Part shown: one piece after another, positions 1 through 45,953 of the stretch
Numbering within the stretch: the first letter of the stretch is position 1
How the letters are laid out: each line of letters begins with the position of its first letter
Origin: Deltaproteobacteria bacterium
GTDB taxonomy: Bacteria; Desulfobacterota; JACPFL01
Length of the DNA stretch: 45,953 nucleotides
Assembly (NCBI GenBank): GCA_016183025.1
Contig: JACPFL010000141.1
Span: 1-45,953, forward strand
Direction: 5' to 3'
Translations under genes and position numbers: made by a program
The notes under the pieces: generated by a model
The model's database searches: none
Seen by the model: only the letters and a program-made list of their open reading frames with translations
Told to the model about the DNA's origin: nothing

Positions 1-157
1 TCGCGGCCAGGTTCGTCTTGGCCTCCGACTGCTTGGACTTCGCCTGGAACCGCAGGAAGTTCGGGATCGCGATGGCCGCCAGGATCCCGATGATGGCCAC
101 GACGATCATCAGCTCGATGAGCGTGAAGCCCTGCCGGTTGTGAAACCGTCTCAGCAT
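1..157 (-). CDS. pilA: Type IV pilin (prepilin), 5' part only
   Basis: The gene runs off the left edge, so only about 52 N-terminal residues are seen. They form a short basic leader ([10 protein letters not shown]) followed by [20 protein letters not shown], the type III signal peptide and hydrophobic helix of type IVa pilins. Cleavage by prepilin peptidase is expected after the Gly, leaving N-methylated Phe1, with the conserved Glu5 (FTLIE) present. The ATG at 157 is preceded by AAGGGGGA at good spacing. Whether it is the major pilin or a minor pilin/pseudopilin cannot be decided from this fragment; the start resembles major PilA. A sigma-54-like promoter lies about 200 bp upstream, which would fit PilSR-type control. 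Confidence 0.9.
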
Positions 158-643
158 AGGGTCCCCCTTGTTAAGTGGGCGTGACAGCGTGCGTTGTGCG
201 CGTCTCAGATGGGGCACGGACAGTCGGCCCTCAGCGCCTGCCGCTCACCTCCCTCCCGGCCTTGTCCGGATCCCCATAGAGAATCAACAAGCCCCTCTGC
301 CCTCTCTTCTCTCCAAAAGCTCCGAACGGATTCGAACGGAGCCGGCAGCCTATCTCGAGCAGGGTAGCAAGGGTTATGCCCTGGGGGGCCGGGAGGCCCT
401 GGGATGGTCCAGGCCATCACTCTGAAATGGTTATAATTGCAAAGGGTTAGTGATCGAATCCCGGGGAGGGTTGGCCGGCTTGATCAGGAATGGGACAGCG
501 GAACTGTGCAGGCGCAGGACAATTTACGAACACCCTACGAGTGAGATGGCGACTTCCCCGCAGGCTCTTCCCCCGTCTCCAGGAACGTGTGATACCTTTG
601 AGGCCCTGACGCAAAGCAGGTCGAACGGGCCTGGAGGCGAGAG
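158..643. other. Intergenic region between the pilin gene and udg
   Basis: About 480 bp with no gene I can support. It holds the putative sigma-54 promoter of the pilin gene and a comparatively AT-rich patch near 426-445. Short open frames here on both strands have no recognisable motif and lack convincing ribosome-binding sites. Confidence 0.5.
366..381 (-). promoter_or_regulatory. Putative sigma-54 (-24/-12) promoter for the pilin gene
   Basis: Read on the minus strand, the site is GGGCATAACCCTTGCT. The GG (380-379) and GC (368-367) dinucleotides are 12 bp apart, as required for RpoN. GGCA and TTGCT match the consensus TGGCACG-N4-TTGCW. Transcription would start near 355 and give a leader of roughly 200 nt. 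pilA genes are commonly RpoN-dependent. The match was found by eye. Confidence 0.45.
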
Positions 644-1435
644 ATGGGAGAATCAGGCCCCCGGAGGCCCAGCGGGAGACGGCGCCCGGTGAGGCCAGCA
701 GACGGACAGCCTGGCGGGATCGCAGGGCGCAGCCGCGGAGCAGCCCGGGATCTGAACAGGCTCAAACGCCGTGTCATCGCCTGCGCGCGCTGCCCGCGCC
801 TGGTGGGGTATCGCGAGCGGATCGCCCGCGAGAAGGTCCGGCGGTACCGGGAGTGGGACTACTGGGGGCGCCCTGTCCCGAGCTTCGGCGACCCGGCAGC
901 GCGCCTGCTCGTCGTCGGGCTGGCTCCGGCCGCCCACGGCGGCAATCGGACGGGGCGCATCTTCACGGGGGACGAGAGCGGCAACTGGCTGTACCGGGCC
1001 CTCTATGCTGCCGGCTTTGCCAACCAGCCCTGCTCCCGCCATCGCGACGACGGGCTCCGGCTGACCGACTGCTACATCACCGCCGCCATCCACTGCGCGC
1101 CCCCGGCCAACAAGCCGAGCCGGGCGGAGCTCCTGGCCTGCCGGCCGTACCTGATCGAGGAGCTCACCCTGCTCCCTCGCGTGCGAGTCATCCTGGCCCT
1201 GGGCGGCATCGCCTTCAGGGTGGTTCTGCAGGCCCTCTCGCAGGTCGGCATGCCGACGCCGCGTCCTGCCCCTCGCTTTGGCCATGGCGCCGAGTACGTG
1301 CTGCCGGGCGGCCGGGTCCTCCTGGCCTCATACCACCCGAGCCAGCAGAACACGCACACGGGCCGCCTCACGCGCCGGATGCTGCACGGGGTCTTTCGGC
1401 GGGCGGCGAAGCTCCTCAGGGAGGCATCTGGCTAG
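644..1435 (+). CDS. udgB: Family 5 uracil-DNA glycosylase (UdgB type)
   Basis: A 263-residue base-excision repair enzyme that removes uracil and other deaminated bases from DNA. Motif A is GLAPAAHGGNRTGR (residues 92-105) and the motif B loop is HPSQQNTHTGRL (221-232); both are the family 5 forms, without the Asp/Asn that activates water in family 1. Cys47, Cys50, Cys141 and Cys156 are spaced to bind the [4Fe-4S] cluster of this family. The ATG at 644 has GGAGG six bases upstream. The first ~35 residues are basic and low in complexity, so a later start is possible. The stop overlaps by four bases the end of the convergent ABC permease gene. Confidence 0.88.
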   Translation: MGESGPRRPSGRRRPVRPADGQPGGIAGRSRGAARDLNRLKRRVIACARCPRLVGYRERIAREKVRRYREWDYWGRPVPSFGDPAARLLVVGLAPAAHGGNRTGRIFTGDESGNWLYRALYAAGFANQPCSRHRDDGLRLTDCYITAAIHCAPPANKPSRAELLACRPYLIEELTLLPRVRVILALGGIAFRVVLQALSQVGMPTPRPAPRFGHGAEYVLPGGRVLLASYHPSQQNTHTGRLTRRMLHGVFRRAAKLLREASG

Positions 1436-2241
1436 CCCTTCCAGGCCAGGTAGCGGCGCTCCAGGTAGGCGAGGGCCTGGTACATCACGGCCGCGGCGGC
1501 GCTCAGCACCAGGATGCTCATCATGACCAGGTGCAGGTTGAACACCTGCCCGCCATACACGATCAGGTAGCCCAGCCCCTGCGTGGACGTCAGGAACTCC
1601 CCGACGATCACCCCGACCCAGGACAGCCCGATCGCGGTCTTCAGCGCCGCGATGATGGTCGGCATGCTCGCCGGGAAGACCACCTTGGTGAACACCTGGA
1701 GCCGCGTGGCCCCGAAGGAGCGCAGCAGCAGGATCTTCTCCGGGTTCACCTCCCGGAACGCGGTCCAGACCATCATGAGCATGATGATGACCGAGATGGC
1801 CAGCGTCATCCCGATGATGGCCGTGATGCCGGCCCCCAGCCAGACGATGAACAGTGGGCCCAGGGCGATCTTCGGGACCGCGTTGAGCACCACGATGTAG
1901 GGGTCCAGGACGCGCGAGAGATAGTCGGACCACCACAGGACGATCGCCATGCCGATCCCGGCCAGGACCCCCAGGCCGAAGCCGGCCAGCGCCTCGAGCA
2001 ATGTGGCGAGCGTGTGCTGGTAGAGGCTGCCGTCCCGGTGGAGCTTGGCCAGGGTGGTGAGGATCCGGCTCGGGCTGCTCGCGATGAGGGGGTCGACCAG
2101 GCGATAGAAGACCGCCCCCTCCCAGGCCCCGAAGAACAGCACGAGGAGCGCGACCTGCACCCCGAGGATGCTCCGGCGCCGCCAGCGCACGCGCCGGATG
2201 AACTCCGCGTGTTCCGGGCTCACGGCGGCCATGGCGCTCAT
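1432..2241 (-). CDS. ABC transporter permease, SsuC/TauC/NitT type
   Basis: Inner-membrane subunit of an importer, 269 residues, with about six hydrophobic helices. The binding-protein-dependent transport signature is clear: an EAA-like loop around residues 163-192 (FREVNPEKILLLRSFGAT, then VVFPASMP) docks on the ATPase. I chose the ATG at 2241, preceded by GGAGG nine bases away, over the TTG one codon earlier. It is the last gene of a minus-strand operon: binding protein, ATPase, permease. Family members import sulfonates, taurine, nitrate, cyanate or thiamine precursors; the substrate cannot be read from the permease. Confidence 0.88.
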   Translation of the reverse strand: MSAMAAVSPEHAEFIRRVRWRRRSILGVQVALLVLFFGAWEGAVFYRLVDPLIASSPSRILTTLAKLHRDGSLYQHTLATLLEALAGFGLGVLAGIGMAIVLWWSDYLSRVLDPYIVVLNAVPKIALGPLFIVWLGAGITAIIGMTLAISVIIMLMMVWTAFREVNPEKILLLRSFGATRLQVFTKVVFPASMPTIIAALKTAIGLSWVGVIVGEFLTSTQGLGYLIVYGGQVFNLHLVMMSILVLSAAAAVMYQALAYLERRYLAWKG

Positions 2242-2272
2242 CAATCTTCCCCTCCAGGCGACCCGCTCGGGG

Positions 2273-3046
2273 TCAGGCGGTGATCTCGATCTCGCCCCAG
2301 ATCCGGTCGAAGTACTCGTTGAACTCCGGCGCCTTCCGCGCCAGGAACGGCGTACGCTTCTCGCAGGTCAGCCGGATCGCGAGGTCCACCTTCACCCGTC
2401 CCGGCGGCCGGCTCAGCACCACCACCCGGTCGCAGAACGAGATCGCCTCGGAGATGTCGTGGGTCACCAGCACCACGGTCTTCCCCGCCTGCCTGAGGAT
2501 GCTGTGGACGTCGTCCTGCAGGCTCAGGCGGGTCTGGTAGTCCAGGGCCGAGAACGGCTCGTCGAGCAGCATGATCTCCGGATCCACCGCCAGCGTCCGG
2601 ATCAAAGCCACCCGCTGCCGCATCCCGCCGGAGAGCTGCCGGGGGTAGTGCTGGCGAAATGCTCCGAGCCCGTACTGCTCGAGGAGGCTCACGGCGAACC
2701 GGTGAGTCTCCTCGCCGTGCTTCCCCTGCACCTCGAGACCGATCGTGACGTTCTGCTCGCAGGTGCGCCACTCGAAGAGGTGGTCCTGCTGGAACATGTA
2801 GCCGACCCGCCGGGAGACGCCCCGGACCTCGGTCCCGCCCACCAGGACCCGGCCCGACGTGGGCTGGATCAGCCCGGCCGTAATGGAGAGGAGCGTGCTC
2901 TTGCCGCACCCGCTGGGGCCGACCACTGCGAGGAACTCACCGGGCGAGACCACCAGGGAGACCTCGTGAAGCGCCCGGGTCTCCCCGGGCAGGGTGAAGA
3001 ACTTCTTGGAGACCCGTTCGTAGACGATGCTGGCTGGCTCAGCCAC
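2273..3046 (-). CDS. ABC transporter ATP-binding protein, SsuB/TauB/NitT type
   Basis: Cytoplasmic ATPase of the importer, 257 residues from the GTG at 3046, which follows GGGGGGA by six bases. An in-frame GTG at 3121 would add 25 residues of atypical sequence and sits just after the binding-protein gene. Walker A is GPSGCGKST (43-51), the signature LSGGMRQR (138-145), Walker B MLLDEP, and a switch His lies in THDISEA. The signature LSGGM and the short C-terminal tail after the nucleotide-binding domain match the nitrate/sulfonate/taurine group. It lies 31 bp upstream of the permease gene. Confidence 0.9.
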   Translation of the reverse strand: MAEPASIVYERVSKKFFTLPGETRALHEVSLVVSPGEFLAVVGPSGCGKSTLLSITAGLIQPTSGRVLVGGTEVRGVSRRVGYMFQQDHLFEWRTCEQNVTIGLEVQGKHGEETHRFAVSLLEQYGLGAFRQHYPRQLSGGMRQRVALIRTLAVDPEIMLLDEPFSALDYQTRLSLQDDVHSILRQAGKTVVLVTHDISEAISFCDRVVVLSRPPGRVKVDLAIRLTCEKRTPFLARKAPEFNEYFDRIWGEIEITA

Positions 3047-3125
3047 CGCGTCCCCCCTGTGCGCGTCCCCGCAGCGACCCGCTGCGAGGAGGATGGTCCG
3101 TGACTGGGGATCGGCAGTCACCAGG

Positions 3126-4124
3126 TCAGGGACGGATGGTCTCCACGGCCCGTTGCGCGAAGCGGGTGGTCACGATCTCGGCGTACGGCACCTTCTTGTC
3201 GAGCTCCTTGTTGTAGATCATGACCTCCTGGAAGAGGTCCAGCCCCTCGGGGCGAAGGATCGGATCCTTCTGCCAGGCGTCGATCTCCTTGAAGCGCTTC
3301 ACGGCCCGCAGCACCAGGTCGCGATCGGTATCGGGGAAGGAGGGAGCTATCGCCCGAGCGATCTCCTCAGCGGAGTTCCGCTGCGCCCAGAGCTGTGCCC
3401 GGTAGATAGCGTTGGTGAACTTCTGGACGATCGTCGGGTTCCGCTCGATGTACGAGGCCATCGCGTTGAAGGTGGTGTACGGGACGAAGCCCGTGGCCAA
3501 CCCGACCGAGGCCACCACGTATCCGGCGCCCTCGCGCTCCAGGACGGCGATGGCCGGATCGAAGTGGTGGACGAAATCTCCCTGCCCGGCCTTGAACACC
3601 CCCGGGATGGCCCGCAGGTCGGTGTAGGGGATGACCTTCGTGTCCCGCTTCGGGTCGACCCCGTGCTTGTGCAGGGCCCAGTTAAAGAACAGGAACGGCG
3701 TGCCCCCCACCCTCTGCCCGATGATGGTCTTTCCCTTCACGTCCGTCCACTTGAAGTTGGGCATCGGTTTGCGCGCCATGAGGAAGAGGCCGTCACGCTG
3801 GGTGAGCTGGGCGAAGTTGATGGCCCGACGCTCGGCCCCCTGCCGGACGAGGTAGATCGAGGGCTCCGGCCCCAGGAGCGCGATCTCGGCCGCCCCTGAC
3901 ACCAGCGCGGCCATGGACTTGTCCCCGCCCCAGGCGGTGCTGAGCTGGATGTCCAGCCCCTCGGCCCTGAACATCCCCTCGTTGAGCGCGACGTACTTGG
4001 GGGCGTAGAAGATCGCATGGACGACCTCGTTGTATTTCACGCGGGTGAGCTGTGCGTCCGCGGCCGGTGCGGCCAGCAGGACGAGCCCTGCCAGGAGCCC
4101 CAGGATTCGCCCGATCATGCCCAT
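3126..4124 (-). CDS. ABC transporter substrate-binding protein, NMT1/SsuA-like
   Basis: Exported periplasmic binding protein of about 332 residues. A signal peptide (hydrophobic core LGLLAGLVLLAAP, cleavage likely after ADA) precedes a two-lobed domain typical of the NMT1/THI5/SsuA group: YAPKYVALNEGMFRAEGLDI near the N terminus, then GDKSMAALVSGAAEIALLGPE. Three ATGs lie close together; the one at 4124 has GGAGG eight bases upstream, while the one at 4130 is too close to it. First gene of the operon. Possible substrates include a sulfonate, an aromatic acid or a pyrimidine precursor; the sequence does not decide. Confidence 0.87.
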   Translation of the reverse strand: MGMIGRILGLLAGLVLLAAPAADAQLTRVKYNEVVHAIFYAPKYVALNEGMFRAEGLDIQLSTAWGGDKSMAALVSGAAEIALLGPEPSIYLVRQGAERRAINFAQLTQRDGLFLMARKPMPNFKWTDVKGKTIIGQRVGGTPFLFFNWALHKHGVDPKRDTKVIPYTDLRAIPGVFKAGQGDFVHHFDPAIAVLEREGAGYVVASVGLATGFVPYTTFNAMASYIERNPTIVQKFTNAIYRAQLWAQRNSAEEIARAIAPSFPDTDRDLVLRAVKRFKEIDAWQKDPILRPEGLDLFQEVMIYNKELDKKVPYAEIVTTRFAQRAVETIRP

Positions 4125-4309
4125 GATCATGACCTCCCGCGGCCGGCCCCCGCGAGAGGGTCCGACCGCCTCCAGTGAGAGCCTTTGTCAAGCGGCGCGA
4201 CCTTAGCACGGCTCCGTCCAGGGGGTCAAGCTGCTCTGTGGAGTCGCCTCCTCGCGCGGGCCGCGGCTGCCTGGCGCCGGAGGCCACGACCTGTGTTGCC
4301 CCCTCTGAG

Positions 4310-4339
4310 TTGACCCGCGAGACGGAGCTGGCATACGCT
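4310..4339 (+). promoter_or_regulatory. Putative sigma-70 promoter of the SufT-like gene
   Basis: TTGACC (4310-4315), an 18-bp spacer and TACGCT (4334-4339) precede the small gene at 4378. The -35 match is good and the -10 weak. Confidence 0.35.
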
Positions 4340-4377
4340 GCAGGCGCCACGGAGGAGTGGGCCAGGAGGAGCTTTAC

Positions 4378-4590
4378 ATGAGCGAGAAAGCAGAGTTCGC
4401 CAGCTCCGATCACGTCACCTTCGTGAAGGACTACCAGGCCACGAGCATTCCCAGCGGGACCGCGATCACGGTCAAGGCAGGCACGGCCGGGGTCATCACC
4501 CAGGCCCTGGGCACGAACTACACCGTCCACATCGGCTCGGCGCTCATCCGGGTCCCGAAGCGGGACGGGGAAGTCCTGGCCCGGAGTTGA
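4378..4590 (+). CDS. Small protein resembling the N-terminal domain of SufT, without its DUF59 domain
   Basis: A 70-residue soluble protein with no signal peptide. Its pattern, HVTFVKDYQATSIPSGTAIT, then KAGTAGVITQALGTNYTVH and ALIRVPKRD, recalls the small beta-rich domain that precedes DUF59 (MIP18-like) in SufT iron-sulfur assembly proteins, where the sequence runs roughly RDC-A-IPsG..v.l..Gt.v.ITQaLGgsyTV. Here the usual RDC is KDY, so the Cys is missing, and the DUF59 part is absent. The ATG at 4378 follows AGGAGG by eight bases and is preferred to an in-frame ATG at 4357. It is a single gene between two minus-strand operons. A role in Fe-S assembly is only a suggestion. Confidence 0.65.
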   Translation: MSEKAEFASSDHVTFVKDYQATSIPSGTAITVKAGTAGVITQALGTNYTVHIGSALIRVPKRDGEVLARS

Positions 4591-4639
4591 GGGTGGGCGT
4601 CTCTGAAATTGGGAAGGCGAATGAGGAAGCGGCCCGGCC

Positions 4640-6481
4640 TCAGGGGCCGAACTGGAGAGCGTGCAGGCGGGCGTAGATGCCGCCGCGGGCCAGCAGCTCG
4701 TCGTGGGTCCCCTCCTCGCGCACCTCGCCCTTGTGCAGGACGATGATGCGGTCCACGTGGCGGATCGTGGACAGGCGGTGGGCGATGACGATGGCGGTCC
4801 GCCCCTCCAGCAGCCCCCGGATGGCGGCCTGCAGCTTGGCCTCGGTCTCGGGGTCGATGCTGGAGGTCGCCTCGTCCAGGACCAGGATGTCCGGGTCCGC
4901 CGCGATGGCCCGGGCCACGGCGATGAGCTGCCGCTGCCCGACGGACAGGATGGCCCCGCGCTCCTTCAGCTCCTCCTGGTAGCCGCGCGGCAGGCGGGCG
5001 ACGAACTCGTGGGCCTGGGCGAGACGCGCGGCCCTGAGGAGGAGCATCTCGCCGTCACCCGCTTCCTCTCCGTCCCCTGAGCCGCCCGTCGCCTCCCCAT
5101 CACCTGCGATCTCGAGCCCTCGGGCCGCGCCTCGGCCGTCCTCCCCAAGCAAGATGTTCTCCCGCACCGTCCCCGCGAAGATGAACGGGTCCTGGAGCAC
5201 CAGGCCGACCCGCCGCCGGAGCGCCGTGAGGCTGAACTCCCGGAGGTCCACGCCGTCGATGAGGATCTCGCCGCGTTCCGGCGGGTAGAAACGGGACAGG
5301 AGGTTCATGATCGAGGTCTTCCCGGCCCCGGTCGCCCCGACCAGGGCCACCCGCTCCCCCTCGCGCACCGTGAAGGAGATGTCGCGCAGGGCATAGTGGC
5401 CCGGCGTGTAGGCGAACCAGACGTGGCGGAACTCGATCCGGCCGCGCAGGCGGGCGGGCGCCGCGGGTCCCTCGTAGCGCTCCGCCGGGGTGTCGAGCAG
5501 CTCGAAGATGCGCTCCGAGGAGGCCATGGCCGACTGCATGATGTTGTACTTCTCGCTGAGGTCCTTGACCGGCTGGAAGAAGCGCTGCACGTACTCGATG
5601 AAGGCCACGAGCGCCCCGAAGCTGAGGGCGCCGGCGGCGATCCCGCCGCCCCCGTACCAGATGACCAGGGCGATGGCGAGGGCGCTGAGGAGCTCCACGG
5701 TGGGGTAGAAGACGGCGTAGTAGAGGATGGACTGCAGGGTGGCGTCCCGGTGCTCGGTGTTGATCCGGTCGAACTGCCGGTAGCGGGCCGGCTCCCGGGC
5801 GAAGAGCTGGATGACGCGCATCCCCGCGATGCTCTCCTGCAGGAAGGCGTTCAGGCGGGCGAGCTTCAGTCGCACCAGCCGGTAGGAGTGGCGGGCCTTG
5901 ACCTGGAAGGCCCGGGTGGCCACCGCGAGCAGCGGGAGGACCGCGAAGGTCACGAGGGTCAGGCGGAGGTCCAGCAGGAGCATGGCGGCCACGATTCCGG
6001 CGGCGCGGACGACGTCGCCGAAGATCGCCACGAGCCCCGAGGTGAACATCTCGTTCAGGTTCTCCACGTCCGAGGTGAGCCGGGTCATGAGGCGGCCCAC
6101 CGGGTTCCGGTCGAAGTAGGCCAGGGGGAGGCGCTGCATGTGCCGGAACATGGCCATCCGGAGGTCGCGCATGATCCGCTGCCCGGTCAGGTTCAGCAGG
6201 CAGCTCTGGGCGTAGCGGACCGCGAACTCCGCGAGGAGCAGCCCGACGTAGAGCCAGGCGAGGGTGCCCAGCCCGGCGGCGGTGCCGGGCACGATGAAGC
6301 GGTCGATGGCGACTTTGACCAGGTAGGGCTGCAGGATGTTGAGGCCGGAGCCCAGGAGCAGCAGGCCCCCGGCCACCGCTGACAGGCCGAGGTAGGGCCG
6401 GACGTAGCCCAGGAGCCGGCGCATGAGGCGGGCGTCGTAGGCCCTCCCGAGGATCTCGTCGTCGTGCGGCGCGCCGGCCAC
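4640..6481 (-). CDS. Heterodimeric ABC exporter, catalytic-site subunit (MdlB/TM288-like)
   Basis: A 613-residue half-transporter: about six transmembrane helices in residues 25-300, then an ATPase domain with Walker A GATGAGKT (382-389), signature LSVGQ (512-516, not LSGGQ), Walker B ILVLDE with the catalytic Glu (532-537) and H-loop IAHR. An acidic, glycine-rich stretch of roughly 30 residues (about 447-478) sits between the Q-loop region and the signature, where relatives are short. The start is a GTG three bases after the stop of the partner gene, so the two are translationally linked. The pair probably exports lipids or drugs; the substrate is unknown. Confidence 0.88.
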   Translation of the reverse strand: MAGAPHDDEILGRAYDARLMRRLLGYVRPYLGLSAVAGGLLLLGSGLNILQPYLVKVAIDRFIVPGTAAGLGTLAWLYVGLLLAEFAVRYAQSCLLNLTGQRIMRDLRMAMFRHMQRLPLAYFDRNPVGRLMTRLTSDVENLNEMFTSGLVAIFGDVVRAAGIVAAMLLLDLRLTLVTFAVLPLLAVATRAFQVKARHSYRLVRLKLARLNAFLQESIAGMRVIQLFAREPARYRQFDRINTEHRDATLQSILYYAVFYPTVELLSALAIALVIWYGGGGIAAGALSFGALVAFIEYVQRFFQPVKDLSEKYNIMQSAMASSERIFELLDTPAERYEGPAAPARLRGRIEFRHVWFAYTPGHYALRDISFTVREGERVALVGATGAGKTSIMNLLSRFYPPERGEILIDGVDLREFSLTALRRRVGLVLQDPFIFAGTVRENILLGEDGRGAARGLEIAGDGEATGGSGDGEEAGDGEMLLLRAARLAQAHEFVARLPRGYQEELKERGAILSVGQRQLIAVARAIAADPDILVLDEATSSIDPETEAKLQAAIRGLLEGRTAIVIAHRLSTIRHVDRIIVLHKGEVREEGTHDELLARGGIYARLHALQFGP

Positions 6482-6484
6482 GGG

Positions 6485-8263
6485 CTAGATCGCCTCCAGC
6501 TCCTCGGCCACCTGCTGACGGCGGGCCAGGCGCGCATAGAGCCCCCCGCGGGCCAGCAGGGCCTGGTGGGTCCCCTGTTCCACGATCCGGCCGTCCTCCA
6601 GGACCACGATGAGGTCGGCGTCACGCACGGCCGAGATCCGGTGGGAGACGACCAGGGCGGTGCGGCCGGCCATGAAGGTCTCCAGCCGCTGCAGGATGCG
6701 CGCCTCGGTCTCGGCGTCCACGCTGGACAGGGCGTCGTCGAGGATCAGGATGCGGGGATCGGTGGCCACGGCGCGGGCGATGGCCGCCCGCTGCTTCTGC
6801 CCGCCGGAGAGTGTCACCCCGCGCTCCCCCACGACGGTGTCAAGCCCCTGAGGGAGGAGCTCCAGGTCCTTGAACAGGTCGGCGACCCTGGCCGCGTGCA
6901 CGACCGGGTCGGCCTCGCCCGCGTGCGCGCCGTTGGCGCCGTCCCGGAGGCCGATGGCGATGTTCTCCCGCAGGGTGGCCGAGAAGAGGAAGGCCTCCTG
7001 TGGAACGTATCCGATGGCGTGCCGGAGCACCGGCAGGGGGAGCCGGCGGGTGTCGGTCCCGTCGAGCAGCACCTGGCCGGCCGTGGGATCGTACAGGCGC
7101 GCGATCAGGGCGAGGAGCGTGCTCTTCCCCGACCCCGTCGGCCCGACCACCGCCACGCGCTGCCCGGGGCGGATCGTCAGGGTGATCCCCCGCAGCACCC
7201 GCGGGTCGCCGTCCCCATCGCCGGGGGCCCGGTAGGCGAAGGAGACGTCCCGGAACTCGATCGCCCCCTGCAGCGTCCGGACGGGGGCCGGGTCAGGCGG
7301 GTCGGCGATGGCCGGCTCGGTCCGGAGGAGCTCGAAGACCCGCTGGGCCGAGACCCCGCTGCGCTGCACGAGGTTCGTGATCCAGCCGATCGCGATCGTC
7401 GGCCAGACGAGCATGGCCAGGTAGCCGTTGAACGCGACGTAGGTGCCCAGGGTCAGCCGTCCGGCGATGACCTCGAGCCCGCCCAGCCACAGGACGATCA
7501 CCGCCCCCAGCCCGCCGACCAGGCCGATCAGCGGGTGGAAGAAGCCCTCGGCCCGGGCCAGGGCGAGGTTCCGGGCCACGTAGGTCTCGTTGAGGGCCGC
7601 GAAGACCTCCGTCTCGCGCGCCTCCTGGGCGTACGCCTTCACCACGCGGATCCCCGAGATGTTCTCCTGGACTGCCGTGGTGAGGCGGTCGAGCTGCTCC
7701 TGCACGGCCTGGTACAGCCGGTGGACCACCACGTTGGACCGCTGGACCGCCAGGAAGAGGAGCGGGAGCGGGAGCAGGGCGAAGGCGGTGAGGCGGGCGT
7801 CGAGCAGCAGCATCAGGGTGATGGTGGAGGTGTAGATGACCACGGTGTTCAGCAGGTGCATGCACCCGAAGCCCAGCACCGAACGGATGGTGTGGAGGTC
7901 CTGGGTAGCCCGAGCCATCAGCTCGCCGGTCCGCATGCGGGTGTAGAAGGCGGCCGGCAGGCGCTCGAGGTGGGCGAACAGGGCGTTGCGCAGGTCGTAC
8001 TCGATGTCGCGCCCCATCCCCACCAGGCAGAGCCTCGCCGCGAAGCGGAAGCCCCCCTGGGCGGCGGTGGCGGCCACGAGGAGCAGGGCATACCGGAGGA
8101 GGCGGGGCGCCTGCACGCCCACCCGCATGTGGTCGATGGCCTCCTTGAGCAGCCACGGGATCGCCATGGCCAGGGCGTTGGTGACGAGCAGACAGAGGAT
8201 GCCGACCACGAGCCGCCGACGGTAACGGAGGACGAAGGGGAGAAGGTCTCTCAGGGCATGCAT
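6485..8263 (-). CDS. Heterodimeric ABC exporter, degenerate-site subunit (MdlA/TM287-like)
   Basis: A 592-residue half-transporter with N-terminal membrane helices (about 10-300) and an ATPase domain: Walker A GPTGSGKS (374-381), signature LSGGQ (485-489), and Walker B LILDD (506-510), where Asp510 replaces the catalytic Glu. With the LSVGQ partner this is the standard asymmetric arrangement of heterodimeric exporters, with one hydrolytic and one degenerate nucleotide site. I chose the ATG at 8263 (AGGAGAGG upstream); the 50-residue in-frame extension to 8413 is low in complexity and overlaps the tatA promoter. First gene of a two-gene minus-strand operon. Confidence 0.88.
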   Translation of the reverse strand: MHALRDLLPFVLRYRRRLVVGILCLLVTNALAMAIPWLLKEAIDHMRVGVQAPRLLRYALLLVAATAAQGGFRFAARLCLVGMGRDIEYDLRNALFAHLERLPAAFYTRMRTGELMARATQDLHTIRSVLGFGCMHLLNTVVIYTSTITLMLLLDARLTAFALLPLPLLFLAVQRSNVVVHRLYQAVQEQLDRLTTAVQENISGIRVVKAYAQEARETEVFAALNETYVARNLALARAEGFFHPLIGLVGGLGAVIVLWLGGLEVIAGRLTLGTYVAFNGYLAMLVWPTIAIGWITNLVQRSGVSAQRVFELLRTEPAIADPPDPAPVRTLQGAIEFRDVSFAYRAPGDGDGDPRVLRGITLTIRPGQRVAVVGPTGSGKSTLLALIARLYDPTAGQVLLDGTDTRRLPLPVLRHAIGYVPQEAFLFSATLRENIAIGLRDGANGAHAGEADPVVHAARVADLFKDLELLPQGLDTVVGERGVTLSGGQKQRAAIARAVATDPRILILDDALSSVDAETEARILQRLETFMAGRTALVVSHRISAVRDADLIVVLEDGRIVEQGTHQALLARGGLYARLARRQQVAEELEAI

Positions 8264-8276
8264 GACAGCCTCTCCT

Positions 8277-8305
8277 TGCTTAACAGACGCCCGGGGGGCT
8301 GTCAA
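8277..8305 (-). promoter_or_regulatory. Putative promoter of the ABC exporter operon
   Basis: On the minus strand TTGACA (8305-8300) is followed after 17 bp by TAAGCA (8282-8277), just upstream of the ribosome-binding site. The -35 is perfect and the -10 poor, and the leader would be very short. Confidence 0.35.
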
Positions 8306-8344
8306 ACACGCGCCCCCCGCGCCGCCGCGCGCGCCGGCTTCCCC

Positions 8345-8374
8345 TTGACACCCTTCCGGACGCAGGCATAGACT
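8345..8374 (+). promoter_or_regulatory. Putative promoter of tatA-tatC
   Basis: TTGACA (8345-8350), an 18-bp spacer and TAGACT (8369-8374) give a start near 8382 and a leader of about 60 nt to tatA. It is divergent from the exporter promoter. Confidence 0.45.
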
Positions 8375-8440
8375 CGGATGCAATTCGACTTGCGACCGAG
8401 GGAGCCTCCCCACACTTCCCTCCGCCGCCGTGAGGTTTTG

Positions 8441-8818
8441 ATGTTCGGTATCGGCATGCCGGAGCTCATCGTGATCCTGGTCGTCGCCCTGATCGTGCTC
8501 GGGCCCAACCGCCTGCCGGACGTGGCCCGGGCCATCGGGCGGGGCATGGCCGAGTTCCGGCGGGCGACCAACGAGATCAAGGAGACCCTGGAGTCGGAGG
8601 GCGCCTCGCTGGAGGAGCTGGCGCGAGAGGAGGAGCCGCCGCGGGAGGACGCGCCGCCCGTCGAGGCGAGCCAGCCCGAGGGCGGCGAGCAGGGGCCGGC
8701 CGACCAGGTGGCCTCAGCGGGCCAGCAGGCGCCGGCGGGGCCGGAGGCGACGGAGGCGGGCCGGCCGCGCTCCGAGACCACCGCGGAGCGCCGGGGGGAT
8801 GGCGGACAGACCGGGTAA
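8441..8818 (+). CDS. tatA: Sec-independent protein translocase TatA/TatB
   Basis: A 125-residue inner-membrane protein of the twin-arginine export system. One N-terminal transmembrane helix ([16 protein letters not shown]) leads into the hinge and an amphipathic helix ([20 protein letters not shown]), the TatA/B signature. The rest is a long acidic Pro/Glu/Gly/Ala-rich tail with no recognisable domain. The FGIGMPEL start and the absence of a second tatA/B gene suggest it may serve both A and B functions. The ATG at 8441 is preferred to one at 8378, since the added residues do not resemble the family. It overlaps tatC by 20 bases. The ActB protein at 35992 carries an RRDFLK Tat signal and is a likely client. 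Confidence 0.88.
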
Positions 8819-9584
8819 GCCCTCCCCCGAGCTCCGGATGCCGCTGACGGCGCACCTCGCCGAGCTGCGCACGCGGCTCGTCTGGAGCTTCGTGGCGATC
8901 GGGGTCGGCTTCGTCCTCTGCTACGCGGTGTCGCAGTACCTGGTGGAGTACCTCACCCGGCCGCTCGTCAAGGTGCTCCCGCCGGGCTCCTCGCTCGTCT
9001 TCACCAACCTCGCTGAGGCCTTCTTCGCCTACCTGAAGATCGCCTTCATCGGCGGCATCTTCCTGGCCACCCCGGTGGTCGCCTACCAGCTCTGGAAGTT
9101 CGTGGAGCCCGGGCTGTACGAGCACGAGAAGCGGTACGTCGTCCCCTTCGTGCTCACCGCCACCGTCTTCTTCGTGGGCGGCGCGCTGTTCGCCTACTTC
9201 GTCGCCTTCCCCGTGGGGTTCAGGTTCTTCATGGGCTTCGCGAGCGAGACCATCCGCCCCCTGCCCTCGCTGAAGGAGTACCTGTCCTTCGCCATGAAGC
9301 TCCTGCTGGCCTTCGGCCTGGTCTTCGAGTTTCCGGTCGTGACCCTCTTCCTGGCGGGCCTCGGGATCGTGAGTGCCCGTATGCTGCGTACCAGCCGCCG
9401 GTACGCCATCCTGCTCATCTTCATCCTGGCCGCCCTCTTCACCCCGCCCGATGTGGTCAGCCAGCTCATCATGGCCGTCCCCCTCTACATCCTCTACGAG
9501 CTGTCCATCCTGCTTGTCGCCCTCCTGGAGAAAGGCCGGGCCCTGCGCCCCTCCCGGGGGACCTTGGAGGAGCAGCAGGGCTAG
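8799..9584 (+). CDS. tatC: Sec-independent protein translocase TatC
   Basis: A 261-residue inner-membrane receptor of the Tat system. It has the family's cytoplasmic N terminus ([14 protein letters not shown]) and six hydrophobic helices, with the conserved region [21 protein letters not shown] after helix 1, [14 protein letters not shown] between helices 2 and 3, and FEFPVV in helix 4. Length is normal for TatC. The start lies inside the end of tatA, so translation is coupled. It recognises the twin-arginine signal peptides of folded cofactor proteins, which fits the Fe-S ActB subunit encoded downstream. Confidence 0.95.
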
Positions 9585-9718
9585 CCGTCGCCCGGCTCGC
9601 TCCCGTCCCGGTCAGCGTCCGCTCCCCGCCATCACGTCCTCGATCTTCGCCGGCCCAGCCGGGAGGCCTCGTGGGGAGCGCTGCGCATGGGTCCGTCCAG
9701 GAGCACCCACCAGGCCGG
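9585..9718. other. Convergent gap between tatC and the endonuclease V homologue
   Basis: A GC-rich gap of 134 bp. A short inverted repeat CCGGC-CCA-GCCGG (9650-9662) could act as a weak terminator, but there is no T-tract on either strand. No gene is seen. Confidence 0.3.
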
Positions 9719-10420
9719 TCACCGGGCCGCGGCGTGCAGGGCGCGCTGGCGATTGGCCGCCTGGTGGGCCCAGCGCAGGGGTTCGGGGAGGCGGAACCCC
9801 CGGCAGAGGGTGAGGGTAAGCCGGACGGCGCGGCGGACCGAGAGCCGGTACCCGGGCGAGACGAAGATCGGGCGGACGGCTGTGCGGCTCCGGAGCGCGG
9901 CGCCGAGCACGTGTCGCCCGCTGCGCACCCAGGTGAAGGCGCCAGCCTGGGGGGGTGGCTCCTGGAAGCTCCCGAGGAGCGGCTGCAGGGCACAGCCGAT
10001 GGCGGGGGTCCGGAGCAGGATCCCCAGGTGGGAGGCGAGACCGAGCCCCCGCGGGTGGGCGATCCCGTGGCCATTGAAGAACAGGAGGTCCGGGGAGACC
10101 GTCAGCGCCTCGAAGGCGCGGAGCAGGGCCGGCCCCTCCCGGAAGGCGAGGAGTCCGGGGATGTACGGAAAGGTCACCGGCAGGCTCGCGGCGCGCTGCT
10201 CCACGAGGGTCAGGTCGGGATAGGCGAGCACGACCACCGCGGCGTGCACCAGCGGGGCCGCCTGGTCGTAGGCGGCGTCCGCCCCGGCCACGAGGCGGAG
10301 CCGGCGTGGGCCATCACGAAGCCGGAGGTGGCCTGCCAGCGCCTCCTGGATCGCTGCCGCCCGGTGCGGGCTCACCCGCCAGGGGTGGAGCCGCAGGACA
10401 CGGATGGCTGCGGGGCTCAT
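9719..10420 (-). CDS. nfi: Endonuclease V family protein with altered active-site residues
   Basis: A 233-residue member of the endonuclease V family, which nicks DNA (or RNA) next to deoxyinosine. Family motifs are clear: VAGADAAY (Asp48), FPYIPGLLAFREGP (Glu95), GHGIAHPRGLGLASHLG (His122) and the C-terminal GFRLPEP. However, the metal-ligand Asp of the usual VDGHG is Asn116 (FFNGHG), the Lys of IGVAK is Leu145, and the His of SPGHR is Tyr191. The enzyme may therefore be impaired or have another role; the reading frame is intact, so this is not plain decay. It is convergent with tatC. Confidence 0.8.
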   Translation of the reverse strand: MSPAAIRVLRLHPWRVSPHRAAAIQEALAGHLRLRDGPRRLRLVAGADAAYDQAAPLVHAAVVVLAYPDLTLVEQRAASLPVTFPYIPGLLAFREGPALLRAFEALTVSPDLLFFNGHGIAHPRGLGLASHLGILLRTPAIGCALQPLLGSFQEPPPQAGAFTWVRSGRHVLGAALRSRTAVRPIFVSPGYRLSVRRAVRLTLTLCRGFRLPEPLRWAHQAANRQRALHAAAR

Positions 10421-10778
10421 CCGACACCCCGGAGTGCGTGCCGAGGGGTGCTAGGCAAAATCCTCCCCGCGCGTGGCCGGTCCCTCAGGCGGGTGGCCCC
10501 GAGAAAATACCGGGCGGCGAGACCCCTGGTCCTAACCCTCCGGTGGGCCAAGAGATTCCAGCCCACTCGCTCAGGACCCCTGGCACGGACCAGACCTCCT
10601 CCGGGCCGCCCCGATGGTCTGACCAGATGGCACGGGGATTGCCAACCAGAGACAAGGTTGCGCCCGACTCCTCCGGGCAGGTGGGGGGAAGCGCTCCTCT
10701 GCGCGGGTGGTCCAGAGATGGTGAGCCAAGCCAACGTGTGGAGATGTCGCCATGCAGGGAAGCCCTAGGAGGCACACT
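10421..10778. other. Regulatory region upstream of the hybrid histidine kinase
   Basis: A divergent gap of 358 bp between the endonuclease V homologue and the kinase gene. Besides the sigma-54 promoter annotated separately, it has an isolated second TGGCACG (-24 half) at 10581-10587 without a matching -12 element. No gene is supported. Confidence 0.5.
10628..10643 (+). promoter_or_regulatory. Sigma-54 (-24/-12) promoter of the hybrid kinase gene
   Basis: TGGCACGGGGATTGCC matches the RpoN consensus TGGCACG-N4-TTGC at every fixed position, with GG (10629-10630) and GC (10641-10642) at the required 12-bp spacing. The predicted start is near 10654, about 125 nt before the kinase ATG. Expression should need an AAA+ enhancer-binding protein such as the one encoded at 29748. 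Confidence 0.75.
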
Positions 10779-12767
10779 ATGCGCGCTCGCGCCCTGATCA
10801 TCTTCGCCATCTCCTCCATCCTGCCGCTCCTGCTCTTCCTGTACCTCCTCGACCGCTATGACCTCGTCGCGAGCTGGGAGGCCCAGCTCCTCATCGGGCT
10901 CGCCCTGGGGGTGGCCCTGGTGGGGTTCCTGGTCTTCCGCCAGGTGGTCTCCCAGATCTGCGCGCTGGCCGACCGGTTCTCCCGACTGGAGCGGGGGGAG
11001 TCCGTCGAGCCGGCTGCCGAGGCGGGCCCCCAGGAGATCTCCGAGATCGCCCGCATCCTGGATGCCTTCAACCGGGTCCTGGCGGAGCTCAAGGCCAACA
11101 CCCGCGAGCTGGAGAACCTGATCTTCAAGCTCTCCACCCTGAGCGAGCTGACCGAGATCGCCTCCCGCATCCCCGACATCCAGCAGGTCCTGCAGATCGT
11201 CCTGCAGAGGACCATGGGCACCGTGAACGCGACCATCGGCTCCATCATGCTGCTCGAGGAGGACGGGGAGACCCTGCGGGTGACCGCGGCCCAGGGGCTG
11301 GACGAGGCCCTGGTGGGGCAGGCCACCACCCGGATCGGGGAGGGGATCTCGGGGAAGGTCCTTCAGGAGGGCGTCCCCGTCCTCGTGGACGACGTGGCGA
11401 GGGACCCCCGCTTCGCCAAGGAGAACAACCCGCGCTACGAGAACGGCTCCTTCATCTGCATGCCGCTCCAGGTGAAGGACCGGAAGATCGGGGTCATCAA
11501 CCTGGCCAAGAAAGGGAACCTGAGCTCCTTCAGCGAGATGGACCTGAAGTTCCTCACCACCCTGCTCAACCACATCGGCTTCGCCGTGGAGAATGCCCGC
11601 CTCCTGAAGGAGGCGCGCGAGGCCGCCCGGAAGCTCCAGAAGGCGGTCCACCAGAAGACCTCCGAGCTGACCCAGGCGCAGCAGCAGATCCTGCAGTCCG
11701 AGAAGCTCTCGGCCCTCGGGGAGCTGGTCGCGGGGGTCGCCCACGAGATCAACAACCCCCTCGCCGTGGTCATCGGCTACAGCCAGCTCCTGATGGGCAC
11801 CCAGACGGAAGAGAAGGCGCGGCGGAACCTGTCGAAGATCGCGGAGGAGGCCCAGCGGGCCTCCCGGATCGTCCAGAACCTCCTCTCGTTCGCCCGCAAG
11901 CACGCCCCCGAGAAGCGCGTCTGGGACCTGCACGAGATCCTCCAGAAGGTGCTCAGCAACATCGAGGTCGTCACGGCGTTCGGCTCCGACGTGCCGTCCA
12001 CCATGGTGGACGGCCCGCAGCTCCAGCAGGTCTTCCTGAACCTGGTCAACAACGGCCACCAGGCCATCGTGGCCAGCGGTCGCCCGGGAACGCTCACCAT
12101 CCAGACCGAGGCGGACGGCGAGGTCATTCGGATCCGCATCCGCGACACCGGCCCCGGGATCGCCCCCGAGCACCTGGAGCGCATCTTCGACCCCTTCTTC
12201 ACGACGAAGCCCGCCGGCCAGGGGACCGGGTTGGGCCTGAGCATCTCGTACGGGATCGTCAAGGGGCACGAGGGGCAGATCTACGCGGAGAGCGAGCCGG
12301 GACAGGGGGCGACGTTTGTCGTGGAGCTGCCGATCCTGGACGAGCAGACCCTCATGCCGGTCGCCGAGCCCAAGGGCGGGCCACAGGCCCCCAGCCTCCG
12401 GCGGCTCCTCGTCATCGATGACGAGGCCAACATCAACAGCCTGCTCACGGACATGCTCGAGGCGGAGGGCTACCAGGTCGATTCCGCCCTGCAGAGCGAG
12501 CTGGCGCTCCGGAAGCTCAGCGAGCAGGACTACGACCTCATCCTGTGCGACATGCGGATGCCCGGGATGGACGCCCGGGAGCTCTACCACCGGGTCGCCG
12601 GGGTCAAGCCACACCTCCTGCCCCGGTTCATCTTCACCACGGGAGACCTGCTGAGCGCGGAGACCCGCGCGTTTCTCCGGGAGACCGGGGGGGCTGCTCT
12701 GGCCAAGCCCTTCGCCCGCGAAGAGCTCATCCGGGTCCTGCAGGCCGCGGCCCGGGTGGCAGCCTAG
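10779..12767 (+). CDS. Hybrid sensor histidine kinase (2 TM - GAF - HisKA - HATPase - REC)
   Basis: A 662-residue membrane protein: two hydrophobic helices (about 6-23 and 36-53) with almost no periplasmic loop, a linker, a GAF-type domain (about 130-275), a coiled coil, the dimerisation domain with phosphorylatable His322 ([12 protein letters not shown]), ATPase motifs DTGPGI (456-461) and GTGLGL, and a C-terminal receiver with DD at 547-548 and Asp591. No output domain is attached, so the phosphate probably passes to another protein or the receiver tunes the kinase. The ATG at 10779 follows AGGAGG by six bases and is preferred to 10752. It has its own sigma-54 promoter. The tiny external loop points to signal sensing by the GAF domain in the cytoplasm. 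Confidence 0.9.
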
Positions 12768-13918
12768 CCGAAGAGCTCGCGGACCTTGTCCCAGAACCCC
12801 TTGCCGAGGGGGTGCGTGTCCTCCCCGCTGGCCCGGGCGAACTCCTCCAGCAGTTCCCGCTGGCGCGGGGTGAGCTTGGTCGGGGTCTCGACCGTCACGA
12901 CGACGTGCAGGTCGCCCCGCCCGTGGCCCTGGACGACCGGGAGCCCCTTCCCCCTCTGGCGGAAGACCTTTCCGGACTGCGTCCCCGGCGGGACCTTCAG
13001 CTTGACGCGCCCATCCAGGGTGGGGACATCGATCTCGGCCCCCAGGGCCGCCTGCACGAAGCTGATGGGCACCTCGCAGACCAGGTCATTCTCCCGGCCG
13101 TCTCGGATGGCCGGGAAACGCTCGCGGTCCCACCGCTGGAAGAGTGGATGGGGGGCCACCTTGAAGTAGATGTAAAGGTCGCCCGGTCCCCCGCCGTCGA
13201 TCCCCGCCCCGCCCTCGCCCCCCACGCGCATCCGCATCCCGCTGTCCACGCCAGCCGGGACCTTGAGTGACAGGGTCTTCTCCATCCTGATCCGCTTCTC
13301 CCCCCGGCAGCTCGGGCAGAAGTTCTTGATCACCCGCCCTTCACCCGCGCATCGGGTGCACGTGCGGCTGATGCTGAAGAAGCCCTGCTGGGAGCGGATC
13401 TCGCCCCGCCCGTGGCAGGAAGGACAGGTGACCAGCCCCTCGCCGGGCCGGGCCCCTGTCCCCTCGCAGCGGGGGCAGGTCTCCCCGCGGGGGAAGCGGA
13501 CCTCCTTCTCGCAGCCGAAGGCGGCCTCGTCAAACGTCAACTCGAGGGTGTACTTCAGATCCTCGCCCGGATGCCCGCGGGCCCGGCGCCGCCCCCCGGC
13601 CGTCGTGGTCCCGAAGAACCCGCCGAGGACGTCGTCGAAGAGGTCGCTCAGGGTGGTGGCGGAGAAGCCGAAGCCCTCGAACCCGAAGCCGCCGGGGGCC
13701 TCGTGCCCGAAGCGGTCGTAGCGGGCCCGCTTCTCGGGGTCACTGAGCACGCTGTAGGCTTCGGAGAGCTCCTTGAAGCGCTCCTCGGCCTCCGGGTTGC
13801 CGGGGTTCTTGTCGGGGTGATACTGGATGGCCAGCTTTCGGTAGGCCTTCTTCAGCTCCTCGGGCGTGGCGGTGTGATCCACGCCAAGCACGTCGTAGTA
13901 ATCACGCTTGGACGCCAT
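12764..13918 (-). CDS. dnaJ: Chaperone protein DnaJ
   Basis: Hsp40 co-chaperone of 384 residues that stimulates the ATPase of DnaK. The J domain has HPD at 34-36, followed by a Gly/Phe-rich linker, a zinc domain with four Cys repeats ([24 protein letters not shown] and CPSCRGEK, the last with Lys for the final Gly), and the C-terminal substrate-binding barrels. It lies 10 bp after grpE in the hrcA-grpE-dnaJ operon; dnaK, usual at this position, is missing. Its 3' end overlaps the convergent kinase gene by four bases. Heat-shock control would come from the CIRCE upstream of hrcA. Confidence 0.95.
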
Positions 13919-13928
13919 GGCTGGCCGT

Positions 13929-14624
13929 TCAGGGCTCCACGAGGTCGGTCGGCTCCGGCCCCATGGCCCCGGCCGGCGCGGCGGGCTCGGTCTGGGCGGA
14001 GGCCGGGGGGCGTGCCACGAGGCCCCGCGCCGGGCGCAGCAGGCGGTTGTTCAGGAGGTAGCCCCGTTCCGCCTCGTGCACCACGGTATCCGGGGCGTGG
14101 TCGGCAGTCTCGACCTGCCCCACGGCCTCGTGTCGGGTGGGATCGAAGGGCTCGCCCTCGGAGGCGGTGGGCTCCACCCCGAACTTCTTCAGGACCGACA
14201 GGATCTGGTTCAGGGTGATCGCCACGCCCTCGGCGAGGGGGGCGACCTCAGTGACGCCCCGGGCGTGTTCGAGCGCGCGCTCCAGGTTATCGATGGCCGG
14301 CAGGAGCTCACGCACCAGGCGCGCATGCCCGAACTCGGCGAGCTCCGCCTTCTCGCGGGCCACGCGCTTGCGATAGTTGTCGAACTCCGCGTGCAGCCGC
14401 AGCAGGCGGTCGTGCAGCTCCTTCGCCTCCGCCTCCTTCCGGGCCACGGCCTCCTGGAGCGCGGCGACGGTTGAGCCACCGGCAACGCCCAGGGCCTCCT
14501 CCTCGGGCTGGGCCTCCCCCTCGGGCTCCCCCTGAGGCGCCAGGCTCCCAACCACCCGGGCCTCGGCGGGCTCCTCCCCGGGAGGAACGGGGCGCTCTTC
14601 GTCAGATCTCACCGGCTCGTCCAT
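13929..14624 (-). CDS. grpE: Nucleotide exchange factor GrpE
   Basis: A 231-residue partner of DnaK that releases ADP. An acidic, low-complexity N terminus is followed by a long coiled coil (around [20 protein letters not shown], then [19 protein letters not shown], the GrpE signature), a four-helix part ([19 protein letters not shown]) and the beta domain with FDPTRHEAV. An Ala/Pro-rich tail of about 30 residues follows [13 protein letters not shown]. The ATG at 14624 was chosen because residues further upstream are not conserved; GAGGAG is directly before it, rather close. A 107-bp gap separates it from hrcA. Confidence 0.92.
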
Positions 14625-14731
14625 CTCCTCGCTCTCTATGGTAACCAGAGGCCGGCAGCCATGCAAAGGGAGTATTCCCCCGACGATCCAGCCAGCAGAG
14701 CGGGGGCACGGCGCACGGCCGCGGAGGGGGG

Positions 14732-15772
14732 CTAGCTCTCTTCCAGAATTCTGCTGACCTGCGCCGCCGTGTAGCTGACCAGCGGGATCAGCCGGGAGTA
14801 GTTCATGCGGGTGGGGCCGATGACCGCCAGGCTCCCGACCACCGCGTCCCCCGGCCCGTAGGTGGAGGCGATGAGGCTGCACCCGATAAGCTCGCTCAGC
14901 TCCGACCCGATGAAGAGCTGAACCCCCCGGGCGCTGATGGTCCGGTCGAGGAGATTCACCAGCGTGCTCTTCTCCTCGAGGGCGCGGAGCAGATCCCGCA
15001 TCTGGGCGACGTTCGCGAACTCGGGTTGGTTCAGGATGTTCAGCGTCCCCTCGACGTAGACGTCCGCCTGCCCCTCAGCGTCCAGGGCCTGCTGGCTCAG
15101 CCGGAGCGCCTGTGACCGCAGCCGATCGTACAGCACCTGCGCCTTCTGCATCTCCTCCAGGATCGTCTGTCGGACCTCGGTCAACGTCCGGTCCGCCAGG
15201 ATGCCGTTCAGGTAGCGGGCCATCTTCTCCAGATCGTCCTGGGTGATCCGCTCCTCCCAGTGCACGATCCGGTTCTGGACGATGCCGGTCTTGGAGACGA
15301 GGATCGCGAGGATCCGGTAATCGCCCAGCACGACGAACTCGATGTGGCGCAGCACCTCGCTGGGGAACCGGGGGACCATCACGAGCGCCGCCTGCTGAGA
15401 GACGGAGGAGAGCACGCGCGAGGTCTCCCGCAGGACCTCCTCGATCGGCCCCCCACCGCCGCGGTAGGTGCGCTGGATGCGCTCCTTCTGCCCGGTGCTG
15501 AGGTCCTCGACTTCCAGGAGGGTGTCCACGTAGATGCGGAACCCTCGGTCCGTGGGCACGCGGCCGGCCGACGTGTGCGGTTGGGCGAGGTAGCCGGCCT
15601 CCTCGAGGTCGGCCATGATATTGCGGACCGTGGCGGGCGACAGGTTTACCCCATGCTTCCGGGCAATGGTCCGCGAGCCGACCGGCTCCGCGGTCTCGAT
15701 GTAGTCGGTGATGACGGCCCGGAGGACCTGCCGGTTCCGTTCCGTCAACAGGTCCTGTGTCACCTGACGCAT
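14732..15772 (-). CDS. hrcA: Heat-inducible transcription repressor HrcA
   Basis: A repressor of about 346 residues that binds CIRCE and needs the GroEL chaperonin for activity. The N-terminal winged helix shows TERNRQVLRAVITDYIETAE, then PVGSRTIARKHGVNLSPATV and RNIMADLEEAGYLAQPHTSA, as in the family; GRVPTDRGFRIYVD follows. The rest fits the GAF-like and dimerisation domains. The ATG at 15772 lies two bases after the CIRCE; a GTG at 15784 would fall inside the operator and an internal TTG is also possible. It is the first gene of hrcA-grpE-dnaJ and autoregulated through the operator. Confidence 0.94.
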   Translation of the reverse strand: MRQVTQDLLTERNRQVLRAVITDYIETAEPVGSRTIARKHGVNLSPATVRNIMADLEEAGYLAQPHTSAGRVPTDRGFRIYVDTLLEVEDLSTGQKERIQRTYRGGGGPIEEVLRETSRVLSSVSQQAALVMVPRFPSEVLRHIEFVVLGDYRILAILVSKTGIVQNRIVHWEERITQDDLEKMARYLNGILADRTLTEVRQTILEEMQKAQVLYDRLRSQALRLSQQALDAEGQADVYVEGTLNILNQPEFANVAQMRDLLRALEEKSTLVNLLDRTISARGVQLFIGSELSELIGCSLIASTYGPGDAVVGSLAVIGPTRMNYSRLIPLVSYTAAQVSRILEES

Positions 15773-15773
15773 C

Positions 15774-15800
15774 TTAGCACTCACACTCTCCGAGTGCTAA
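15774..15800 (-). promoter_or_regulatory. CIRCE operator (HrcA-binding inverted repeat)
   Basis: TTAGCACTC (15774-15782), a 9-bp spacer and GAGTGCTAA (15792-15800): both arms match the CIRCE consensus exactly. It lies directly downstream of the -10 box and ends two bases from the hrcA ATG, so bound HrcA would block transcription, and the transcript carries the element in its short leader. Confidence 0.97.
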
Positions 15801-15801
15801 A

Positions 15802-15830
15802 ATCGTACCAGTAGACCGATGCCTTGTCAA
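15802..15830 (-). promoter_or_regulatory. Sigma-70 promoter of hrcA-grpE-dnaJ
   Basis: On the minus strand, TTGACA (15830-15825), a 17-bp spacer and TACGAT (15807-15802). The predicted start near 15795 falls in the CIRCE. This combination of a housekeeping promoter and a CIRCE is typical of HrcA-repressed heat-shock operons. Confidence 0.8.
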
Positions 15831-15893
15831 CCGGAAGTGCGTCGGAGAGAGGGACAGCGCCCGCGGTCAGCGCAGGACGGCGCGGCAGCCTCC

Positions 15894-15922
15894 TTGAGAG
15901 GCGCGGGGGCGTCTGGTACACT
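15894..15922 (+). promoter_or_regulatory. Putative sigma-70 promoter of the PBP1A gene
   Basis: TTGAGA (15894-15899), a 17-bp spacer and TACACT (15917-15922), with the predicted start just before the ribosome-binding site of the gene at 15950. It is divergent from the hrcA promoter. Confidence 0.5.
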
Positions 15923-15949
15923 GCTGACGTGTCTTATCGGACCAGGTAG

Positions 15950-18316
15950 TTGACCCAGCAGCGGATTCCAGTCAGGTCCGGGCGCCGGGCCGGTCGCCGC
16001 CGGTGGAAGTGGGTCAAGCGGCTCCTCCTCCTCGGCGTGCTGGGCGTCGTGGTCGGCGGCGGGGCCCTGTACGGGGCCTACCTGTACTTCACCCGGGACC
16101 TGCCCGCTCTGAACGTCCTGTTCAGCTACAGTCCCAGCGTCTCCAGCAAAGTGTATGCGGAGGGGGGAGAGCTGGTCGGGGAGTTCGGTGTCGAGCGCCG
16201 GACCCTCGTGGTCCTGGACCGCCTGCCCCGCCATCTCATCCAGGCCTTCATCGCGGCCGAGGACGCCCGCTTCTACGAGCACGAAGGGATCGACGTCTTC
16301 GGGATCGTCCGGGCCCTGGCCAAGAATCTCGAGGCAGGGGAGGTGATCCAGGGCGGCTCGACCATCACGCAGCAGGTCGTCAAGTCCATCCTGCTCAGCC
16401 CCGAGCGGACGATGGCGCGCAAGATCAAGGAGGGGATCCTCGCCTACCAGATCGAGCGTCAGCTCACCAAGAACGAGATCCTCTTCCTGTACCTCAACCA
16501 CATCTACCTCGGCCACGGCGCCTACGGGGTGGAGGCCGCCTCCATGACGTACTTCGTCAAGCCGGCGGCCCAGCTCAGCCTGGCCGAGTCGGCCCTGCTG
16601 GCCGGGCTCCCCCGCGCCCCCAGCCGCTACTCCCCCATCAACCACTTCAGCCGGGCCAAGGAGCGCCAGGTCTACGTCCTGCACCGGATGGCCAAGGAGG
16701 GGTACATCTCCCAGGATGCGGCCGACCGCGCGGCCCGGGCCCCCCTCCGGATCAGCCGCACGACCAACGTCAACCTGGAGATCGGGCCGTACTTCATCGA
16801 GCACGTCCGGCGCTACGTTGAGGAGACGTACGGGGCGGAGGCGCTCTACCGGGGCGGGCTGCAGATCTACACGACCCTGGACGTCCGGCTGCAGCGGGTG
16901 GCCAACCGGGCTGTGGAGCGGGGGCTCCTGACCCTGGACCGGCGGCAGGGGTTCCGCGGACCGCTGAAGCGGCTGCGCCCCGGCGAGGTCGAGTCCTACC
17001 TCCGGCAGATGGACGACGGGCTGAAAGGGCCGGCGCTGGAGCCCGACAAGGTCCACCAGGCGGTGGTGTTGGGGCCGGCGGGCCGGGAGGGCGGGTACCG
17101 GGCCCGGATCGGGCGCTTTCCCGGACGCATCAGCGTCACGCGGGGCCCGACGGAGGACGAGGAGGAGCCGAGCCCGGAGTTCCGGCAGGTCACCCTGCGC
17201 CCGGGGGATGTGGTGAAGGTCCGGGTGACGCAGGTGCGCCGGGGCGGGGCCTTCGAGGCGATGCTGGAGCAGGAAGTGACGGTCCAGGGCGCCCTCGTGG
17301 CGGTGGACCCGGAGACGGGGCACGTGAAGACCCTGGTGGGCGGGCGGAATTTCACCGAGAGCCAGTTCAACCGCGCCATCCAGGCTCGACGCCAGCCCGG
17401 GTCGGCGTTCAAACCCCTCATCTATGCCGCGGCCCTGGACCGGGGCTTCACCCCGGCCTCCGTCATCGAGGACTCCCCGATCAGCTTCCAGAACCCCGAG
17501 ACCAACACGGTGTGGGAGCCCCGGAACTTCGAGGGGAAGTTCTACGGGCCCACCACCCTGAAGGAGGCCCTGACCTTCTCCCGCAACGTCGTCACGGTGA
17601 AGCTGCTCCGGGAGATCGGCGTGGACTACGCGATCCAGTACGCCCGCAAGCTCGGCATCACCGCCCCGCTGGAGCACAACCTCACCATTGCCCTGGGCTC
17701 TTCGGGCGTGCCGCCCTTGGAGCTGGTGAGCGCGTACGGGACCTTCGCGGCCGGGGGGCAGCGGGCGAAGCCGATCTTCATCAAGAAGATCGTGGACCGG
17801 AGCGGAGCCGTGCTCGAGCAGCGCCAGCCCGAGCTGACCCCGGCGATCAGCCCGGAGACCGCGTACCTCATGACCCACCTGCTGCAGAACGTGGTCCAGG
17901 ACGGCACGGCCCGCCGGGTCCGGGCCCTCGGCCGGCCGGCCGCAGGGAAGACCGGGACGACCAATGAGTACGTGGATGCCTGGTTCATCGGGTATGTCCC
18001 GAACCTCGTGGCCGGGGCATGGGTGGGCTACGACGACCAGCAGCCCCTGGGTCGGCTGGAGACGGGCGCCCGCGCCGCGCTCCCCATCTGGCTGGAGTTC
18101 ATGCAGGGCGCGGTTGAGGGGCGGCCGGTCGAGCCCTTCACCGTGCCCCCGGGGATCATCTTCTACGAGGTGAACCCCAAGACCGGGACCCCGGCGACCT
18201 CGCCGTCCGAGGAGTCGGTCCTCGAACCATTCCGGGACGGGACCGGGCCAGGCGAGGCAGGCCGAGGCAGACTTCCGGACGGCGCGGGGGTCCTGTCCCC
18301 GGAGAATTCGCACTAA
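15950..18316 (+). CDS. mrcA: Class A penicillin-binding protein 1A (transglycosylase/transpeptidase)
   Basis: A 788-residue bifunctional peptidoglycan synthase. A basic cytoplasmic tail and one membrane anchor (about 23-47) precede the GT51 domain with catalytic Glu104 in AAEDARFYEHEGID and the GGSTITQQ motif; the transpeptidase domain has SAFK (nucleophile Ser485), SRN (544-546) and KTGT (667-670). An OB-like insertion lies between the two catalytic domains, as in PBP1A proteins. The start is TTG at 15950 after a weak AGG. The last ~45 residues are Gly/Pro-rich and unstructured. It is monocistronic, convergent with mlaD, and a GC-rich hairpin follows. Confidence 0.94.
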   Translation: MTQQRIPVRSGRRAGRRRWKWVKRLLLLGVLGVVVGGGALYGAYLYFTRDLPALNVLFSYSPSVSSKVYAEGGELVGEFGVERRTLVVLDRLPRHLIQAFIAAEDARFYEHEGIDVFGIVRALAKNLEAGEVIQGGSTITQQVVKSILLSPERTMARKIKEGILAYQIERQLTKNEILFLYLNHIYLGHGAYGVEAASMTYFVKPAAQLSLAESALLAGLPRAPSRYSPINHFSRAKERQVYVLHRMAKEGYISQDAADRAARAPLRISRTTNVNLEIGPYFIEHVRRYVEETYGAEALYRGGLQIYTTLDVRLQRVANRAVERGLLTLDRRQGFRGPLKRLRPGEVESYLRQMDDGLKGPALEPDKVHQAVVLGPAGREGGYRARIGRFPGRISVTRGPTEDEEEPSPEFRQVTLRPGDVVKVRVTQVRRGGAFEAMLEQEVTVQGALVAVDPETGHVKTLVGGRNFTESQFNRAIQARRQPGSAFKPLIYAAALDRGFTPASVIEDSPISFQNPETNTVWEPRNFEGKFYGPTTLKEALTFSRNVVTVKLLREIGVDYAIQYARKLGITAPLEHNLTIALGSSGVPPLELVSAYGTFAAGGQRAKPIFIKKIVDRSGAVLEQRQPELTPAISPETAYLMTHLLQNVVQDGTARRVRALGRPAAGKTGTTNEYVDAWFIGYVPNLVAGAWVGYDDQQPLGRLETGARAALPIWLEFMQGAVEGRPVEPFTVPPGIIFYEVNPKTGTPATSPSEESVLEPFRDGTGPGEAGRGRLPDGAGVLSPENSH

Positions 18317-18342
18317 CCCGTTGACGTGCTTCCCTCTCGGTG

Positions 18343-18366
18343 GACGGTCCGGTCGAGCCGGCCGTC
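18343..18366. terminator. GC-rich hairpin between convergent PBP1A and mlaD genes
   Basis: GACGG-T-CCGG (18343-18352), loop TCGAG, and CCGGCCGTC (18358-18366) form a 9-bp stem with one bulged base. It sits in the 63-bp gap between two convergent genes, so it may stop transcription in both directions; no T-tract is visible. Confidence 0.45.
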
Positions 18367-18379
18367 GCCCGCACCCGGC

Positions 18380-20044
18380 CTAGGGCGTCGAGGGGGTGGG
18401 ACGCACCTCGCCGGCCGTTCGGCCGCCGAGCGCGGATGGGCCATCGGGGGCCGGCGCCTGACCCTTGCGGATCGTGGTCCGGATGAGCCAGCGCAGGATC
18501 GTGCTCCGGTTGGTCCCCTCGAGCAGCGCTGCCAGGTTTTCATAGATCGTCGGGTCTTCAATCAGCCCGCGCAGCGTGCCGTCCCCGTGGGCCAGGTTCC
18601 CCGCCACCTCCTTCAGGTCGCGTGACGCTGCCTGCAGGTTGGCCACCAGCTCCTTCGACTGCCGGAGCTGCTGGCCCAGCTCCTCAAGCCCCTCGGTGGC
18701 CCGGCGCAGGCGTCCGGTGATCTCCTCGCCGAGCTTCGGGTCGAGCAGCGCTGGCAGGAGCCCCTCGCCACGCGTCAGGCGGGCTGCCGTCTCCCGCAGC
18801 GCCTGGGAGGTCTCGAGCAGCTCCTGGGGGATCGCCTTGTAGCGCGGGTCCTGCAGCAGCGCGGGCAAGAGCCCCTCCCCCTGGCGAAGCTGGGTGGCGA
18901 CCTGGGCGACCTGGTCGGCCGCGCGGCCAAAGGCGGCCACCGCCTGCTCACCCTGCCGCAGCACCTGGCTGACCTCCCCCGCCAGCTCCCCGCTCTGGCG
19001 CACGGCCCGGCCGACCTCGCCCACCACGCCCTCGGCCTGGCGGGCCACCCGCCCCACTTCGCTGAGCATCGCCTCCCCCTGGCGGGCCGCCCGACCGACC
19101 TGCGCGACCACCTCCCCGCTCTGCTGGGCCGCACGGGCCAGATCGGCCACGGCGCGGCCCCCCTGCTCGTCATAGAGGAGCGCATGAGCCGCGCCACGGC
19201 CCTGCTCGAGCTGGAGCAGGGCCCGGTTGAGCGTGCTCACCCCCTGGTCCACCTGGGCGAGGACACGCCCCACCTGGGCCGCCCCCCTCTCGATGTCGCC
19301 TGTGGCCCGCGCCAGCCCGCGAGCCACCTCCACCAGGTCGTCGGCGGCCGCGCGGTACCGGGGCTCCCGCAGCAGGGCCGGCAGCAACCCCTGGCCCTGC
19401 TCGACCTCGCGCGCCGCCTGCGCCACGGCCCGGGAGGCCCGGGACAGGTGCTCCACCAGCCGCGCCTGGTCGAGCTGGGTGGCCACCCGGTTCAGGGCCT
19501 GCATCGTGCGGACCAGCCCGTCCTGGACCTCGGGGCGGCCCAGCGAGGTCAGGGCCCGGTCCAGGCTCTCCGTCACCCGGCCGGCCCCTTCGAGCAGACT
19601 CTCCGCGCGGCGGACCAGGCGCGTGTAGTCCGTCGACTCCGCGGTCTTCAGGGTCGCGCCGGGGGAGAGAACAGGCCGGGCCGGAGTGCCCAGGGTCACC
19701 TCCACGTACTTGTCCCCAAGCAGGCCCAGCGTCTCGATCCGGGCAACCGAATCGTTGCGGATCCGCGGCTGCACCCGCTCGTCCACCTTGAGCTCCACCC
19801 GGATCTGGCGCCTGGCAGGATCGGCCGGGAAGGCGACCCGGTGAACCCGCCCCACCGTCAGGCCGGCCAGCTTGACCGGAGCCCCCTCGAAGAGGCCCCC
19901 GATATTGTCGAAGTCGGCGAACAGGCTGTAGTAGGGCTGGAACAGCTGGGAACGCTCGCTCAGGGCCACGATGGCGCCCATGAAGGCCAAGAGGGCCAGG
20001 AAGACGAAGATGCCGACCCGGAACTCCGGGGCCTTCCCGATCAT
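18380..20044 (-). CDS. mlaD: Long MlaD/MCE protein with tandem helical repeats
   Basis: A 554-residue membrane-anchored MCE protein of lipid transport. One N-terminal helix (about 9-28) anchors it in the inner membrane; the MCE domain follows (about 38-135: LFEGAPVKLAGLTVGRV, then LLGDKYVEVTLG). The remaining 400 residues are predicted helical with two repeat types: a motif near GLLPALL-DPRY (about 217-230, 388-402, 426-437; weaker at 282-292 and 487-501), and five consecutive 14-residue units ending in a form of GRxARQxE (311-380). Normal short MlaD is about 150-180 residues. The ATG at 20044 (GGAGGGAGATC upstream) is preferred to 20074. Last gene of Mla locus 1, 53 bp after mlaF. Confidence 0.9.
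   Translation of the reverse strand: MIGKAPEFRVGIFVFLALLAFMGAIVALSERSQLFQPYYSLFADFDNIGGLFEGAPVKLAGLTVGRVHRVAFPADPARRQIRVELKVDERVQPRIRNDSVARIETLGLLGDKYVEVTLGTPARPVLSPGATLKTAESTDYTRLVRRAESLLEGAGRVTESLDRALTSLGRPEVQDGLVRTMQALNRVATQLDQARLVEHLSRASRAVAQAAREVEQGQGLLPALLREPRYRAAADDLVEVARGLARATGDIERGAAQVGRVLAQVDQGVSTLNRALLQLEQGRGAAHALLYDEQGGRAVADLARAAQQSGEVVAQVGRAARQGEAMLSEVGRVARQAEGVVGEVGRAVRQSGELAGEVSQVLRQGEQAVAAFGRAADQVAQVATQLRQGEGLLPALLQDPRYKAIPQELLETSQALRETAARLTRGEGLLPALLDPKLGEEITGRLRRATEGLEELGQQLRQSKELVANLQAASRDLKEVAGNLAHGDGTLRGLIEDPTIYENLAALLEGTNRSTILRWLIRTTIRKGQAPAPDGPSALGGRTAGEVRPTPSTP
18905..19114 (-). repeat. Five tandem 14-codon repeats inside the long mlaD gene
   Basis: Residues 311-380 divide into five 14-residue units: EVVAQVGRAARQGE, AMLSEVGRVARQAE, GVVGEVGRAVRQSG, ELAGEVSQVLRQGE and QAVAAFGRAADQVA. 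A related unit may precede them at 297-310. At the DNA level the 42-bp units are similar but not identical. The pattern suggests a long coiled-coil rod. Confidence 0.8.
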
Positions 20045-20097
20045 GATCTCCCTCCTTTCTGGGCAGCTCGGCAAGTCGGCGGGCCGCCCAGGCTCGG

Positions 20098-20832
20098 CTA
20101 GCGGCGCACGCCGCCCAGGAAGTCCTGCACCTCCTGCAGCTCCGACCGCCGGATCTCGTCCGGGGGGCCGATGGCGGCGATCCGGCCTTCCGCCAGCACG
20201 GCCACCCGGTCTGAGATCATGAACGCGCAGGGCAGGTCGTGGGTGACCACCACCGCACTCCGTCCGCCCTGCTGCTTGAGGGTGAGGATCAGCTCGCTGA
20301 CCATGCGGGCGTTGGCCGGGTCCAGCCCCGCAGTGGGCTCATCGTACAGGACGACCTCGGGGGCCAGGGCCAGGGCGCGGGCGATCCCCACCCGCTTCTT
20401 CATGCCTCCGCTCAGGGCCGCGGGCTCATACGCCTCGATTCCCGGGAGACCGACAGTCGTAAGCCGGTCAGCGACCCGGGCGCGAATCTCCTCCTCCGGC
20501 CATCGCGTGTGCTCGCGCATGGGGTAGGCCACGTTCTCGCCGACGCTCAGCGAGTCGAACAGGGCCGCCCCCTGGAAGACGAAGCCCATGCGCCGGCGGA
20601 CCGGGACCAGCGCGCCCTCATCCAGGAGGACGATATCCTCGCCCAGGACGCGGATGGAACCGCGGTCGGGCTTGATCAGGCCGGCGATCAGACGGAGCAG
20701 CACGCTCTTACCCGCTCCGCTGCCGCCGAAGATGCTCAGCGTCTCGTTGGGCTCGACCGCCAGGCCCAGGCCGCGCAGGACCTCGCGGCCGTCAAAGCCC
20801 CTCCAGACGTCCACCAGCTCGATGACGGGCAT
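20098..20832 (-). CDS. mlaF: Mla ABC transporter ATP-binding protein MlaF (locus 1)
   Basis: A 244-residue cytoplasmic ATPase that powers MCE lipid transport. Walker A GGSGAGKS (about 36-43), the MlaF-type segment FQGAALFDSLSVGENVAYPM after the Q-loop, signature LSGGMKKR, Walker B VVLYDEPTAGLDP, and the H-loop in VVTHDL. It lies 13 bp after mlaE and 53 bp before mlaD on the minus strand. The C-terminal tail (SELQEVQDFLGGV) matches the part of MlaF that contacts partner subunits. No MlaB gene is seen nearby. Confidence 0.92.
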   Translation of the reverse strand: MPVIELVDVWRGFDGREVLRGLGLAVEPNETLSIFGGSGAGKSVLLRLIAGLIKPDRGSIRVLGEDIVLLDEGALVPVRRRMGFVFQGAALFDSLSVGENVAYPMREHTRWPEEEIRARVADRLTTVGLPGIEAYEPAALSGGMKKRVGIARALALAPEVVLYDEPTAGLDPANARMVSELILTLKQQGGRSAVVVTHDLPCAFMISDRVAVLAEGRIAAIGPPDEIRRSELQEVQDFLGGVRR

Positions 20833-20845
20833 GCGGATCCGACCC

Positions 20846-21613
20846 TCAGAGGAGGAAGAAGAGCTTGGTCAGGAAGAAGTCCGAGACGATGACGCTGATC
20901 GAGGCGGTGACCACCGTGGCCGTGGTCGCCCGCCCCAGCCCCTCGGTCCCCCCCGTGGCGCCGAGGCCGTTGTGGCAGGCGATGAGCGAGATGATCAGCC
21001 CGAAGACCACGGTCTTGCTGAGGCCGCTCATGAGGTCATGCAGGACCACCCACTGGGTGATGCTGTTCAGGTAGAGCACCGAGTCGATCCGGAGCTCGCT
21101 CAGGGCGATGAACATGCCCCCCAAAATCCCCAGGACATCCGCGATCACCGTGAGGAGCGGAAAGACGACGAGGGCCGCCGCCACCTTCGGGACCACGAGT
21201 CGCTTGATGTAGTTGGCGCCGATCACCCGGAGCGCGTCGATCTGCTCGGTCGCCTTCATGGAGCCAAGCTCCGCCGTGATCCCCGAGCCCACCTTCCCCC
21301 CCACCAGCAGGGCGGTCAGGACCGGCCCCAGCTCGCGAAACACGGAGAGGGCCACCACCGGGCCGACGTAGGACTTGGCGCCGAACTTCCCCAGGTAGTA
21401 GGAGGTCTGCAGCACCAGGACCATCCCGGTGAACAGGGCCGCCAGGTTGGCCACGGTCAGCGAGCTCACACCCATCACGTCGATCTCCCGGAGGATCAGG
21501 CGGAGCTGGTACGGGGGCGTGACGCCATTGCGGACCACCTGGACCAGCAACAAGGCCAGCCCCCCGAGGTAGCTGGTCATCTCGCGCAGGCGCTGCAGGA
21601 GGAGCGTGCCCAC
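20846..21613 (-). CDS. mlaE: Mla ABC transporter permease MlaE (locus 1)
   Basis: A 255-residue inner-membrane permease. It shows the family's core: SSLTVANLAALFTGMVLVLQ, FRELGPVLTALLVGGKVGSG and ITAELGSMKATEQIDALRVI. About five helices and an N-terminal interfacial helix are visible. The GTG at 21613 follows GGAGG by seven bases and lies two bases after the lipoprotein stop; upstream in-frame residues are translation of the lipoprotein gene. With MlaF and the long MlaD it forms a complete MCE core complex in which MlaD rings sit on the periplasmic side. Confidence 0.92.
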   Translation of the reverse strand: MGTLLLQRLREMTSYLGGLALLLVQVVRNGVTPPYQLRLILREIDVMGVSSLTVANLAALFTGMVLVLQTSYYLGKFGAKSYVGPVVALSVFRELGPVLTALLVGGKVGSGITAELGSMKATEQIDALRVIGANYIKRLVVPKVAAALVVFPLLTVIADVLGILGGMFIALSELRIDSVLYLNSITQWVVLHDLMSGLSKTVVFGLIISLIACHNGLGATGGTEGLGRATTATVVTASISVIVSDFFLTKLFFLL

Positions 21614-21615
21614 CC

Positions 21616-22125
21616 TCACCCCTCCGGGCCGAGCAGCCGGAAGCTCTGCACCACGGCCTCGAAGGCCGCGCTCCCCTCCGGCGGCCCGTTCGGGTTGACG
21701 AAGTAGACCAGGTCGTAGACGCATCCCCGGGCCCGGATGATGAAGGCCTGGACCTCGAGGGGCTGGCCTTCATAGCGGCCGCGGGCCAGCGTGTACAGGG
21801 CCGGGACCCCGTGCAGGCGCACCTCCTCCTGCCGCAGCACCACCTTATCGGTCAGGCCAATGAGGAGGTGGCGGGCGAGCAGGCGGGAGGGACGGCGGGG
21901 CGGGTTTCCCTCGCAGGTGGCATTCACCAGCAGCCCGGCCGCCCCGCTGGGATGGCGGAACGCCAGGTCCACGTCCGAGCCAGGCAGACGCTCCCAGGAA
22001 CCAGTTGGGAGGGCCACTTGGAACCCTTTGTCAGGATGGACATACAGGCCGTCGCGGATCCGCGCCCCGGCACACCCTGCCAGGCTGGCAGCCAGGCAGA
22101 CCCCGAGGGGGAACCAGCGGCACAT
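21616..22125 (-). CDS. Lipoprotein of unknown function upstream of mlaE
   Basis: A 169-residue protein with a lipoprotein signal peptide (LGVCLAASLAGC; lipidated Cys18). The mature part starts with YVHPDKGFQVALPTGSWERL, the style of small secreted PsbP/DUF1795-like domains, and includes Cys at about 70 and 135. I recognise no firm family. It is the first gene of Mla locus 1, two bases from mlaE, so it may be an accessory of this lipid transporter, perhaps in the place taken elsewhere by MlaA or MlaC. That role is inferred from position only. Confidence 0.75.
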   Translation of the reverse strand: MCRWFPLGVCLAASLAGCAGARIRDGLYVHPDKGFQVALPTGSWERLPGSDVDLAFRHPSGAAGLLVNATCEGNPPRRPSRLLARHLLIGLTDKVVLRQEEVRLHGVPALYTLARGRYEGQPLEVQAFIIRARGCVYDLVYFVNPNGPPEGSAAFEAVVQSFRLLGPEG

Positions 22126-22400
22126 AGTTCACCTTACCCACCCCCCTTTGCCGCAGTCAACCGGATGATGCCCACCGGTTGCTCTCCGATCCGTTCCTCC
22201 CGGCGCGGCCATAATCCTCTTCCCGCGCCATAGACCATCTTGTCGTCGTCGGCCGAATTGGAGTGAGCCGGAGGCGGACGTCGCAGCCTGAACCTGGGAG
22301 GACGTGTTTCCCGACCAGACGGCTGCCGGGAGCCACCCCGATCAGGGGGTTGCTTCCCCCACGGGGGGCGAGGCAGCCATGATCGAAAGAGAGGCCAGGG
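22126..22400. other. Intergenic region upstream of Mla locus 1
   Basis: About 275 bp without a supported gene. Apart from the two hairpins noted separately I see no clear promoter or repeat. The Mla locus 1 promoter should lie here, but I could not place it. Confidence 0.3.
22335..22368 (-). terminator. Possible terminator after the small exported protein gene
   Basis: Two small GC hairpins, ACCCC/GGGGT (22335-22350) and CCCC/GGGG (22356-22366), lie about 35-65 bp past the stop of the minus-strand gene at 22401. No T-tract. Confidence 0.3.
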
Positions 22401-22682
22401 TTAACGGAAGCGGAACTCGAGGCCGAGGAGGAAATCGGACTTACGGAGCACGGTCACGGGATTGGGATCAAGGACGTAAAGCGGCACGTAAGGGGCCAGG
22501 ACATACGGGCCAAGGTTCAAGGAGAGATTGGGCGCTAAGGGGGTGCCCATCAGGACGAGCATGCCCTGGGGCTGCTCCAGGATCCGGAGCCGAGGGGGCT
22601 CCTCTGCCCGGGCTGTCCCCGCTACGAACAGCAGGGCCACTCCCAACAAGAAAGCGAGGCCTTGCTGCCCCAGGCGTCCCAT
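22401..22682 (-). CDS. Small exported protein of unknown function
   Basis: About 93 residues from the ATG at 22682: a signal peptide (MGRLGQQGLAFLLGVALLFV, cleavage likely after TARA) and a mature part of about 70 residues with alternating polar/apolar stretches (PNLSLNLGPYVLAPYVPLYV) that ends in LEFRFR. The terminal aromatic-rich strand recalls the C termini of outer-membrane barrels, but the protein is too short for one. No clear ribosome-binding site is seen at this start; the frame is open up to 22799. The gene stands alone between Mla locus 1 and khpA. Moderate confidence that it is real. Confidence 0.5.
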   Translation of the reverse strand: MGRLGQQGLAFLLGVALLFVAGTARAEEPPRLRILEQPQGMLVLMGTPLAPNLSLNLGPYVLAPYVPLYVLDPNPVTVLRKSDFLLGLEFRFR

Positions 22683-23141
22683 GTGTGCTCGCACGACCCT
22701 CGACACCCCCAGTTCGCTCCCGGGCGAGAGAAGGGCAAGAGACATGCCGGTGAAGGGGCCCGGGTCTGGGTCCATGGTATATTCCGGCATGATTTCCAAC
22801 TGTTATAGGACCAATCCCTTGGTGCATTCTCGAAGATCGTAGGCGGGGCAAGCCCTGGTGAATGCATCACAGGCATCACACCGTCCTGGGGAGAGGAGCT
22901 CCAGTGCTCAAGGAACATGCCAGGATGGCAGCGAAGTGGGGGAAACTTTGCCAGGCTTCCCTATAGTCCTCCCAAGCGGAGGCGACCATAACTTACTACT
23001 AATACGTGGTTTCCCGGTGCTTGATCCCGCAGCTCCACCGGGCATGCTCTATGCGTATCCCCCTCGACGGATCTAGGGGAGGGGGACATTACCCCCACCG
23101 GACACTCCCAGGAAGGGCCGCCGACAGAAAGGAGCTGGACC
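22683..23141. other. Divergent gap upstream of khpA
   Basis: About 460 bp. The only structure seen is a small perfect hairpin GGGGG-ACATTA-CCCCC (23081-23096) about 45 bp before the khpA start. No convincing promoter or gene was found. Confidence 0.35.
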
Positions 23142-23378
23142 ATGGAACTCGTGAAGCTCACAGAGGCGCTGGCCCGGGCCCTGGTGGACTACCCCGAGCA
23201 GGTCAAGGTCAACGAGATCACCGGGGAGCAGGCCTCGCTCATCGAACTGAGCGTGGCCAAGGAGGATCTGGGGAAGATCATCGGCCGGGAGGGCCGGATT
23301 GCGCATGCCCTCCGCCTGATCCTCAGCTGCGCCGCGGCCAAGGAGCACCGGCACCTGACCCTCGCCATCCTCGAATAG
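23142..23378 (+). CDS. khpA: KH-domain RNA-binding protein KhpA
   Basis: A 78-residue protein consisting of one KH domain with the RNA-binding loop GREG (48-51) in LGKIIGREGRIAHALRLIL, as in KhpA/YlqC. The family binds RNA, often as a heterodimer with KhpB/Jag, and affects ribosome assembly and cell-wall synthesis in Gram-positive bacteria. The ATG follows AAAGGAG. In most genomes khpA lies between rpsP and rimM; here it is a single gene between two Mla loci, convergent with mlaC. Length is normal. Confidence 0.9.
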   Translation: MELVKLTEALARALVDYPEQVKVNEITGEQASLIELSVAKEDLGKIIGREGRIAHALRLILSCAAAKEHRHLTLAILE

Positions 23379-23410
23379 GACCGTCCGCCGGGTGGAGGGG
23401 TTCCGGCCGG

Positions 23411-24070
23411 TCACCGGGTCTTGGGCTCGGGTTCGGCGATCCCCTCCACCTCCAGCCCCTTGAGCTTGGCCTCCATCTTGCGGACCAGCTCCGTGTAGCC
23501 CTGGTTGCGGATGATCTTGTTGAACTGGGTGCGGTAGTTGTTGACCAGGCTGACCCCCTCGATCACGACGTCGTAGACCAACCACTGACTGTCGGCCTTC
23601 TTCGCCCGATACTCGATCGGGATCTGGGTGCCCCGCTTCGTCACGACCTTGGTCTGCACCTCCGCGAAGTTCTCCTCGACCTTCTCGGCGGTGTACAGGA
23701 TCTTCTCTTCCGTGTACCCCTCGAGCCGGGAGGTATAGGCGTCGTCGAGCAGGTCGGTGAAGAGCTCCACGAACTCCTTGCGCTCCTGGGCACTCCGCCG
23801 CGCCCAGTGCACGGCCAGCGCCCGCCGGGCCATCTCGGTGAAGTCGAGCCGCGCCTTCAGGACCGTCTTGAGCCGCGCCCTGCGCTCCTGGGCCTTGGCC
23901 TCCCCCTTGGGGGCCGGGTCCCGGAGGATCTGGAGAACCTTGTCCACCGTCTCCCTCAGCTGGTCGGTGGGCTCCCCCGCGGTGGCCAGCTGCGCGGGGC
24001 CCAGGGCGATCGCCACGAGCAGCCCCGCCGCGAGCCCGGCTCCGCTCAGCAGACGTGTGATCCGACGCAT
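23411..24070 (-). CDS. mlaC: Mla periplasmic phospholipid carrier MlaC
   Basis: A 219-residue secreted protein with signal peptide (hydrophobic core LLSGAGLAAGLLVAIALGP; cleavage likely after ATA). It shows the Ttg2D/MlaC pattern: LDFTEMARRALAVHWARRSA, EFVELFTDLLDDAYTSRLEG, IPIEYRAKKADSQWLVYDVV and IEGVSLVNNYRTQFNKII. The fold binds phospholipid and shuttles it between outer and inner membranes. Last gene of Mla locus 2, 28 bp after the MlaD-TolC frame. No MlaA gene is seen in the window. Confidence 0.93.
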   Translation of the reverse strand: MRRITRLLSGAGLAAGLLVAIALGPAQLATAGEPTDQLRETVDKVLQILRDPAPKGEAKAQERRARLKTVLKARLDFTEMARRALAVHWARRSAQERKEFVELFTDLLDDAYTSRLEGYTEEKILYTAEKVEENFAEVQTKVVTKRGTQIPIEYRAKKADSQWLVYDVVIEGVSLVNNYRTQFNKIIRNQGYTELVRKMEAKLKGLEVEGIAEPEPKTR

Positions 24071-24098
24071 GATGTGCTCCCTCCCCTCGGTCGCTCCC

Positions 24099-25859
24099 CT
24101 ACCGGATCTCGGCCACCGCCCGGCCGGTGGCGTGGTCGAGGTCGGCCAGGGCCAGGTTATAATTATAGATCGCGCGGAAGTTCTCGGCCCGCATCTTGGC
24201 GAAGGCGAGGACCGCGTCGGCCAGATCCTTGGCCTCGCCGATCCCGAAGTCCACGTTGGCCGCCGCCGCCACCATCCACTTCCGCGCGTTCATGTACGCA
24301 TCCTCGGAGGCCTGGATGTTCTTGCGGGCCTCCAGCAGCTCGAGGTAGGCCTTGCGGACCTGCAGCGGGATGCCCGTCTCCGCGAACTGCTTGAGCTGCT
24401 CCACCCGGAGGTGATCCGCCTCCTTCTCCCGGACCCGCCCCCGCGTGATCCCGAAGTCGATGTTGAGCTTGAACCCCAGCACCGCGCCGGCCTCGCGCGT
24501 GTTGAACTCGTCAGGGACGAACGGGTTGTCGATGACCGTGCGGTTGGGGGCGTTGCCGTAGTTGCCGCGCGCGGCGATGAAGAACTGGGGGTAGAAGTTA
24601 CTGCGCTCCGCCTCGATCAGGGCCCGTGTGGCGACCAGCCCCTGGCGCGCCTGCGTCAGCTCCGGCCTGAGCCGCAGGGCCTCGTCCACCTGGGCCTTGA
24701 CGTCGGCCACCGGGCGGGGGTCGGGGAGCAGCCGGGCCTCGGCGGGTTCCACCTCGACGTCCTCGGGCAGGTTCAGGAACGCCCGCAGGGCCGCACGGGC
24801 CAGCTCCAGCCCCTTTTCGGCCTCGTTCCGGTTCCGCCGGACCTCGGCCGCGAAGGTGCGCAGCTTGTGCAGGTCCACCTCGTCGGCCTCCGGCGAGCCC
24901 CGCCGCAGGAACCCCTCGGTCTTGGTGATCTGCTGATCGAGCTGGTCCTGGATCTCCAGGATCAGGTTCTGCACCTCCTTGGCCAGCAGGAGTCCATAGT
25001 AGATCTGCTTGGTCCGCAGGATCACGTCCTGGACCTTCTCGTCGACCTTCGCCTCCTGGACCAGGATGTTGCGCTCGGCCGCCTCCCGGAACCCGCTGAT
25101 CTTGCCAAAGGTGTACAGGGGCTGGATCAGGGTGATCGTGATCTTCTCGAAGGCGTCCAGCCCCGAGATGCGGGTCTTCGTGTCGGGGGAGGAGACCTGG
25201 TCGCCCCGGGCCTGGGGTGAGGGGCCGAGCAGCCCAATCGCTTCCCCCTGAGGGAGGCGCGCCGAGTCGGCCTGCTGCTTCTTGGCCTTGGCGGCCTCCA
25301 CCTGCATCCGGACCTCGCGGACCTCGGGGCTCACGTTCACGGCCCGGCGCACCGCGTCCCGCAGGGTGATGATCACGCGCGGCGGCCCCGGGGCCTGGCC
25401 GCGGGCCGCCCCGGCCCCGCCGGCGGCCAGGAATCCAGCCAGCAGCACCAGCACCCTTCGCCCTCGCCTGCGCTGCACCATGGCTCGTCCCCCCCCCGGC
25501 CTGATGGGCGTCTCGGAGCCGCCCGGGCTCAGCCGGACGTACTTCTCCCCGATCAGCCCCTTGCTCCGGACCGAGGCGATCACGTCCTCCTGGAGCTTGA
25601 CGTCCTGCCGGATGAACATCCGGACGCGGGCCGCATACTCGTGCAGGGTGATGGCCTCCACCCGGCCCACCTCCACGCCGGCGATCTCCACGGCAGCCCC
25701 GGGCTTGAGCCCGGCCACGGTGGCGAAATCAGCGTAGACGCGGTAGCCCGCCCTGCCGACCACCTCCAGCCTGCCCAGCCGGATGACCAGGTAGCCCAGG
25801 GCCAGCAGCCCGACCAGCACGAAGACCCCGACGACAAGTTCCACGGTGGCCTGCTTCAT
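24099..25859 (-). CDS. MlaD-TolC continuous reading frame (MCE domain fused to outer-membrane efflux protein)
   Basis: One frame of 586 residues holds two proteins. Residues 1-125 are an MlaD: membrane helix (5-27) and MCE domain (AGLKPGAAVEIAGVEVGRVE, then GLIGEKYVRLSPGG), lacking the last ~25 residues usual in MlaD. Residue 127 (Met, DNA 25481) begins a second export signal (RRRGRRVLVLLAGFLAAGGA) followed by a 430-residue TolC/OEP protein with two similar halves (ITLRDAVRRAVNVSPEVREV, and EALRLRPELTQARQGLVATR). The junction lies at a run of nine G (minus strand), which also resembles a ribosome-binding site six bases before the inner ATG. It may be a true fusion, two overlapping products, or an indel in the run. 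Confidence 0.85.
   Translation of the reverse strand: MKQATVELVVGVFVLVGLLALGYLVIRLGRLEVVGRAGYRVYADFATVAGLKPGAAVEIAGVEVGRVEAITLHEYAARVRMFIRQDVKLQEDVIASVRSKGLIGEKYVRLSPGGSETPIRPGGGRAMVQRRRGRRVLVLLAGFLAAGGAGAARGQAPGPPRVIITLRDAVRRAVNVSPEVREVRMQVEAAKAKKQQADSARLPQGEAIGLLGPSPQARGDQVSSPDTKTRISGLDAFEKITITLIQPLYTFGKISGFREAAERNILVQEAKVDEKVQDVILRTKQIYYGLLLAKEVQNLILEIQDQLDQQITKTEGFLRRGSPEADEVDLHKLRTFAAEVRRNRNEAEKGLELARAALRAFLNLPEDVEVEPAEARLLPDPRPVADVKAQVDEALRLRPELTQARQGLVATRALIEAERSNFYPQFFIAARGNYGNAPNRTVIDNPFVPDEFNTREAGAVLGFKLNIDFGITRGRVREKEADHLRVEQLKQFAETGIPLQVRKAYLELLEARKNIQASEDAYMNARKWMVAAAANVDFGIGEAKDLADAVLAFAKMRAENFRAIYNYNLALADLDHATGRAVAEIR
25489..25497 (-). other. Nine-base homopolymer at the MlaD/TolC junction
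   Basis: C9 on the plus strand (G9 in the gene) ends about eight bases before the inner TolC ATG at 25481. With eight G the MlaD frame would stop about 40 codons later; with ten it would stay open much longer. The run could serve as a ribosome-binding site for tolC or be an assembly or phase-variation hotspot. Confidence 0.7.
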
Positions 25860-25883
25860 GCCCCCTCCTCCGGTCCCCGCCGC

Positions 25884-26630
25884 TCAGTCGGCGCGGATGG
25901 GCCCCTCCAGCGCGCCGGTGATGAACTGCCGGACCAGCGGGTCCGCCGAGGCCTGGATGGCCTCGGGGGTTCCCACCTCGGTGATCACACCCTGGTGGAG
26001 CATGGCGACCCGGTGGGCGATGGTGAAGACGTGAGGGACATCGTGGCTCACCACCACGCCGGTGAAGCCGAATCGGGCGTGCATCGTCGCGATCAGGCGG
26101 TGGATCCCGGTGACCAGAATCGGGTCGAGCCCGGTGGTGGGCTCGTCGAACAGGACGATCTCCGGGTCCATGATGAGGGCCCGCGCCAGGGCGGCCCGCT
26201 TGCGCATCCCGCCGGAGAGCTCGGCGGGAAACTTCCGCTCCATCCCGAGCAGGTCCACCTGCCGGAGCCGTTCGAGGACCTTGTCCCGGATCTCCCCCTC
26301 CCCCATCCGGGTCTTCTCGCGCAGCGGGAAGGCGACGTTGTCGAACACGTCCATGGAGTCGAACAGGGCCCCGCCCTGGAAGAGGACCCCGAAGCGCTGG
26401 CGCAGGGCGTCCTGGGCCTGCCCGCGCAGCTGGGCGATGTCCACCCCGTCCACCAGGATGCGCCCCTGGTCCGGCTGCACCAGGCCGATGATGTGTTTGA
26501 GCATCACCGACTTTCCGGCCCCGCTCCGGCCGATGATGATGGTGATGAGCCCCTTCGGGACCTCCAGGCTCACCCCCCGGAGCACGGGCTGCGAGCCGAA
26601 GGCCTTGTGGACGTCGACCAGCGTGATCAT
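25884..26630 (-). CDS. mlaF: Mla ABC transporter ATP-binding protein MlaF (locus 2)
   Basis: A 248-residue ATPase of the second MCE lipid transporter: Walker A GRSGAGKS, the MlaF-type FQGGALFDSMDVFDNVAFPL, signature LSGGMRKR, Walker B IVLFDEPTTGLDP, and H-loop in VVSHDV. It differs clearly from the locus 1 copy and so is a separate system rather than a recent duplication. It lies between mlaE (4 bp) and the MlaD-TolC frame (24 bp). Confidence 0.93.
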   Translation of the reverse strand: MITLVDVHKAFGSQPVLRGVSLEVPKGLITIIIGRSGAGKSVMLKHIIGLVQPDQGRILVDGVDIAQLRGQAQDALRQRFGVLFQGGALFDSMDVFDNVAFPLREKTRMGEGEIRDKVLERLRQVDLLGMERKFPAELSGGMRKRAALARALIMDPEIVLFDEPTTGLDPILVTGIHRLIATMHARFGFTGVVVSHDVPHVFTIAHRVAMLHQGVITEVGTPEAIQASADPLVRQFITGALEGPIRAD

Positions 26631-26634
26631 GGGC

Positions 26635-27405
26635 CTAGATGAGGAACGACGTCAGGGCATAGTCCCCGGCCAGGATCAGCACGGAGGTCAGGACCACGGC
26701 CTCGGTGGTGGCCCGGCTCACCCCCTCGGCCCCGTAGCCCGCGGTGTAGCCTTTGTAGCCGCAGACCCAGATGATGAGCAGGGCAAAGCAGAAGGACTTC
26801 AGGATCCCCCCCCGCACGTCGCTCCAGCCCACCGAGTGCTCTATCTCGTCAAAGTAGGTGCCGGGGCTGATCCCCAGGAGATTCACGCCGACGAGGTACC
26901 CCCCATAGATCCCGATCACGTTGAAGATGGCGGTGAGCAGCGGCACCGACACCAGGGCGGCGAGGAGCCGCGGCGCCATGAGGAACTTGACCGGGTTGAT
27001 CCCCATGGCGTGCAGGGCGTCGATCTGCTCGGTGATCCGCATGATCCCGATCTCGGCGGTCATGGCGGAGCCGGCCCTCGCCGTCACCATGAGGGCGGCG
27101 AGCACCGGGCCGAGCTCGCGGATCAGGGTCAGCGCCACGGCCGGGCCGAGCAGCGCCTCGGCGCCGAACTTCCGCAGGGTGTAGTACCCCTGCAGGCCGA
27201 GCACCATACCCGTGAAGGAGGCGGTCAGGATGATGACCGTCAGGGATCTGGCGCCGAGGAAGTGCATCTGGCGGAGGATGCGGCCGGGGTGGTAGGGGGG
27301 CAGGAGCATGAGGTAGAGGGACGTGAGCAGGAAGAGCATCATCCGCCCCAGTCTAGCCAGGATCCGCAGGAGGAGCTGACCCAGGCGCTGCAGGAGCGTG
27401 AGCAT
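26635..27405 (-). CDS. mlaE: Mla ABC transporter permease MlaE (locus 2)
   Basis: A 256-residue inner-membrane permease with the MlaE core: ARSLTVIILTASFTGMVLGL, LIRELGPVLAALMVTARAGS and MTAEIGIMRITEQIDALHAM. The N-terminal amphipathic helix is followed by about five transmembrane helices. It is the first gene of Mla locus 2 (mlaE-mlaF-mlaD/tolC-mlaC), which is more complete than locus 1 because it has MlaC and an outer-membrane factor. A TTGACA promoter lies about 50-80 bp upstream. Confidence 0.94.
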   Translation of the reverse strand: MLTLLQRLGQLLLRILARLGRMMLFLLTSLYLMLLPPYHPGRILRQMHFLGARSLTVIILTASFTGMVLGLQGYYTLRKFGAEALLGPAVALTLIRELGPVLAALMVTARAGSAMTAEIGIMRITEQIDALHAMGINPVKFLMAPRLLAALVSVPLLTAIFNVIGIYGGYLVGVNLLGISPGTYFDEIEHSVGWSDVRGGILKSFCFALLIIWVCGYKGYTAGYGAEGVSRATTEAVVLTSVLILAGDYALTSFLI

Positions 27406-27456
27406 GTGATGAGTCTCGCGAACCCCAGACGTCAGCCGCGGATGCAGTCCTCTTCC

Positions 27457-27484
27457 ATCTTAACCGGAGGCCCCACTATGTCAA
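27457..27484 (-). promoter_or_regulatory. Putative sigma-70 promoter of Mla locus 2
   Basis: On the minus strand, TTGACA (27484-27479), a 16-bp spacer and TAAGAT (27462-27457), giving a leader of about 45 nt before mlaE at 27405. Confidence 0.5.
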
Positions 27485-27524
27485 CCCTCGGGCAATGGGC
27501 GCGGCCGCGGGTCAGCCCTGGCCT

Positions 27525-28511
27525 TCAGTCCTGCACGTGGGCATTGAGACCGAACGCCGGGTGAGGACGCCCTTGCACGCGGACCTCGCCCCGGACCATG
27601 AACATCCCGTAGAGGGGCGCGCCCGGGCCAGCCCCCGACCCACGGGTGATGTTGCGTCCCCACTCCCGCAGCTCCCCCGCAAGCCCGAGGCCAGGGCTCC
27701 GCAGCGCCCAGCGTTGCGGGACCGGCCGGCCCGTCAACGGGTCCGGTCGCGCCTCTCCCCACTGGACGGCGGCGTCGCCCGCGCGCCGGCCCCCGTCTCC
27801 CAGCAGCGCCGCCAGCATGAACCCGCGGGCCTGCCGGGCATGGTTGACCAGCAGCACCGGCCCACCTTCCAGGGCCAGCACCATGAAGTCCGACTGCCCC
27901 AGGCGGACGCCGCTCTGGTCCAGGGCCCGCGCCCCCCGGCGGGGGAGCTGCTCGTAGAGGACCCGGCCCCGCACGGTCCGGCCATTGAGCGCCGCCGTGG
28001 CCTCACCCACGCCGTAGGCATGGGCGCCCTGCGGGTCGTCGTCGGTCACCGAGAGGGGGATGGGCCCCGTGGTGAGGGTGAACTCGGTGCGGGGGGCCCG
28101 GTACCGCAACATGAAGGCGTGGTCGGCGGTCCGCTGCACGGCGATCTCCCGGTCGGAGCCGCGCCGGGCGCGCACGTACTCGGCCACCAGGGCGTTCAGG
28201 TCCGCGGGGTCGGCCCGGAGCGCGCCCGTCTCGTAGAGCACCGGCTCCCACCGCCCATTCCAGGCGGCCCAGGCCTTGTACTCGAAGTCCACGCGGGAGC
28301 CGTCGGCCCAGGCCTGCCGCTGGAAGACCACCGGGATCACGATCCGGTAGGCCCCGAGGAAGGTGTCGTAGCGCCCGAGGAAGATGAGCTGGTCGCGGTG
28401 GAAGCTGGCGGCCTCGACACCGGGATGCGGAAGGCCGAGGGCGAGCAGGACCAGGAGCGCGTGCAGGGCATGACGGCGCCGCGGCCGGGCGGTGGAGCCG
28501 GGCCGCCTCAC
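27525..28511 (-). CDS. Secreted protein, possibly lipocalin-like (CrtC/AttH type)
   Basis: A 328-residue protein with an Arg-rich N terminus, a signal peptide (LHALLVLLALGLPHPGVEA) and a beta-rich mature part. The stretches GQSDFMVLALEGGPVLLVNH and GRPVPQRWALRSPGLGLAGE recall the CrtC/AttH lipocalin-like superfamily, but I cannot assign it firmly and no catalytic residues are evident. Its GTG start overlaps the stop of the citrate synthase gene (GTGA), so the two are co-translated; whether they are functionally linked is unknown. Confidence 0.55.
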   Translation of the reverse strand: MRRPGSTARPRRRHALHALLVLLALGLPHPGVEAASFHRDQLIFLGRYDTFLGAYRIVIPVVFQRQAWADGSRVDFEYKAWAAWNGRWEPVLYETGALRADPADLNALVAEYVRARRGSDREIAVQRTADHAFMLRYRAPRTEFTLTTGPIPLSVTDDDPQGAHAYGVGEATAALNGRTVRGRVLYEQLPRRGARALDQSGVRLGQSDFMVLALEGGPVLLVNHARQARGFMLAALLGDGGRRAGDAAVQWGEARPDPLTGRPVPQRWALRSPGLGLAGELREWGRNITRGSGAGPGAPLYGMFMVRGEVRVQGRPHPAFGLNAHVQD

Positions 28512-29644
28512 GCCGTCCGCTTCTGGATAGGGATGTAGCGCTGGCGCTTGGGACCGGTGTACAGGGCCAGGGGCCGGATCAGGCGGTTGTCACCGTACTG
28601 CTCGAGCAGGTGCGCGGCCCACCCGGCGATCCGGCTCACGGCAAAAATCGGCGTGAACAGGTCGACGGGGATCCCGAGGCTCTGGTACACGGAGGCCGAG
28701 TAGAAGTCCACGTTGGGCTTGAGCTGCTTCGCCTCCCAGATCAGCTCCTCGACCCGCTGGGACATCAGGAACCACTTGGGCTCTCCGGTGCGCTCCCCCA
28801 GCTCCCGGGAGATCCGGCGCAGGACCGTCGCCCGGGGATCCTCGGTCTTGTACACCCGGTGGCCGAACCCCGGGATCCGCCGCTTGTCGGCAATCGCCTG
28901 GCGGATGTAGCTGTCCACGCGCTCGGGCTCGCCGATCTCCTGGAGCATCTCGAGTACGCGCTGGTTGGCCCCGCCGTGCAGGGAGCCCTTGAGGGTGCCG
29001 ATGGCCGTGGTGATGCTCGCATACATGTCCGCGAGGGTGGCCGCCGTGACCCGGGCGGCGAAGGTGGAGGCGTTCAGCTCGTGCTCCGCGTGCAACACCA
29101 GGCAGACGTCGAAGTCCCGGGCGGTGGCCTCGTCGGGCGGCTCCCCCTGGAGCATGTACAGGAAGTTGGCGGCGTGGTTGAGCTTGGGGTCGGGAGGGAC
29201 CACCTCCAGCCCATTGCGCAGGCGGTCGACGGCCGCCACGATCGTGGCGATCTGGGCGGTCAGGCGGATCGCCTTGCGGACGTTGGGCTCCCGAGCGTTG
29301 TCCTCGGCCTCCGGGTCATGGAAGGCCGCCGCGGAGACCGCCGTGCGCAGTACGTCCATGGGCGTGGCGCTCATCGGGAAGCCCTGCATGTAGGCGAGGA
29401 CCTCGGCGGGGATGTCGCGGGCGGCCGCCAGTCTGCTCAGCAGCTCCTCGAGCTGGGCTGCGGTCGGGAGGTTCCCGAACCAGAGCAGATAAGCCACCTC
29501 CTCAAAGGTGGCGTGCCGGGCCAGGTCCAGGATGTCGTAGCCGCGGTAGATGAGACGCCCGCGCTTGCCGTCCACATGGCAGAGGCTCGTCTCCGCCGCC
29601 AGGACTCCCTCCAGCCCTTTTTCCAGCTTCTTCCTGGCAGCCAT
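28508..29644 (-). CDS. gltA: Citrate synthase (or 2-methylcitrate synthase)
   Basis: A 378-residue enzyme that condenses acetyl-CoA (or propionyl-CoA) with oxaloacetate. The catalytic triad is present: His223 (GSLHGGANQR), His262 (GFGHRVY) and Asp313 (NVDFYSASVY). Length and sequence fit the short citrate synthase/methylcitrate synthase group, which lacks the N-terminal NADH-binding domain of E. coli GltA. No prpB or prpD gene is nearby, so the citrate cycle role is favoured but not proven. It has a TTGACA promoter and overlaps the next gene by four bases. Confidence 0.92.
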   Translation of the reverse strand: MAARKKLEKGLEGVLAAETSLCHVDGKRGRLIYRGYDILDLARHATFEEVAYLLWFGNLPTAAQLEELLSRLAAARDIPAEVLAYMQGFPMSATPMDVLRTAVSAAAFHDPEAEDNAREPNVRKAIRLTAQIATIVAAVDRLRNGLEVVPPDPKLNHAANFLYMLQGEPPDEATARDFDVCLVLHAEHELNASTFAARVTAATLADMYASITTAIGTLKGSLHGGANQRVLEMLQEIGEPERVDSYIRQAIADKRRIPGFGHRVYKTEDPRATVLRRISRELGERTGEPKWFLMSQRVEELIWEAKQLKPNVDFYSASVYQSLGIPVDLFTPIFAVSRIAGWAAHLLEQYGDNRLIRPLALYTGPKRQRYIPIQKRTA

Positions 29645-29694
29645 CCTGGGCGTCTCCCCCCGTGCTCTGGCGGGCGATGCAGCCAGATGCCTGC

Positions 29695-29724
29695 ATTTAA
29701 GCCCTCACGCAGCAGGACTGTCAA
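29695..29724 (-). promoter_or_regulatory. Putative sigma-70 promoter of the citrate synthase gene
   Basis: On the minus strand, TTGACA (29724-29719), an 18-bp spacer and TTAAAT (29700-29695), about 50 bp before the start codon at 29644. Confidence 0.5.
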
Positions 29725-29747
29725 GAACGATCGGGCCAGCGTCGCGC

Positions 29748-31121
29748 TCAGCCTGGCTCTTCGTCCGGCCCAGCTCCCAGCCGGTACTTCTTGATCTTCC
29801 GGTAGAAGTTCCGGAGGCTGATCCCCAGGCTCTTGGCCGCCCGGGCGCGGTTCCCCCCCTCCAGCTCCAGGATCCGGGCGATGTGGGCCCGTTCCAGGCT
29901 GGCCAGGGTCACGGGCGCCCCGGAAGGCCCCGCCCGGGCCTCCGGACTCCGCCCGGGGCCGAGCGTCAGGTCCTCGGGCCCGACGACCGGCCCCGTCGAG
30001 AGCAGCACGGCCCGCTCGATCACATTGGCCAGCTCCCGGATGTTCCCTGGCCAGTCATACTGCTGGAGGAGGTCCAGGGCCCGGGCGCTCAGCCGCTTGG
30101 GCTCGCCCGCGGCCGGGCGGTTGGCCTCCAGGAAGTAGGCGACCAGAAGCGCGATGTCCGAGCGACGGTCGCGGAGCGGCGGGACCGCAATGGCCACGAC
30201 GTCCAGGCGGTAGTAGAGGTCTTCCCGGAAGGTCCCCCGGCGGACCTCCGCCAGGAGGTCGCGGTTGGTGGCGCTGATCAGCCGCACGTCCACCTTGCGC
30301 AGCTTCGTCTCCCCCACGCGGTGCAGCTCCCCCTTGTCCAGGACCCGCAGGAGCTTGGCCTGGAGCGCCGGGCTCATCTCGCCCACCTCGTCGATGAACA
30401 GCGTGCCCCCATCGGCCACCTCGAAGAGCCCCGGCTTGTGCTCCGCGGCGCCGGTATAGGCCCCCTTGGCGTGGCCGAAGAGCTCGTTCTCCAGCAGGTT
30501 CTCGTTGAAGGCCGCGCAGTTCACCGCGATGAACGGGCGGTGGGTCCGGGCGCTCAGCCGGTGGATGGCGCTGGCCACCAGCTCCTTGCCAGTGCCCGTC
30601 TCCCCCGTGATGAGCACTGAGGAACTCGACGGGGCGACCCGGGCGATCAGGGCCTTGACCTGCTCCACGGCGGGGCTCCGGCCGATGATCGCGTCATGGC
30701 GCTCGCGCCGGTGCAGCTCCTCCCGGAGCAGGACGTTCTGACGGGCGAGCTGGGCCTTGTCGTGGGCCTTGGCCACCAGCACCTCCAGCTCCGAGAGCTG
30801 GCAGGGCTTGGGCAGGTAATCGTAAGCCCCGAGCTTCATCGCCTCCACGGCGGTGTCCACGGAGGCGTGTCCGGTGATCATGATGACTTCGAGCGAGGGC
30901 TGCTCCTCCTTGAGCCGCCGGAGCAGCTCAATCCCGTCCATGCCGGGCATCCGGATGTCCACGAGGGCGACGTCGAACTCCTCGCCCTTCACAGCCTCCA
31001 CCGCCGCCTCGCCCCGGTCCACGGGGCGGACCATCAGCCCCTTGCGGGCGAGGCGGTCCCGGACGAGGTGGCGGAACGGCTCCTCGTCGTCCACGATGAG
31101 GACCCTGATCTCCCGTTCCAT
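29748..31121 (-). CDS. Sigma-54-dependent response regulator (NtrC/AtoC type)
   Basis: A 457-residue enhancer-binding protein: receiver domain with DD at 11-12, phosphorylatable Asp55 (VDIRMPG) and Lys105; AAA+ domain with Walker A GETGTGKE (173-180), sigma-54 contact loop GAYTGA (220-225, Tyr instead of the usual Phe) and Walker B LFIDEV (241-246); and a C-terminal Fis-type helix-turn-helix (LELEGGNRARAAKSLGISLR). Encoded 38 bp after the heme-c histidine kinase, its obvious partner. Likely targets are the -24/-12 sites at 33021 and perhaps 10628. Confidence 0.94.
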   Translation of the reverse strand: MEREIRVLIVDDEEPFRHLVRDRLARKGLMVRPVDRGEAAVEAVKGEEFDVALVDIRMPGMDGIELLRRLKEEQPSLEVIMITGHASVDTAVEAMKLGAYDYLPKPCQLSELEVLVAKAHDKAQLARQNVLLREELHRRERHDAIIGRSPAVEQVKALIARVAPSSSSVLITGETGTGKELVASAIHRLSARTHRPFIAVNCAAFNENLLENELFGHAKGAYTGAAEHKPGLFEVADGGTLFIDEVGEMSPALQAKLLRVLDKGELHRVGETKLRKVDVRLISATNRDLLAEVRRGTFREDLYYRLDVVAIAVPPLRDRRSDIALLVAYFLEANRPAAGEPKRLSARALDLLQQYDWPGNIRELANVIERAVLLSTGPVVGPEDLTLGPGRSPEARAGPSGAPVTLASLERAHIARILELEGGNRARAAKSLGISLRNFYRKIKKYRLGAGPDEEPG

Positions 31122-31159
31122 CGCGCTCTCCTAATCCGATGCCCCCGGCGCGCCCGGGG

Positions 31160-32812
31160 CTAGGCGGGCTCCGGCCCGAGCGGCACCCGCGGCTGGCGGG
31201 GGAGGAGGATCCAGAACGTCGAGCCCGCGCCGACCTGGCTCTGGACGCGGATCTCCCCGCCCAGGCTCTCCACGATGCGGTAGGAGATGGCCAGCCCCAG
31301 GCCCGTCCCCTTCCCCGGCGGCTTGGTCGTGAAGAACGGGTCGAAGATCTTGTCGAGGTGCTCGGGCGGGATGCCGCAGCCGGTGTCCGCGACCTCCACC
31401 ACCACCTGGTCTCCCTCGGTCCGCGCCCCGACCCGGACCTCGCCCTTGCCTTCGATGGCGTCGAGGGCGTTGTTCAGGATGTTCAGGAACACCTGCTGGA
31501 GCTGGGCGGCGTCAGTGGTGATGGGCGGAAGGTCCGGCGCGTACGTGACGGTGATGGCCTTCTGCTGCAGCCGGGCCTGGTACTCGACGAGCCTGACGGT
31601 CTGGTCGAGGAGGGCCGGCAGGAGGACCTCGGAGAGCCGGAACTCCTCCTTGCGGGCGAAGTCCAGCAGATTCCGGGTGATGTCCCGGCAGCGGTAGGCC
31701 TGCTGGTGGATCATCTGGAGGTGGCTTCGCAGGAGCGCCAGCCCCTCGCCCTCCACGCGCTCGAGCCCCTTGATCCGGTCCAGGAGGTCCTCGCTGTAGC
31801 CAGCCACCGAGGCCAGAGGGTTGTTGATCTCGTGGGCCACTCCAGAGGCCAGCCGCCCCAGAGAGGAGAGCTTCTCGGACCGCAGGAGGATCTCCTGGGA
31901 GGCCCGCAGGCACCGCGCCATCCCGTTCAGGCTCTCGACCAGGTCGCCGATCTCGTCGTTGGAGGCCCTTGTCTTCACGACCTTGTCCAGGTTCCCCGCG
32001 GCGATCTCCCGGATGCCGCTGACGGTCTCCCCGATCGGCTTCACGACGATCCGACGGAGGATGGTGGTCAGGGCGAGGGCCACCAGCACGATAATGCCGA
32101 AGGCGATCCCCAGCATCTCCCGGGTGCTCCGCCGGATCTCGGCATTCATGCCCTCCAGAGAGGTGGAGATCGCGACGACCCCTCGGATCTGGTGGTCGGC
32201 CCCGTGGCACCACTGGCAGCGGTCCTCGTTCGCCATCGGCTTGAGGTAGGTGATGACCTCCCGGCCGTTGAGCTGCTCCCGGTAGCTGACGTCCCGCTGG
32301 GCCTGGACCGCCAGGCGCAGGCGGGCCAGGTCAATCGGCGCTCCCTCCGGGTTCGGGCGGGCACGGCTGTGCCGGATCCCCTCCTCGAGGTCGCGCAGGA
32401 TGGCATAGGAGGCCGGGTCCTGCTGGAGGTGGCTCGCCACGACCCGCATGGTTTCCAGGTCCCGGAAGGCCTGGCGCCCGTCTAGCCGAAAGATCTGCAC
32501 CCGCTCCAGGTCGGGGATGGCCTTCAGGTCCTCGACGAGTTGCCCGGCGATGTCGCCCCGGCCCTGAACCATGATGTTCTGGATACTGCGGGCCACAGAG
32601 GCCGTGATCAGGTCCGCGTTCTGCCGCCCCTGCTGCATCAGGAGTGCGCGCTCCCGCGTGATCATGAGCAGGGTGAGCCCCCCGAACCCCAGGACCAGGA
32701 TGATGATGATCACGCTGGTGATCTTGCAATCCAACCGGCACTGGAGGGGGCGCAGGCGCGGGGCAGGCAGACGCGGGGGCAGGAGCGGATCGTCGCGACC
32801 TGAGGGCACCAT
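31160..32812 (-). CDS. Sensor histidine kinase with c-type heme motif in its periplasmic domain
   Basis: A 550-residue membrane kinase. Helix 1 (about 31-51) and helix 2 (about 232-252) enclose a periplasmic domain of 180 residues containing CQWCH (199-203), a c-type heme attachment site, shortly before helix 2. The layout recalls the DUF3365/Tll0287-like heme sensors. HAMP (about 253-305), HisKA with His327 ([14 protein letters not shown]), and HATPase motifs DTGCGI and GTGLGL follow. I chose the ATG at 32812, five bases after GAGG. First gene of a kinase-regulator operon, divergent from the cytochrome/ACIII operon, so a redox or gas-sensing role is inferred. Confidence 0.93.
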
Positions 32813-33020
32813 CATCACCTCACGATACTACTCTCAGAGGTGGCAGCCTGTCACCCACCCACTGCCATCTTGACACGAATCCAGGTCGCCGGTGCCACCC
32901 GAGTCCTCCGGATCCCCCCTCGAGGGCCTGAGGAAAGAGCCCGCAGGCTCCGGGCAACCCCCGATGGGGACAGTAAACTTGGGGGTCACGCGACCTGGCC
33001 TGGCTTCTGTCTACCACGCC

Positions 33021-33037
33021 CCGGCACATCTGATGCT
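33021..33037 (+). promoter_or_regulatory. Putative sigma-54 promoter of the cytochrome/ACIII operon
   Basis: CCGGCACATCTGATGCT has GGCAC at -24 (GG at 33023-33024) and TGC at -12 (GC at 33035-33036), 12 bp apart as RpoN requires. Mismatches to the consensus are C for T before GG and A for T in the -12 element. The start would be near 33048. A sigma-54 activator gene is the next-but-one neighbour. Confidence 0.55.
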
Positions 33038-33128
33038 AGCCACTGCCCACAGCTTTCTGCAAAGTCTCCGCCAAGTTCAGATGGGTGGAAGCCTCTTGCC
33101 ACCTTCGGTTTCCGCCACATACAATCGC

Positions 33129-33145
33129 CCCGGACTTTGTCCGGG
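33129..33145 (+). other. RNA hairpin abutting the first ribosome-binding site of the ACIII operon
   Basis: CCCGGAC (33129-33135), loop TTT, and GTCCGGG (33139-33145) form a perfect 7-bp stem. Its 3' arm shares bases with the GGAGGAG ribosome-binding site (33144-33150) of the cytochrome gene, so it may modulate translation or stabilise the mRNA. Confidence 0.6.
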
Positions 33146-33154
33146 AGGAGGCCA

Positions 33155-33532
33155 ATGATGCGACGCTGGATCGGCGGGCTGATCGTGCTCCTGGGGGGAA
33201 TGGTCCTGGCCGCGCCAGCCCTGCCGGCGACCAAAGGTGACCCGCAGGCTGGCAAGGCCATCTACACGCGGCTGTGCGCGCCCTGCCACGGGGAGTCCGG
33301 GAAGGGTGACGGCCCGGCTGCGGCGAACCTGCCCGACAAGCCTCAGGACTTTACCGACGCGAGCGCCCTGGGAAAGGCGACCGACCAGGATCTGTTCAAC
33401 GTCATCAAGAACGGCGGGGCCGTGGTCGGCAAGTCCAAGTTCATGGTGCCCTTCGGCTCCAAGCTCAGCGACGCGGACATCCGCAACCTCGTCAGCTATA
33501 TCCGGACGTTCAGCAAGAGCCGCTCGCGATGA
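33155..33532 (+). CDS. Monoheme c-type cytochrome, exported
   Basis: A 125-residue protein: signal peptide (WIGGLIVLLGGMVLAAPALP) and a class I cytochrome c domain with CAPCH near residue 44 and a later Met (FMVPFG) as probable sixth ligand. The ...DADIRNLVSYIRTF helix near the C terminus is typical. The ATG at 33155, or the adjacent ATG at 33158, follows GGAGGAG. First gene of the operon; its stop overlaps the next start (ATGA). It could be an electron acceptor of the ACIII complex encoded downstream. Confidence 0.9.
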   Translation: MMRRWIGGLIVLLGGMVLAAPALPATKGDPQAGKAIYTRLCAPCHGESGKGDGPAAANLPDKPQDFTDASALGKATDQDLFNVIKNGGAVVGKSKFMVPFGSKLSDADIRNLVSYIRTFSKSRSR

Positions 33533-34443
33533 GGAGCCCCCGGCCTCGGGGACCCGCTCACCGGGTCGCCACGCTGGGGCAGCCTGGGGGGACCGGCCCC
33601 GTGGGGGGATCGCGCTCCGTGCGGACGCTCCTCGTTCTGATCGGGCTTGGGCTCCTGCCGGGGTGTGCGGTCGGGCCGCCTGGGCAGCCACCCCCTCCGG
33701 AGCAGTCGTGGCTGTTGCGCGTCGCCGGCATCCCGCCGGGGGCGCTCTACCCGGCGATCACCGCGGTCCCGGGCGAGCCGGGCCGCCCGCTGGCCGCGCT
33801 GCCGGTCACGCTCCGCACGGCGGTGGAACGGGGCCGGGACCTGTGGGTCCAGGAGACCTGGGGGAGGACAGGCCTGGCCTGCGCCGTCTGTCATCCTGAT
33901 GCCTCGATGGTGCGCGGCTGGGCGTCGGGCTACCCGGCTGCCTGGCTCTCGGATGGCGACCGCGACTTCCGCGTGAAGACGCTGGCTGAGGTGATCGCCG
34001 GGGCCGTGCAGGGCCATCTCGGTCTGGCGCTTTCGCCGGATCACGAAGCGGTTCGGGACCTCGAGGCCTTCCTCGCCTGGCAGGGCGACGGCGCGCGGCT
34101 CCGCCCGGGGGTGAGCGGGATCAACCGTCCAGCGGAGGGCTGGCTGGCGGAGTTGCAGGGCAGCGTCGAACGGGGCCGGAGCCGGTTTGTCGCGGCCTGC
34201 GGCCGCTGTCACGGGCCGGGGGTCCTGGCGGGAGCCGCCGCAGGGTTCCCCGCGGTGGTCACCGGGGCCGGAGTGCTCGGGCTGGACGCCTTCATTGCGC
34301 GCCACGCCCGGGCGGAACTCGCGGCGTCGTGGTCACGCCCGGAGCTGGCAGACCTCACGGCATACGTGGTCTCGCTGAGCAAGGGGTGGCCGCTCAGGGC
34401 CGGCCGCCTGGTCCGGCTCGAACGCCAGAGGGGGAGGCAATGA
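33529..34443 (+). CDS. Diheme c-type cytochrome lipoprotein
   Basis: A 304-residue protein with a basic N terminus, a hydrophobic stretch and a lipobox LLPGC (Cys46), then two heme motifs, CAVCH (118-122) and CGRCH (224-228), each in a small cytochrome c-like domain, the layout of SoxA-like or diheme electron carriers. A GTG at 33619, with GGGGGGA upstream, would give a tidier lipoprotein signal. It overlaps both neighbours by four bases, so it is tightly coupled. I know of no standard ACIII subunit of this kind; it is an accessory cytochrome. Confidence 0.85.
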   Translation: MRSPRPRGPAHRVATLGQPGGTGPVGGSRSVRTLLVLIGLGLLPGCAVGPPGQPPPPEQSWLLRVAGIPPGALYPAITAVPGEPGRPLAALPVTLRTAVERGRDLWVQETWGRTGLACAVCHPDASMVRGWASGYPAAWLSDGDRDFRVKTLAEVIAGAVQGHLGLALSPDHEAVRDLEAFLAWQGDGARLRPGVSGINRPAEGWLAELQGSVERGRSRFVAACGRCHGPGVLAGAAAGFPAVVTGAGVLGLDAFIARHARAELAASWSRPELADLTAYVVSLSKGWPLRAGRLVRLERQRGRQ

Positions 34444-35423
34444 GGGGACGGTGGTGGGTGGCGGGGGGGCTGGGGCTTCTCGTGGCCGTGAACGGCTGCG
34501 CGACCGTGCGCGACGGCGGTCGCCACACCGCGGTGGTGGCCGGTGAGGTCGTGGACGCCCAGGGCCGGCCGATCACGACCGGGCTGGTGCTGCTGGAGCG
34601 GGGGAAGCTCTACGATGACCTCTTCGAGCGCGGGGGGCTCATCGACAGCCGGGGCCGGTTCGCCATCGCGGTGCAGGGCGGCGGGCCGTGGGGGCTTCAC
34701 GTGTACAGCGAAGGCTACATGTACCATCCCCGGCAGATCCAGGTGGCGGAGGGCCAGGTCAACGAATACCGGGTGGTGCTCCCCCCTGACCCCAACCTCA
34801 GGGACAACCCGATCATCGGCCGGGTAGCCTTCGAGCCGCAGCCCGACGGGACGGTCCTGGTGAAGATGGACGTCACGGACCCCGACAACAACCTCGGCCC
34901 CCAGGTCCTGGCCCTGAACGGCGTGACGGGCGAGAACTTCGTCATGCAGCCCCCGGTGCCGATGCGGGACCCGAAGGCGAACTTCCCCCAGGGGACCTAC
35001 ACCCTCCACTATCGACCCCGCGGCGTCCCCCTCGACACGAAGAGCTGGTTCTTCGTGGTGGCCGATCACCAGTGCAACGTCTCCCAGATCGCGGCGTACC
35101 CCTTCACGGCGCGCGCCCCCCGGGCGGCCGTCACCCCCCCGCCACCCCCGGCTGAGCTGGCGCGGCTCACGCCGGTCGAGCGCGGGCGGCGGACCTTCGA
35201 GGCGCGGTGCGCGCTCTGCCACAACCCGGACAGCAAGGAGGAGAAGATCGGCCCCGGGCTGCAGGGGGTGTTCAAGGAGCGACAGCTCCCGGCTAGCGGA
35301 CGGCCGGTCTCGCCGGAGGCGATCACCCGGCAGATCCAGCAGGGGGGCGACAGGATGCCGCCGCTGAGCGACATCACCGAACAGACCCTGCAAGACCTCC
35401 TCGCGTACCTGCGGACACTCTAG
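34440..35423 (+). CDS. Lipoprotein with carboxypeptidase-like regulatory domain and C-terminal cytochrome c domain
   Basis: A 327-residue lipoprotein (VAVNGC, Cys20). Residues 30-120 resemble the beta-sandwich carboxypeptidase regulatory-like domain (VVAGEVVDAQGRPITTGLVL, GRFAIAVQGGGPWGLHVYSE), the middle is a second beta-rich region, a Pro-rich linker follows (about 232-238), and a C-terminal cytochrome c domain has CALCH (257-261) and Met306 as probable ligand. The ATG at 34440 overlaps the previous stop. The fusion of a carbohydrate/protein-binding type fold with a heme domain is unusual and its role is unknown. Confidence 0.82.
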   Translation: MRGRWWVAGGLGLLVAVNGCATVRDGGRHTAVVAGEVVDAQGRPITTGLVLLERGKLYDDLFERGGLIDSRGRFAIAVQGGGPWGLHVYSEGYMYHPRQIQVAEGQVNEYRVVLPPDPNLRDNPIIGRVAFEPQPDGTVLVKMDVTDPDNNLGPQVLALNGVTGENFVMQPPVPMRDPKANFPQGTYTLHYRPRGVPLDTKSWFFVVADHQCNVSQIAAYPFTARAPRAAVTPPPPPAELARLTPVERGRRTFEARCALCHNPDSKEEKIGPGLQGVFKERQLPASGRPVSPEAITRQIQQGGDRMPPLSDITEQTLQDLLAYLRTL

Positions 35424-35446
35424 CCAGGCTCAGGCCAGGGCCCTCC

Positions 35447-35983
35447 ATGGACCATAGGCCAGGACCCCGGAGGAGAGCTCGGCTGATCGCGGCTGCCCTG
35501 CTCGTGGCGGCCGGGATCGTGACGGCCACCCTGTGGCCCCGGGGGCTGCGGCCCGGCCGCGGGAGCGAGCCCCCGCCCCAGCCCATCGCCTTCAGCCATC
35601 GGGTGCACGCCGGAGAGAACCAGATCCCGTGCCTGTACTGTCACGTGTATGCGCGCCACGGGGCCGTGGCCGGCGTCCCCTCGGTCCAGCGGTGCATGGG
35701 CTGCCACACGATCACCGCTGTCGCGAGCGCCGAGGTCCAGAAACTCCAGGGCTACTGGATGCGCCAGGAGCCCATTGCCTGGGTCCGCGTCTTTCGGCAG
35801 CCCGACTTCGTCTTCTTCCAGCACCGGCCCCACGTGCAGGCTGGGATCGCGTGCCAGACCTGCCATGGGCAGGTCGAGCGGATGGACCGGGTCCGGGAGG
35901 CGGTCGTGCTGGACATGGACCGCTGTGTCGCCTGTCACCGGGCCCAGCAGGCCTCCATCGACTGCCTGACGTGCCATCGCTGA
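35447..35983 (+). CDS. actA: Alternative complex III subunit ActA (pentaheme cytochrome c)
   Basis: A 178-residue protein with an N-terminal membrane anchor (about 11-29) and five heme motifs: CLYCH (62-66), CMGCH (83-87), CQTCH (136-140), CVACH (160-164) and CLTCH (173-177), the pentaheme set of ActA. In the complex it passes electrons from the Fe-S chain of ActB to the monoheme subunit and soluble acceptors. It lies 23 bp after the fused lipoprotein gene and 8 bp before actB. Confidence 0.94.
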   Translation: MDHRPGPRRRARLIAAALLVAAGIVTATLWPRGLRPGRGSEPPPQPIAFSHRVHAGENQIPCLYCHVYARHGAVAGVPSVQRCMGCHTITAVASAEVQKLQGYWMRQEPIAWVRVFRQPDFVFFQHRPHVQAGIACQTCHGQVERMDRVREAVVLDMDRCVACHRAQQASIDCLTCHR

Positions 35984-35991
35984 GGGGGAGC

Positions 35992-38970
35992 ATGAACGTC
36001 ACCCGCCGGGACTTCCTCAAGGTGCTCGGCACCGGAGCCGCCGCGAGCGTGACCGGGTGTTCGGCCCCGCTTCCGGACAAGCTCATCCCGCTGGTCATCC
36101 CAGCCGAGGAGGTCATCCCGGGCGAGGCGACCTGGTATGCGACGGTCTGCCGGGAATGCCCGGCGGGGTGCGGGATGCTCGTTCGGACCCGTGAAGGACG
36201 CGCGGTGAAGGTGGAGGGGAACCCTGACCACCCGGTGAACCAGGGCCGCCTGTGCGCCCGTGGCCAGGCGGCGGTCCAGGGACTCTACAACCCGGACCGG
36301 ATCCGGCAGCCGTTGCGCCGGAGTGGGACGGGAACGCTGGAGCCGGTGAGCTGGGAAGAGGCCGAGCAGCTCCTGGCCGGTCATGTGGCCAGGCTGCAGG
36401 CAGAGGGCCGCCCAGGACGGGTTGCGGTGGTCGCGCCGCTCGTCACGGGGAGCCTGGCACAGCTGATCGAGACATGGAGCCAGGCCGTGGGGGGGCGGCC
36501 CCCGTTGTTCGTGGAGCCGCTGGCTGCGCACGCGCTGCGCGCAGCCAACCGGCTGAGCTTCGGCCTGGATGCCATCCCCTCCTATCAGATCGAGACCCTG
36601 GAACTCCTCGTCTCCTTCAGCACGGACTTCCTGGAGACCTGGCTCTCCCCGGTGGAGCTGGCCCGGCAGTTCGCGGCCATGCGGGCCCCCCGTGCCGGGC
36701 GGATGGGCCGATTCGTCTATCTGGGACCGCGCCTCTCGATGACCGCGACCAATGCGGACGAGTGGCTCCCGCTCCGACCGGGCACGGAGGGGCTGGCGGC
36801 GCTCGGCATGGTGCACCTCATCTTGTCCGAAGGGCTGGGGGCCGGGGTGCCCGCGGAGGAGGCGGGCCGGCTCCGGCAACTCGTGGCCGCGTACACGCCC
36901 GAGGCGGTGGAGCGGCGGACCGGGCTCCCCGCCCGGGACCTGACCCGCCTGGCCCGGAGCCTGGCACAAGCCCGGCCCGGGCTGGCCCTGGGCGGCGGGA
37001 CAGTCGGAACCACCCGGAGCGCGACGACCACGCAGGTGGCAGTGAACCTGCTGAACTACGTCGCCGGGCACGTGGGCAGGGCGATCCAGTTCGGGCCGAC
37101 ATCGGCCCTGGGCCGGGCGGCGACCTACCAGGAGCTGCTCGGCCTTGTCCAGGCCATGGCGCGGGGCGAGATCGACCTGCTCCTGCTGGCCGGGGTGAAC
37201 CCGCTCTTTTCCCTGCCGCCGGCCGCCGGGTTCCAGCAGGCGCTGGCCAAGGTCCCGTTCGTCATCAGCACCGCGAGCTTTCCTGACGAGACCGCCGCGC
37301 ACGCGCACCTCGTGCTGCCGGAGTCCACGCCGCTCGAGAGCTGGGGGGACCATACCCCCTGGGACGGCGTGCATGGGCTGATGCAGCCCGCCACGACGCC
37401 GCTCTACCAGACGAAGCCGCTTGGCGACGTGCTCCTCTCGGTGGCCCGGCGCGTCGGCGGGGCCATGGCCGCGCGGCTCCCGTGGGCGACCTTCTACGAT
37501 GCCCTGCGCGACCGCTGGCGAGAGCTGCAGCGCCGTCTGGCTCCCGCCACGCCCTTCGAGACCTTCTGGGCCGAGGCCCTCCGCCGCGGGGGGGTCTGGG
37601 AGGCGATCCCCCCGAAGCGGGTGCGCCTGAGCCCCGCGGTCTTCCGGACCACCTTCGTGGAACCCGCCTTGAGCGGCAGCCAGGATGATCCGTTCGTGCT
37701 CCTCGTCTACCCATCGATCTTCCGCTACGACGGCCGCGGGGCGAACCGGCCCTGGCTGCAGGAGCTCCCCGATCCTGTCACCGGCATGACCTGGGAGAGT
37801 TGGGTGGAGGTCAACCCCCAGGACGCCCGGCGTCTGGGGATCACCCAGGGCGACCTCGTCGCCCTGCGCTCGCCGCACGGGCAGGTGGAACTCCCCGCCT
37901 ACCTCTACGCTGGAGTGCAGCCGGGCGTGGTCGCAGTGCCGCTGGGACAGGGGCATACCCGCTACGGGCGCTATGCCCAGGGGCGGGGAGCCAACCCCCT
38001 GGCCCTGCTCCCCGCTGAGCCCGAAGCGCCCTCCGGGGCCCTGCCGTGGCTGGCGACCCGGGTCCGGCTCACCCGGACCGGCCGGAGGCAGCCCCTGGCG
38101 ATCGTGGGCGGGAGCGAGCGGCAGGAGGGGCGGGGGATCGCCCAGAGCATTTCGCTCGCTGACCTGCTGCGGGATCACGGCGCGGGAGGCGCGGCACGAC
38201 CGGGCGCGGCCAAGGACGGCGCGGACGGGCACAAGGCCCCGCCCCTGTATCCCCCGCACCCGCACCCGGTCCATCGCTGGGGGATGGCCATTGACCTCAA
38301 CGCCTGCAACGGCTGCGGCGCCTGCGTGGCGGCCTGCTACGCCGAGAACAACATCCCGGTGGTCGGCAAGGAGCAGGTGGCCAAGGGACGGGTGATGTCC
38401 TGGATCCGGATCGAGCGCTTCATCGAGGGGCCGGCCGAGCGCCCGGAGACCCGCTTCCTCCCGATGCTCTGCCAGCACTGTGACAACGCCCCGTGCGAGC
38501 CGGTCTGCCCCGTGTACGCGACCTACCACAACCCCGAGGGGCTCAACGCCCAGGTGTACAACCGCTGCGTCGGCACCCGGTACTGCTCCAACAACTGCCC
38601 CTACAAGGTCCGCCGCTTCAACTGGTTCACGCACAAGTGGCCGGAGCCCCTCCACCTCCAGCTCAACCCGGACGTCACGGTCCGGGAGATGGGGGTGATG
38701 GAGAAGTGCACCTTCTGCGTCCAGCGGATCAAGGGTGGCCAGGCCCGGGCCAAGGCCGAGGGGCGGAAGCTCCGCGACGGGGAGATCGTCCCGGCCTGCG
38801 CGCAGAGCTGCCCGGCGCAGGCCATCGTCTTCGGTGACCTCAAGGACCCGCAGAGCGAGGTCGCCCGCCTGGCCCGGGACCCGCGGGGGTACCGGGTGCT
38901 GGAGGAGCTGAACACGCTGCCCGCCATCACCTACCTGCGCAAGGTGCAGCCGGGACCATTGGGGAGCTGA
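35992..38970 (+). CDS. actB: Alternative complex III subunit ActB (molybdopterin-like and Fe-S domains)
   Basis: A 992-residue periplasmic subunit. A Tat signal (TRRDFLK at 4-10) ends near a possible lipobox (SVTGC, Cys23). The first ~740 residues are a molybdopterin-oxidoreductase-like domain that retains an N-terminal CX2CX3CX27C set (Cys53, 56, 60, 88), though I see no Mo-ligand Cys or Ser in the expected region. From about residue 763 follows an Fe-S domain with four Cys groups (CNGCGACVAAC, CQHCDNAPCEPVC, CVGTRYCSNNC, CTFC...CAQSC). The ATG at 35992 follows GGGGGAG; the upstream in-frame stretch overlaps actA and is not coding. Confidence 0.95.
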   Translation: MNVTRRDFLKVLGTGAAASVTGCSAPLPDKLIPLVIPAEEVIPGEATWYATVCRECPAGCGMLVRTREGRAVKVEGNPDHPVNQGRLCARGQAAVQGLYNPDRIRQPLRRSGTGTLEPVSWEEAEQLLAGHVARLQAEGRPGRVAVVAPLVTGSLAQLIETWSQAVGGRPPLFVEPLAAHALRAANRLSFGLDAIPSYQIETLELLVSFSTDFLETWLSPVELARQFAAMRAPRAGRMGRFVYLGPRLSMTATNADEWLPLRPGTEGLAALGMVHLILSEGLGAGVPAEEAGRLRQLVAAYTPEAVERRTGLPARDLTRLARSLAQARPGLALGGGTVGTTRSATTTQVAVNLLNYVAGHVGRAIQFGPTSALGRAATYQELLGLVQAMARGEIDLLLLAGVNPLFSLPPAAGFQQALAKVPFVISTASFPDETAAHAHLVLPESTPLESWGDHTPWDGVHGLMQPATTPLYQTKPLGDVLLSVARRVGGAMAARLPWATFYDALRDRWRELQRRLAPATPFETFWAEALRRGGVWEAIPPKRVRLSPAVFRTTFVEPALSGSQDDPFVLLVYPSIFRYDGRGANRPWLQELPDPVTGMTWESWVEVNPQDARRLGITQGDLVALRSPHGQVELPAYLYAGVQPGVVAVPLGQGHTRYGRYAQGRGANPLALLPAEPEAPSGALPWLATRVRLTRTGRRQPLAIVGGSERQEGRGIAQSISLADLLRDHGAGGAARPGAAKDGADGHKAPPLYPPHPHPVHRWGMAIDLNACNGCGACVAACYAENNIPVVGKEQVAKGRVMSWIRIERFIEGPAERPETRFLPMLCQHCDNAPCEPVCPVYATYHNPEGLNAQVYNRCVGTRYCSNNCPYKVRRFNWFTHKWPEPLHLQLNPDVTVREMGVMEKCTFCVQRIKGGQARAKAEGRKLRDGEIVPACAQSCPAQAIVFGDLKDPQSEVARLARDPRGYRVLEELNTLPAITYLRKVQPGPLGS

Positions 38971-38993
38971 GGGGGGGCCCAGGCCTGCGGACG

Positions 38994-40316
38994 ATGGAGG
39001 CGCCGCTCACGTACGCCCGGGTGGACCGGGACCTCCTCACGACGCTGCGGGCGCCAGGGAGGCTCTATTACGCCCTGCTGGCCGTGGACCTGGCGGTCCT
39101 GGGCTGGGCGATCTATGCCTGGCGCTATCAGCTTACGACCGGCCTGGGCGTGGCGGGGATCACCCACCCGGTCATGTGGGCGGTCTACATCACGAACTTC
39201 GTCTTCTGGGTCGGCATCGCCCACTCCGGCACGCTCATCTCGGCCATCCTCTACCTGTTTCGGGTGCGCTGGCGCCCGCCGGTCTACCGGAGCGCCGAGG
39301 CCGTGACCGTGTTCGCCCTGATGACGGCCGGGCTGTTTCCCATCATCCACCTGGGCCGCCCCTGGTACTTCTACTGGCTCCTCCCCTACCCGCAGATGGG
39401 CGGGCTCTGGATCAACTTCCGCTCTCCGCTGATCTGGGACGTGTTCGCGGTCCTGACCTACATGACCGTGAGCGTCATCTTCTTCTTCACGGGGCTGGTC
39501 CCGGACGTGGCCGTGGCGCGCGACCAGGCGACCGGGTGGCGGCGCCGGATCTACGGGCTACTCGCCCAGGGGTGGCAGGGAACGGATCGCCAGTGGCGCC
39601 ACTACACGAGCGCCTACCTGCTGTTCGCCGGGCTGGCCACGGCGCTCGTGGTCTCGGTCCACAGCGTGGTCTCCTGGGACTTCGCCATGGCCATCCTGCC
39701 GGGGTGGCACAGCACGATCTTCGCCCCCTACTTCGTCGCCGGGGCCATCCACTCGGGGCTGGCCATGGTCCTGGCGCTCCTCATCCCGCTGCGGCGGGCC
39801 TTTCGCCTGGAGGCCTACCTCACACCAGACCACCTGGAGCGCCTGGCCCAGCTCACCATCGTCACGGGGCTGATCGTGGGGTATGCCTACATGGTCGAGT
39901 ACGGGATGGCCTGGTACACCGGGGACCCCGCCGAGCAGGCGAGCTTCCTGTGGCGGGCCACCGGGCATTACGCCTGGGCCTTCTGGCTCATGGTCGGCTG
40001 CAATGTCCTCGCCCCCCTCGGCTTCTGTGCCCGGCAGGTCCGGAGAAGCATGCCCTGGCTCCTCGGGATCCTGGCCAACCACGGCCGGGAAGCCGCCCGC
40101 ACCGCTGCCCGGCACCCCGATCCCCAGCGTCTCGCGGTGCGCACGCCGGAAAGCCCGGCCGTTTCGGCGGCCGACGCCTGGTTCTTCCTGTGGTTCCTGC
40201 TCTTCGCCAAGACGCTCCCGGTGGTCTCGCTCTGGGAGGTGAAGGAGCTGCTGCCGGTGCCGCGGCGAGATGGCCGGGGCCCGGTGCAGGAAGGGCCGGC
40301 AGGGAGACAGCCGTGA
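38994..40316 (+). CDS. actC: Alternative complex III subunit ActC (NrfD-like quinol-binding membrane subunit), atypical C-terminal part
   Basis: A 440-residue membrane protein of the NrfD/PsrC family that takes part in quinol oxidation. Typical segments are HPVMWAVYITNFVFWVGIAH, FPIIHLGRPWYFYWLLPYPQ and WSTTIFAP-like WHSTIFAPYFVAGAIHSG. After RRSMPWLLGI, where homologues continue with a helix containing GMWLERF, this protein has about 36 hydrophilic residues (NHGREAARTAARHPDPQR...) before the last helix (WFFLWFLLFAKTLPVVSLWE). Neither other frame supplies the missing helix, so a simple indel does not explain it. The stop overlaps the next start (GTGA). Confidence 0.92.
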   Translation: MEAPLTYARVDRDLLTTLRAPGRLYYALLAVDLAVLGWAIYAWRYQLTTGLGVAGITHPVMWAVYITNFVFWVGIAHSGTLISAILYLFRVRWRPPVYRSAEAVTVFALMTAGLFPIIHLGRPWYFYWLLPYPQMGGLWINFRSPLIWDVFAVLTYMTVSVIFFFTGLVPDVAVARDQATGWRRRIYGLLAQGWQGTDRQWRHYTSAYLLFAGLATALVVSVHSVVSWDFAMAILPGWHSTIFAPYFVAGAIHSGLAMVLALLIPLRRAFRLEAYLTPDHLERLAQLTIVTGLIVGYAYMVEYGMAWYTGDPAEQASFLWRATGHYAWAFWLMVGCNVLAPLGFCARQVRRSMPWLLGILANHGREAARTAARHPDPQRLAVRTPESPAVSAADAWFFLWFLLFAKTLPVVSLWEVKELLPVPRRDGRGPVQEGPAGRQP

Positions 40317-40828
40317 GGGCGCGGGAGAGCTTCGTGGTGGGATTCTTCCCCCACCTGGACGGGCTGCTGGCGGCGATCGCCGCGCTCAAGGGCGCGGGGT
40401 TCCTGGAGCTCCAGGCCCTCTCGCCCGTGCCCCGACACGAGATCGACGAGGCCCTGGGCGCGCATCGCAGCCCGGTGCGGGTCTTTACCCTGCTCGGTGG
40501 GCTCGCCGGCTGCGCGACCGGCTTCGCCCTGACCATCGGGGCCGCGCTCCACTACCCGCTGATCGTGGGGGGGAAGCCGATCATCTCCATCCCGCCGTTC
40601 GTCGTCATCGCCTACGAGCTGACGATCCTGCTCGGGGCCCTGGGGACGCTGGTCGGGCTCCTGCTCAGCGCGGGGCTCCCGCGCGCACGGCGGTGGCCGG
40701 GGTACGATCCAAAGTTGGCCGGCACCTGCTTCGGCCTGCAGGTCCGGTGTCCCACCCTGGAGACCTCGAGGGCAGAGGCGCAGATGCTCGCTGCCGGTGC
40801 CCGGGAGGTGCGTCGTGTGGAGGGGTAG
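40313..40828 (+). CDS. actD: Alternative complex III subunit ActD (DUF3341)
   Basis: A 171-residue protein with the DUF3341 pattern: FVVGFFPHLDGLLAAIAALK, then LQALSPVPRHEIDEALG, two transmembrane helices (about 60-80 and 100-125), and the C-terminal segment around CFGLQVRCP. It is an integral subunit with a cytoplasmic N-terminal domain. The GTG at 40313 overlaps the actC stop and follows GGGAGACAGCC. The final ~12 codons overlap the start of actE. Confidence 0.93.
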   Translation: MRARESFVVGFFPHLDGLLAAIAALKGAGFLELQALSPVPRHEIDEALGAHRSPVRVFTLLGGLAGCATGFALTIGAALHYPLIVGGKPIISIPPFVVIAYELTILLGALGTLVGLLLSAGLPRARRWPGYDPKLAGTCFGLQVRCPTLETSRAEAQMLAAGAREVRRVEG

Positions 40829-41336
40829 GCAGCCTGGCGGGTTCTGGCTCCCGGTGGTGCTCATGCTCGCCGCAGCCTTCTCGCTCCTGACCGGCGCGCG
40901 GCTGGCCTCAGGCTTTCCGTGGAGCCGGGACATGAAGAACCAGCCGTCGGTGAAGCCCCAGGAGGCCCCCCGCCCCCCTGCCAGGGGGACCGTGCCGCGC
41001 GAGCGGTGGGAGCCCCCGATCCCGACCAAGGGCGCGGCCACGGCCCTCCGGAACCCGGTCCAGGCCACACCAGCCTCCATCGCGAACGGCCGGCGCCTGT
41101 ACCAGATCTACTGCCTGCTCTGTCACGGGGCCGACGGGAAAGGGTTTGGGCCGATCACCGACAAATACGTCCCGGCCGCGGATTTGACCGGGAAGGCCGC
41201 GCGCGCGCAGCCCGACGGAGCCCTGTACCAGGCCATCCGGAGCGGGGGCGCGCTCATGCCCCGGTACGATGACGCCCTGACGCCTTCGGAGCGGTGGGAC
41301 GTCATCAACTACCTTCGGAGCCTGCAGCAGCCGTGA
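40815..41336 (+). CDS. actE: Alternative complex III subunit ActE (monoheme cytochrome c)
   Basis: A 173-residue membrane-anchored monoheme cytochrome. The anchor (FWLPVVLMLAAAFSLLTG) is followed by the ActE-type stretch MKNQPSVKPQEAPRPPARGT, then the heme motif CLLCH and Met in ALMPRYDD as sixth ligand. The GTG at 40815 follows GGGAGG by six bases and overlaps actD by 14 bases; 40797 is the alternative. It receives electrons from ActA. Confidence 0.93.
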   Translation: MWRGRQPGGFWLPVVLMLAAAFSLLTGARLASGFPWSRDMKNQPSVKPQEAPRPPARGTVPRERWEPPIPTKGAATALRNPVQATPASIANGRRLYQIYCLLCHGADGKGFGPITDKYVPAADLTGKAARAQPDGALYQAIRSGGALMPRYDDALTPSERWDVINYLRSLQQP

Positions 41337-42580
41337 ACGCCCGTCCTCACGCGCGCCCGAGATGGCCATCGGGACCGGTCATTGGCGGGCTGGTCGCGCT
41401 CCTCCTGCTGGGGGGTGCGGGGTTTCTCGAGGGCCTGGCGGCCGAGCCGTCCCGGGCCTGGCCGGTCTACCTGGTGAACTTCCTGTTCTGGGCAGGGCTG
41501 GCCCAGGCCGGGGTCACCTTCGCGGCGCTGCACCAGATCACCGGATCGCGCTGGGGGCCCGCAGTCCGCCGTCTCGCTGAGGGGATGGGGGCCTTCCTCC
41601 CCGCCGCACTCCTCCTCTTCCTGCCGCTTGTCCCCGGCCGGGCGTGGCTCTTCCCCTGGCTGCAGGAGCCGCTCCCGCAGAAGGCCTGGTGGCTGGACGC
41701 CCCTAGGCTCTTCCTGCGGGATGGGGGCGGGCTCATCCTGCTCACGTGGGTCAGCCTCCTGTTCGTCCGCTACTCGCTCCGCCCGGAGCTGGGGGAGGCC
41801 ATCGCCCAGGGGCAGCTCCCGCCACGGGGTCTGGCCGCGTGGCTCGCCAACGGCTGGCAGGGGCTCGCTGCCGAGCGCGCGCGCTCCCGGCGGGCCCTCA
41901 GCGTCCTGGCCCCAGCGGTCCTGCTGATCTACTGCCTGGTCTGGAGCCTGCTCGGGTTCGACCTCGTCATGTCGCTGAGCCCGGCCTGGTCGAGCACGCT
42001 CTTCGGCGCCTACATCTTCCTCACGACCTTCTACCTCGGCCTGGCCGGCCTCGCGGTGCTCGCCGTCCTGCTCCGGAAGCCGTGCGGGCTGCTGGGGCAT
42101 GTCGCGTCGGCCCAGCTCCACGACCTGGGCAAGCTCCTGCTGGGCTTCTGCATGCTGACCGGGTACTTCTTCTTCTCGCAGTACCTCGTGATCTGGTACG
42201 GCAACCTGCCGCGGGAGTACGGGTTCTTCCTGGTGCGCGGGGAAGGGGCCTGGGGGCCGCTCGCCTGGACGGTGCTCGGCCTGGTCGTCTTCCTGCCGTT
42301 CGTCGTCCTGCTGAGCCGCCGGGCCAAGGAGCGACCGGGGAGCCTGCTGGCCCTGACGCTGGTGATCGTGGTGGGGATGTGGCTGGAGCGCTACGTGTTG
42401 GTCGTCCCCTCGCTCGCGCCGGCGCGCGGGCCGGCCTTCGGCTGGGTGGAGCTCTCCACCACGCTCGGCTTCCTGGCCGCCGCGGCCCTCAGCTACGCGG
42501 GCTTCGTGCGGATCCTCCCCCCGGGCGCGCTGGTCCCGGAGCCCGGCCGGGAGGCGCTCCCCCCGGACCGCGCCTGCTGA
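41333..42580 (+). CDS. actF: Alternative complex III subunit ActF
   Basis: A 415-residue membrane protein, paralogue-like to ActC but without quinol-site features I can confirm. About ten helices are visible, including WPVYLVNFLFWAGLAQAGVT near the N terminus, FDLVMSLSPAWSSTLFGAYI, and LTLVIVVGMWLERYVLVVPS, which holds the GMWLERY motif that ActC here lacks. The GTG at 41333 overlaps the actE stop. It is the last gene of the operon: no terminal oxidase gene or actG follows, and a hairpin lies 32 bp after the stop. Confidence 0.92.
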   Translation: MNARPHARPRWPSGPVIGGLVALLLLGGAGFLEGLAAEPSRAWPVYLVNFLFWAGLAQAGVTFAALHQITGSRWGPAVRRLAEGMGAFLPAALLLFLPLVPGRAWLFPWLQEPLPQKAWWLDAPRLFLRDGGGLILLTWVSLLFVRYSLRPELGEAIAQGQLPPRGLAAWLANGWQGLAAERARSRRALSVLAPAVLLIYCLVWSLLGFDLVMSLSPAWSSTLFGAYIFLTTFYLGLAGLAVLAVLLRKPCGLLGHVASAQLHDLGKLLLGFCMLTGYFFFSQYLVIWYGNLPREYGFFLVRGEGAWGPLAWTVLGLVVFLPFVVLLSRRAKERPGSLLALTLVIVVGMWLERYVLVVPSLAPARGPAFGWVELSTTLGFLAAAALSYAGFVRILPPGALVPEPGREALPPDRAC

Positions 42581-42611
42581 CGGCTGGACGCGTTCGCGTT
42601 CGCATCTCGGT

Positions 42612-42625
42612 GGCCTCAGGAGGCC
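42612..42625. terminator. Hairpin after actF
   Basis: GGCCTC-AG-GAGGCC is a perfect 6-bp inverted repeat 32 bp after the actF stop, followed by GTCTCTACTT. It lies between convergent genes, so may end both transcripts. Confidence 0.45.
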
Positions 42626-42657
42626 GTCTCTACTTCGCGCCTCGTTGCCATCGCATG

Positions 42658-42909
42658 TCAGAGCGGGTAGTAGAGGACCACCGCGACCATCCCGGCTCCG
42701 AAGAACAGGAGCGCGGCGATCACGATCAGGGCCAGAATCCAGTCGCCCAGGGCGCTGGTGTCCGCTGAGGTTTCTCGTTCCCGCTGGACCTCGCGGTGGG
42801 TGCCCTCCAAGACGATGGGCCGATAGCCGCCGAGCTGCCGAAGCTCCGGCCCGCTGCCGATCGACCGGCGTCGGCCACATGACGCGAGCAGGGTTTGCAG
42901 ACACCGCAT
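42658..42909 (-). CDS. Small membrane protein of unknown function
   Basis: An 83-residue protein. The N terminus (MRCLQTLLASCGRRRS) is short and has a Cys in a lipobox-like position but no proper hydrophobic core; the C terminus is one clear transmembrane helix (WILALIVIAALLFFGAGMVA). The ATG at 42909 follows GGAGGGGCT, a good ribosome-binding site. It is convergent with the ACIII operon and downstream of two exported-protein genes. I recognise no family; it may belong to the same small group as the following lipoprotein. Confidence 0.6.
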   Translation of the reverse strand: MRCLQTLLASCGRRRSIGSGPELRQLGGYRPIVLEGTHREVQRERETSADTSALGDWILALIVIAALLFFGAGMVAVVLYYPL

Positions 42910-42954
42910 AGCCCCTCCCGGTCCGTAGCCCCGTCCCGTGGCAGTGGCTCGCCC

Positions 42955-43353
42955 CTACCGCACCACGAACGAGGCTCGAAGCGTCCTCTGCTGCTCCCCG
43001 GCAGCGCAGGTGACGGCGAGGGCCCACGTCCCTGGGGTCATCGCGGCACCCACTGGCCAGCTCCAGCTCACGTGCCCCCGTTGGTCAGCCGTCTTCGGAC
43101 CTGACCACCGGGCTTTGCTGAGGCCAGAGTGGTACCGAACGCCCAGCACGCATTTGGCGTTGGGAACGGTCTGGACGCTGATGGTGACGTGGCTGCCGCG
43201 GCTGACCGGCGAGCTGAGGGACACGGGCGTGACCACCAGCGGCGGGACCGCCGAGGGGGCCGCGGAGCCCTCCGGCCCGCAGGCGACGGTGGCGGCGACC
43301 ACGAGCATGCAGCCTGCCACGGCGAGTCGGCGAAGAGGAATCCCAGGTCGCAT
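42955..43353 (-). CDS. Small lipoprotein with Ig-like beta-sandwich
   Basis: A 132-residue protein with a lipoprotein signal (MLVVAATVAC, Cys25 in VAC-G), a Ser/Pro linker, and a mature part of about 90 residues with beta-strands (VSRGSHVTISVQTVPNAKC, GHVSWSWPVGAAMTPGTWAL) and two Cys that could form a disulfide. The style is that of a small Ig-like or FixG-type domain, but no family is certain. The ATG at 43353 follows GAGGGGG; the upstream frame to 43581 overlaps the next gene and is not supported. Confidence 0.7.
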   Translation of the reverse strand: MRPGIPLRRLAVAGCMLVVAATVACGPEGSAAPSAVPPLVVTPVSLSSPVSRGSHVTISVQTVPNAKCVLGVRYHSGLSKARWSGPKTADQRGHVSWSWPVGAAMTPGTWALAVTCAAGEQQRTLRASFVVR

Positions 43354-43387
43354 GATCGACGCCCCCTCTCGTTCTTGCCTTCCGCAA

Positions 43388-43421
43388 GAGGGGGTGGGGC
43401 GCGTCAGGCCCCCACCCCCTC
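43388..43421 (-). terminator. Strong intrinsic-terminator-like hairpin
   Basis: GAGGGGGTGGGG (43388-43399) and CCCCACCCCCTC (43410-43421) are perfect complements with a 10-nt loop: a 12-bp GC stem 10 bp after the stop of the gene at 43431. It would insulate that gene from the lipoprotein gene downstream, or attenuate read-through into it. No T-tract is present. Confidence 0.65.
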
Positions 43422-43430
43422 CGCCGGCTG

Positions 43431-43712
43431 TTAGTGGTTGACGTACCGGGAATCCTCGCCGTCGAAGCGGATGGGCTCCCGAACGGCGCCCATATCGGTC
43501 GCCGTCGCGGCCGGCCCCTTGGCCATGCCGGTGACCGGGGCCTGGAGCGAGCGGAGCCCGAACACGGTCTCCGCGTACCAATCCGGCAGCGGGCCCGACT
43601 CGTCAAAGGTCGTCCCGACCTGCGCGCCTGCGGTCGGCACTGCGTTCGTGAAGGGCACGCCGGCGGTGGCCAGCAGCCCCGCCCCCAGCAAGATCGCCAC
43701 TAGCTTCTTCAT
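43431..43712 (-). CDS. Small exported protein of unknown function
   Basis: A 93-residue protein with a classical signal peptide (MKKLVAILLGAGLLATAGVP; cleavage likely after the second Ala-rich stretch) and a mature part of about 65 residues with no Cys, ending in RYVNH. The AAAGGAGG ribosome-binding site seven bases before the ATG at 43712 is the best in this part of the window, and a strong hairpin follows the gene, so it may be highly expressed. The segment EPIRFDGEDSRYVNH is polar and could bind metal or a partner. I do not recognise a family. Confidence 0.7.
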   Translation of the reverse strand: MKKLVAILLGAGLLATAGVPFTNAVPTAGAQVGTTFDESGPLPDWYAETVFGLRSLQAPVTGMAKGPAATATDMGAVREPIRFDGEDSRYVNH

Positions 43713-44056
43713 GACACCCTCCTTTGGGTTGTGGCTGGCGGCCACCTCTTTGGCGCCAGCCGGTTTGCCAAGGGAGAGCGCAAGGGCCATGCCCATCCGG
43801 GAACATCGGGATCAACCCGAAGGAATACCCTGAATTGACAGGAGAATTCGTGCGGAGATCAGTGGAACGAGGCGTCCGAGGAAAAGAGAAACGAGAGCCG
43901 TTCTGCTACACCTCAGTAGTGAGAATGCTTCGGCCGATTGGACGGCCTTTACGCACTCCCCCCTCCAAGACCGCCTTGACAGCCCCTAGGGGGCGGCATA
44001 CAGTTCTTGATCTCCACTCCGGCCCTGAGGGGGCACAGAGGAAACAAAAGACCGAC
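43713..44056. other. Divergent intergenic region upstream of the orphan binding protein
   Basis: About 340 bp, visibly less GC-rich around 43800-43930 than the surroundings. It contains the palindromic promoter at 43976-44004. I see no gene, and I could not place the promoter of the minus-strand small protein gene. Confidence 0.4.
43976..44004 (+). promoter_or_regulatory. Sigma-70 promoter with palindromic spacer (possible operator)
   Basis: TTGACA (43976-43981), a 17-bp spacer and TACAGT (43999-44004). The spacer contains the palindrome CCCCTAGGGG (43983-43992), centred between the two boxes. A repressor or MerR-type activator bound there would act on RNA polymerase directly. The start near 44011 leaves a leader of about 46 nt to the ATG at 44057. 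Confidence 0.6.
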
Positions 44057-45040
44057 ATGAGGCTCAGCGCAGTCGGGCTCATCATTCCCCTCGCTCTCAG
44101 CCTCCTCGTGGCACCGCGCTCCTCCGACGCGCAGGCACCCGCGAGGGTCCCCCGGATAGGGTTTCTCGCGCTGCATCCCGCGCCTTCGCCCCGCAGCCAG
44201 GCCTTCGAGCAAGGGCTGCAGGAGCTGGGCTACGTGGAGGGCCAGACCATCGCCCTGGAGTACCGGTGGGCGGCGGGGAGGGCGGATCGGCTCCCCGCCC
44301 TCGCGGCCGAGCTGGTCCGGCTCGAGGTGGACGTCATCGTGGCGGTGGGTGACGCCGTGATCCGTGCGACCATGAACGCAACGCGGACGATCCCCATCGT
44401 CATGGCGATCGCCGGCGATCCTGTGGGGAGCGGGTTCGTCGCCAGCCTGGCACGCCCGGGCGGCAACGTCACAGGGCTGAGTTTCCTTGCCCCGGAGCTC
44501 AGCGTGAAACGACTGGAGCTGCTCAAGGAGGTCGTGCCCGGGCTCTCCCGCGTGGCCGTCCTCCGGAATCCGGCCAATCCAGCCTCCGCACTCGCCCTTA
44601 GAGAGATGGAGGCGGCGGCCCGGGCGCTGGGGGTGCAGCTGCAACCCCTGGAGGTGCGAGCGCCCGACGAGTTCGAGAACGCCTTCTCGGCGATAGCCAG
44701 GGGGCACGCCGGCGCGCTCCTCGCGCTGCCGGACGGGCTGTTCTTCACTCACCGGGCACGGCTCACGGGCCTCGCGCTCAAGAGGCGGCTGCCCGCGATG
44801 GGCGAATCCCGGGAGTATACGGAGGCCGGCGGCCTCCTCGCCTACGGGCCAAGCCCTCTTCACTTCTTCCGGCGCGCCGCCACCTATGTGGATAAGATCC
44901 TGAAGGGGGCCAAGCCGGCCGACCTCCCCGTGGAGCGGCCCACCCGCTTCGAGCTGGTCATCAACCTGAAGACGGCCCGAGCCCTCGGCCTCACCATCCC
45001 CCGGCACCTGCTGATCTGGGCCGACAAGGTGATCCAATGA
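44057..45040 (+). CDS. Orphan ABC transporter substrate-binding protein (ABC_sub_bind family)
   Basis: A 327-residue exported binding protein. Signal peptide (VGLIIPLALSLLVAPRSSDA) and then the two-lobed fold of the ABC_sub_bind (TrpX/YtrX-like) family: RIGFLALHPAP, QGLQELGYVEGQTIALEYRW, VDVIVAVGDAVIRATMNATR, TIPIVMAIAGDPVGSGFVAS, LARPGGNVTGLSFLAPELSV and the conserved KRLELLKEVVPGLSRVAVL. No permease or ATPase gene follows, as is common for this family in some soil lineages, so a partner elsewhere or a sensor role is possible. The ATG at 44057 has only a weak ribosome-binding site. Confidence 0.88.
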   Translation: MRLSAVGLIIPLALSLLVAPRSSDAQAPARVPRIGFLALHPAPSPRSQAFEQGLQELGYVEGQTIALEYRWAAGRADRLPALAAELVRLEVDVIVAVGDAVIRATMNATRTIPIVMAIAGDPVGSGFVASLARPGGNVTGLSFLAPELSVKRLELLKEVVPGLSRVAVLRNPANPASALALREMEAAARALGVQLQPLEVRAPDEFENAFSAIARGHAGALLALPDGLFFTHRARLTGLALKRRLPAMGESREYTEAGGLLAYGPSPLHFFRRAATYVDKILKGAKPADLPVERPTRFELVINLKTARALGLTIPRHLLIWADKVIQ

Positions 45041-45087
45041 GAATGGCGACGAGTACCGAGACCTCGTTCTGAGAGGAGGGATCAGCC

Positions 45088-45498
45088 ATGACAGCCGAAC
45101 AGCAGCAGATCGAAGAGTTCATGGAGAAGCGGCGTCAACTCCTGGAGAAGTGCAGCGGCGCCCCGCAGGACCTGGACACGATGATGGCCTTGTATGCTGA
45201 GAATGCCAGCTTTACTCCCCCCCGTGAGCCCCGGAAAGGGGATAAGGGAACCATCCGGGAGTTTTATGAGAGAAATTGTCGAGCCTTCCCGAATCGTGAG
45301 TTCATCCCTGTGGGGCAGCCCTCCATCCGGCTATGCAACAGCACCACAGCTATCGTGAATCAGGAGACCCACGTCATCCTCAAGGACCGTAACGGCAAAG
45401 TTGTTGCGGATTTCTACGGCCGGGAGACCTTCACGTTGGTGAAGCAGAAAGACCGCTGGGTGATCCTGGATCACACCACGTCTCGCTCCCCTGAATAG
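45088..45498 (+). CDS. SnoaL/ketosteroid isomerase-like (NTF2-fold) protein
   Basis: A 136-residue cytoplasmic protein with the NTF2-like cone pattern: DLDTMMALYAENASFTPPRE near the N terminus, GTIREFYERNCRAFPNREFI, and C-terminal strands with ETFTLVKQKDRWVILDHTTS. No catalytic residue set can be assigned. A good GGAGGG ribosome-binding site precedes the ATG. It lies 47 bp after the binding protein gene on the same strand; co-transcription is possible. Its lower GC at third positions in places (gctgagaatgccagctttac, 45197-45216) differs from the neighbours and might point to recent acquisition. Confidence 0.75.
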   Translation: MTAEQQQIEEFMEKRRQLLEKCSGAPQDLDTMMALYAENASFTPPREPRKGDKGTIREFYERNCRAFPNREFIPVGQPSIRLCNSTTAIVNQETHVILKDRNGKVVADFYGRETFTLVKQKDRWVILDHTTSRSPE

Positions 45499-45510
45499 CG
45501 CGTCTGGCCG

Positions 45511-45953
45511 TTACTGGAGTGTGCCTCCGCCTAGCGGGGCCCGGGTCTGCAGGACCGTCCTGGGGGTCCAGCTCTGGACGACCCTCGTGCCCTTGCCCCG
45601 GTCCCGGGCCTCCATCGCGTGGATCAGCCCCAGGATCGTGTTGATCTTGACCGCCCAGCCCATGCGCTGGGAGTTCATGATCGTGCCCTGGGCCAGGCCC
45701 ACCAGCTCGAACTGCCCGTCGCGCAGCGCCACCACCGGCGTCCCGCTGTCCCCCGGGTTCAGCCCGTTGGAGACCATGAAGATGCTCCCCAGGCGCGCGA
45801 TCGTGCCCAGCACCCCGGGCGGCCGCAGGTTGCTCACGATCCCCTCGCGCACGTTGATCCCGGAGTTCATCGGGTTGCCGATCACGTACACGAAGTTCCC
45901 CAGCCGCAGGTCATCGCTGTTGCCGATCCGGTACGGGAAGGACGGCAGCCTGA
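45511..45953 (-). CDS. Trypsin-like/HtrA-type serine protease, C-terminal part
   Basis: The frame is open to the right edge, so the 5' part is missing; about 146 residues are seen. They include GNFVYVIGNPMNSGINVREG IVSN (a chymotrypsin-fold strand pair) and the catalytic-Ser motif NPGDSGTP (Gly-Asp-Ser-Gly), followed by the strand LVGLAQGTIM. The His and Asp of the triad would be outside the window. The C-terminal tail (about 35 residues, VVQSWTPRTVLQTRAPLGGG) has no PDZ domain, so it is not a full DegP. It is convergent with the SnoaL-like gene, 12 bp apart. Confidence 0.8.
   Translation of the reverse strand, partial: RLPSFPYRIGNSDDLRLGNFVYVIGNPMNSGINVREGIVSNLRPPGVLGTIARLGSIFMVSNGLNPGDSGTPVVALRDGQFELVGLAQGTIMNSQRMGWAVKINTILGLIHAMEARDRGKGTRVVQSWTPRTVLQTRAPLGGGTLQ

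Follow-up and report, generated by a model that had tools for sequence, protein, structure and literature searches.

The window examined here (45,953 nucleotides) is an entire contig (C219) of a metagenome-like draft genome of 3.68 Mb in 308 contigs, 90.31% complete, which is the sole member of its class among the genomes compared. On the minus strand, at positions 9719-10420, lies an intact open reading frame of 233 amino acids, containing neither frameshift nor stop and flanked by tatA-tatC and by a GAF/histidine kinase/receiver gene. The Endonuclease V (EndoV) profile PF04493 covers this frame from profile position 3 to 198 out of 198 (E-value 2.5e-64, 217 bits, cut-off 23.4) and was the sole match of the protein in a Pfam scan at E ≤ 0.001, in which DUF99 did not appear. 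The GC content by codon position (0.80/0.55/0.91) is of the coding type and follows the same pattern as that of the neighbour genes. An earlier note, made from the sequence alone, had placed an intact EndoV-family frame here, and the profile match, the GC pattern and the modelled fold (see below) all bear this out. The genome carries one EndoV copy; the search for a second, canonical nfi gene that the same note had proposed was run on the draft (90.3% complete) and none was found. In another part of the window (35533-42580), a run of genes resembles, by eye, a respiratory complex (a molybdopterin/Fe-S fusion and two NrfD-like membrane proteins).

Three residues had been singled out as altered key positions, i.e., N116 (codon AAT, 10073-10075, minus strand), L145 (codon CTG, 9986-9988, minus strand) and Y191 (codon TAC, 9848-9850, minus strand), and the letters were right in all three cases. 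In the alignment to the EndoV of T. maritima, they correspond, respectively, to the metal-ligand Asp D110, to the phosphate-aligning Lys K139 and to H185. A first survey of EndoV sequences gave D in 195, E in 5, N in 3 and S in 2 of the 205 rows with a letter at position 110, and K in 202 out of 207 rows at position 139; at position 185, the 206 letters were H (178), N (14), Y (8), F (5) and W (1). Since column 185 is variable, Y191 is not an altered key residue, the functional C-terminal histidine (H214) being kept as H219 (codon CAC, 9764-9766, minus strand), and the finding reduces to D110N and K139L. The search patterns of this first survey included the peptide FNGHGIAH, which favours N-type rows and biases the frequencies obtained. 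The other family motifs were correctly described as intact: among the 41 columns conserved in at least 90% of 237 aligned EndoVs, the window protein differs at 110 and 139 only, and when the columns were chosen without it, on 329 rows, it differed at none of the 37 conserved ones, columns 110 and 139 themselves falling below 90% conservation in that set.

It is known that in EndoV the Mg2+ ion is contacted by D43, residue 89 and D110, that the 5' phosphate is locked by K139 and H214, and that the base pocket is built from the backbone (PMC4650699); Asp43, Glu89 and Asp110 of the T. maritima enzyme have been termed crucial for activity (PMC5561087). In the window protein the metal triad is incomplete, as D48 (codon GAC, 10277-10279, minus strand; the metal ligand D43) and E95 (codon GAG, 10136-10138, minus strand; the metal-site Glu E89) are present and D110 is replaced by N116. 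The phosphate lock, defined as K139 with H214 (or D), is incomplete as well, L145 standing for K139 and H219 for H214. H122 (T. maritima H116) is present, together with the inosine-recognition wedge FPYIPG, which includes the PYIP motif by which the wedge was scored. The backbone pocket, defined in T. maritima numbering by G83, L85, G111, G113, G121 and L142, is also found, with L91, G117, G119, G127 and L148 among the base-pocket residues of the window protein. H118 (codon CAC, 10067-10069, minus strand) lies at the place of T. maritima Q112.

The AlphaFold2 model of the protein has an intact fold (mean pLDDT 95.8, pTM 0.92), and its best Foldseek matches are EndoV structures (TMq 0.91-0.92, rmsd 1.2), which assigns it to the RNase H-like EndoV fold. 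The nearest PDB structure is the T. maritima EndoV with DNA (2w36, TMq 0.91). Ranks 4 and 5 are occupied by 6ozf, an artificial T. maritima D110N protein with uncut inosine DNA, and 6ozq, the mouse EndoV K155M with RNA, is found further down the list; by its described role, mouse K155 is probably the equivalent of K139. In the window protein and in the 6ozf mutant, the corresponding Asp is replaced by Asn, and an NG dipeptide results in both; however, 6ozf is a laboratory mutant in which K139 is intact, whereas the window protein is natural and has lost the lysine too. In the mouse enzyme, K155 is reported to serve in aligning the scissile phosphate, and nuclease activity is interrupted when this residue is substituted (PMC9363430); it has also been reported that stable EndoV-DNA complexes are supported by Ca2+ alone (PMC4650699).

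Compared with the bacterial EndoV (Nfi; T. maritima 2w35/2w36, E. coli 4xpu), the window protein has the same fold (TM 0.91 to 2w36), 37-42% identity, the wedge FPYIPG, the backbone pocket and the equivalents of D43, E89, H116 and H214, but it is without D110 and K139 and remains under the cut-off of NF008629. Deoxyribonuclease V activity consists in a cut at the second phosphodiester bond 3' of deoxyinosine. The window protein scores 225.5 bits against NF008629, the NCBIfam equivalog for this enzyme, just under the 230-bit cut-off, and since two catalytic residues also fail, it is not to be filed as a deoxyribonuclease V; by its profile match and predicted fold, it is a member of the EndoV family. 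The DUF99/Endo_dU proteins share with it an EndoV-like RNase H fold and an incomplete metal tetrad (PMC11585767), but they form another family, in which the missing residue is the first Asp.

The survey was extended around the two N110 rows, besides the window, that had turned up at first, one from Methanoregula (L066) and the other from Nitrospirota (L074). In the Nitrospirota order of the latter, two genomes have a match, L074 itself and G399 (60% identical), and both are N/Q, i.e., N at 110 and Q at 139; 28 further rows of the phylum, taken among the best 30 of 113 matching genomes, are all D/K. Methanomicrobiales, chosen for the search since an N-type had turned up there, have an EndoV match in 71 of 150 genomes, always in one copy. 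Leaving out G462 (a fragment without position 110) and G529, position 110 could be read in 69 genomes, giving 12 N, 18 H, 1 P and 38 D, so that 30/69 carry an N/H form. Among the 294 genomes of the archaeal phylum with a match, this order and 20 further places were read, and the 20 places are all D/K. At least nine low-scoring genomes were left out (G082, G090, G124, G130, G159, G179, G204, G259 and G323), and the copies of the window itself (L001, L083), rows with an identical core, and L025, L081 and L290, which have no letter at 110 or 139, were dropped ahead of the counts. A single EndoV copy is also found in G395-G398. A published paper in which both endonuclease V and Methanomicrobiales are named (PMC6202378) presents a presence/absence map.

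Other departures at these positions were encountered as well. Two Nitrospirae rows (L067 and L070, mutually 92% identical, dN/dS 0.23) have S110 with the lysine kept. In family f8, from the phylum of the window, five rows are E110, two of them with Arg139, and a sixth is D with R (L013, L022, L084, L086, L089 and L101). One Methanomicrobiales protein (L285, genome G457) combines P110 with G43, I89 and R139, its entire metal site being gone and its frame open. The archaeal genome G1203 harbors two full EndoV copies (L380 and L381), both D/K.

The final set used for the analysis of the two positions comprised 326 aligned EndoV rows with letters at both. K139 is present in 283 of the 285 D110 rows and absent from 13/15 N110 and 18/18 H110 rows (31/33 in total), as well as from 2/5 E110, 0/2 S110 and 1/1 P110 rows; on the whole, the lysine is absent in 34/41 non-D rows versus 2/285 D rows (Fisher p 8e-37, on rows that are not independent). 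The residue found in its place is D (9), G (8) or E (1) in the 18 H110 rows, and the N110 rows have G (4), Q (3), S (3), K (2), L (1, the window), E (1) and R (1) at this position. With G, D, S, Q, E, L or R taking the place of K139 in the N/H rows, the pattern is a relaxed one. All 33 N/H rows have D43, E89, Y46, H112 and H125, and His at 112, present in 33/33 of them, occurs in 49/285 D rows. The window protein shares with the N/H forms of Methanomicrobiales and of the one Nitrospirota order N110 or H110, the loss of K139, H112, D43 and E89, and it differs from them in its separate position in the tree and in having L at 139, where the others have Q, G, S, E, R or D.

On the EndoV tree (274 rows), Asp110 changes at least 11 times. 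A tree-aware test on seven independent supported pairs found, on average, that the lysine changed the same way in 5.2, the opposite way in 0.2 and showed no difference in 1.6 of them, with a median sign-test p of 0.0625 (range 0.016-0.63). The coupling of 110 with 139 thus appears strong across rows and borderline once relatedness is counted. For H112, which is the same in most pairs, the tree-aware test was not significant. Nei-Gojobori dN/dS was 0.20-0.54 for 19 pairs within the N/H-type clades and 0.26-0.57 for the six finite canonical pairs, a seventh being saturated; these values are rough, since as many as 25 codons preceding the match were included in the stretches compared. Judged from them, the altered archaeal EndoVs are under purifying selection, about as tight as that on the canonical ones. 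The paired loss has arisen repeatedly in other bacteria and archaea, which makes it probable that the window protein is a functioning variant and not the product of a dying gene.

These results bear on two less favoured accounts of the altered pair. A sequencing, assembly or binning artefact might be suspected in a metagenome-like draft of 308 contigs and 90.3% completeness, in which a single base would yield N116; however, no fewer than three base changes would be required to produce both N116 and L145 (G>A in codon 116 and two in codon 145), all in frame and hitting the exact pair that covaries elsewhere, and the tetranucleotide profile of the window agrees with that of another contig of the genome, C5 (r 0.97), which makes this account very improbable. 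It might also be supposed that EndoV activity was lost recently in the window lineage, the gene being yet undegraded and the recurrence elsewhere representing unrelated losses. The nearest tree neighbours of the window EndoV (L020, L105 and L087) are all canonical D/K, the Asn codon AAT is one step from GAT in a gene with a GC3 of 0.91, and L285 offers an example of an open EndoV frame deprived of its metal site. Against this, 39 of the 41 conserved columns are intact (37/37 when the columns were chosen without the window) in a frame with no frameshift and no stop, the change from K to L requires two base changes, and the pair arises repeatedly, with archaeal examples under purifying selection; plain decay is accordingly rated as rather unlikely. 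The relatives that the earlier note had proposed as a check on decay turned out to be D/K, but the best identity of any relative to the window protein is 52%, and with no close relative in the collections searched that could show fixation, their D/K state indicates neither recent decay nor fixation.

Two further ideas on the locus were examined and rejected. A phage origin of the window EndoV was rejected, the four viral EndoVs found being all D/K. The all-against-all comparison of the open reading frames around 22 altered loci and the window disclosed no neighbour common to the lineages, and a conserved partner gene was likewise rejected; neighbour sharing around altered loci was hydrogenase-type and other synteny inside archaeal clades only, and the single cluster linking the window to another locus consists of a long, possibly spurious, open reading frame.

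The explanation that we place first, to which we give about an even chance, is that the window protein is a folded EndoV that would still recognise inosine or deoxyinosine and would cut poorly or not at all. The wedge FPYIPG and the backbone pocket would keep the recognition of inosine-bearing nucleic acid, and cleavage would be impaired because the protein lacks both a ligand of the catalytic metal (D110N) and the lysine by which the scissile phosphate is aligned (K139L). The joint change of 110 and 139 might then be explained by the fact that both serve metal-assisted cutting, so that, once one is lost, the other would no longer be held. It is known that EndoV remains on deoxyinosine after cleavage and may recruit other proteins (PMC4357722). 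The protein might act as a marker bound to the lesion or to inosine, protecting the site or handing it over to another enzyme that cuts, for which the endonuclease Q (EndoQ) homologue of the same genome would be a candidate. The suggestion of the earlier note that the protein is binding-only or repurposed fits the recurrence of the paired change under purifying selection, and "binding-only" is a fair leading guess; it sits less well with D43 and E89, kept in all 33 N/H-type rows, which is odd if the metal site is unneeded. Their retention means that a metal may still be held, perhaps for binding. The borderline outcome of the tree-aware test (median p 0.06) also weighs against a cleavage-impaired binder, and so do the EndoV-like Endo_dU proteins, which cleave despite their incomplete metal tetrad (PMC11585767).

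The same observations would suit a nuclease that has been re-tuned, in which N or H at 110, together with D43, E89 and the invariant His112 (in certain archaeal forms also D139), would bind a metal in an altered geometry or prefer another metal (Mn2+, Zn2+ or Fe2+) or another substrate. The invariance of D43, E89, H112, H125 and Y46 in the 33 N/H rows, set against the limited presence of H112 among D rows, speaks for it, as does a charge swap of the D-K pair in 10/18 H110 rows, where residue 139 is acidic (D or E); H112 and the H110-D139 swap are the best hints, and Endo_dU provides a precedent for cleavage by a protein whose tetrad is incomplete (PMC11585767). However, G, S, Q and L at 139 are as frequent as any potential metal binder, the N/L pair of the window offers no metal- or phosphate-binding residue at that position, and the archaeal EndoQ pattern described below fits a loss of deoxyinosine cutting better, with a phylogenetic caveat. 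A re-tuned nuclease is the main rival to the cleavage-impaired binder and is considered possible, though on the unlikely side. There is also the point that an N-G pair is a classic site for spontaneous Asn deamidation, by which N116 may be partially converted to Asp in the cell.

EndoQ, which cleaves 5' of deoxyinosine (PMC4357722), was searched for with the profile TIGR00375; when the matches were checked against the solved PfuEndoQ, the archaeal one gave an E-value of 7e-101 and that of the window genome, located on contig C5, gave 1e-44, all the archaeal matches except three, and that of the window genome too, failing to reach the curated cut-off of TIGR00375. In Methanomicrobiales, EndoQ was found in 30/30 genomes with an N/H-type EndoV, in the single P-type one (1/1) and in 13/37 canonical ones, and among the 79 genomes of the order for which no EndoV was matched, 71 have it, two of them as weak fragments. 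The raw contrast between altered EndoV and EndoQ is strong (Fisher p 3.7e-9) but, given the few evolutionary changes involved, it is confounded by phylogeny: on the EndoV tree, the two features went the same way in 0.8 of four independent pairs, and the link is unsupported once phylogeny is counted. It is suggestive only that altered genomes resemble the EndoV-less ones in EndoQ, as would be expected if the altered EndoV had stopped cutting deoxyinosine. A hand-over to EndoQ is further disfavoured by the TIGR00375 search of the two Nitrospirota genomes with an N/Q form (G395 and G399), in which EndoQ is absent, and by a study in Pyrococcus in which direct contact between EndoQ and EndoV was not found (PMC8438529). 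In one methanogen clade, a distance of about 16-20 kb separates EndoV from EndoQ on the same contig, in G446, G440, G458, G422, G434 and G416 and also in the canonical G410, G404 and G428.

Beyond the single protein, a broader proposal may be advanced, tentatively and at a little under even odds. The coupled switch from D110-K139 to N/H110 with a non-Lys 139, always accompanied by His112, D43 and E89, would define an undescribed class of EndoV, arisen several times in bacteria and archaea, having taken the place of the canonical nuclease as the sole EndoV copy and being kept by selection for a new job, either as an inosine reader that passes lesions on to EndoQ or some other enzyme, or as a nuclease with a different metal. 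In the literature searched, most subscription papers being outside its scope, no description of a natural EndoV without the metal-ligand Asp was found.

EndoV is a widespread repair enzyme, and a natural, recurring, single-copy form without two of its catalytic residues would, if the above holds, mean that there is value in retaining its binding function by itself, or else a different chemistry. The altered EndoVs would then represent ready-made natural proteins for trapping inosine substrates. In at least one large order of methanogens, where the altered form is found in 30 of the 69 readable genomes, the annotation "deoxyribonuclease V" is unsafe, and the link with EndoQ turns the division of work between EndoV and EndoQ into a directly testable question.

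Follow-up and report, generated by a model that had tools for sequence, protein, structure and literature searches.

The mlaEFD-tolC locus described here has counterparts among several known systems. The E. coli MlaFEDB-MlaC system has its MlaE, MlaF, MlaD and MlaC domains in common with this locus, and the mla operon of E. coli is not known to contain tolC. In the Negativicutes, the mlaEFD-tolC-tamB operon of Veillonella parvula resembles our locus in carrying tolC directly after mlaEFD; unlike ours, however, V. parvula MlaD is an elongated protein of 419 aa with its own beta-barrel (E. coli MlaD has 183 aa), MlaC is lacking, and tolC is a gene distinct from mlaD (PMC10665443). The gene order of our locus, mlaE-mlaF-mlaD-tolC-mlaC, is found in operons of Methylomirabilota, Rokubacteria, Nitrospirota and relatives of Geobacter. 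Four such operons (L087, L105, L110 and L134) share 59-64% identity with ours in mlaE, 58-64% in mlaF, 54-65% in MlaD, 46-53% in TolC and 49-56% in mlaC. In operons of this type mlaD ends with a tail and a stop codon, whereas both are missing from the locus analysed here, in which mlaD reads directly into tolC. We propose that this continuity is probably a fault of the draft assembly and that the organism itself carries two separate genes.

Results

The locus lies in a 45,953-nt stretch of DNA, hereafter the window, from a draft metagenome-assembled genome of 308 contigs and 3.68 Mb that is 90% complete. Pfam matches to MlaE, MlaF, MlaD and MlaC occur in order on one strand of the window (Table 1), as expected of an Mla-type phospholipid ABC transporter, and no MlaB was found among the window genes tested. 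The operon probably serves phospholipid traffic between the membranes. As assembled, the window contains no complete MlaD with the conserved C-terminal tail typical of this operon. Elsewhere in the same genome, neither another copy of mlaD nor one of its tail was found; the genome's one further clear MCE protein has 564 aa (18380-20074). A second mlaE/mlaF-like pair accompanies this 564-aa protein beside the mla operon (18380-22125), and a putative lipoprotein ORF (21616-22125) precedes that group.

Table 1 Genes of the mla-tolC operon in the window and the junction between mlaD and tolC
Feature	Position	Strand	Basis
mlaE, permease of the Mla ABC transporter, 256 aa	26635..27405	-	Pfam MlaE PF02405, 1.8e-81
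mlaF, ATPase, 248 aa	25884..26630	-	Pfam ABC_tran, 9.8e-33
mlaD without its 3' end: transmembrane anchor and MCE domain, ~124 codons	25488..25859	-	Pfam MlaD 38-113; relatives 146-152 aa
nine-G run, breakpoint: mlaD tail, stop and spacer absent	25489..25497	-	sequence; -78 nt net versus L105/L110
tolC-type outer-membrane efflux protein of 460 aa, complete when read from its own ATG	24099..25481	-	Pfam OEP; alignment; PDB profile match
mlaC, periplasmic lipid carrier, 219 aa	23411..24070	-	Pfam MlaC, 7.7e-48

The first-pass annotation had described a shortened MlaD running without a stop into a complete TolC with its own signal peptide, and this description held throughout. The minus-strand frame from 25859 to 24099 comprises 586 stop-free codons, with Pfam MlaD matched first, on residues 38-113 (E 3.6e-21), followed by Pfam OEP in two stretches, the best at 392-579 (1.7e-35). 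Codons 121-127 read CCG GGG GGG GGA CGA GCC ATG, which confirms both the nine-G run at 25497-25489, the point where the MlaD and TolC parts join, and the inner ATG at 25481 (Met127). The run probably doubles as the ribosome-binding site of tolC. Read from Met127, the TolC part is a protein of 460 aa with two OEP repeats and a start that resembles a signal peptide when judged by eye (MVQRRRGRRVLVLLAGFLAAGGAGAARGQA). It aligns over its full length with TolC proteins that relatives encode separately (37-41% identity), and a six-sequence TolC profile matches E. coli TolC chains in the PDB over 43-458.

An alignment covering the TolC part, run against 84,980 species genomes, yielded 80 named loci (L087-L166) labelled as Nitrospirota, Methylomirabilota/NC10, Rokubacteria, Geobacter and other Desulfobacterota, and Nitrospinota. 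The full order mlaE-mlaF-mlaD-tolC-mlaC was present in 70 of them; in most of the rest, the outer genes were absent from the stretch searched. At every one of the 78 loci where mlaD and tolC were both visible side by side, the two were separate genes, and mlaD encoded 146-152 aa with a conserved tail ending in ..RETESAIDIEELISKYIFGKV followed by the stop codon; the sole departure from the strict pattern was a single residue in L109. The tail of the Rokubacteria locus L105, for example, reads RIREVEPPVDFEELLSKYIFGKV. These loci thus bear out the earlier remark that the MlaD of the window is short by about 25 residues, as relatives carry at least 23 more and a stop. A shared frame is not unusual in itself: tolC lies in the frame of mlaD at 24 of the 78 loci, with a stop between the genes in each. 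The locus L134, whose record is labelled Nitrospira japonica, has 45% GC here, which we take to be at odds with the GC content of that species; the name of this metagenome-assembled genome may be wrong.

Of 395 genomes sampled from the window's phylum, the window's own alone gave a match spanning both domains, with no such match listed for the other 394. L035, considered as a second fusion on account of its shared frame and an open frame of 648 codons, was rejected, as a TAA lies between its genes. No close relatives came up when genome contigs were searched for the fused sequence, and the window's genome was the sole member of its class among the genomes searched. No report of a fusion was found in the papers examined from the open literature on MlaD with TolC and MCE.

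The size of the missing segment could be counted against L105 and L110, two Rokubacteria loci in which MlaD is 63-65% identical to that of the window and tolC lies in the frame of mlaD. In both, 87 nt separate the Gly codon of PNG from the tolC ATG, made up of the 23 codons of the tail, the stop codon and 15 nt of spacer. By contrast, only 9 nt (GGA CGA GCC) lie between Gly123, the last MlaD-like codon, and the tolC ATG of the window, a net deficit of 78 nt, or 26 codons, in frame. The absent segment has both its ends in G-rich sequence: the codons for PGG at one end and, at the other, what is presumably the ribosome-binding site.

We then considered G runs in the window and across the draft. 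The window contains 14 G/C homopolymers of at least seven bases, of which the longest, and the single run of nine, is the one at the join. About 27 separate runs of at least nine bases occur in the whole draft, as against about 360 expected for a random sequence of equal composition, and long G/C runs are therefore rare in it. Most of these runs sit in genes that are in frame on both sides, as judged by reading the surroundings of the sites. Several sites nevertheless differ. On contig 39, a UDP-GlcNAc 2-epimerase gene changes frame exactly at a G9 (L169:290-298), with positions 180-269 of PF02350 before it and 270-346 after it. On contig 205, a run of 31 G (6561-6591; L179:1262-1292), probably itself an assembly fault, lies between genes for an S49 peptidase of the sppA type and an HU/IHF protein; sppA reads through the run and has lost its stop, which relatives place within tens of codons. 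A G11 on contig 2 (L167:1287-1300) directly precedes an NNN gap. In an ABC ATPase gene on contig 40, no ATG in the correct frame precedes the conserved start region; the closest one lies on the far side of a G9 in a different frame. The sppA and mlaD genes share a pattern in which the upstream stop is lost at a G-rich ribosome-binding site. Collectively, the faulty genes and the gap are independent signs of assembly trouble at such runs.

Discussion

We infer that the loss at the mlaD/tolC join is an assembly or sequencing deletion in the draft, a reading that we consider probable though by a measured degree. Under this explanation, an ordinary mlaEFD-tolC-mlaC operon would have had about 78 bp dropped from its assembled sequence, comprising the last ~23 codons of mlaD, the stop and the spacer before tolC, so that two G-rich stretches, the Gly-Gly codons in mlaD and the tolC ribosome-binding site, would now abut as one nine-G run. 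The single frame would arise either if tolC already lay in the frame of mlaD or if the loss and the spacing summed to a multiple of three. The separate genes and full tails of the 78 relatives, the restriction of the spanning match to this one genome, the position of the breakpoint at the window's sole G/C run of at least nine, the fragmented and incomplete state of the draft and its faults at other G runs (the epimerase G9, the 31-G run at sppA and the G11 before the gap) all point this way. In Illumina reads, which may not be the platform of this draft, indel errors are documented in homopolymers and rise steeply in long ones (PMC3334598). Such documented errors mostly concern single bases, however, and a loss of 78 bp calls for a mis-join or a real deletion. 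Nor is a G9 alone a mark of error, given that most genes with a G9 are in frame on both sides, and the outcome is exactly in frame, although chance would produce this about one time in three. The first-pass annotation had also offered an insertion or deletion within the run. The run does consist of nine G, and another G9 in the genome coincides with a frame break, but a one-base change cannot be the whole cause because the tail would not fit in whichever frame is read and about 78 bases are absent: a run of eight or ten G would leave the tail missing all the same, whereas in relatives at least 23 codons and a stop occupy this place. As the sole defect it is the least credible of the explanations; a miscount of the run may have occurred in addition to the loss of the segment.

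The principal competitor is a real, recent deletion in this lineage between the two G-rich stretches, which we regard as possible but clearly less probable than a fault of the draft. Deletions between short repeats, G runs among them, are a known type of mutation, the majority of this genome's G9 runs appear correct, and the start, G-rich ribosome-binding site and signal peptide of tolC are all intact. In that case translation of tolC would begin at the ATG at 25481, the G run serving as its ribosome-binding site, and TolC would be exported by its own signal peptide and work normally, while MlaD would be truncated or the read-through product cut at the signal peptide or degraded; one frame would then yield two proteins by an internal start. 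Yet such a deletion would strip the tail that all 78 relatives keep from the genome's only short mlaD. We prefer the artefact to a real deletion because there are other faults at G runs in the draft, one of them, at sppA, with a pattern like that of mlaD. A functional MlaD-TolC fusion, tethering an inner-membrane MCE ring to an outer-membrane channel as the first-pass annotation had envisaged, could draw on the single open frame that holds both domains, on the conserved adjacency of MlaEFD and TolC, and on the transenvelope MlaD with a C-terminal beta-barrel reported in Veillonella (PMC10665443). It is not supported by the comparison with relatives, where mlaD and tolC are separate and of normal length, a finding that the annotation itself had named as a refutation, and where no locus is fused; the conserved MlaD tail is lost from the chain. 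A working tether is unlikely because the MCE ring is a hexamer whereas TolC is a trimer, and because the linker is short and followed by a signal peptide: no dedicated linker is present, as the MCE match ends about 13 residues before Met127 and the signal peptide follows, which in its normal form would give the chain either an additional membrane segment or an internal cleavage site. We therefore hold a functional fusion to be very improbable, and equally so the variant of a real, fixed deletion in which some chains, made as full-length MlaD-TolC, physically couple the MCE ring to the outer-membrane channel.

In summary, the continuous frame is best read with caution, as G runs in this genome are unreliable. 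If the deletion were real, TolC would be made separately or freed by signal peptidase, and MlaD would lack a tail conserved across the group. If the fusion were true, it would be direct genetic evidence that the ring of MlaD is a docking site for TolC-type channels, a question that the wide occurrence of mlaEFD beside tolC brings up. The conservation of the five-gene operon in loci of Nitrospirota, Methylomirabilota, Rokubacteria and Desulfobacterota suggests that, outside the Negativicutes, Mla and a TolC-type channel are functionally linked without any fusion of the two.

Follow-up and report, generated by a model that had tools for sequence, protein, structure and literature searches.

The window, by which the whole analysed stretch of 45,953 nucleotides is meant, encodes a sensor histidine kinase and a response regulator on one strand and a cytochrome-rich operon on the other, with kinase and operon diverging from one shared gap of 336 bp (32819-33154; Table 1). 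The kinase and regulator genes lie on the same strand with 38 nt between them, and this adjacency argues strongly that their products are a cognate pair. The regulator is of the NtrC/AtoC type, combining a receiver, an AAA+ domain whose GAFTGA-type loop reads GAYTGA and an HTH, and RpoN is encoded in the host genome.

Genes of the operon overlap or sit about 25 nt or less apart. Six of them have the make-up of an alternative complex III (ACIII), namely actABCDEF with a pentaheme ActA, an Fe-S/Mo-like ActB, NrfD-like ActC and ActF, and a monoheme ActE. ActF was named by similarity to the ActF of relatives, Pfam giving no match, and ActB is up to 64% identical to that of NC10 loci. The diheme SoxA/TsdA-type cyt2 was an unexpected gene to find ahead of an act operon. 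A preliminary description of this DNA, made from the sequence alone, had reported a CQWCH motif in the periplasmic domain of the kinase, a sigma-54 response regulator beside it and a divergent nine-gene operon with ten heme motifs, and all three were borne out: the CQWCH lies in a domain matching PF21563, the regulator has the expected Pfam domains and GAYTGA, and the operon holds 10 CXXCH motifs (1+2+1+5+1) against 0.31 expected in Markov-resampled sequence.

Table 1. Two-component and cytochrome/act genes, with the elements of the gap between them.
Feature	Position	Strand	Basis or remark
Sigma-54-dependent response regulator, 457 aa: receiver (Asp55), AAA+ with GAYTGA, Fis-type HTH	29748..31121	-	Pfam Response_reg, Sigma54_activat, HTH_8; AtoC/NtrC-like; motifs
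Sensor histidine kinase, 552 aa: periplasmic c-heme Cache domain, HAMP, HisKA, HATPase	31160..32818	-	Pfam Mcp40H-20_sensor, HAMP, HisKA, HATPase_c; PDB 3b42/3b47 by sequence
CQWCH heme c attachment motif of the kinase, residues 201-205	32204..32218	-	Motif search
Met83 codon of the kinase, putative second axial heme ligand	32570..32572	-	49/49 aligned sensors; 3b47 alignment; Met60 ligation in PMC8396549
Sigma-70-like promoter facing the kinase, GTGACA-18-TAGTAT	32825..32854	-	Consensus match
-24/-12-like site CCGGCACATCTGATGCT, weak	33021..33037	+	Consensus match with 3 mismatches
Sigma-70-like promoter facing the operon, TTGCCA-18-TACAAT	33096..33125	+	Consensus match, 10/12; chance 0.2% per gap shuffle
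Palindrome/hairpin CCCGGAC-TTT-GTCCGGG, perfect 7+3+7	33129..33145	+	Directly before cyt1 ribosome-binding site
Whole divergent operon: three extra cytochromes and ActABCDEF	33155-42580	+	
cyt1, monoheme cytochrome c (CBB3-type)	33155..33532	+	Pfam; 52% homologue precedes second act operon (L169)
cyt2, diheme SoxA/TsdA-type cytochrome	33529..34443	+	PF21342
cyt3, CarboxypepD_reg-like domain fused to monoheme cytochrome c	34440..35423	+	Pfam; start placed at ATG 34440; 40% homologue beside act in L024
ActA, pentaheme cytochrome	35447..35983	+	
ActB, molybdopterin-like and Fe-S subunit	35992..38970	+	
ActC, NrfD-like quinol-binding membrane subunit	38994..40316	+	
ActD	40313..40828	+	Matches in relatives, start codon (GTG 40313)
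ActE, monoheme cytochrome c	40797..41336	+	ORF start given, true start possibly downstream
ActF, NrfD-like membrane subunit	41294..42580	+	ORF start given, true start possibly downstream

Two further observations were made elsewhere in the window. An open reading frame at 24099-25859 (minus strand) begins with a match to MlaD, ends with one to OEP (TolC-type) and stands beside MlaE and an ABC ATPase, a possible fused lipid-transport protein; an extra CXXCH (CPSCH) occurs outside the operon in a long open frame at 13426 (minus strand). The host bin comprises 308 contigs at 90% completeness, the membership of this contig in it being assumed. In an RpoB tree the host groups with full support with Geobacteraceae, Myxococcaceae and deltaproteobacterial MAGs and not with NC10, unlike its ActB, which is nearest to NC10.

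The c-heme sensor domain and its relatives

The H, N, G1, F and G2 boxes of the kinase are all intact. Its periplasmic part scores 43.9 bits with PF21563 (Mcp40H-20_sensor; cut-off 27) and matches the structures PDB 3b42 (E 6.7e-8) and 3b47 by sequence comparison, while PF11845 itself gave no match at E 0.01. A single-sequence AlphaFold2 model of the sensor alone, with a pLDDT of 48, was too poor for a fold search. By its profile match and CXXCH motif, the kinase is assigned to the sensors with an sCache_heme domain, the name that a 2026 preprint gave to c-heme Cache domains, in which CXXCH is conserved in 99% of about 20,000 sequences (PMC12889525). Met83 is invariant in 49/49 aligned sensors, a set for which CXXCH was a selection criterion and Met83 was not, and it aligns with a Met of 3b47, matching the axial heme ligand of the Geobacter sensors, in a stretch where the alignment is weak. 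Because CXXCH is accompanied by this unselected, invariant Met, the sequence gives good support to the prediction that the kinase binds heme through His/Met ligation.

As in the sCache_heme sensors already described (PF11845/PF21563; GSU0582, GSU0935; PMC12889525), a periplasmic Cache-type domain with CXXCH lies between two membrane helices and is followed by HAMP and a signalling output, and their distal-ligand Met aligns with Met83. The output of the GSU0582/GSU0935 type is a chemoreceptor, whereas here it is a kinase of the AtoS-like sort, partnered by a sigma-54 regulator. In GSU0582/GSU0935 the Met60 ligation changes with redox state, and NO and CO are bound reversibly (PMC8396549); one membrane-bound member of the family behaves like an NO sensor and forms no stable O2 complex (PMC12889525, preprint). 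Of the signals suggested in the preliminary description, redox state and NO thus fit the relatives, and oxygen as first choice was rejected because the biochemistry of those relatives speaks against it.

The host genome yielded one PF21563 protein, the kinase beside the act operon. Sensors of this degree of similarity (E up to 1e-12) occur in 12/395 other genomes at phylum level and in 49/119 relatives of an NC10 genome, and 6/43 act-carrying genomes gave a match; no relatives were found in the viral contigs searched. Best-scoring matches to the sensor half are Methylomirabilota proteins, the full-length ones being 31-39% identical. Among 29 Methylomirabilota sensor loci inspected, 28 have a cyclase output and the remaining one is incomplete; in relatives of NC10 (Methylomirabilota; L088, L108-L136) this sensor and a nucleotide cyclase form a single fused protein, usually with one copy per genome. 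The sensor half of these fusions is alike, and the output is a cyclase there and a kinase here. In Geobacteraceae (L092/L099, L093/L101), a c-heme kinase stands beside a similar NtrC-type regulator, not near act, and on ORF reading these pairs adjoin methionine synthase-like and transketolase-like genes. The statement that c-heme sensors are rare in histidine kinases was too strong, as the count for G. sulfurreducens alone is twelve c-heme signal transducers, of which eight are annotated as two-component proteins. The kinase is therefore a newly found member of a c-heme two-component family that has already been described, in an unusual genomic place.

Promoter-like elements in the shared gap

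The gap had been said to hold a -24/-12 site and a palindrome, and ACIII expression to be switched via RpoN. Both elements exist. The -24/-12-like site has GG and GC correctly spaced but departs from the consensus at three positions, and a site of such quality arises on the plus strand in 5% of gap shuffles, so that it does not amount to a significant promoter ahead of the act operon. A second site of equal quality lies in the gap in the opposite direction, and the whole window has no excess of such matches (23 found vs 31.5 expected). As evidence for an operator, the palindromes, which include an imperfect one at 32838-32870, were rejected, because perfect arms of at least 7 nt occur in 17-37% of shuffles, that is, at chance level.

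The gap also contains two sigma-70-like promoters, one for each direction, which the preliminary description had not mentioned. The promoters of the gap are consensus matches, not mapped starts. The sigma-70-like element facing the operon ends 30 nt upstream of the cyt1 start codon and scores better than the -24/-12-like site about 60 nt upstream of it; it is a candidate for the sigma-70 start upstream of 33155 that the preliminary description had named as counting against its model. At least two sigma-70-like sites occur in 0.05% of gap shuffles, and the whole 46-kb window holds only eight of such quality. These sites favour ordinary sigma-70 transcription as the predicted mode for both units, and the regulator could still act on sigma-70 transcription in the gap or have other targets. 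The evidence now leans against the -24/-12 promoter proposed for an RpoN-switched ACIII.

Linkage to act genes and other ACIII copies

For comparison, 80 ActB loci from GTDB genomes and 18 from the phylum of the host were surveyed, giving 98 other loci, of which 61 have at least 4 kb upstream and many end at contig edges; the nearest genomes compared were of the same phylum and none of the class or order of the host. Lack of linkage between the pair and act genes in relatives had likewise been named as counting against the model, and neither a c-heme kinase beside act nor a full-length match to the sigma-54 regulator upstream of it was found at any of the 98. By strict similarity, cyt2 stands beside 0, cyt3 beside 1 and cyt1 beside 3 of these loci. 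At one NC10 locus (L008) a sigma-54 regulator and a non-heme kinase lie downstream of actF; the regulator was considered as a conserved partner, but the kinase is without CXXCH and the regulator stands on the opposite side of the operon.

The host genome contains a second complete ACIII operon of the form cyt1-actABCDEF, with an ActB 57% identical to that in the window (L169:6128-13909, contig C212). A beta-propeller gene lies upstream of it. A third, divergent act-like cluster (L170:711-7294, contig C211) encodes a pentaheme ActA-like protein, ActB in two ORFs, an ActC-like protein and a cytochrome that has five hemes and tandem cytochrome c domains. No c-heme kinase was found in the available stretches of L169 and L170. 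A nitrosative-stress/repair-like cluster (L199:6348-12106, contig C235) includes a COX1-like protein with DUF542/ScdA_N, a SUOX-like protein, a hemerythrin and a cytochrome c/EB_dh fusion, and is the one place in the genome where PF00115 matches were found. NirS-based denitrification was rejected for this host, the Cytochrom_D1 matches being short, weak and typical of beta-propellers.

The ACIII operons of Rhodothermus, Flavobacterium and Methylomirabilota have the complete actABCDEF order seen here, and the present operon differs from them in the three cytochrome genes in front, the divergent c-heme kinase and the other copy in the genome. That ACIII is usually treated as constitutive, offered as the standing view, was not supported, since ActB protein is higher in aerobic than in fermentative Melioribacter. 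Another c-heme signalling protein near a conditionally expressed menaquinol-oxidising cytochrome complex is the two-component protein GSU0599 of G. sulfurreducens, whose locus number is close to those of the inducible quinol oxidase genes cbcBA (GSU0593-0594; PMC8396549, PMC7726332, PMC12307469). It differs in having two heme motifs and in its neighbour, Cbc being a bc-type complex and not an ACIII. GSU0599/cbcBA of Geobacter is the closest working parallel. According to Joshi et al. 2021, cbcBA is reportedly controlled by the sigma-54 regulator BccR (GSU0598).

Proposed function and alternative readings

We judge it an even call that the pair is a working c-heme two-component system whose most likely role is to adjust the adjacent second ACIII and perhaps other genes. 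This explanation is preferred because of the PF21563 and PDB matches, the invariant Met83, the intact motifs, the adjacency of kinase and regulator, the presence of RpoN, the siting here of the sole PF21563 protein and the second ACIII, together with the kinase/NtrC-type pairs of Geobacteraceae, the Met switching by redox state or NO in relatives, the sigma-70-like promoters in both directions and the nitrosative-repair-like cluster at L199; doubt comes from the lack of the pair at 98 other act loci and from the weak -24/-12 site. By analogy with the Geobacter sensors, the heme would be loaded in the periplasmic domain, and in the reduced state its iron would have His205 and Met83 as ligands. 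Oxidation, or NO displacing Met83, would alter the Cache dimer and, via HAMP, set autophosphorylation of the kinase at His329, from which the phosphate would pass to Asp55 of the regulator; the phosphorylated regulator would then drive RpoN-dependent promoters. The neighbouring operon would encode a second, specialised ACIII (quinol:cytochrome c oxidoreductase) with three extra cytochromes, adjusted in response to NO or to a shift in the periplasmic redox poise, with sigma-70 transcription probably running from the gap in both directions and the other ACIII copy serving ordinary respiration.

Position within this locus is what hints that the pair might control the act operon, and a serious competitor, though one we consider probably wrong, is that it regulates genes elsewhere or itself, the act adjacency being a one-off gene order. 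Such a reading would account for the missing linkage at the 98 other act loci, for the unrelated genes that adjoin the Geobacteraceae pairs and for the act operon having its own sigma-70-like promoter, but divergent genes that share one gap, here of 336 bp, commonly point to regulation, and the only PF21563 protein of the genome adjoins a redox operon. The original model, by which the phosphorylated regulator and RpoN activate the act operon at 33021-33037 with a start near 33048, rested on adjacency in one genome. The spacing of GG and GC and the RpoN gene agree with it; the three mismatches, the chance frequency of such a site and the better-scoring promoter between it and the start codon, directly before 33155, make it improbable. 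Loss of heme sensing by the domain, with the pair surviving as a decaying or cross-wired relic, would suit the single copy and the lack of close relatives among the genomes compared, yet this is very hard to credit with CXXCH, Met83 and Gly114 intact, as are the motifs of kinase and regulator.

Returning to the preferred explanation, its furthest-reaching form would have the c-heme kinase sense NO or redox poise and, via the sigma-54 regulator, switch the cell between two ACIII, the regulated one being wired to three dedicated cytochromes. No dedicated regulator of an ACIII was found in the literature searched, and this would be the first dedicated signal-transduction control of such a complex, an outcome we regard as unlikely. 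If the pair does not control the operon, what remains is a clear new case of a c-heme kinase partnered by a sigma-54 regulator, from a lineage of deltaproteobacterial grade that is distant from the studied species. If it does, it would reveal how one or the other of two ACIII copies is selected in a bacterium that has both, and the c-heme Cache kinases would gain a respiratory target outside Geobacter.
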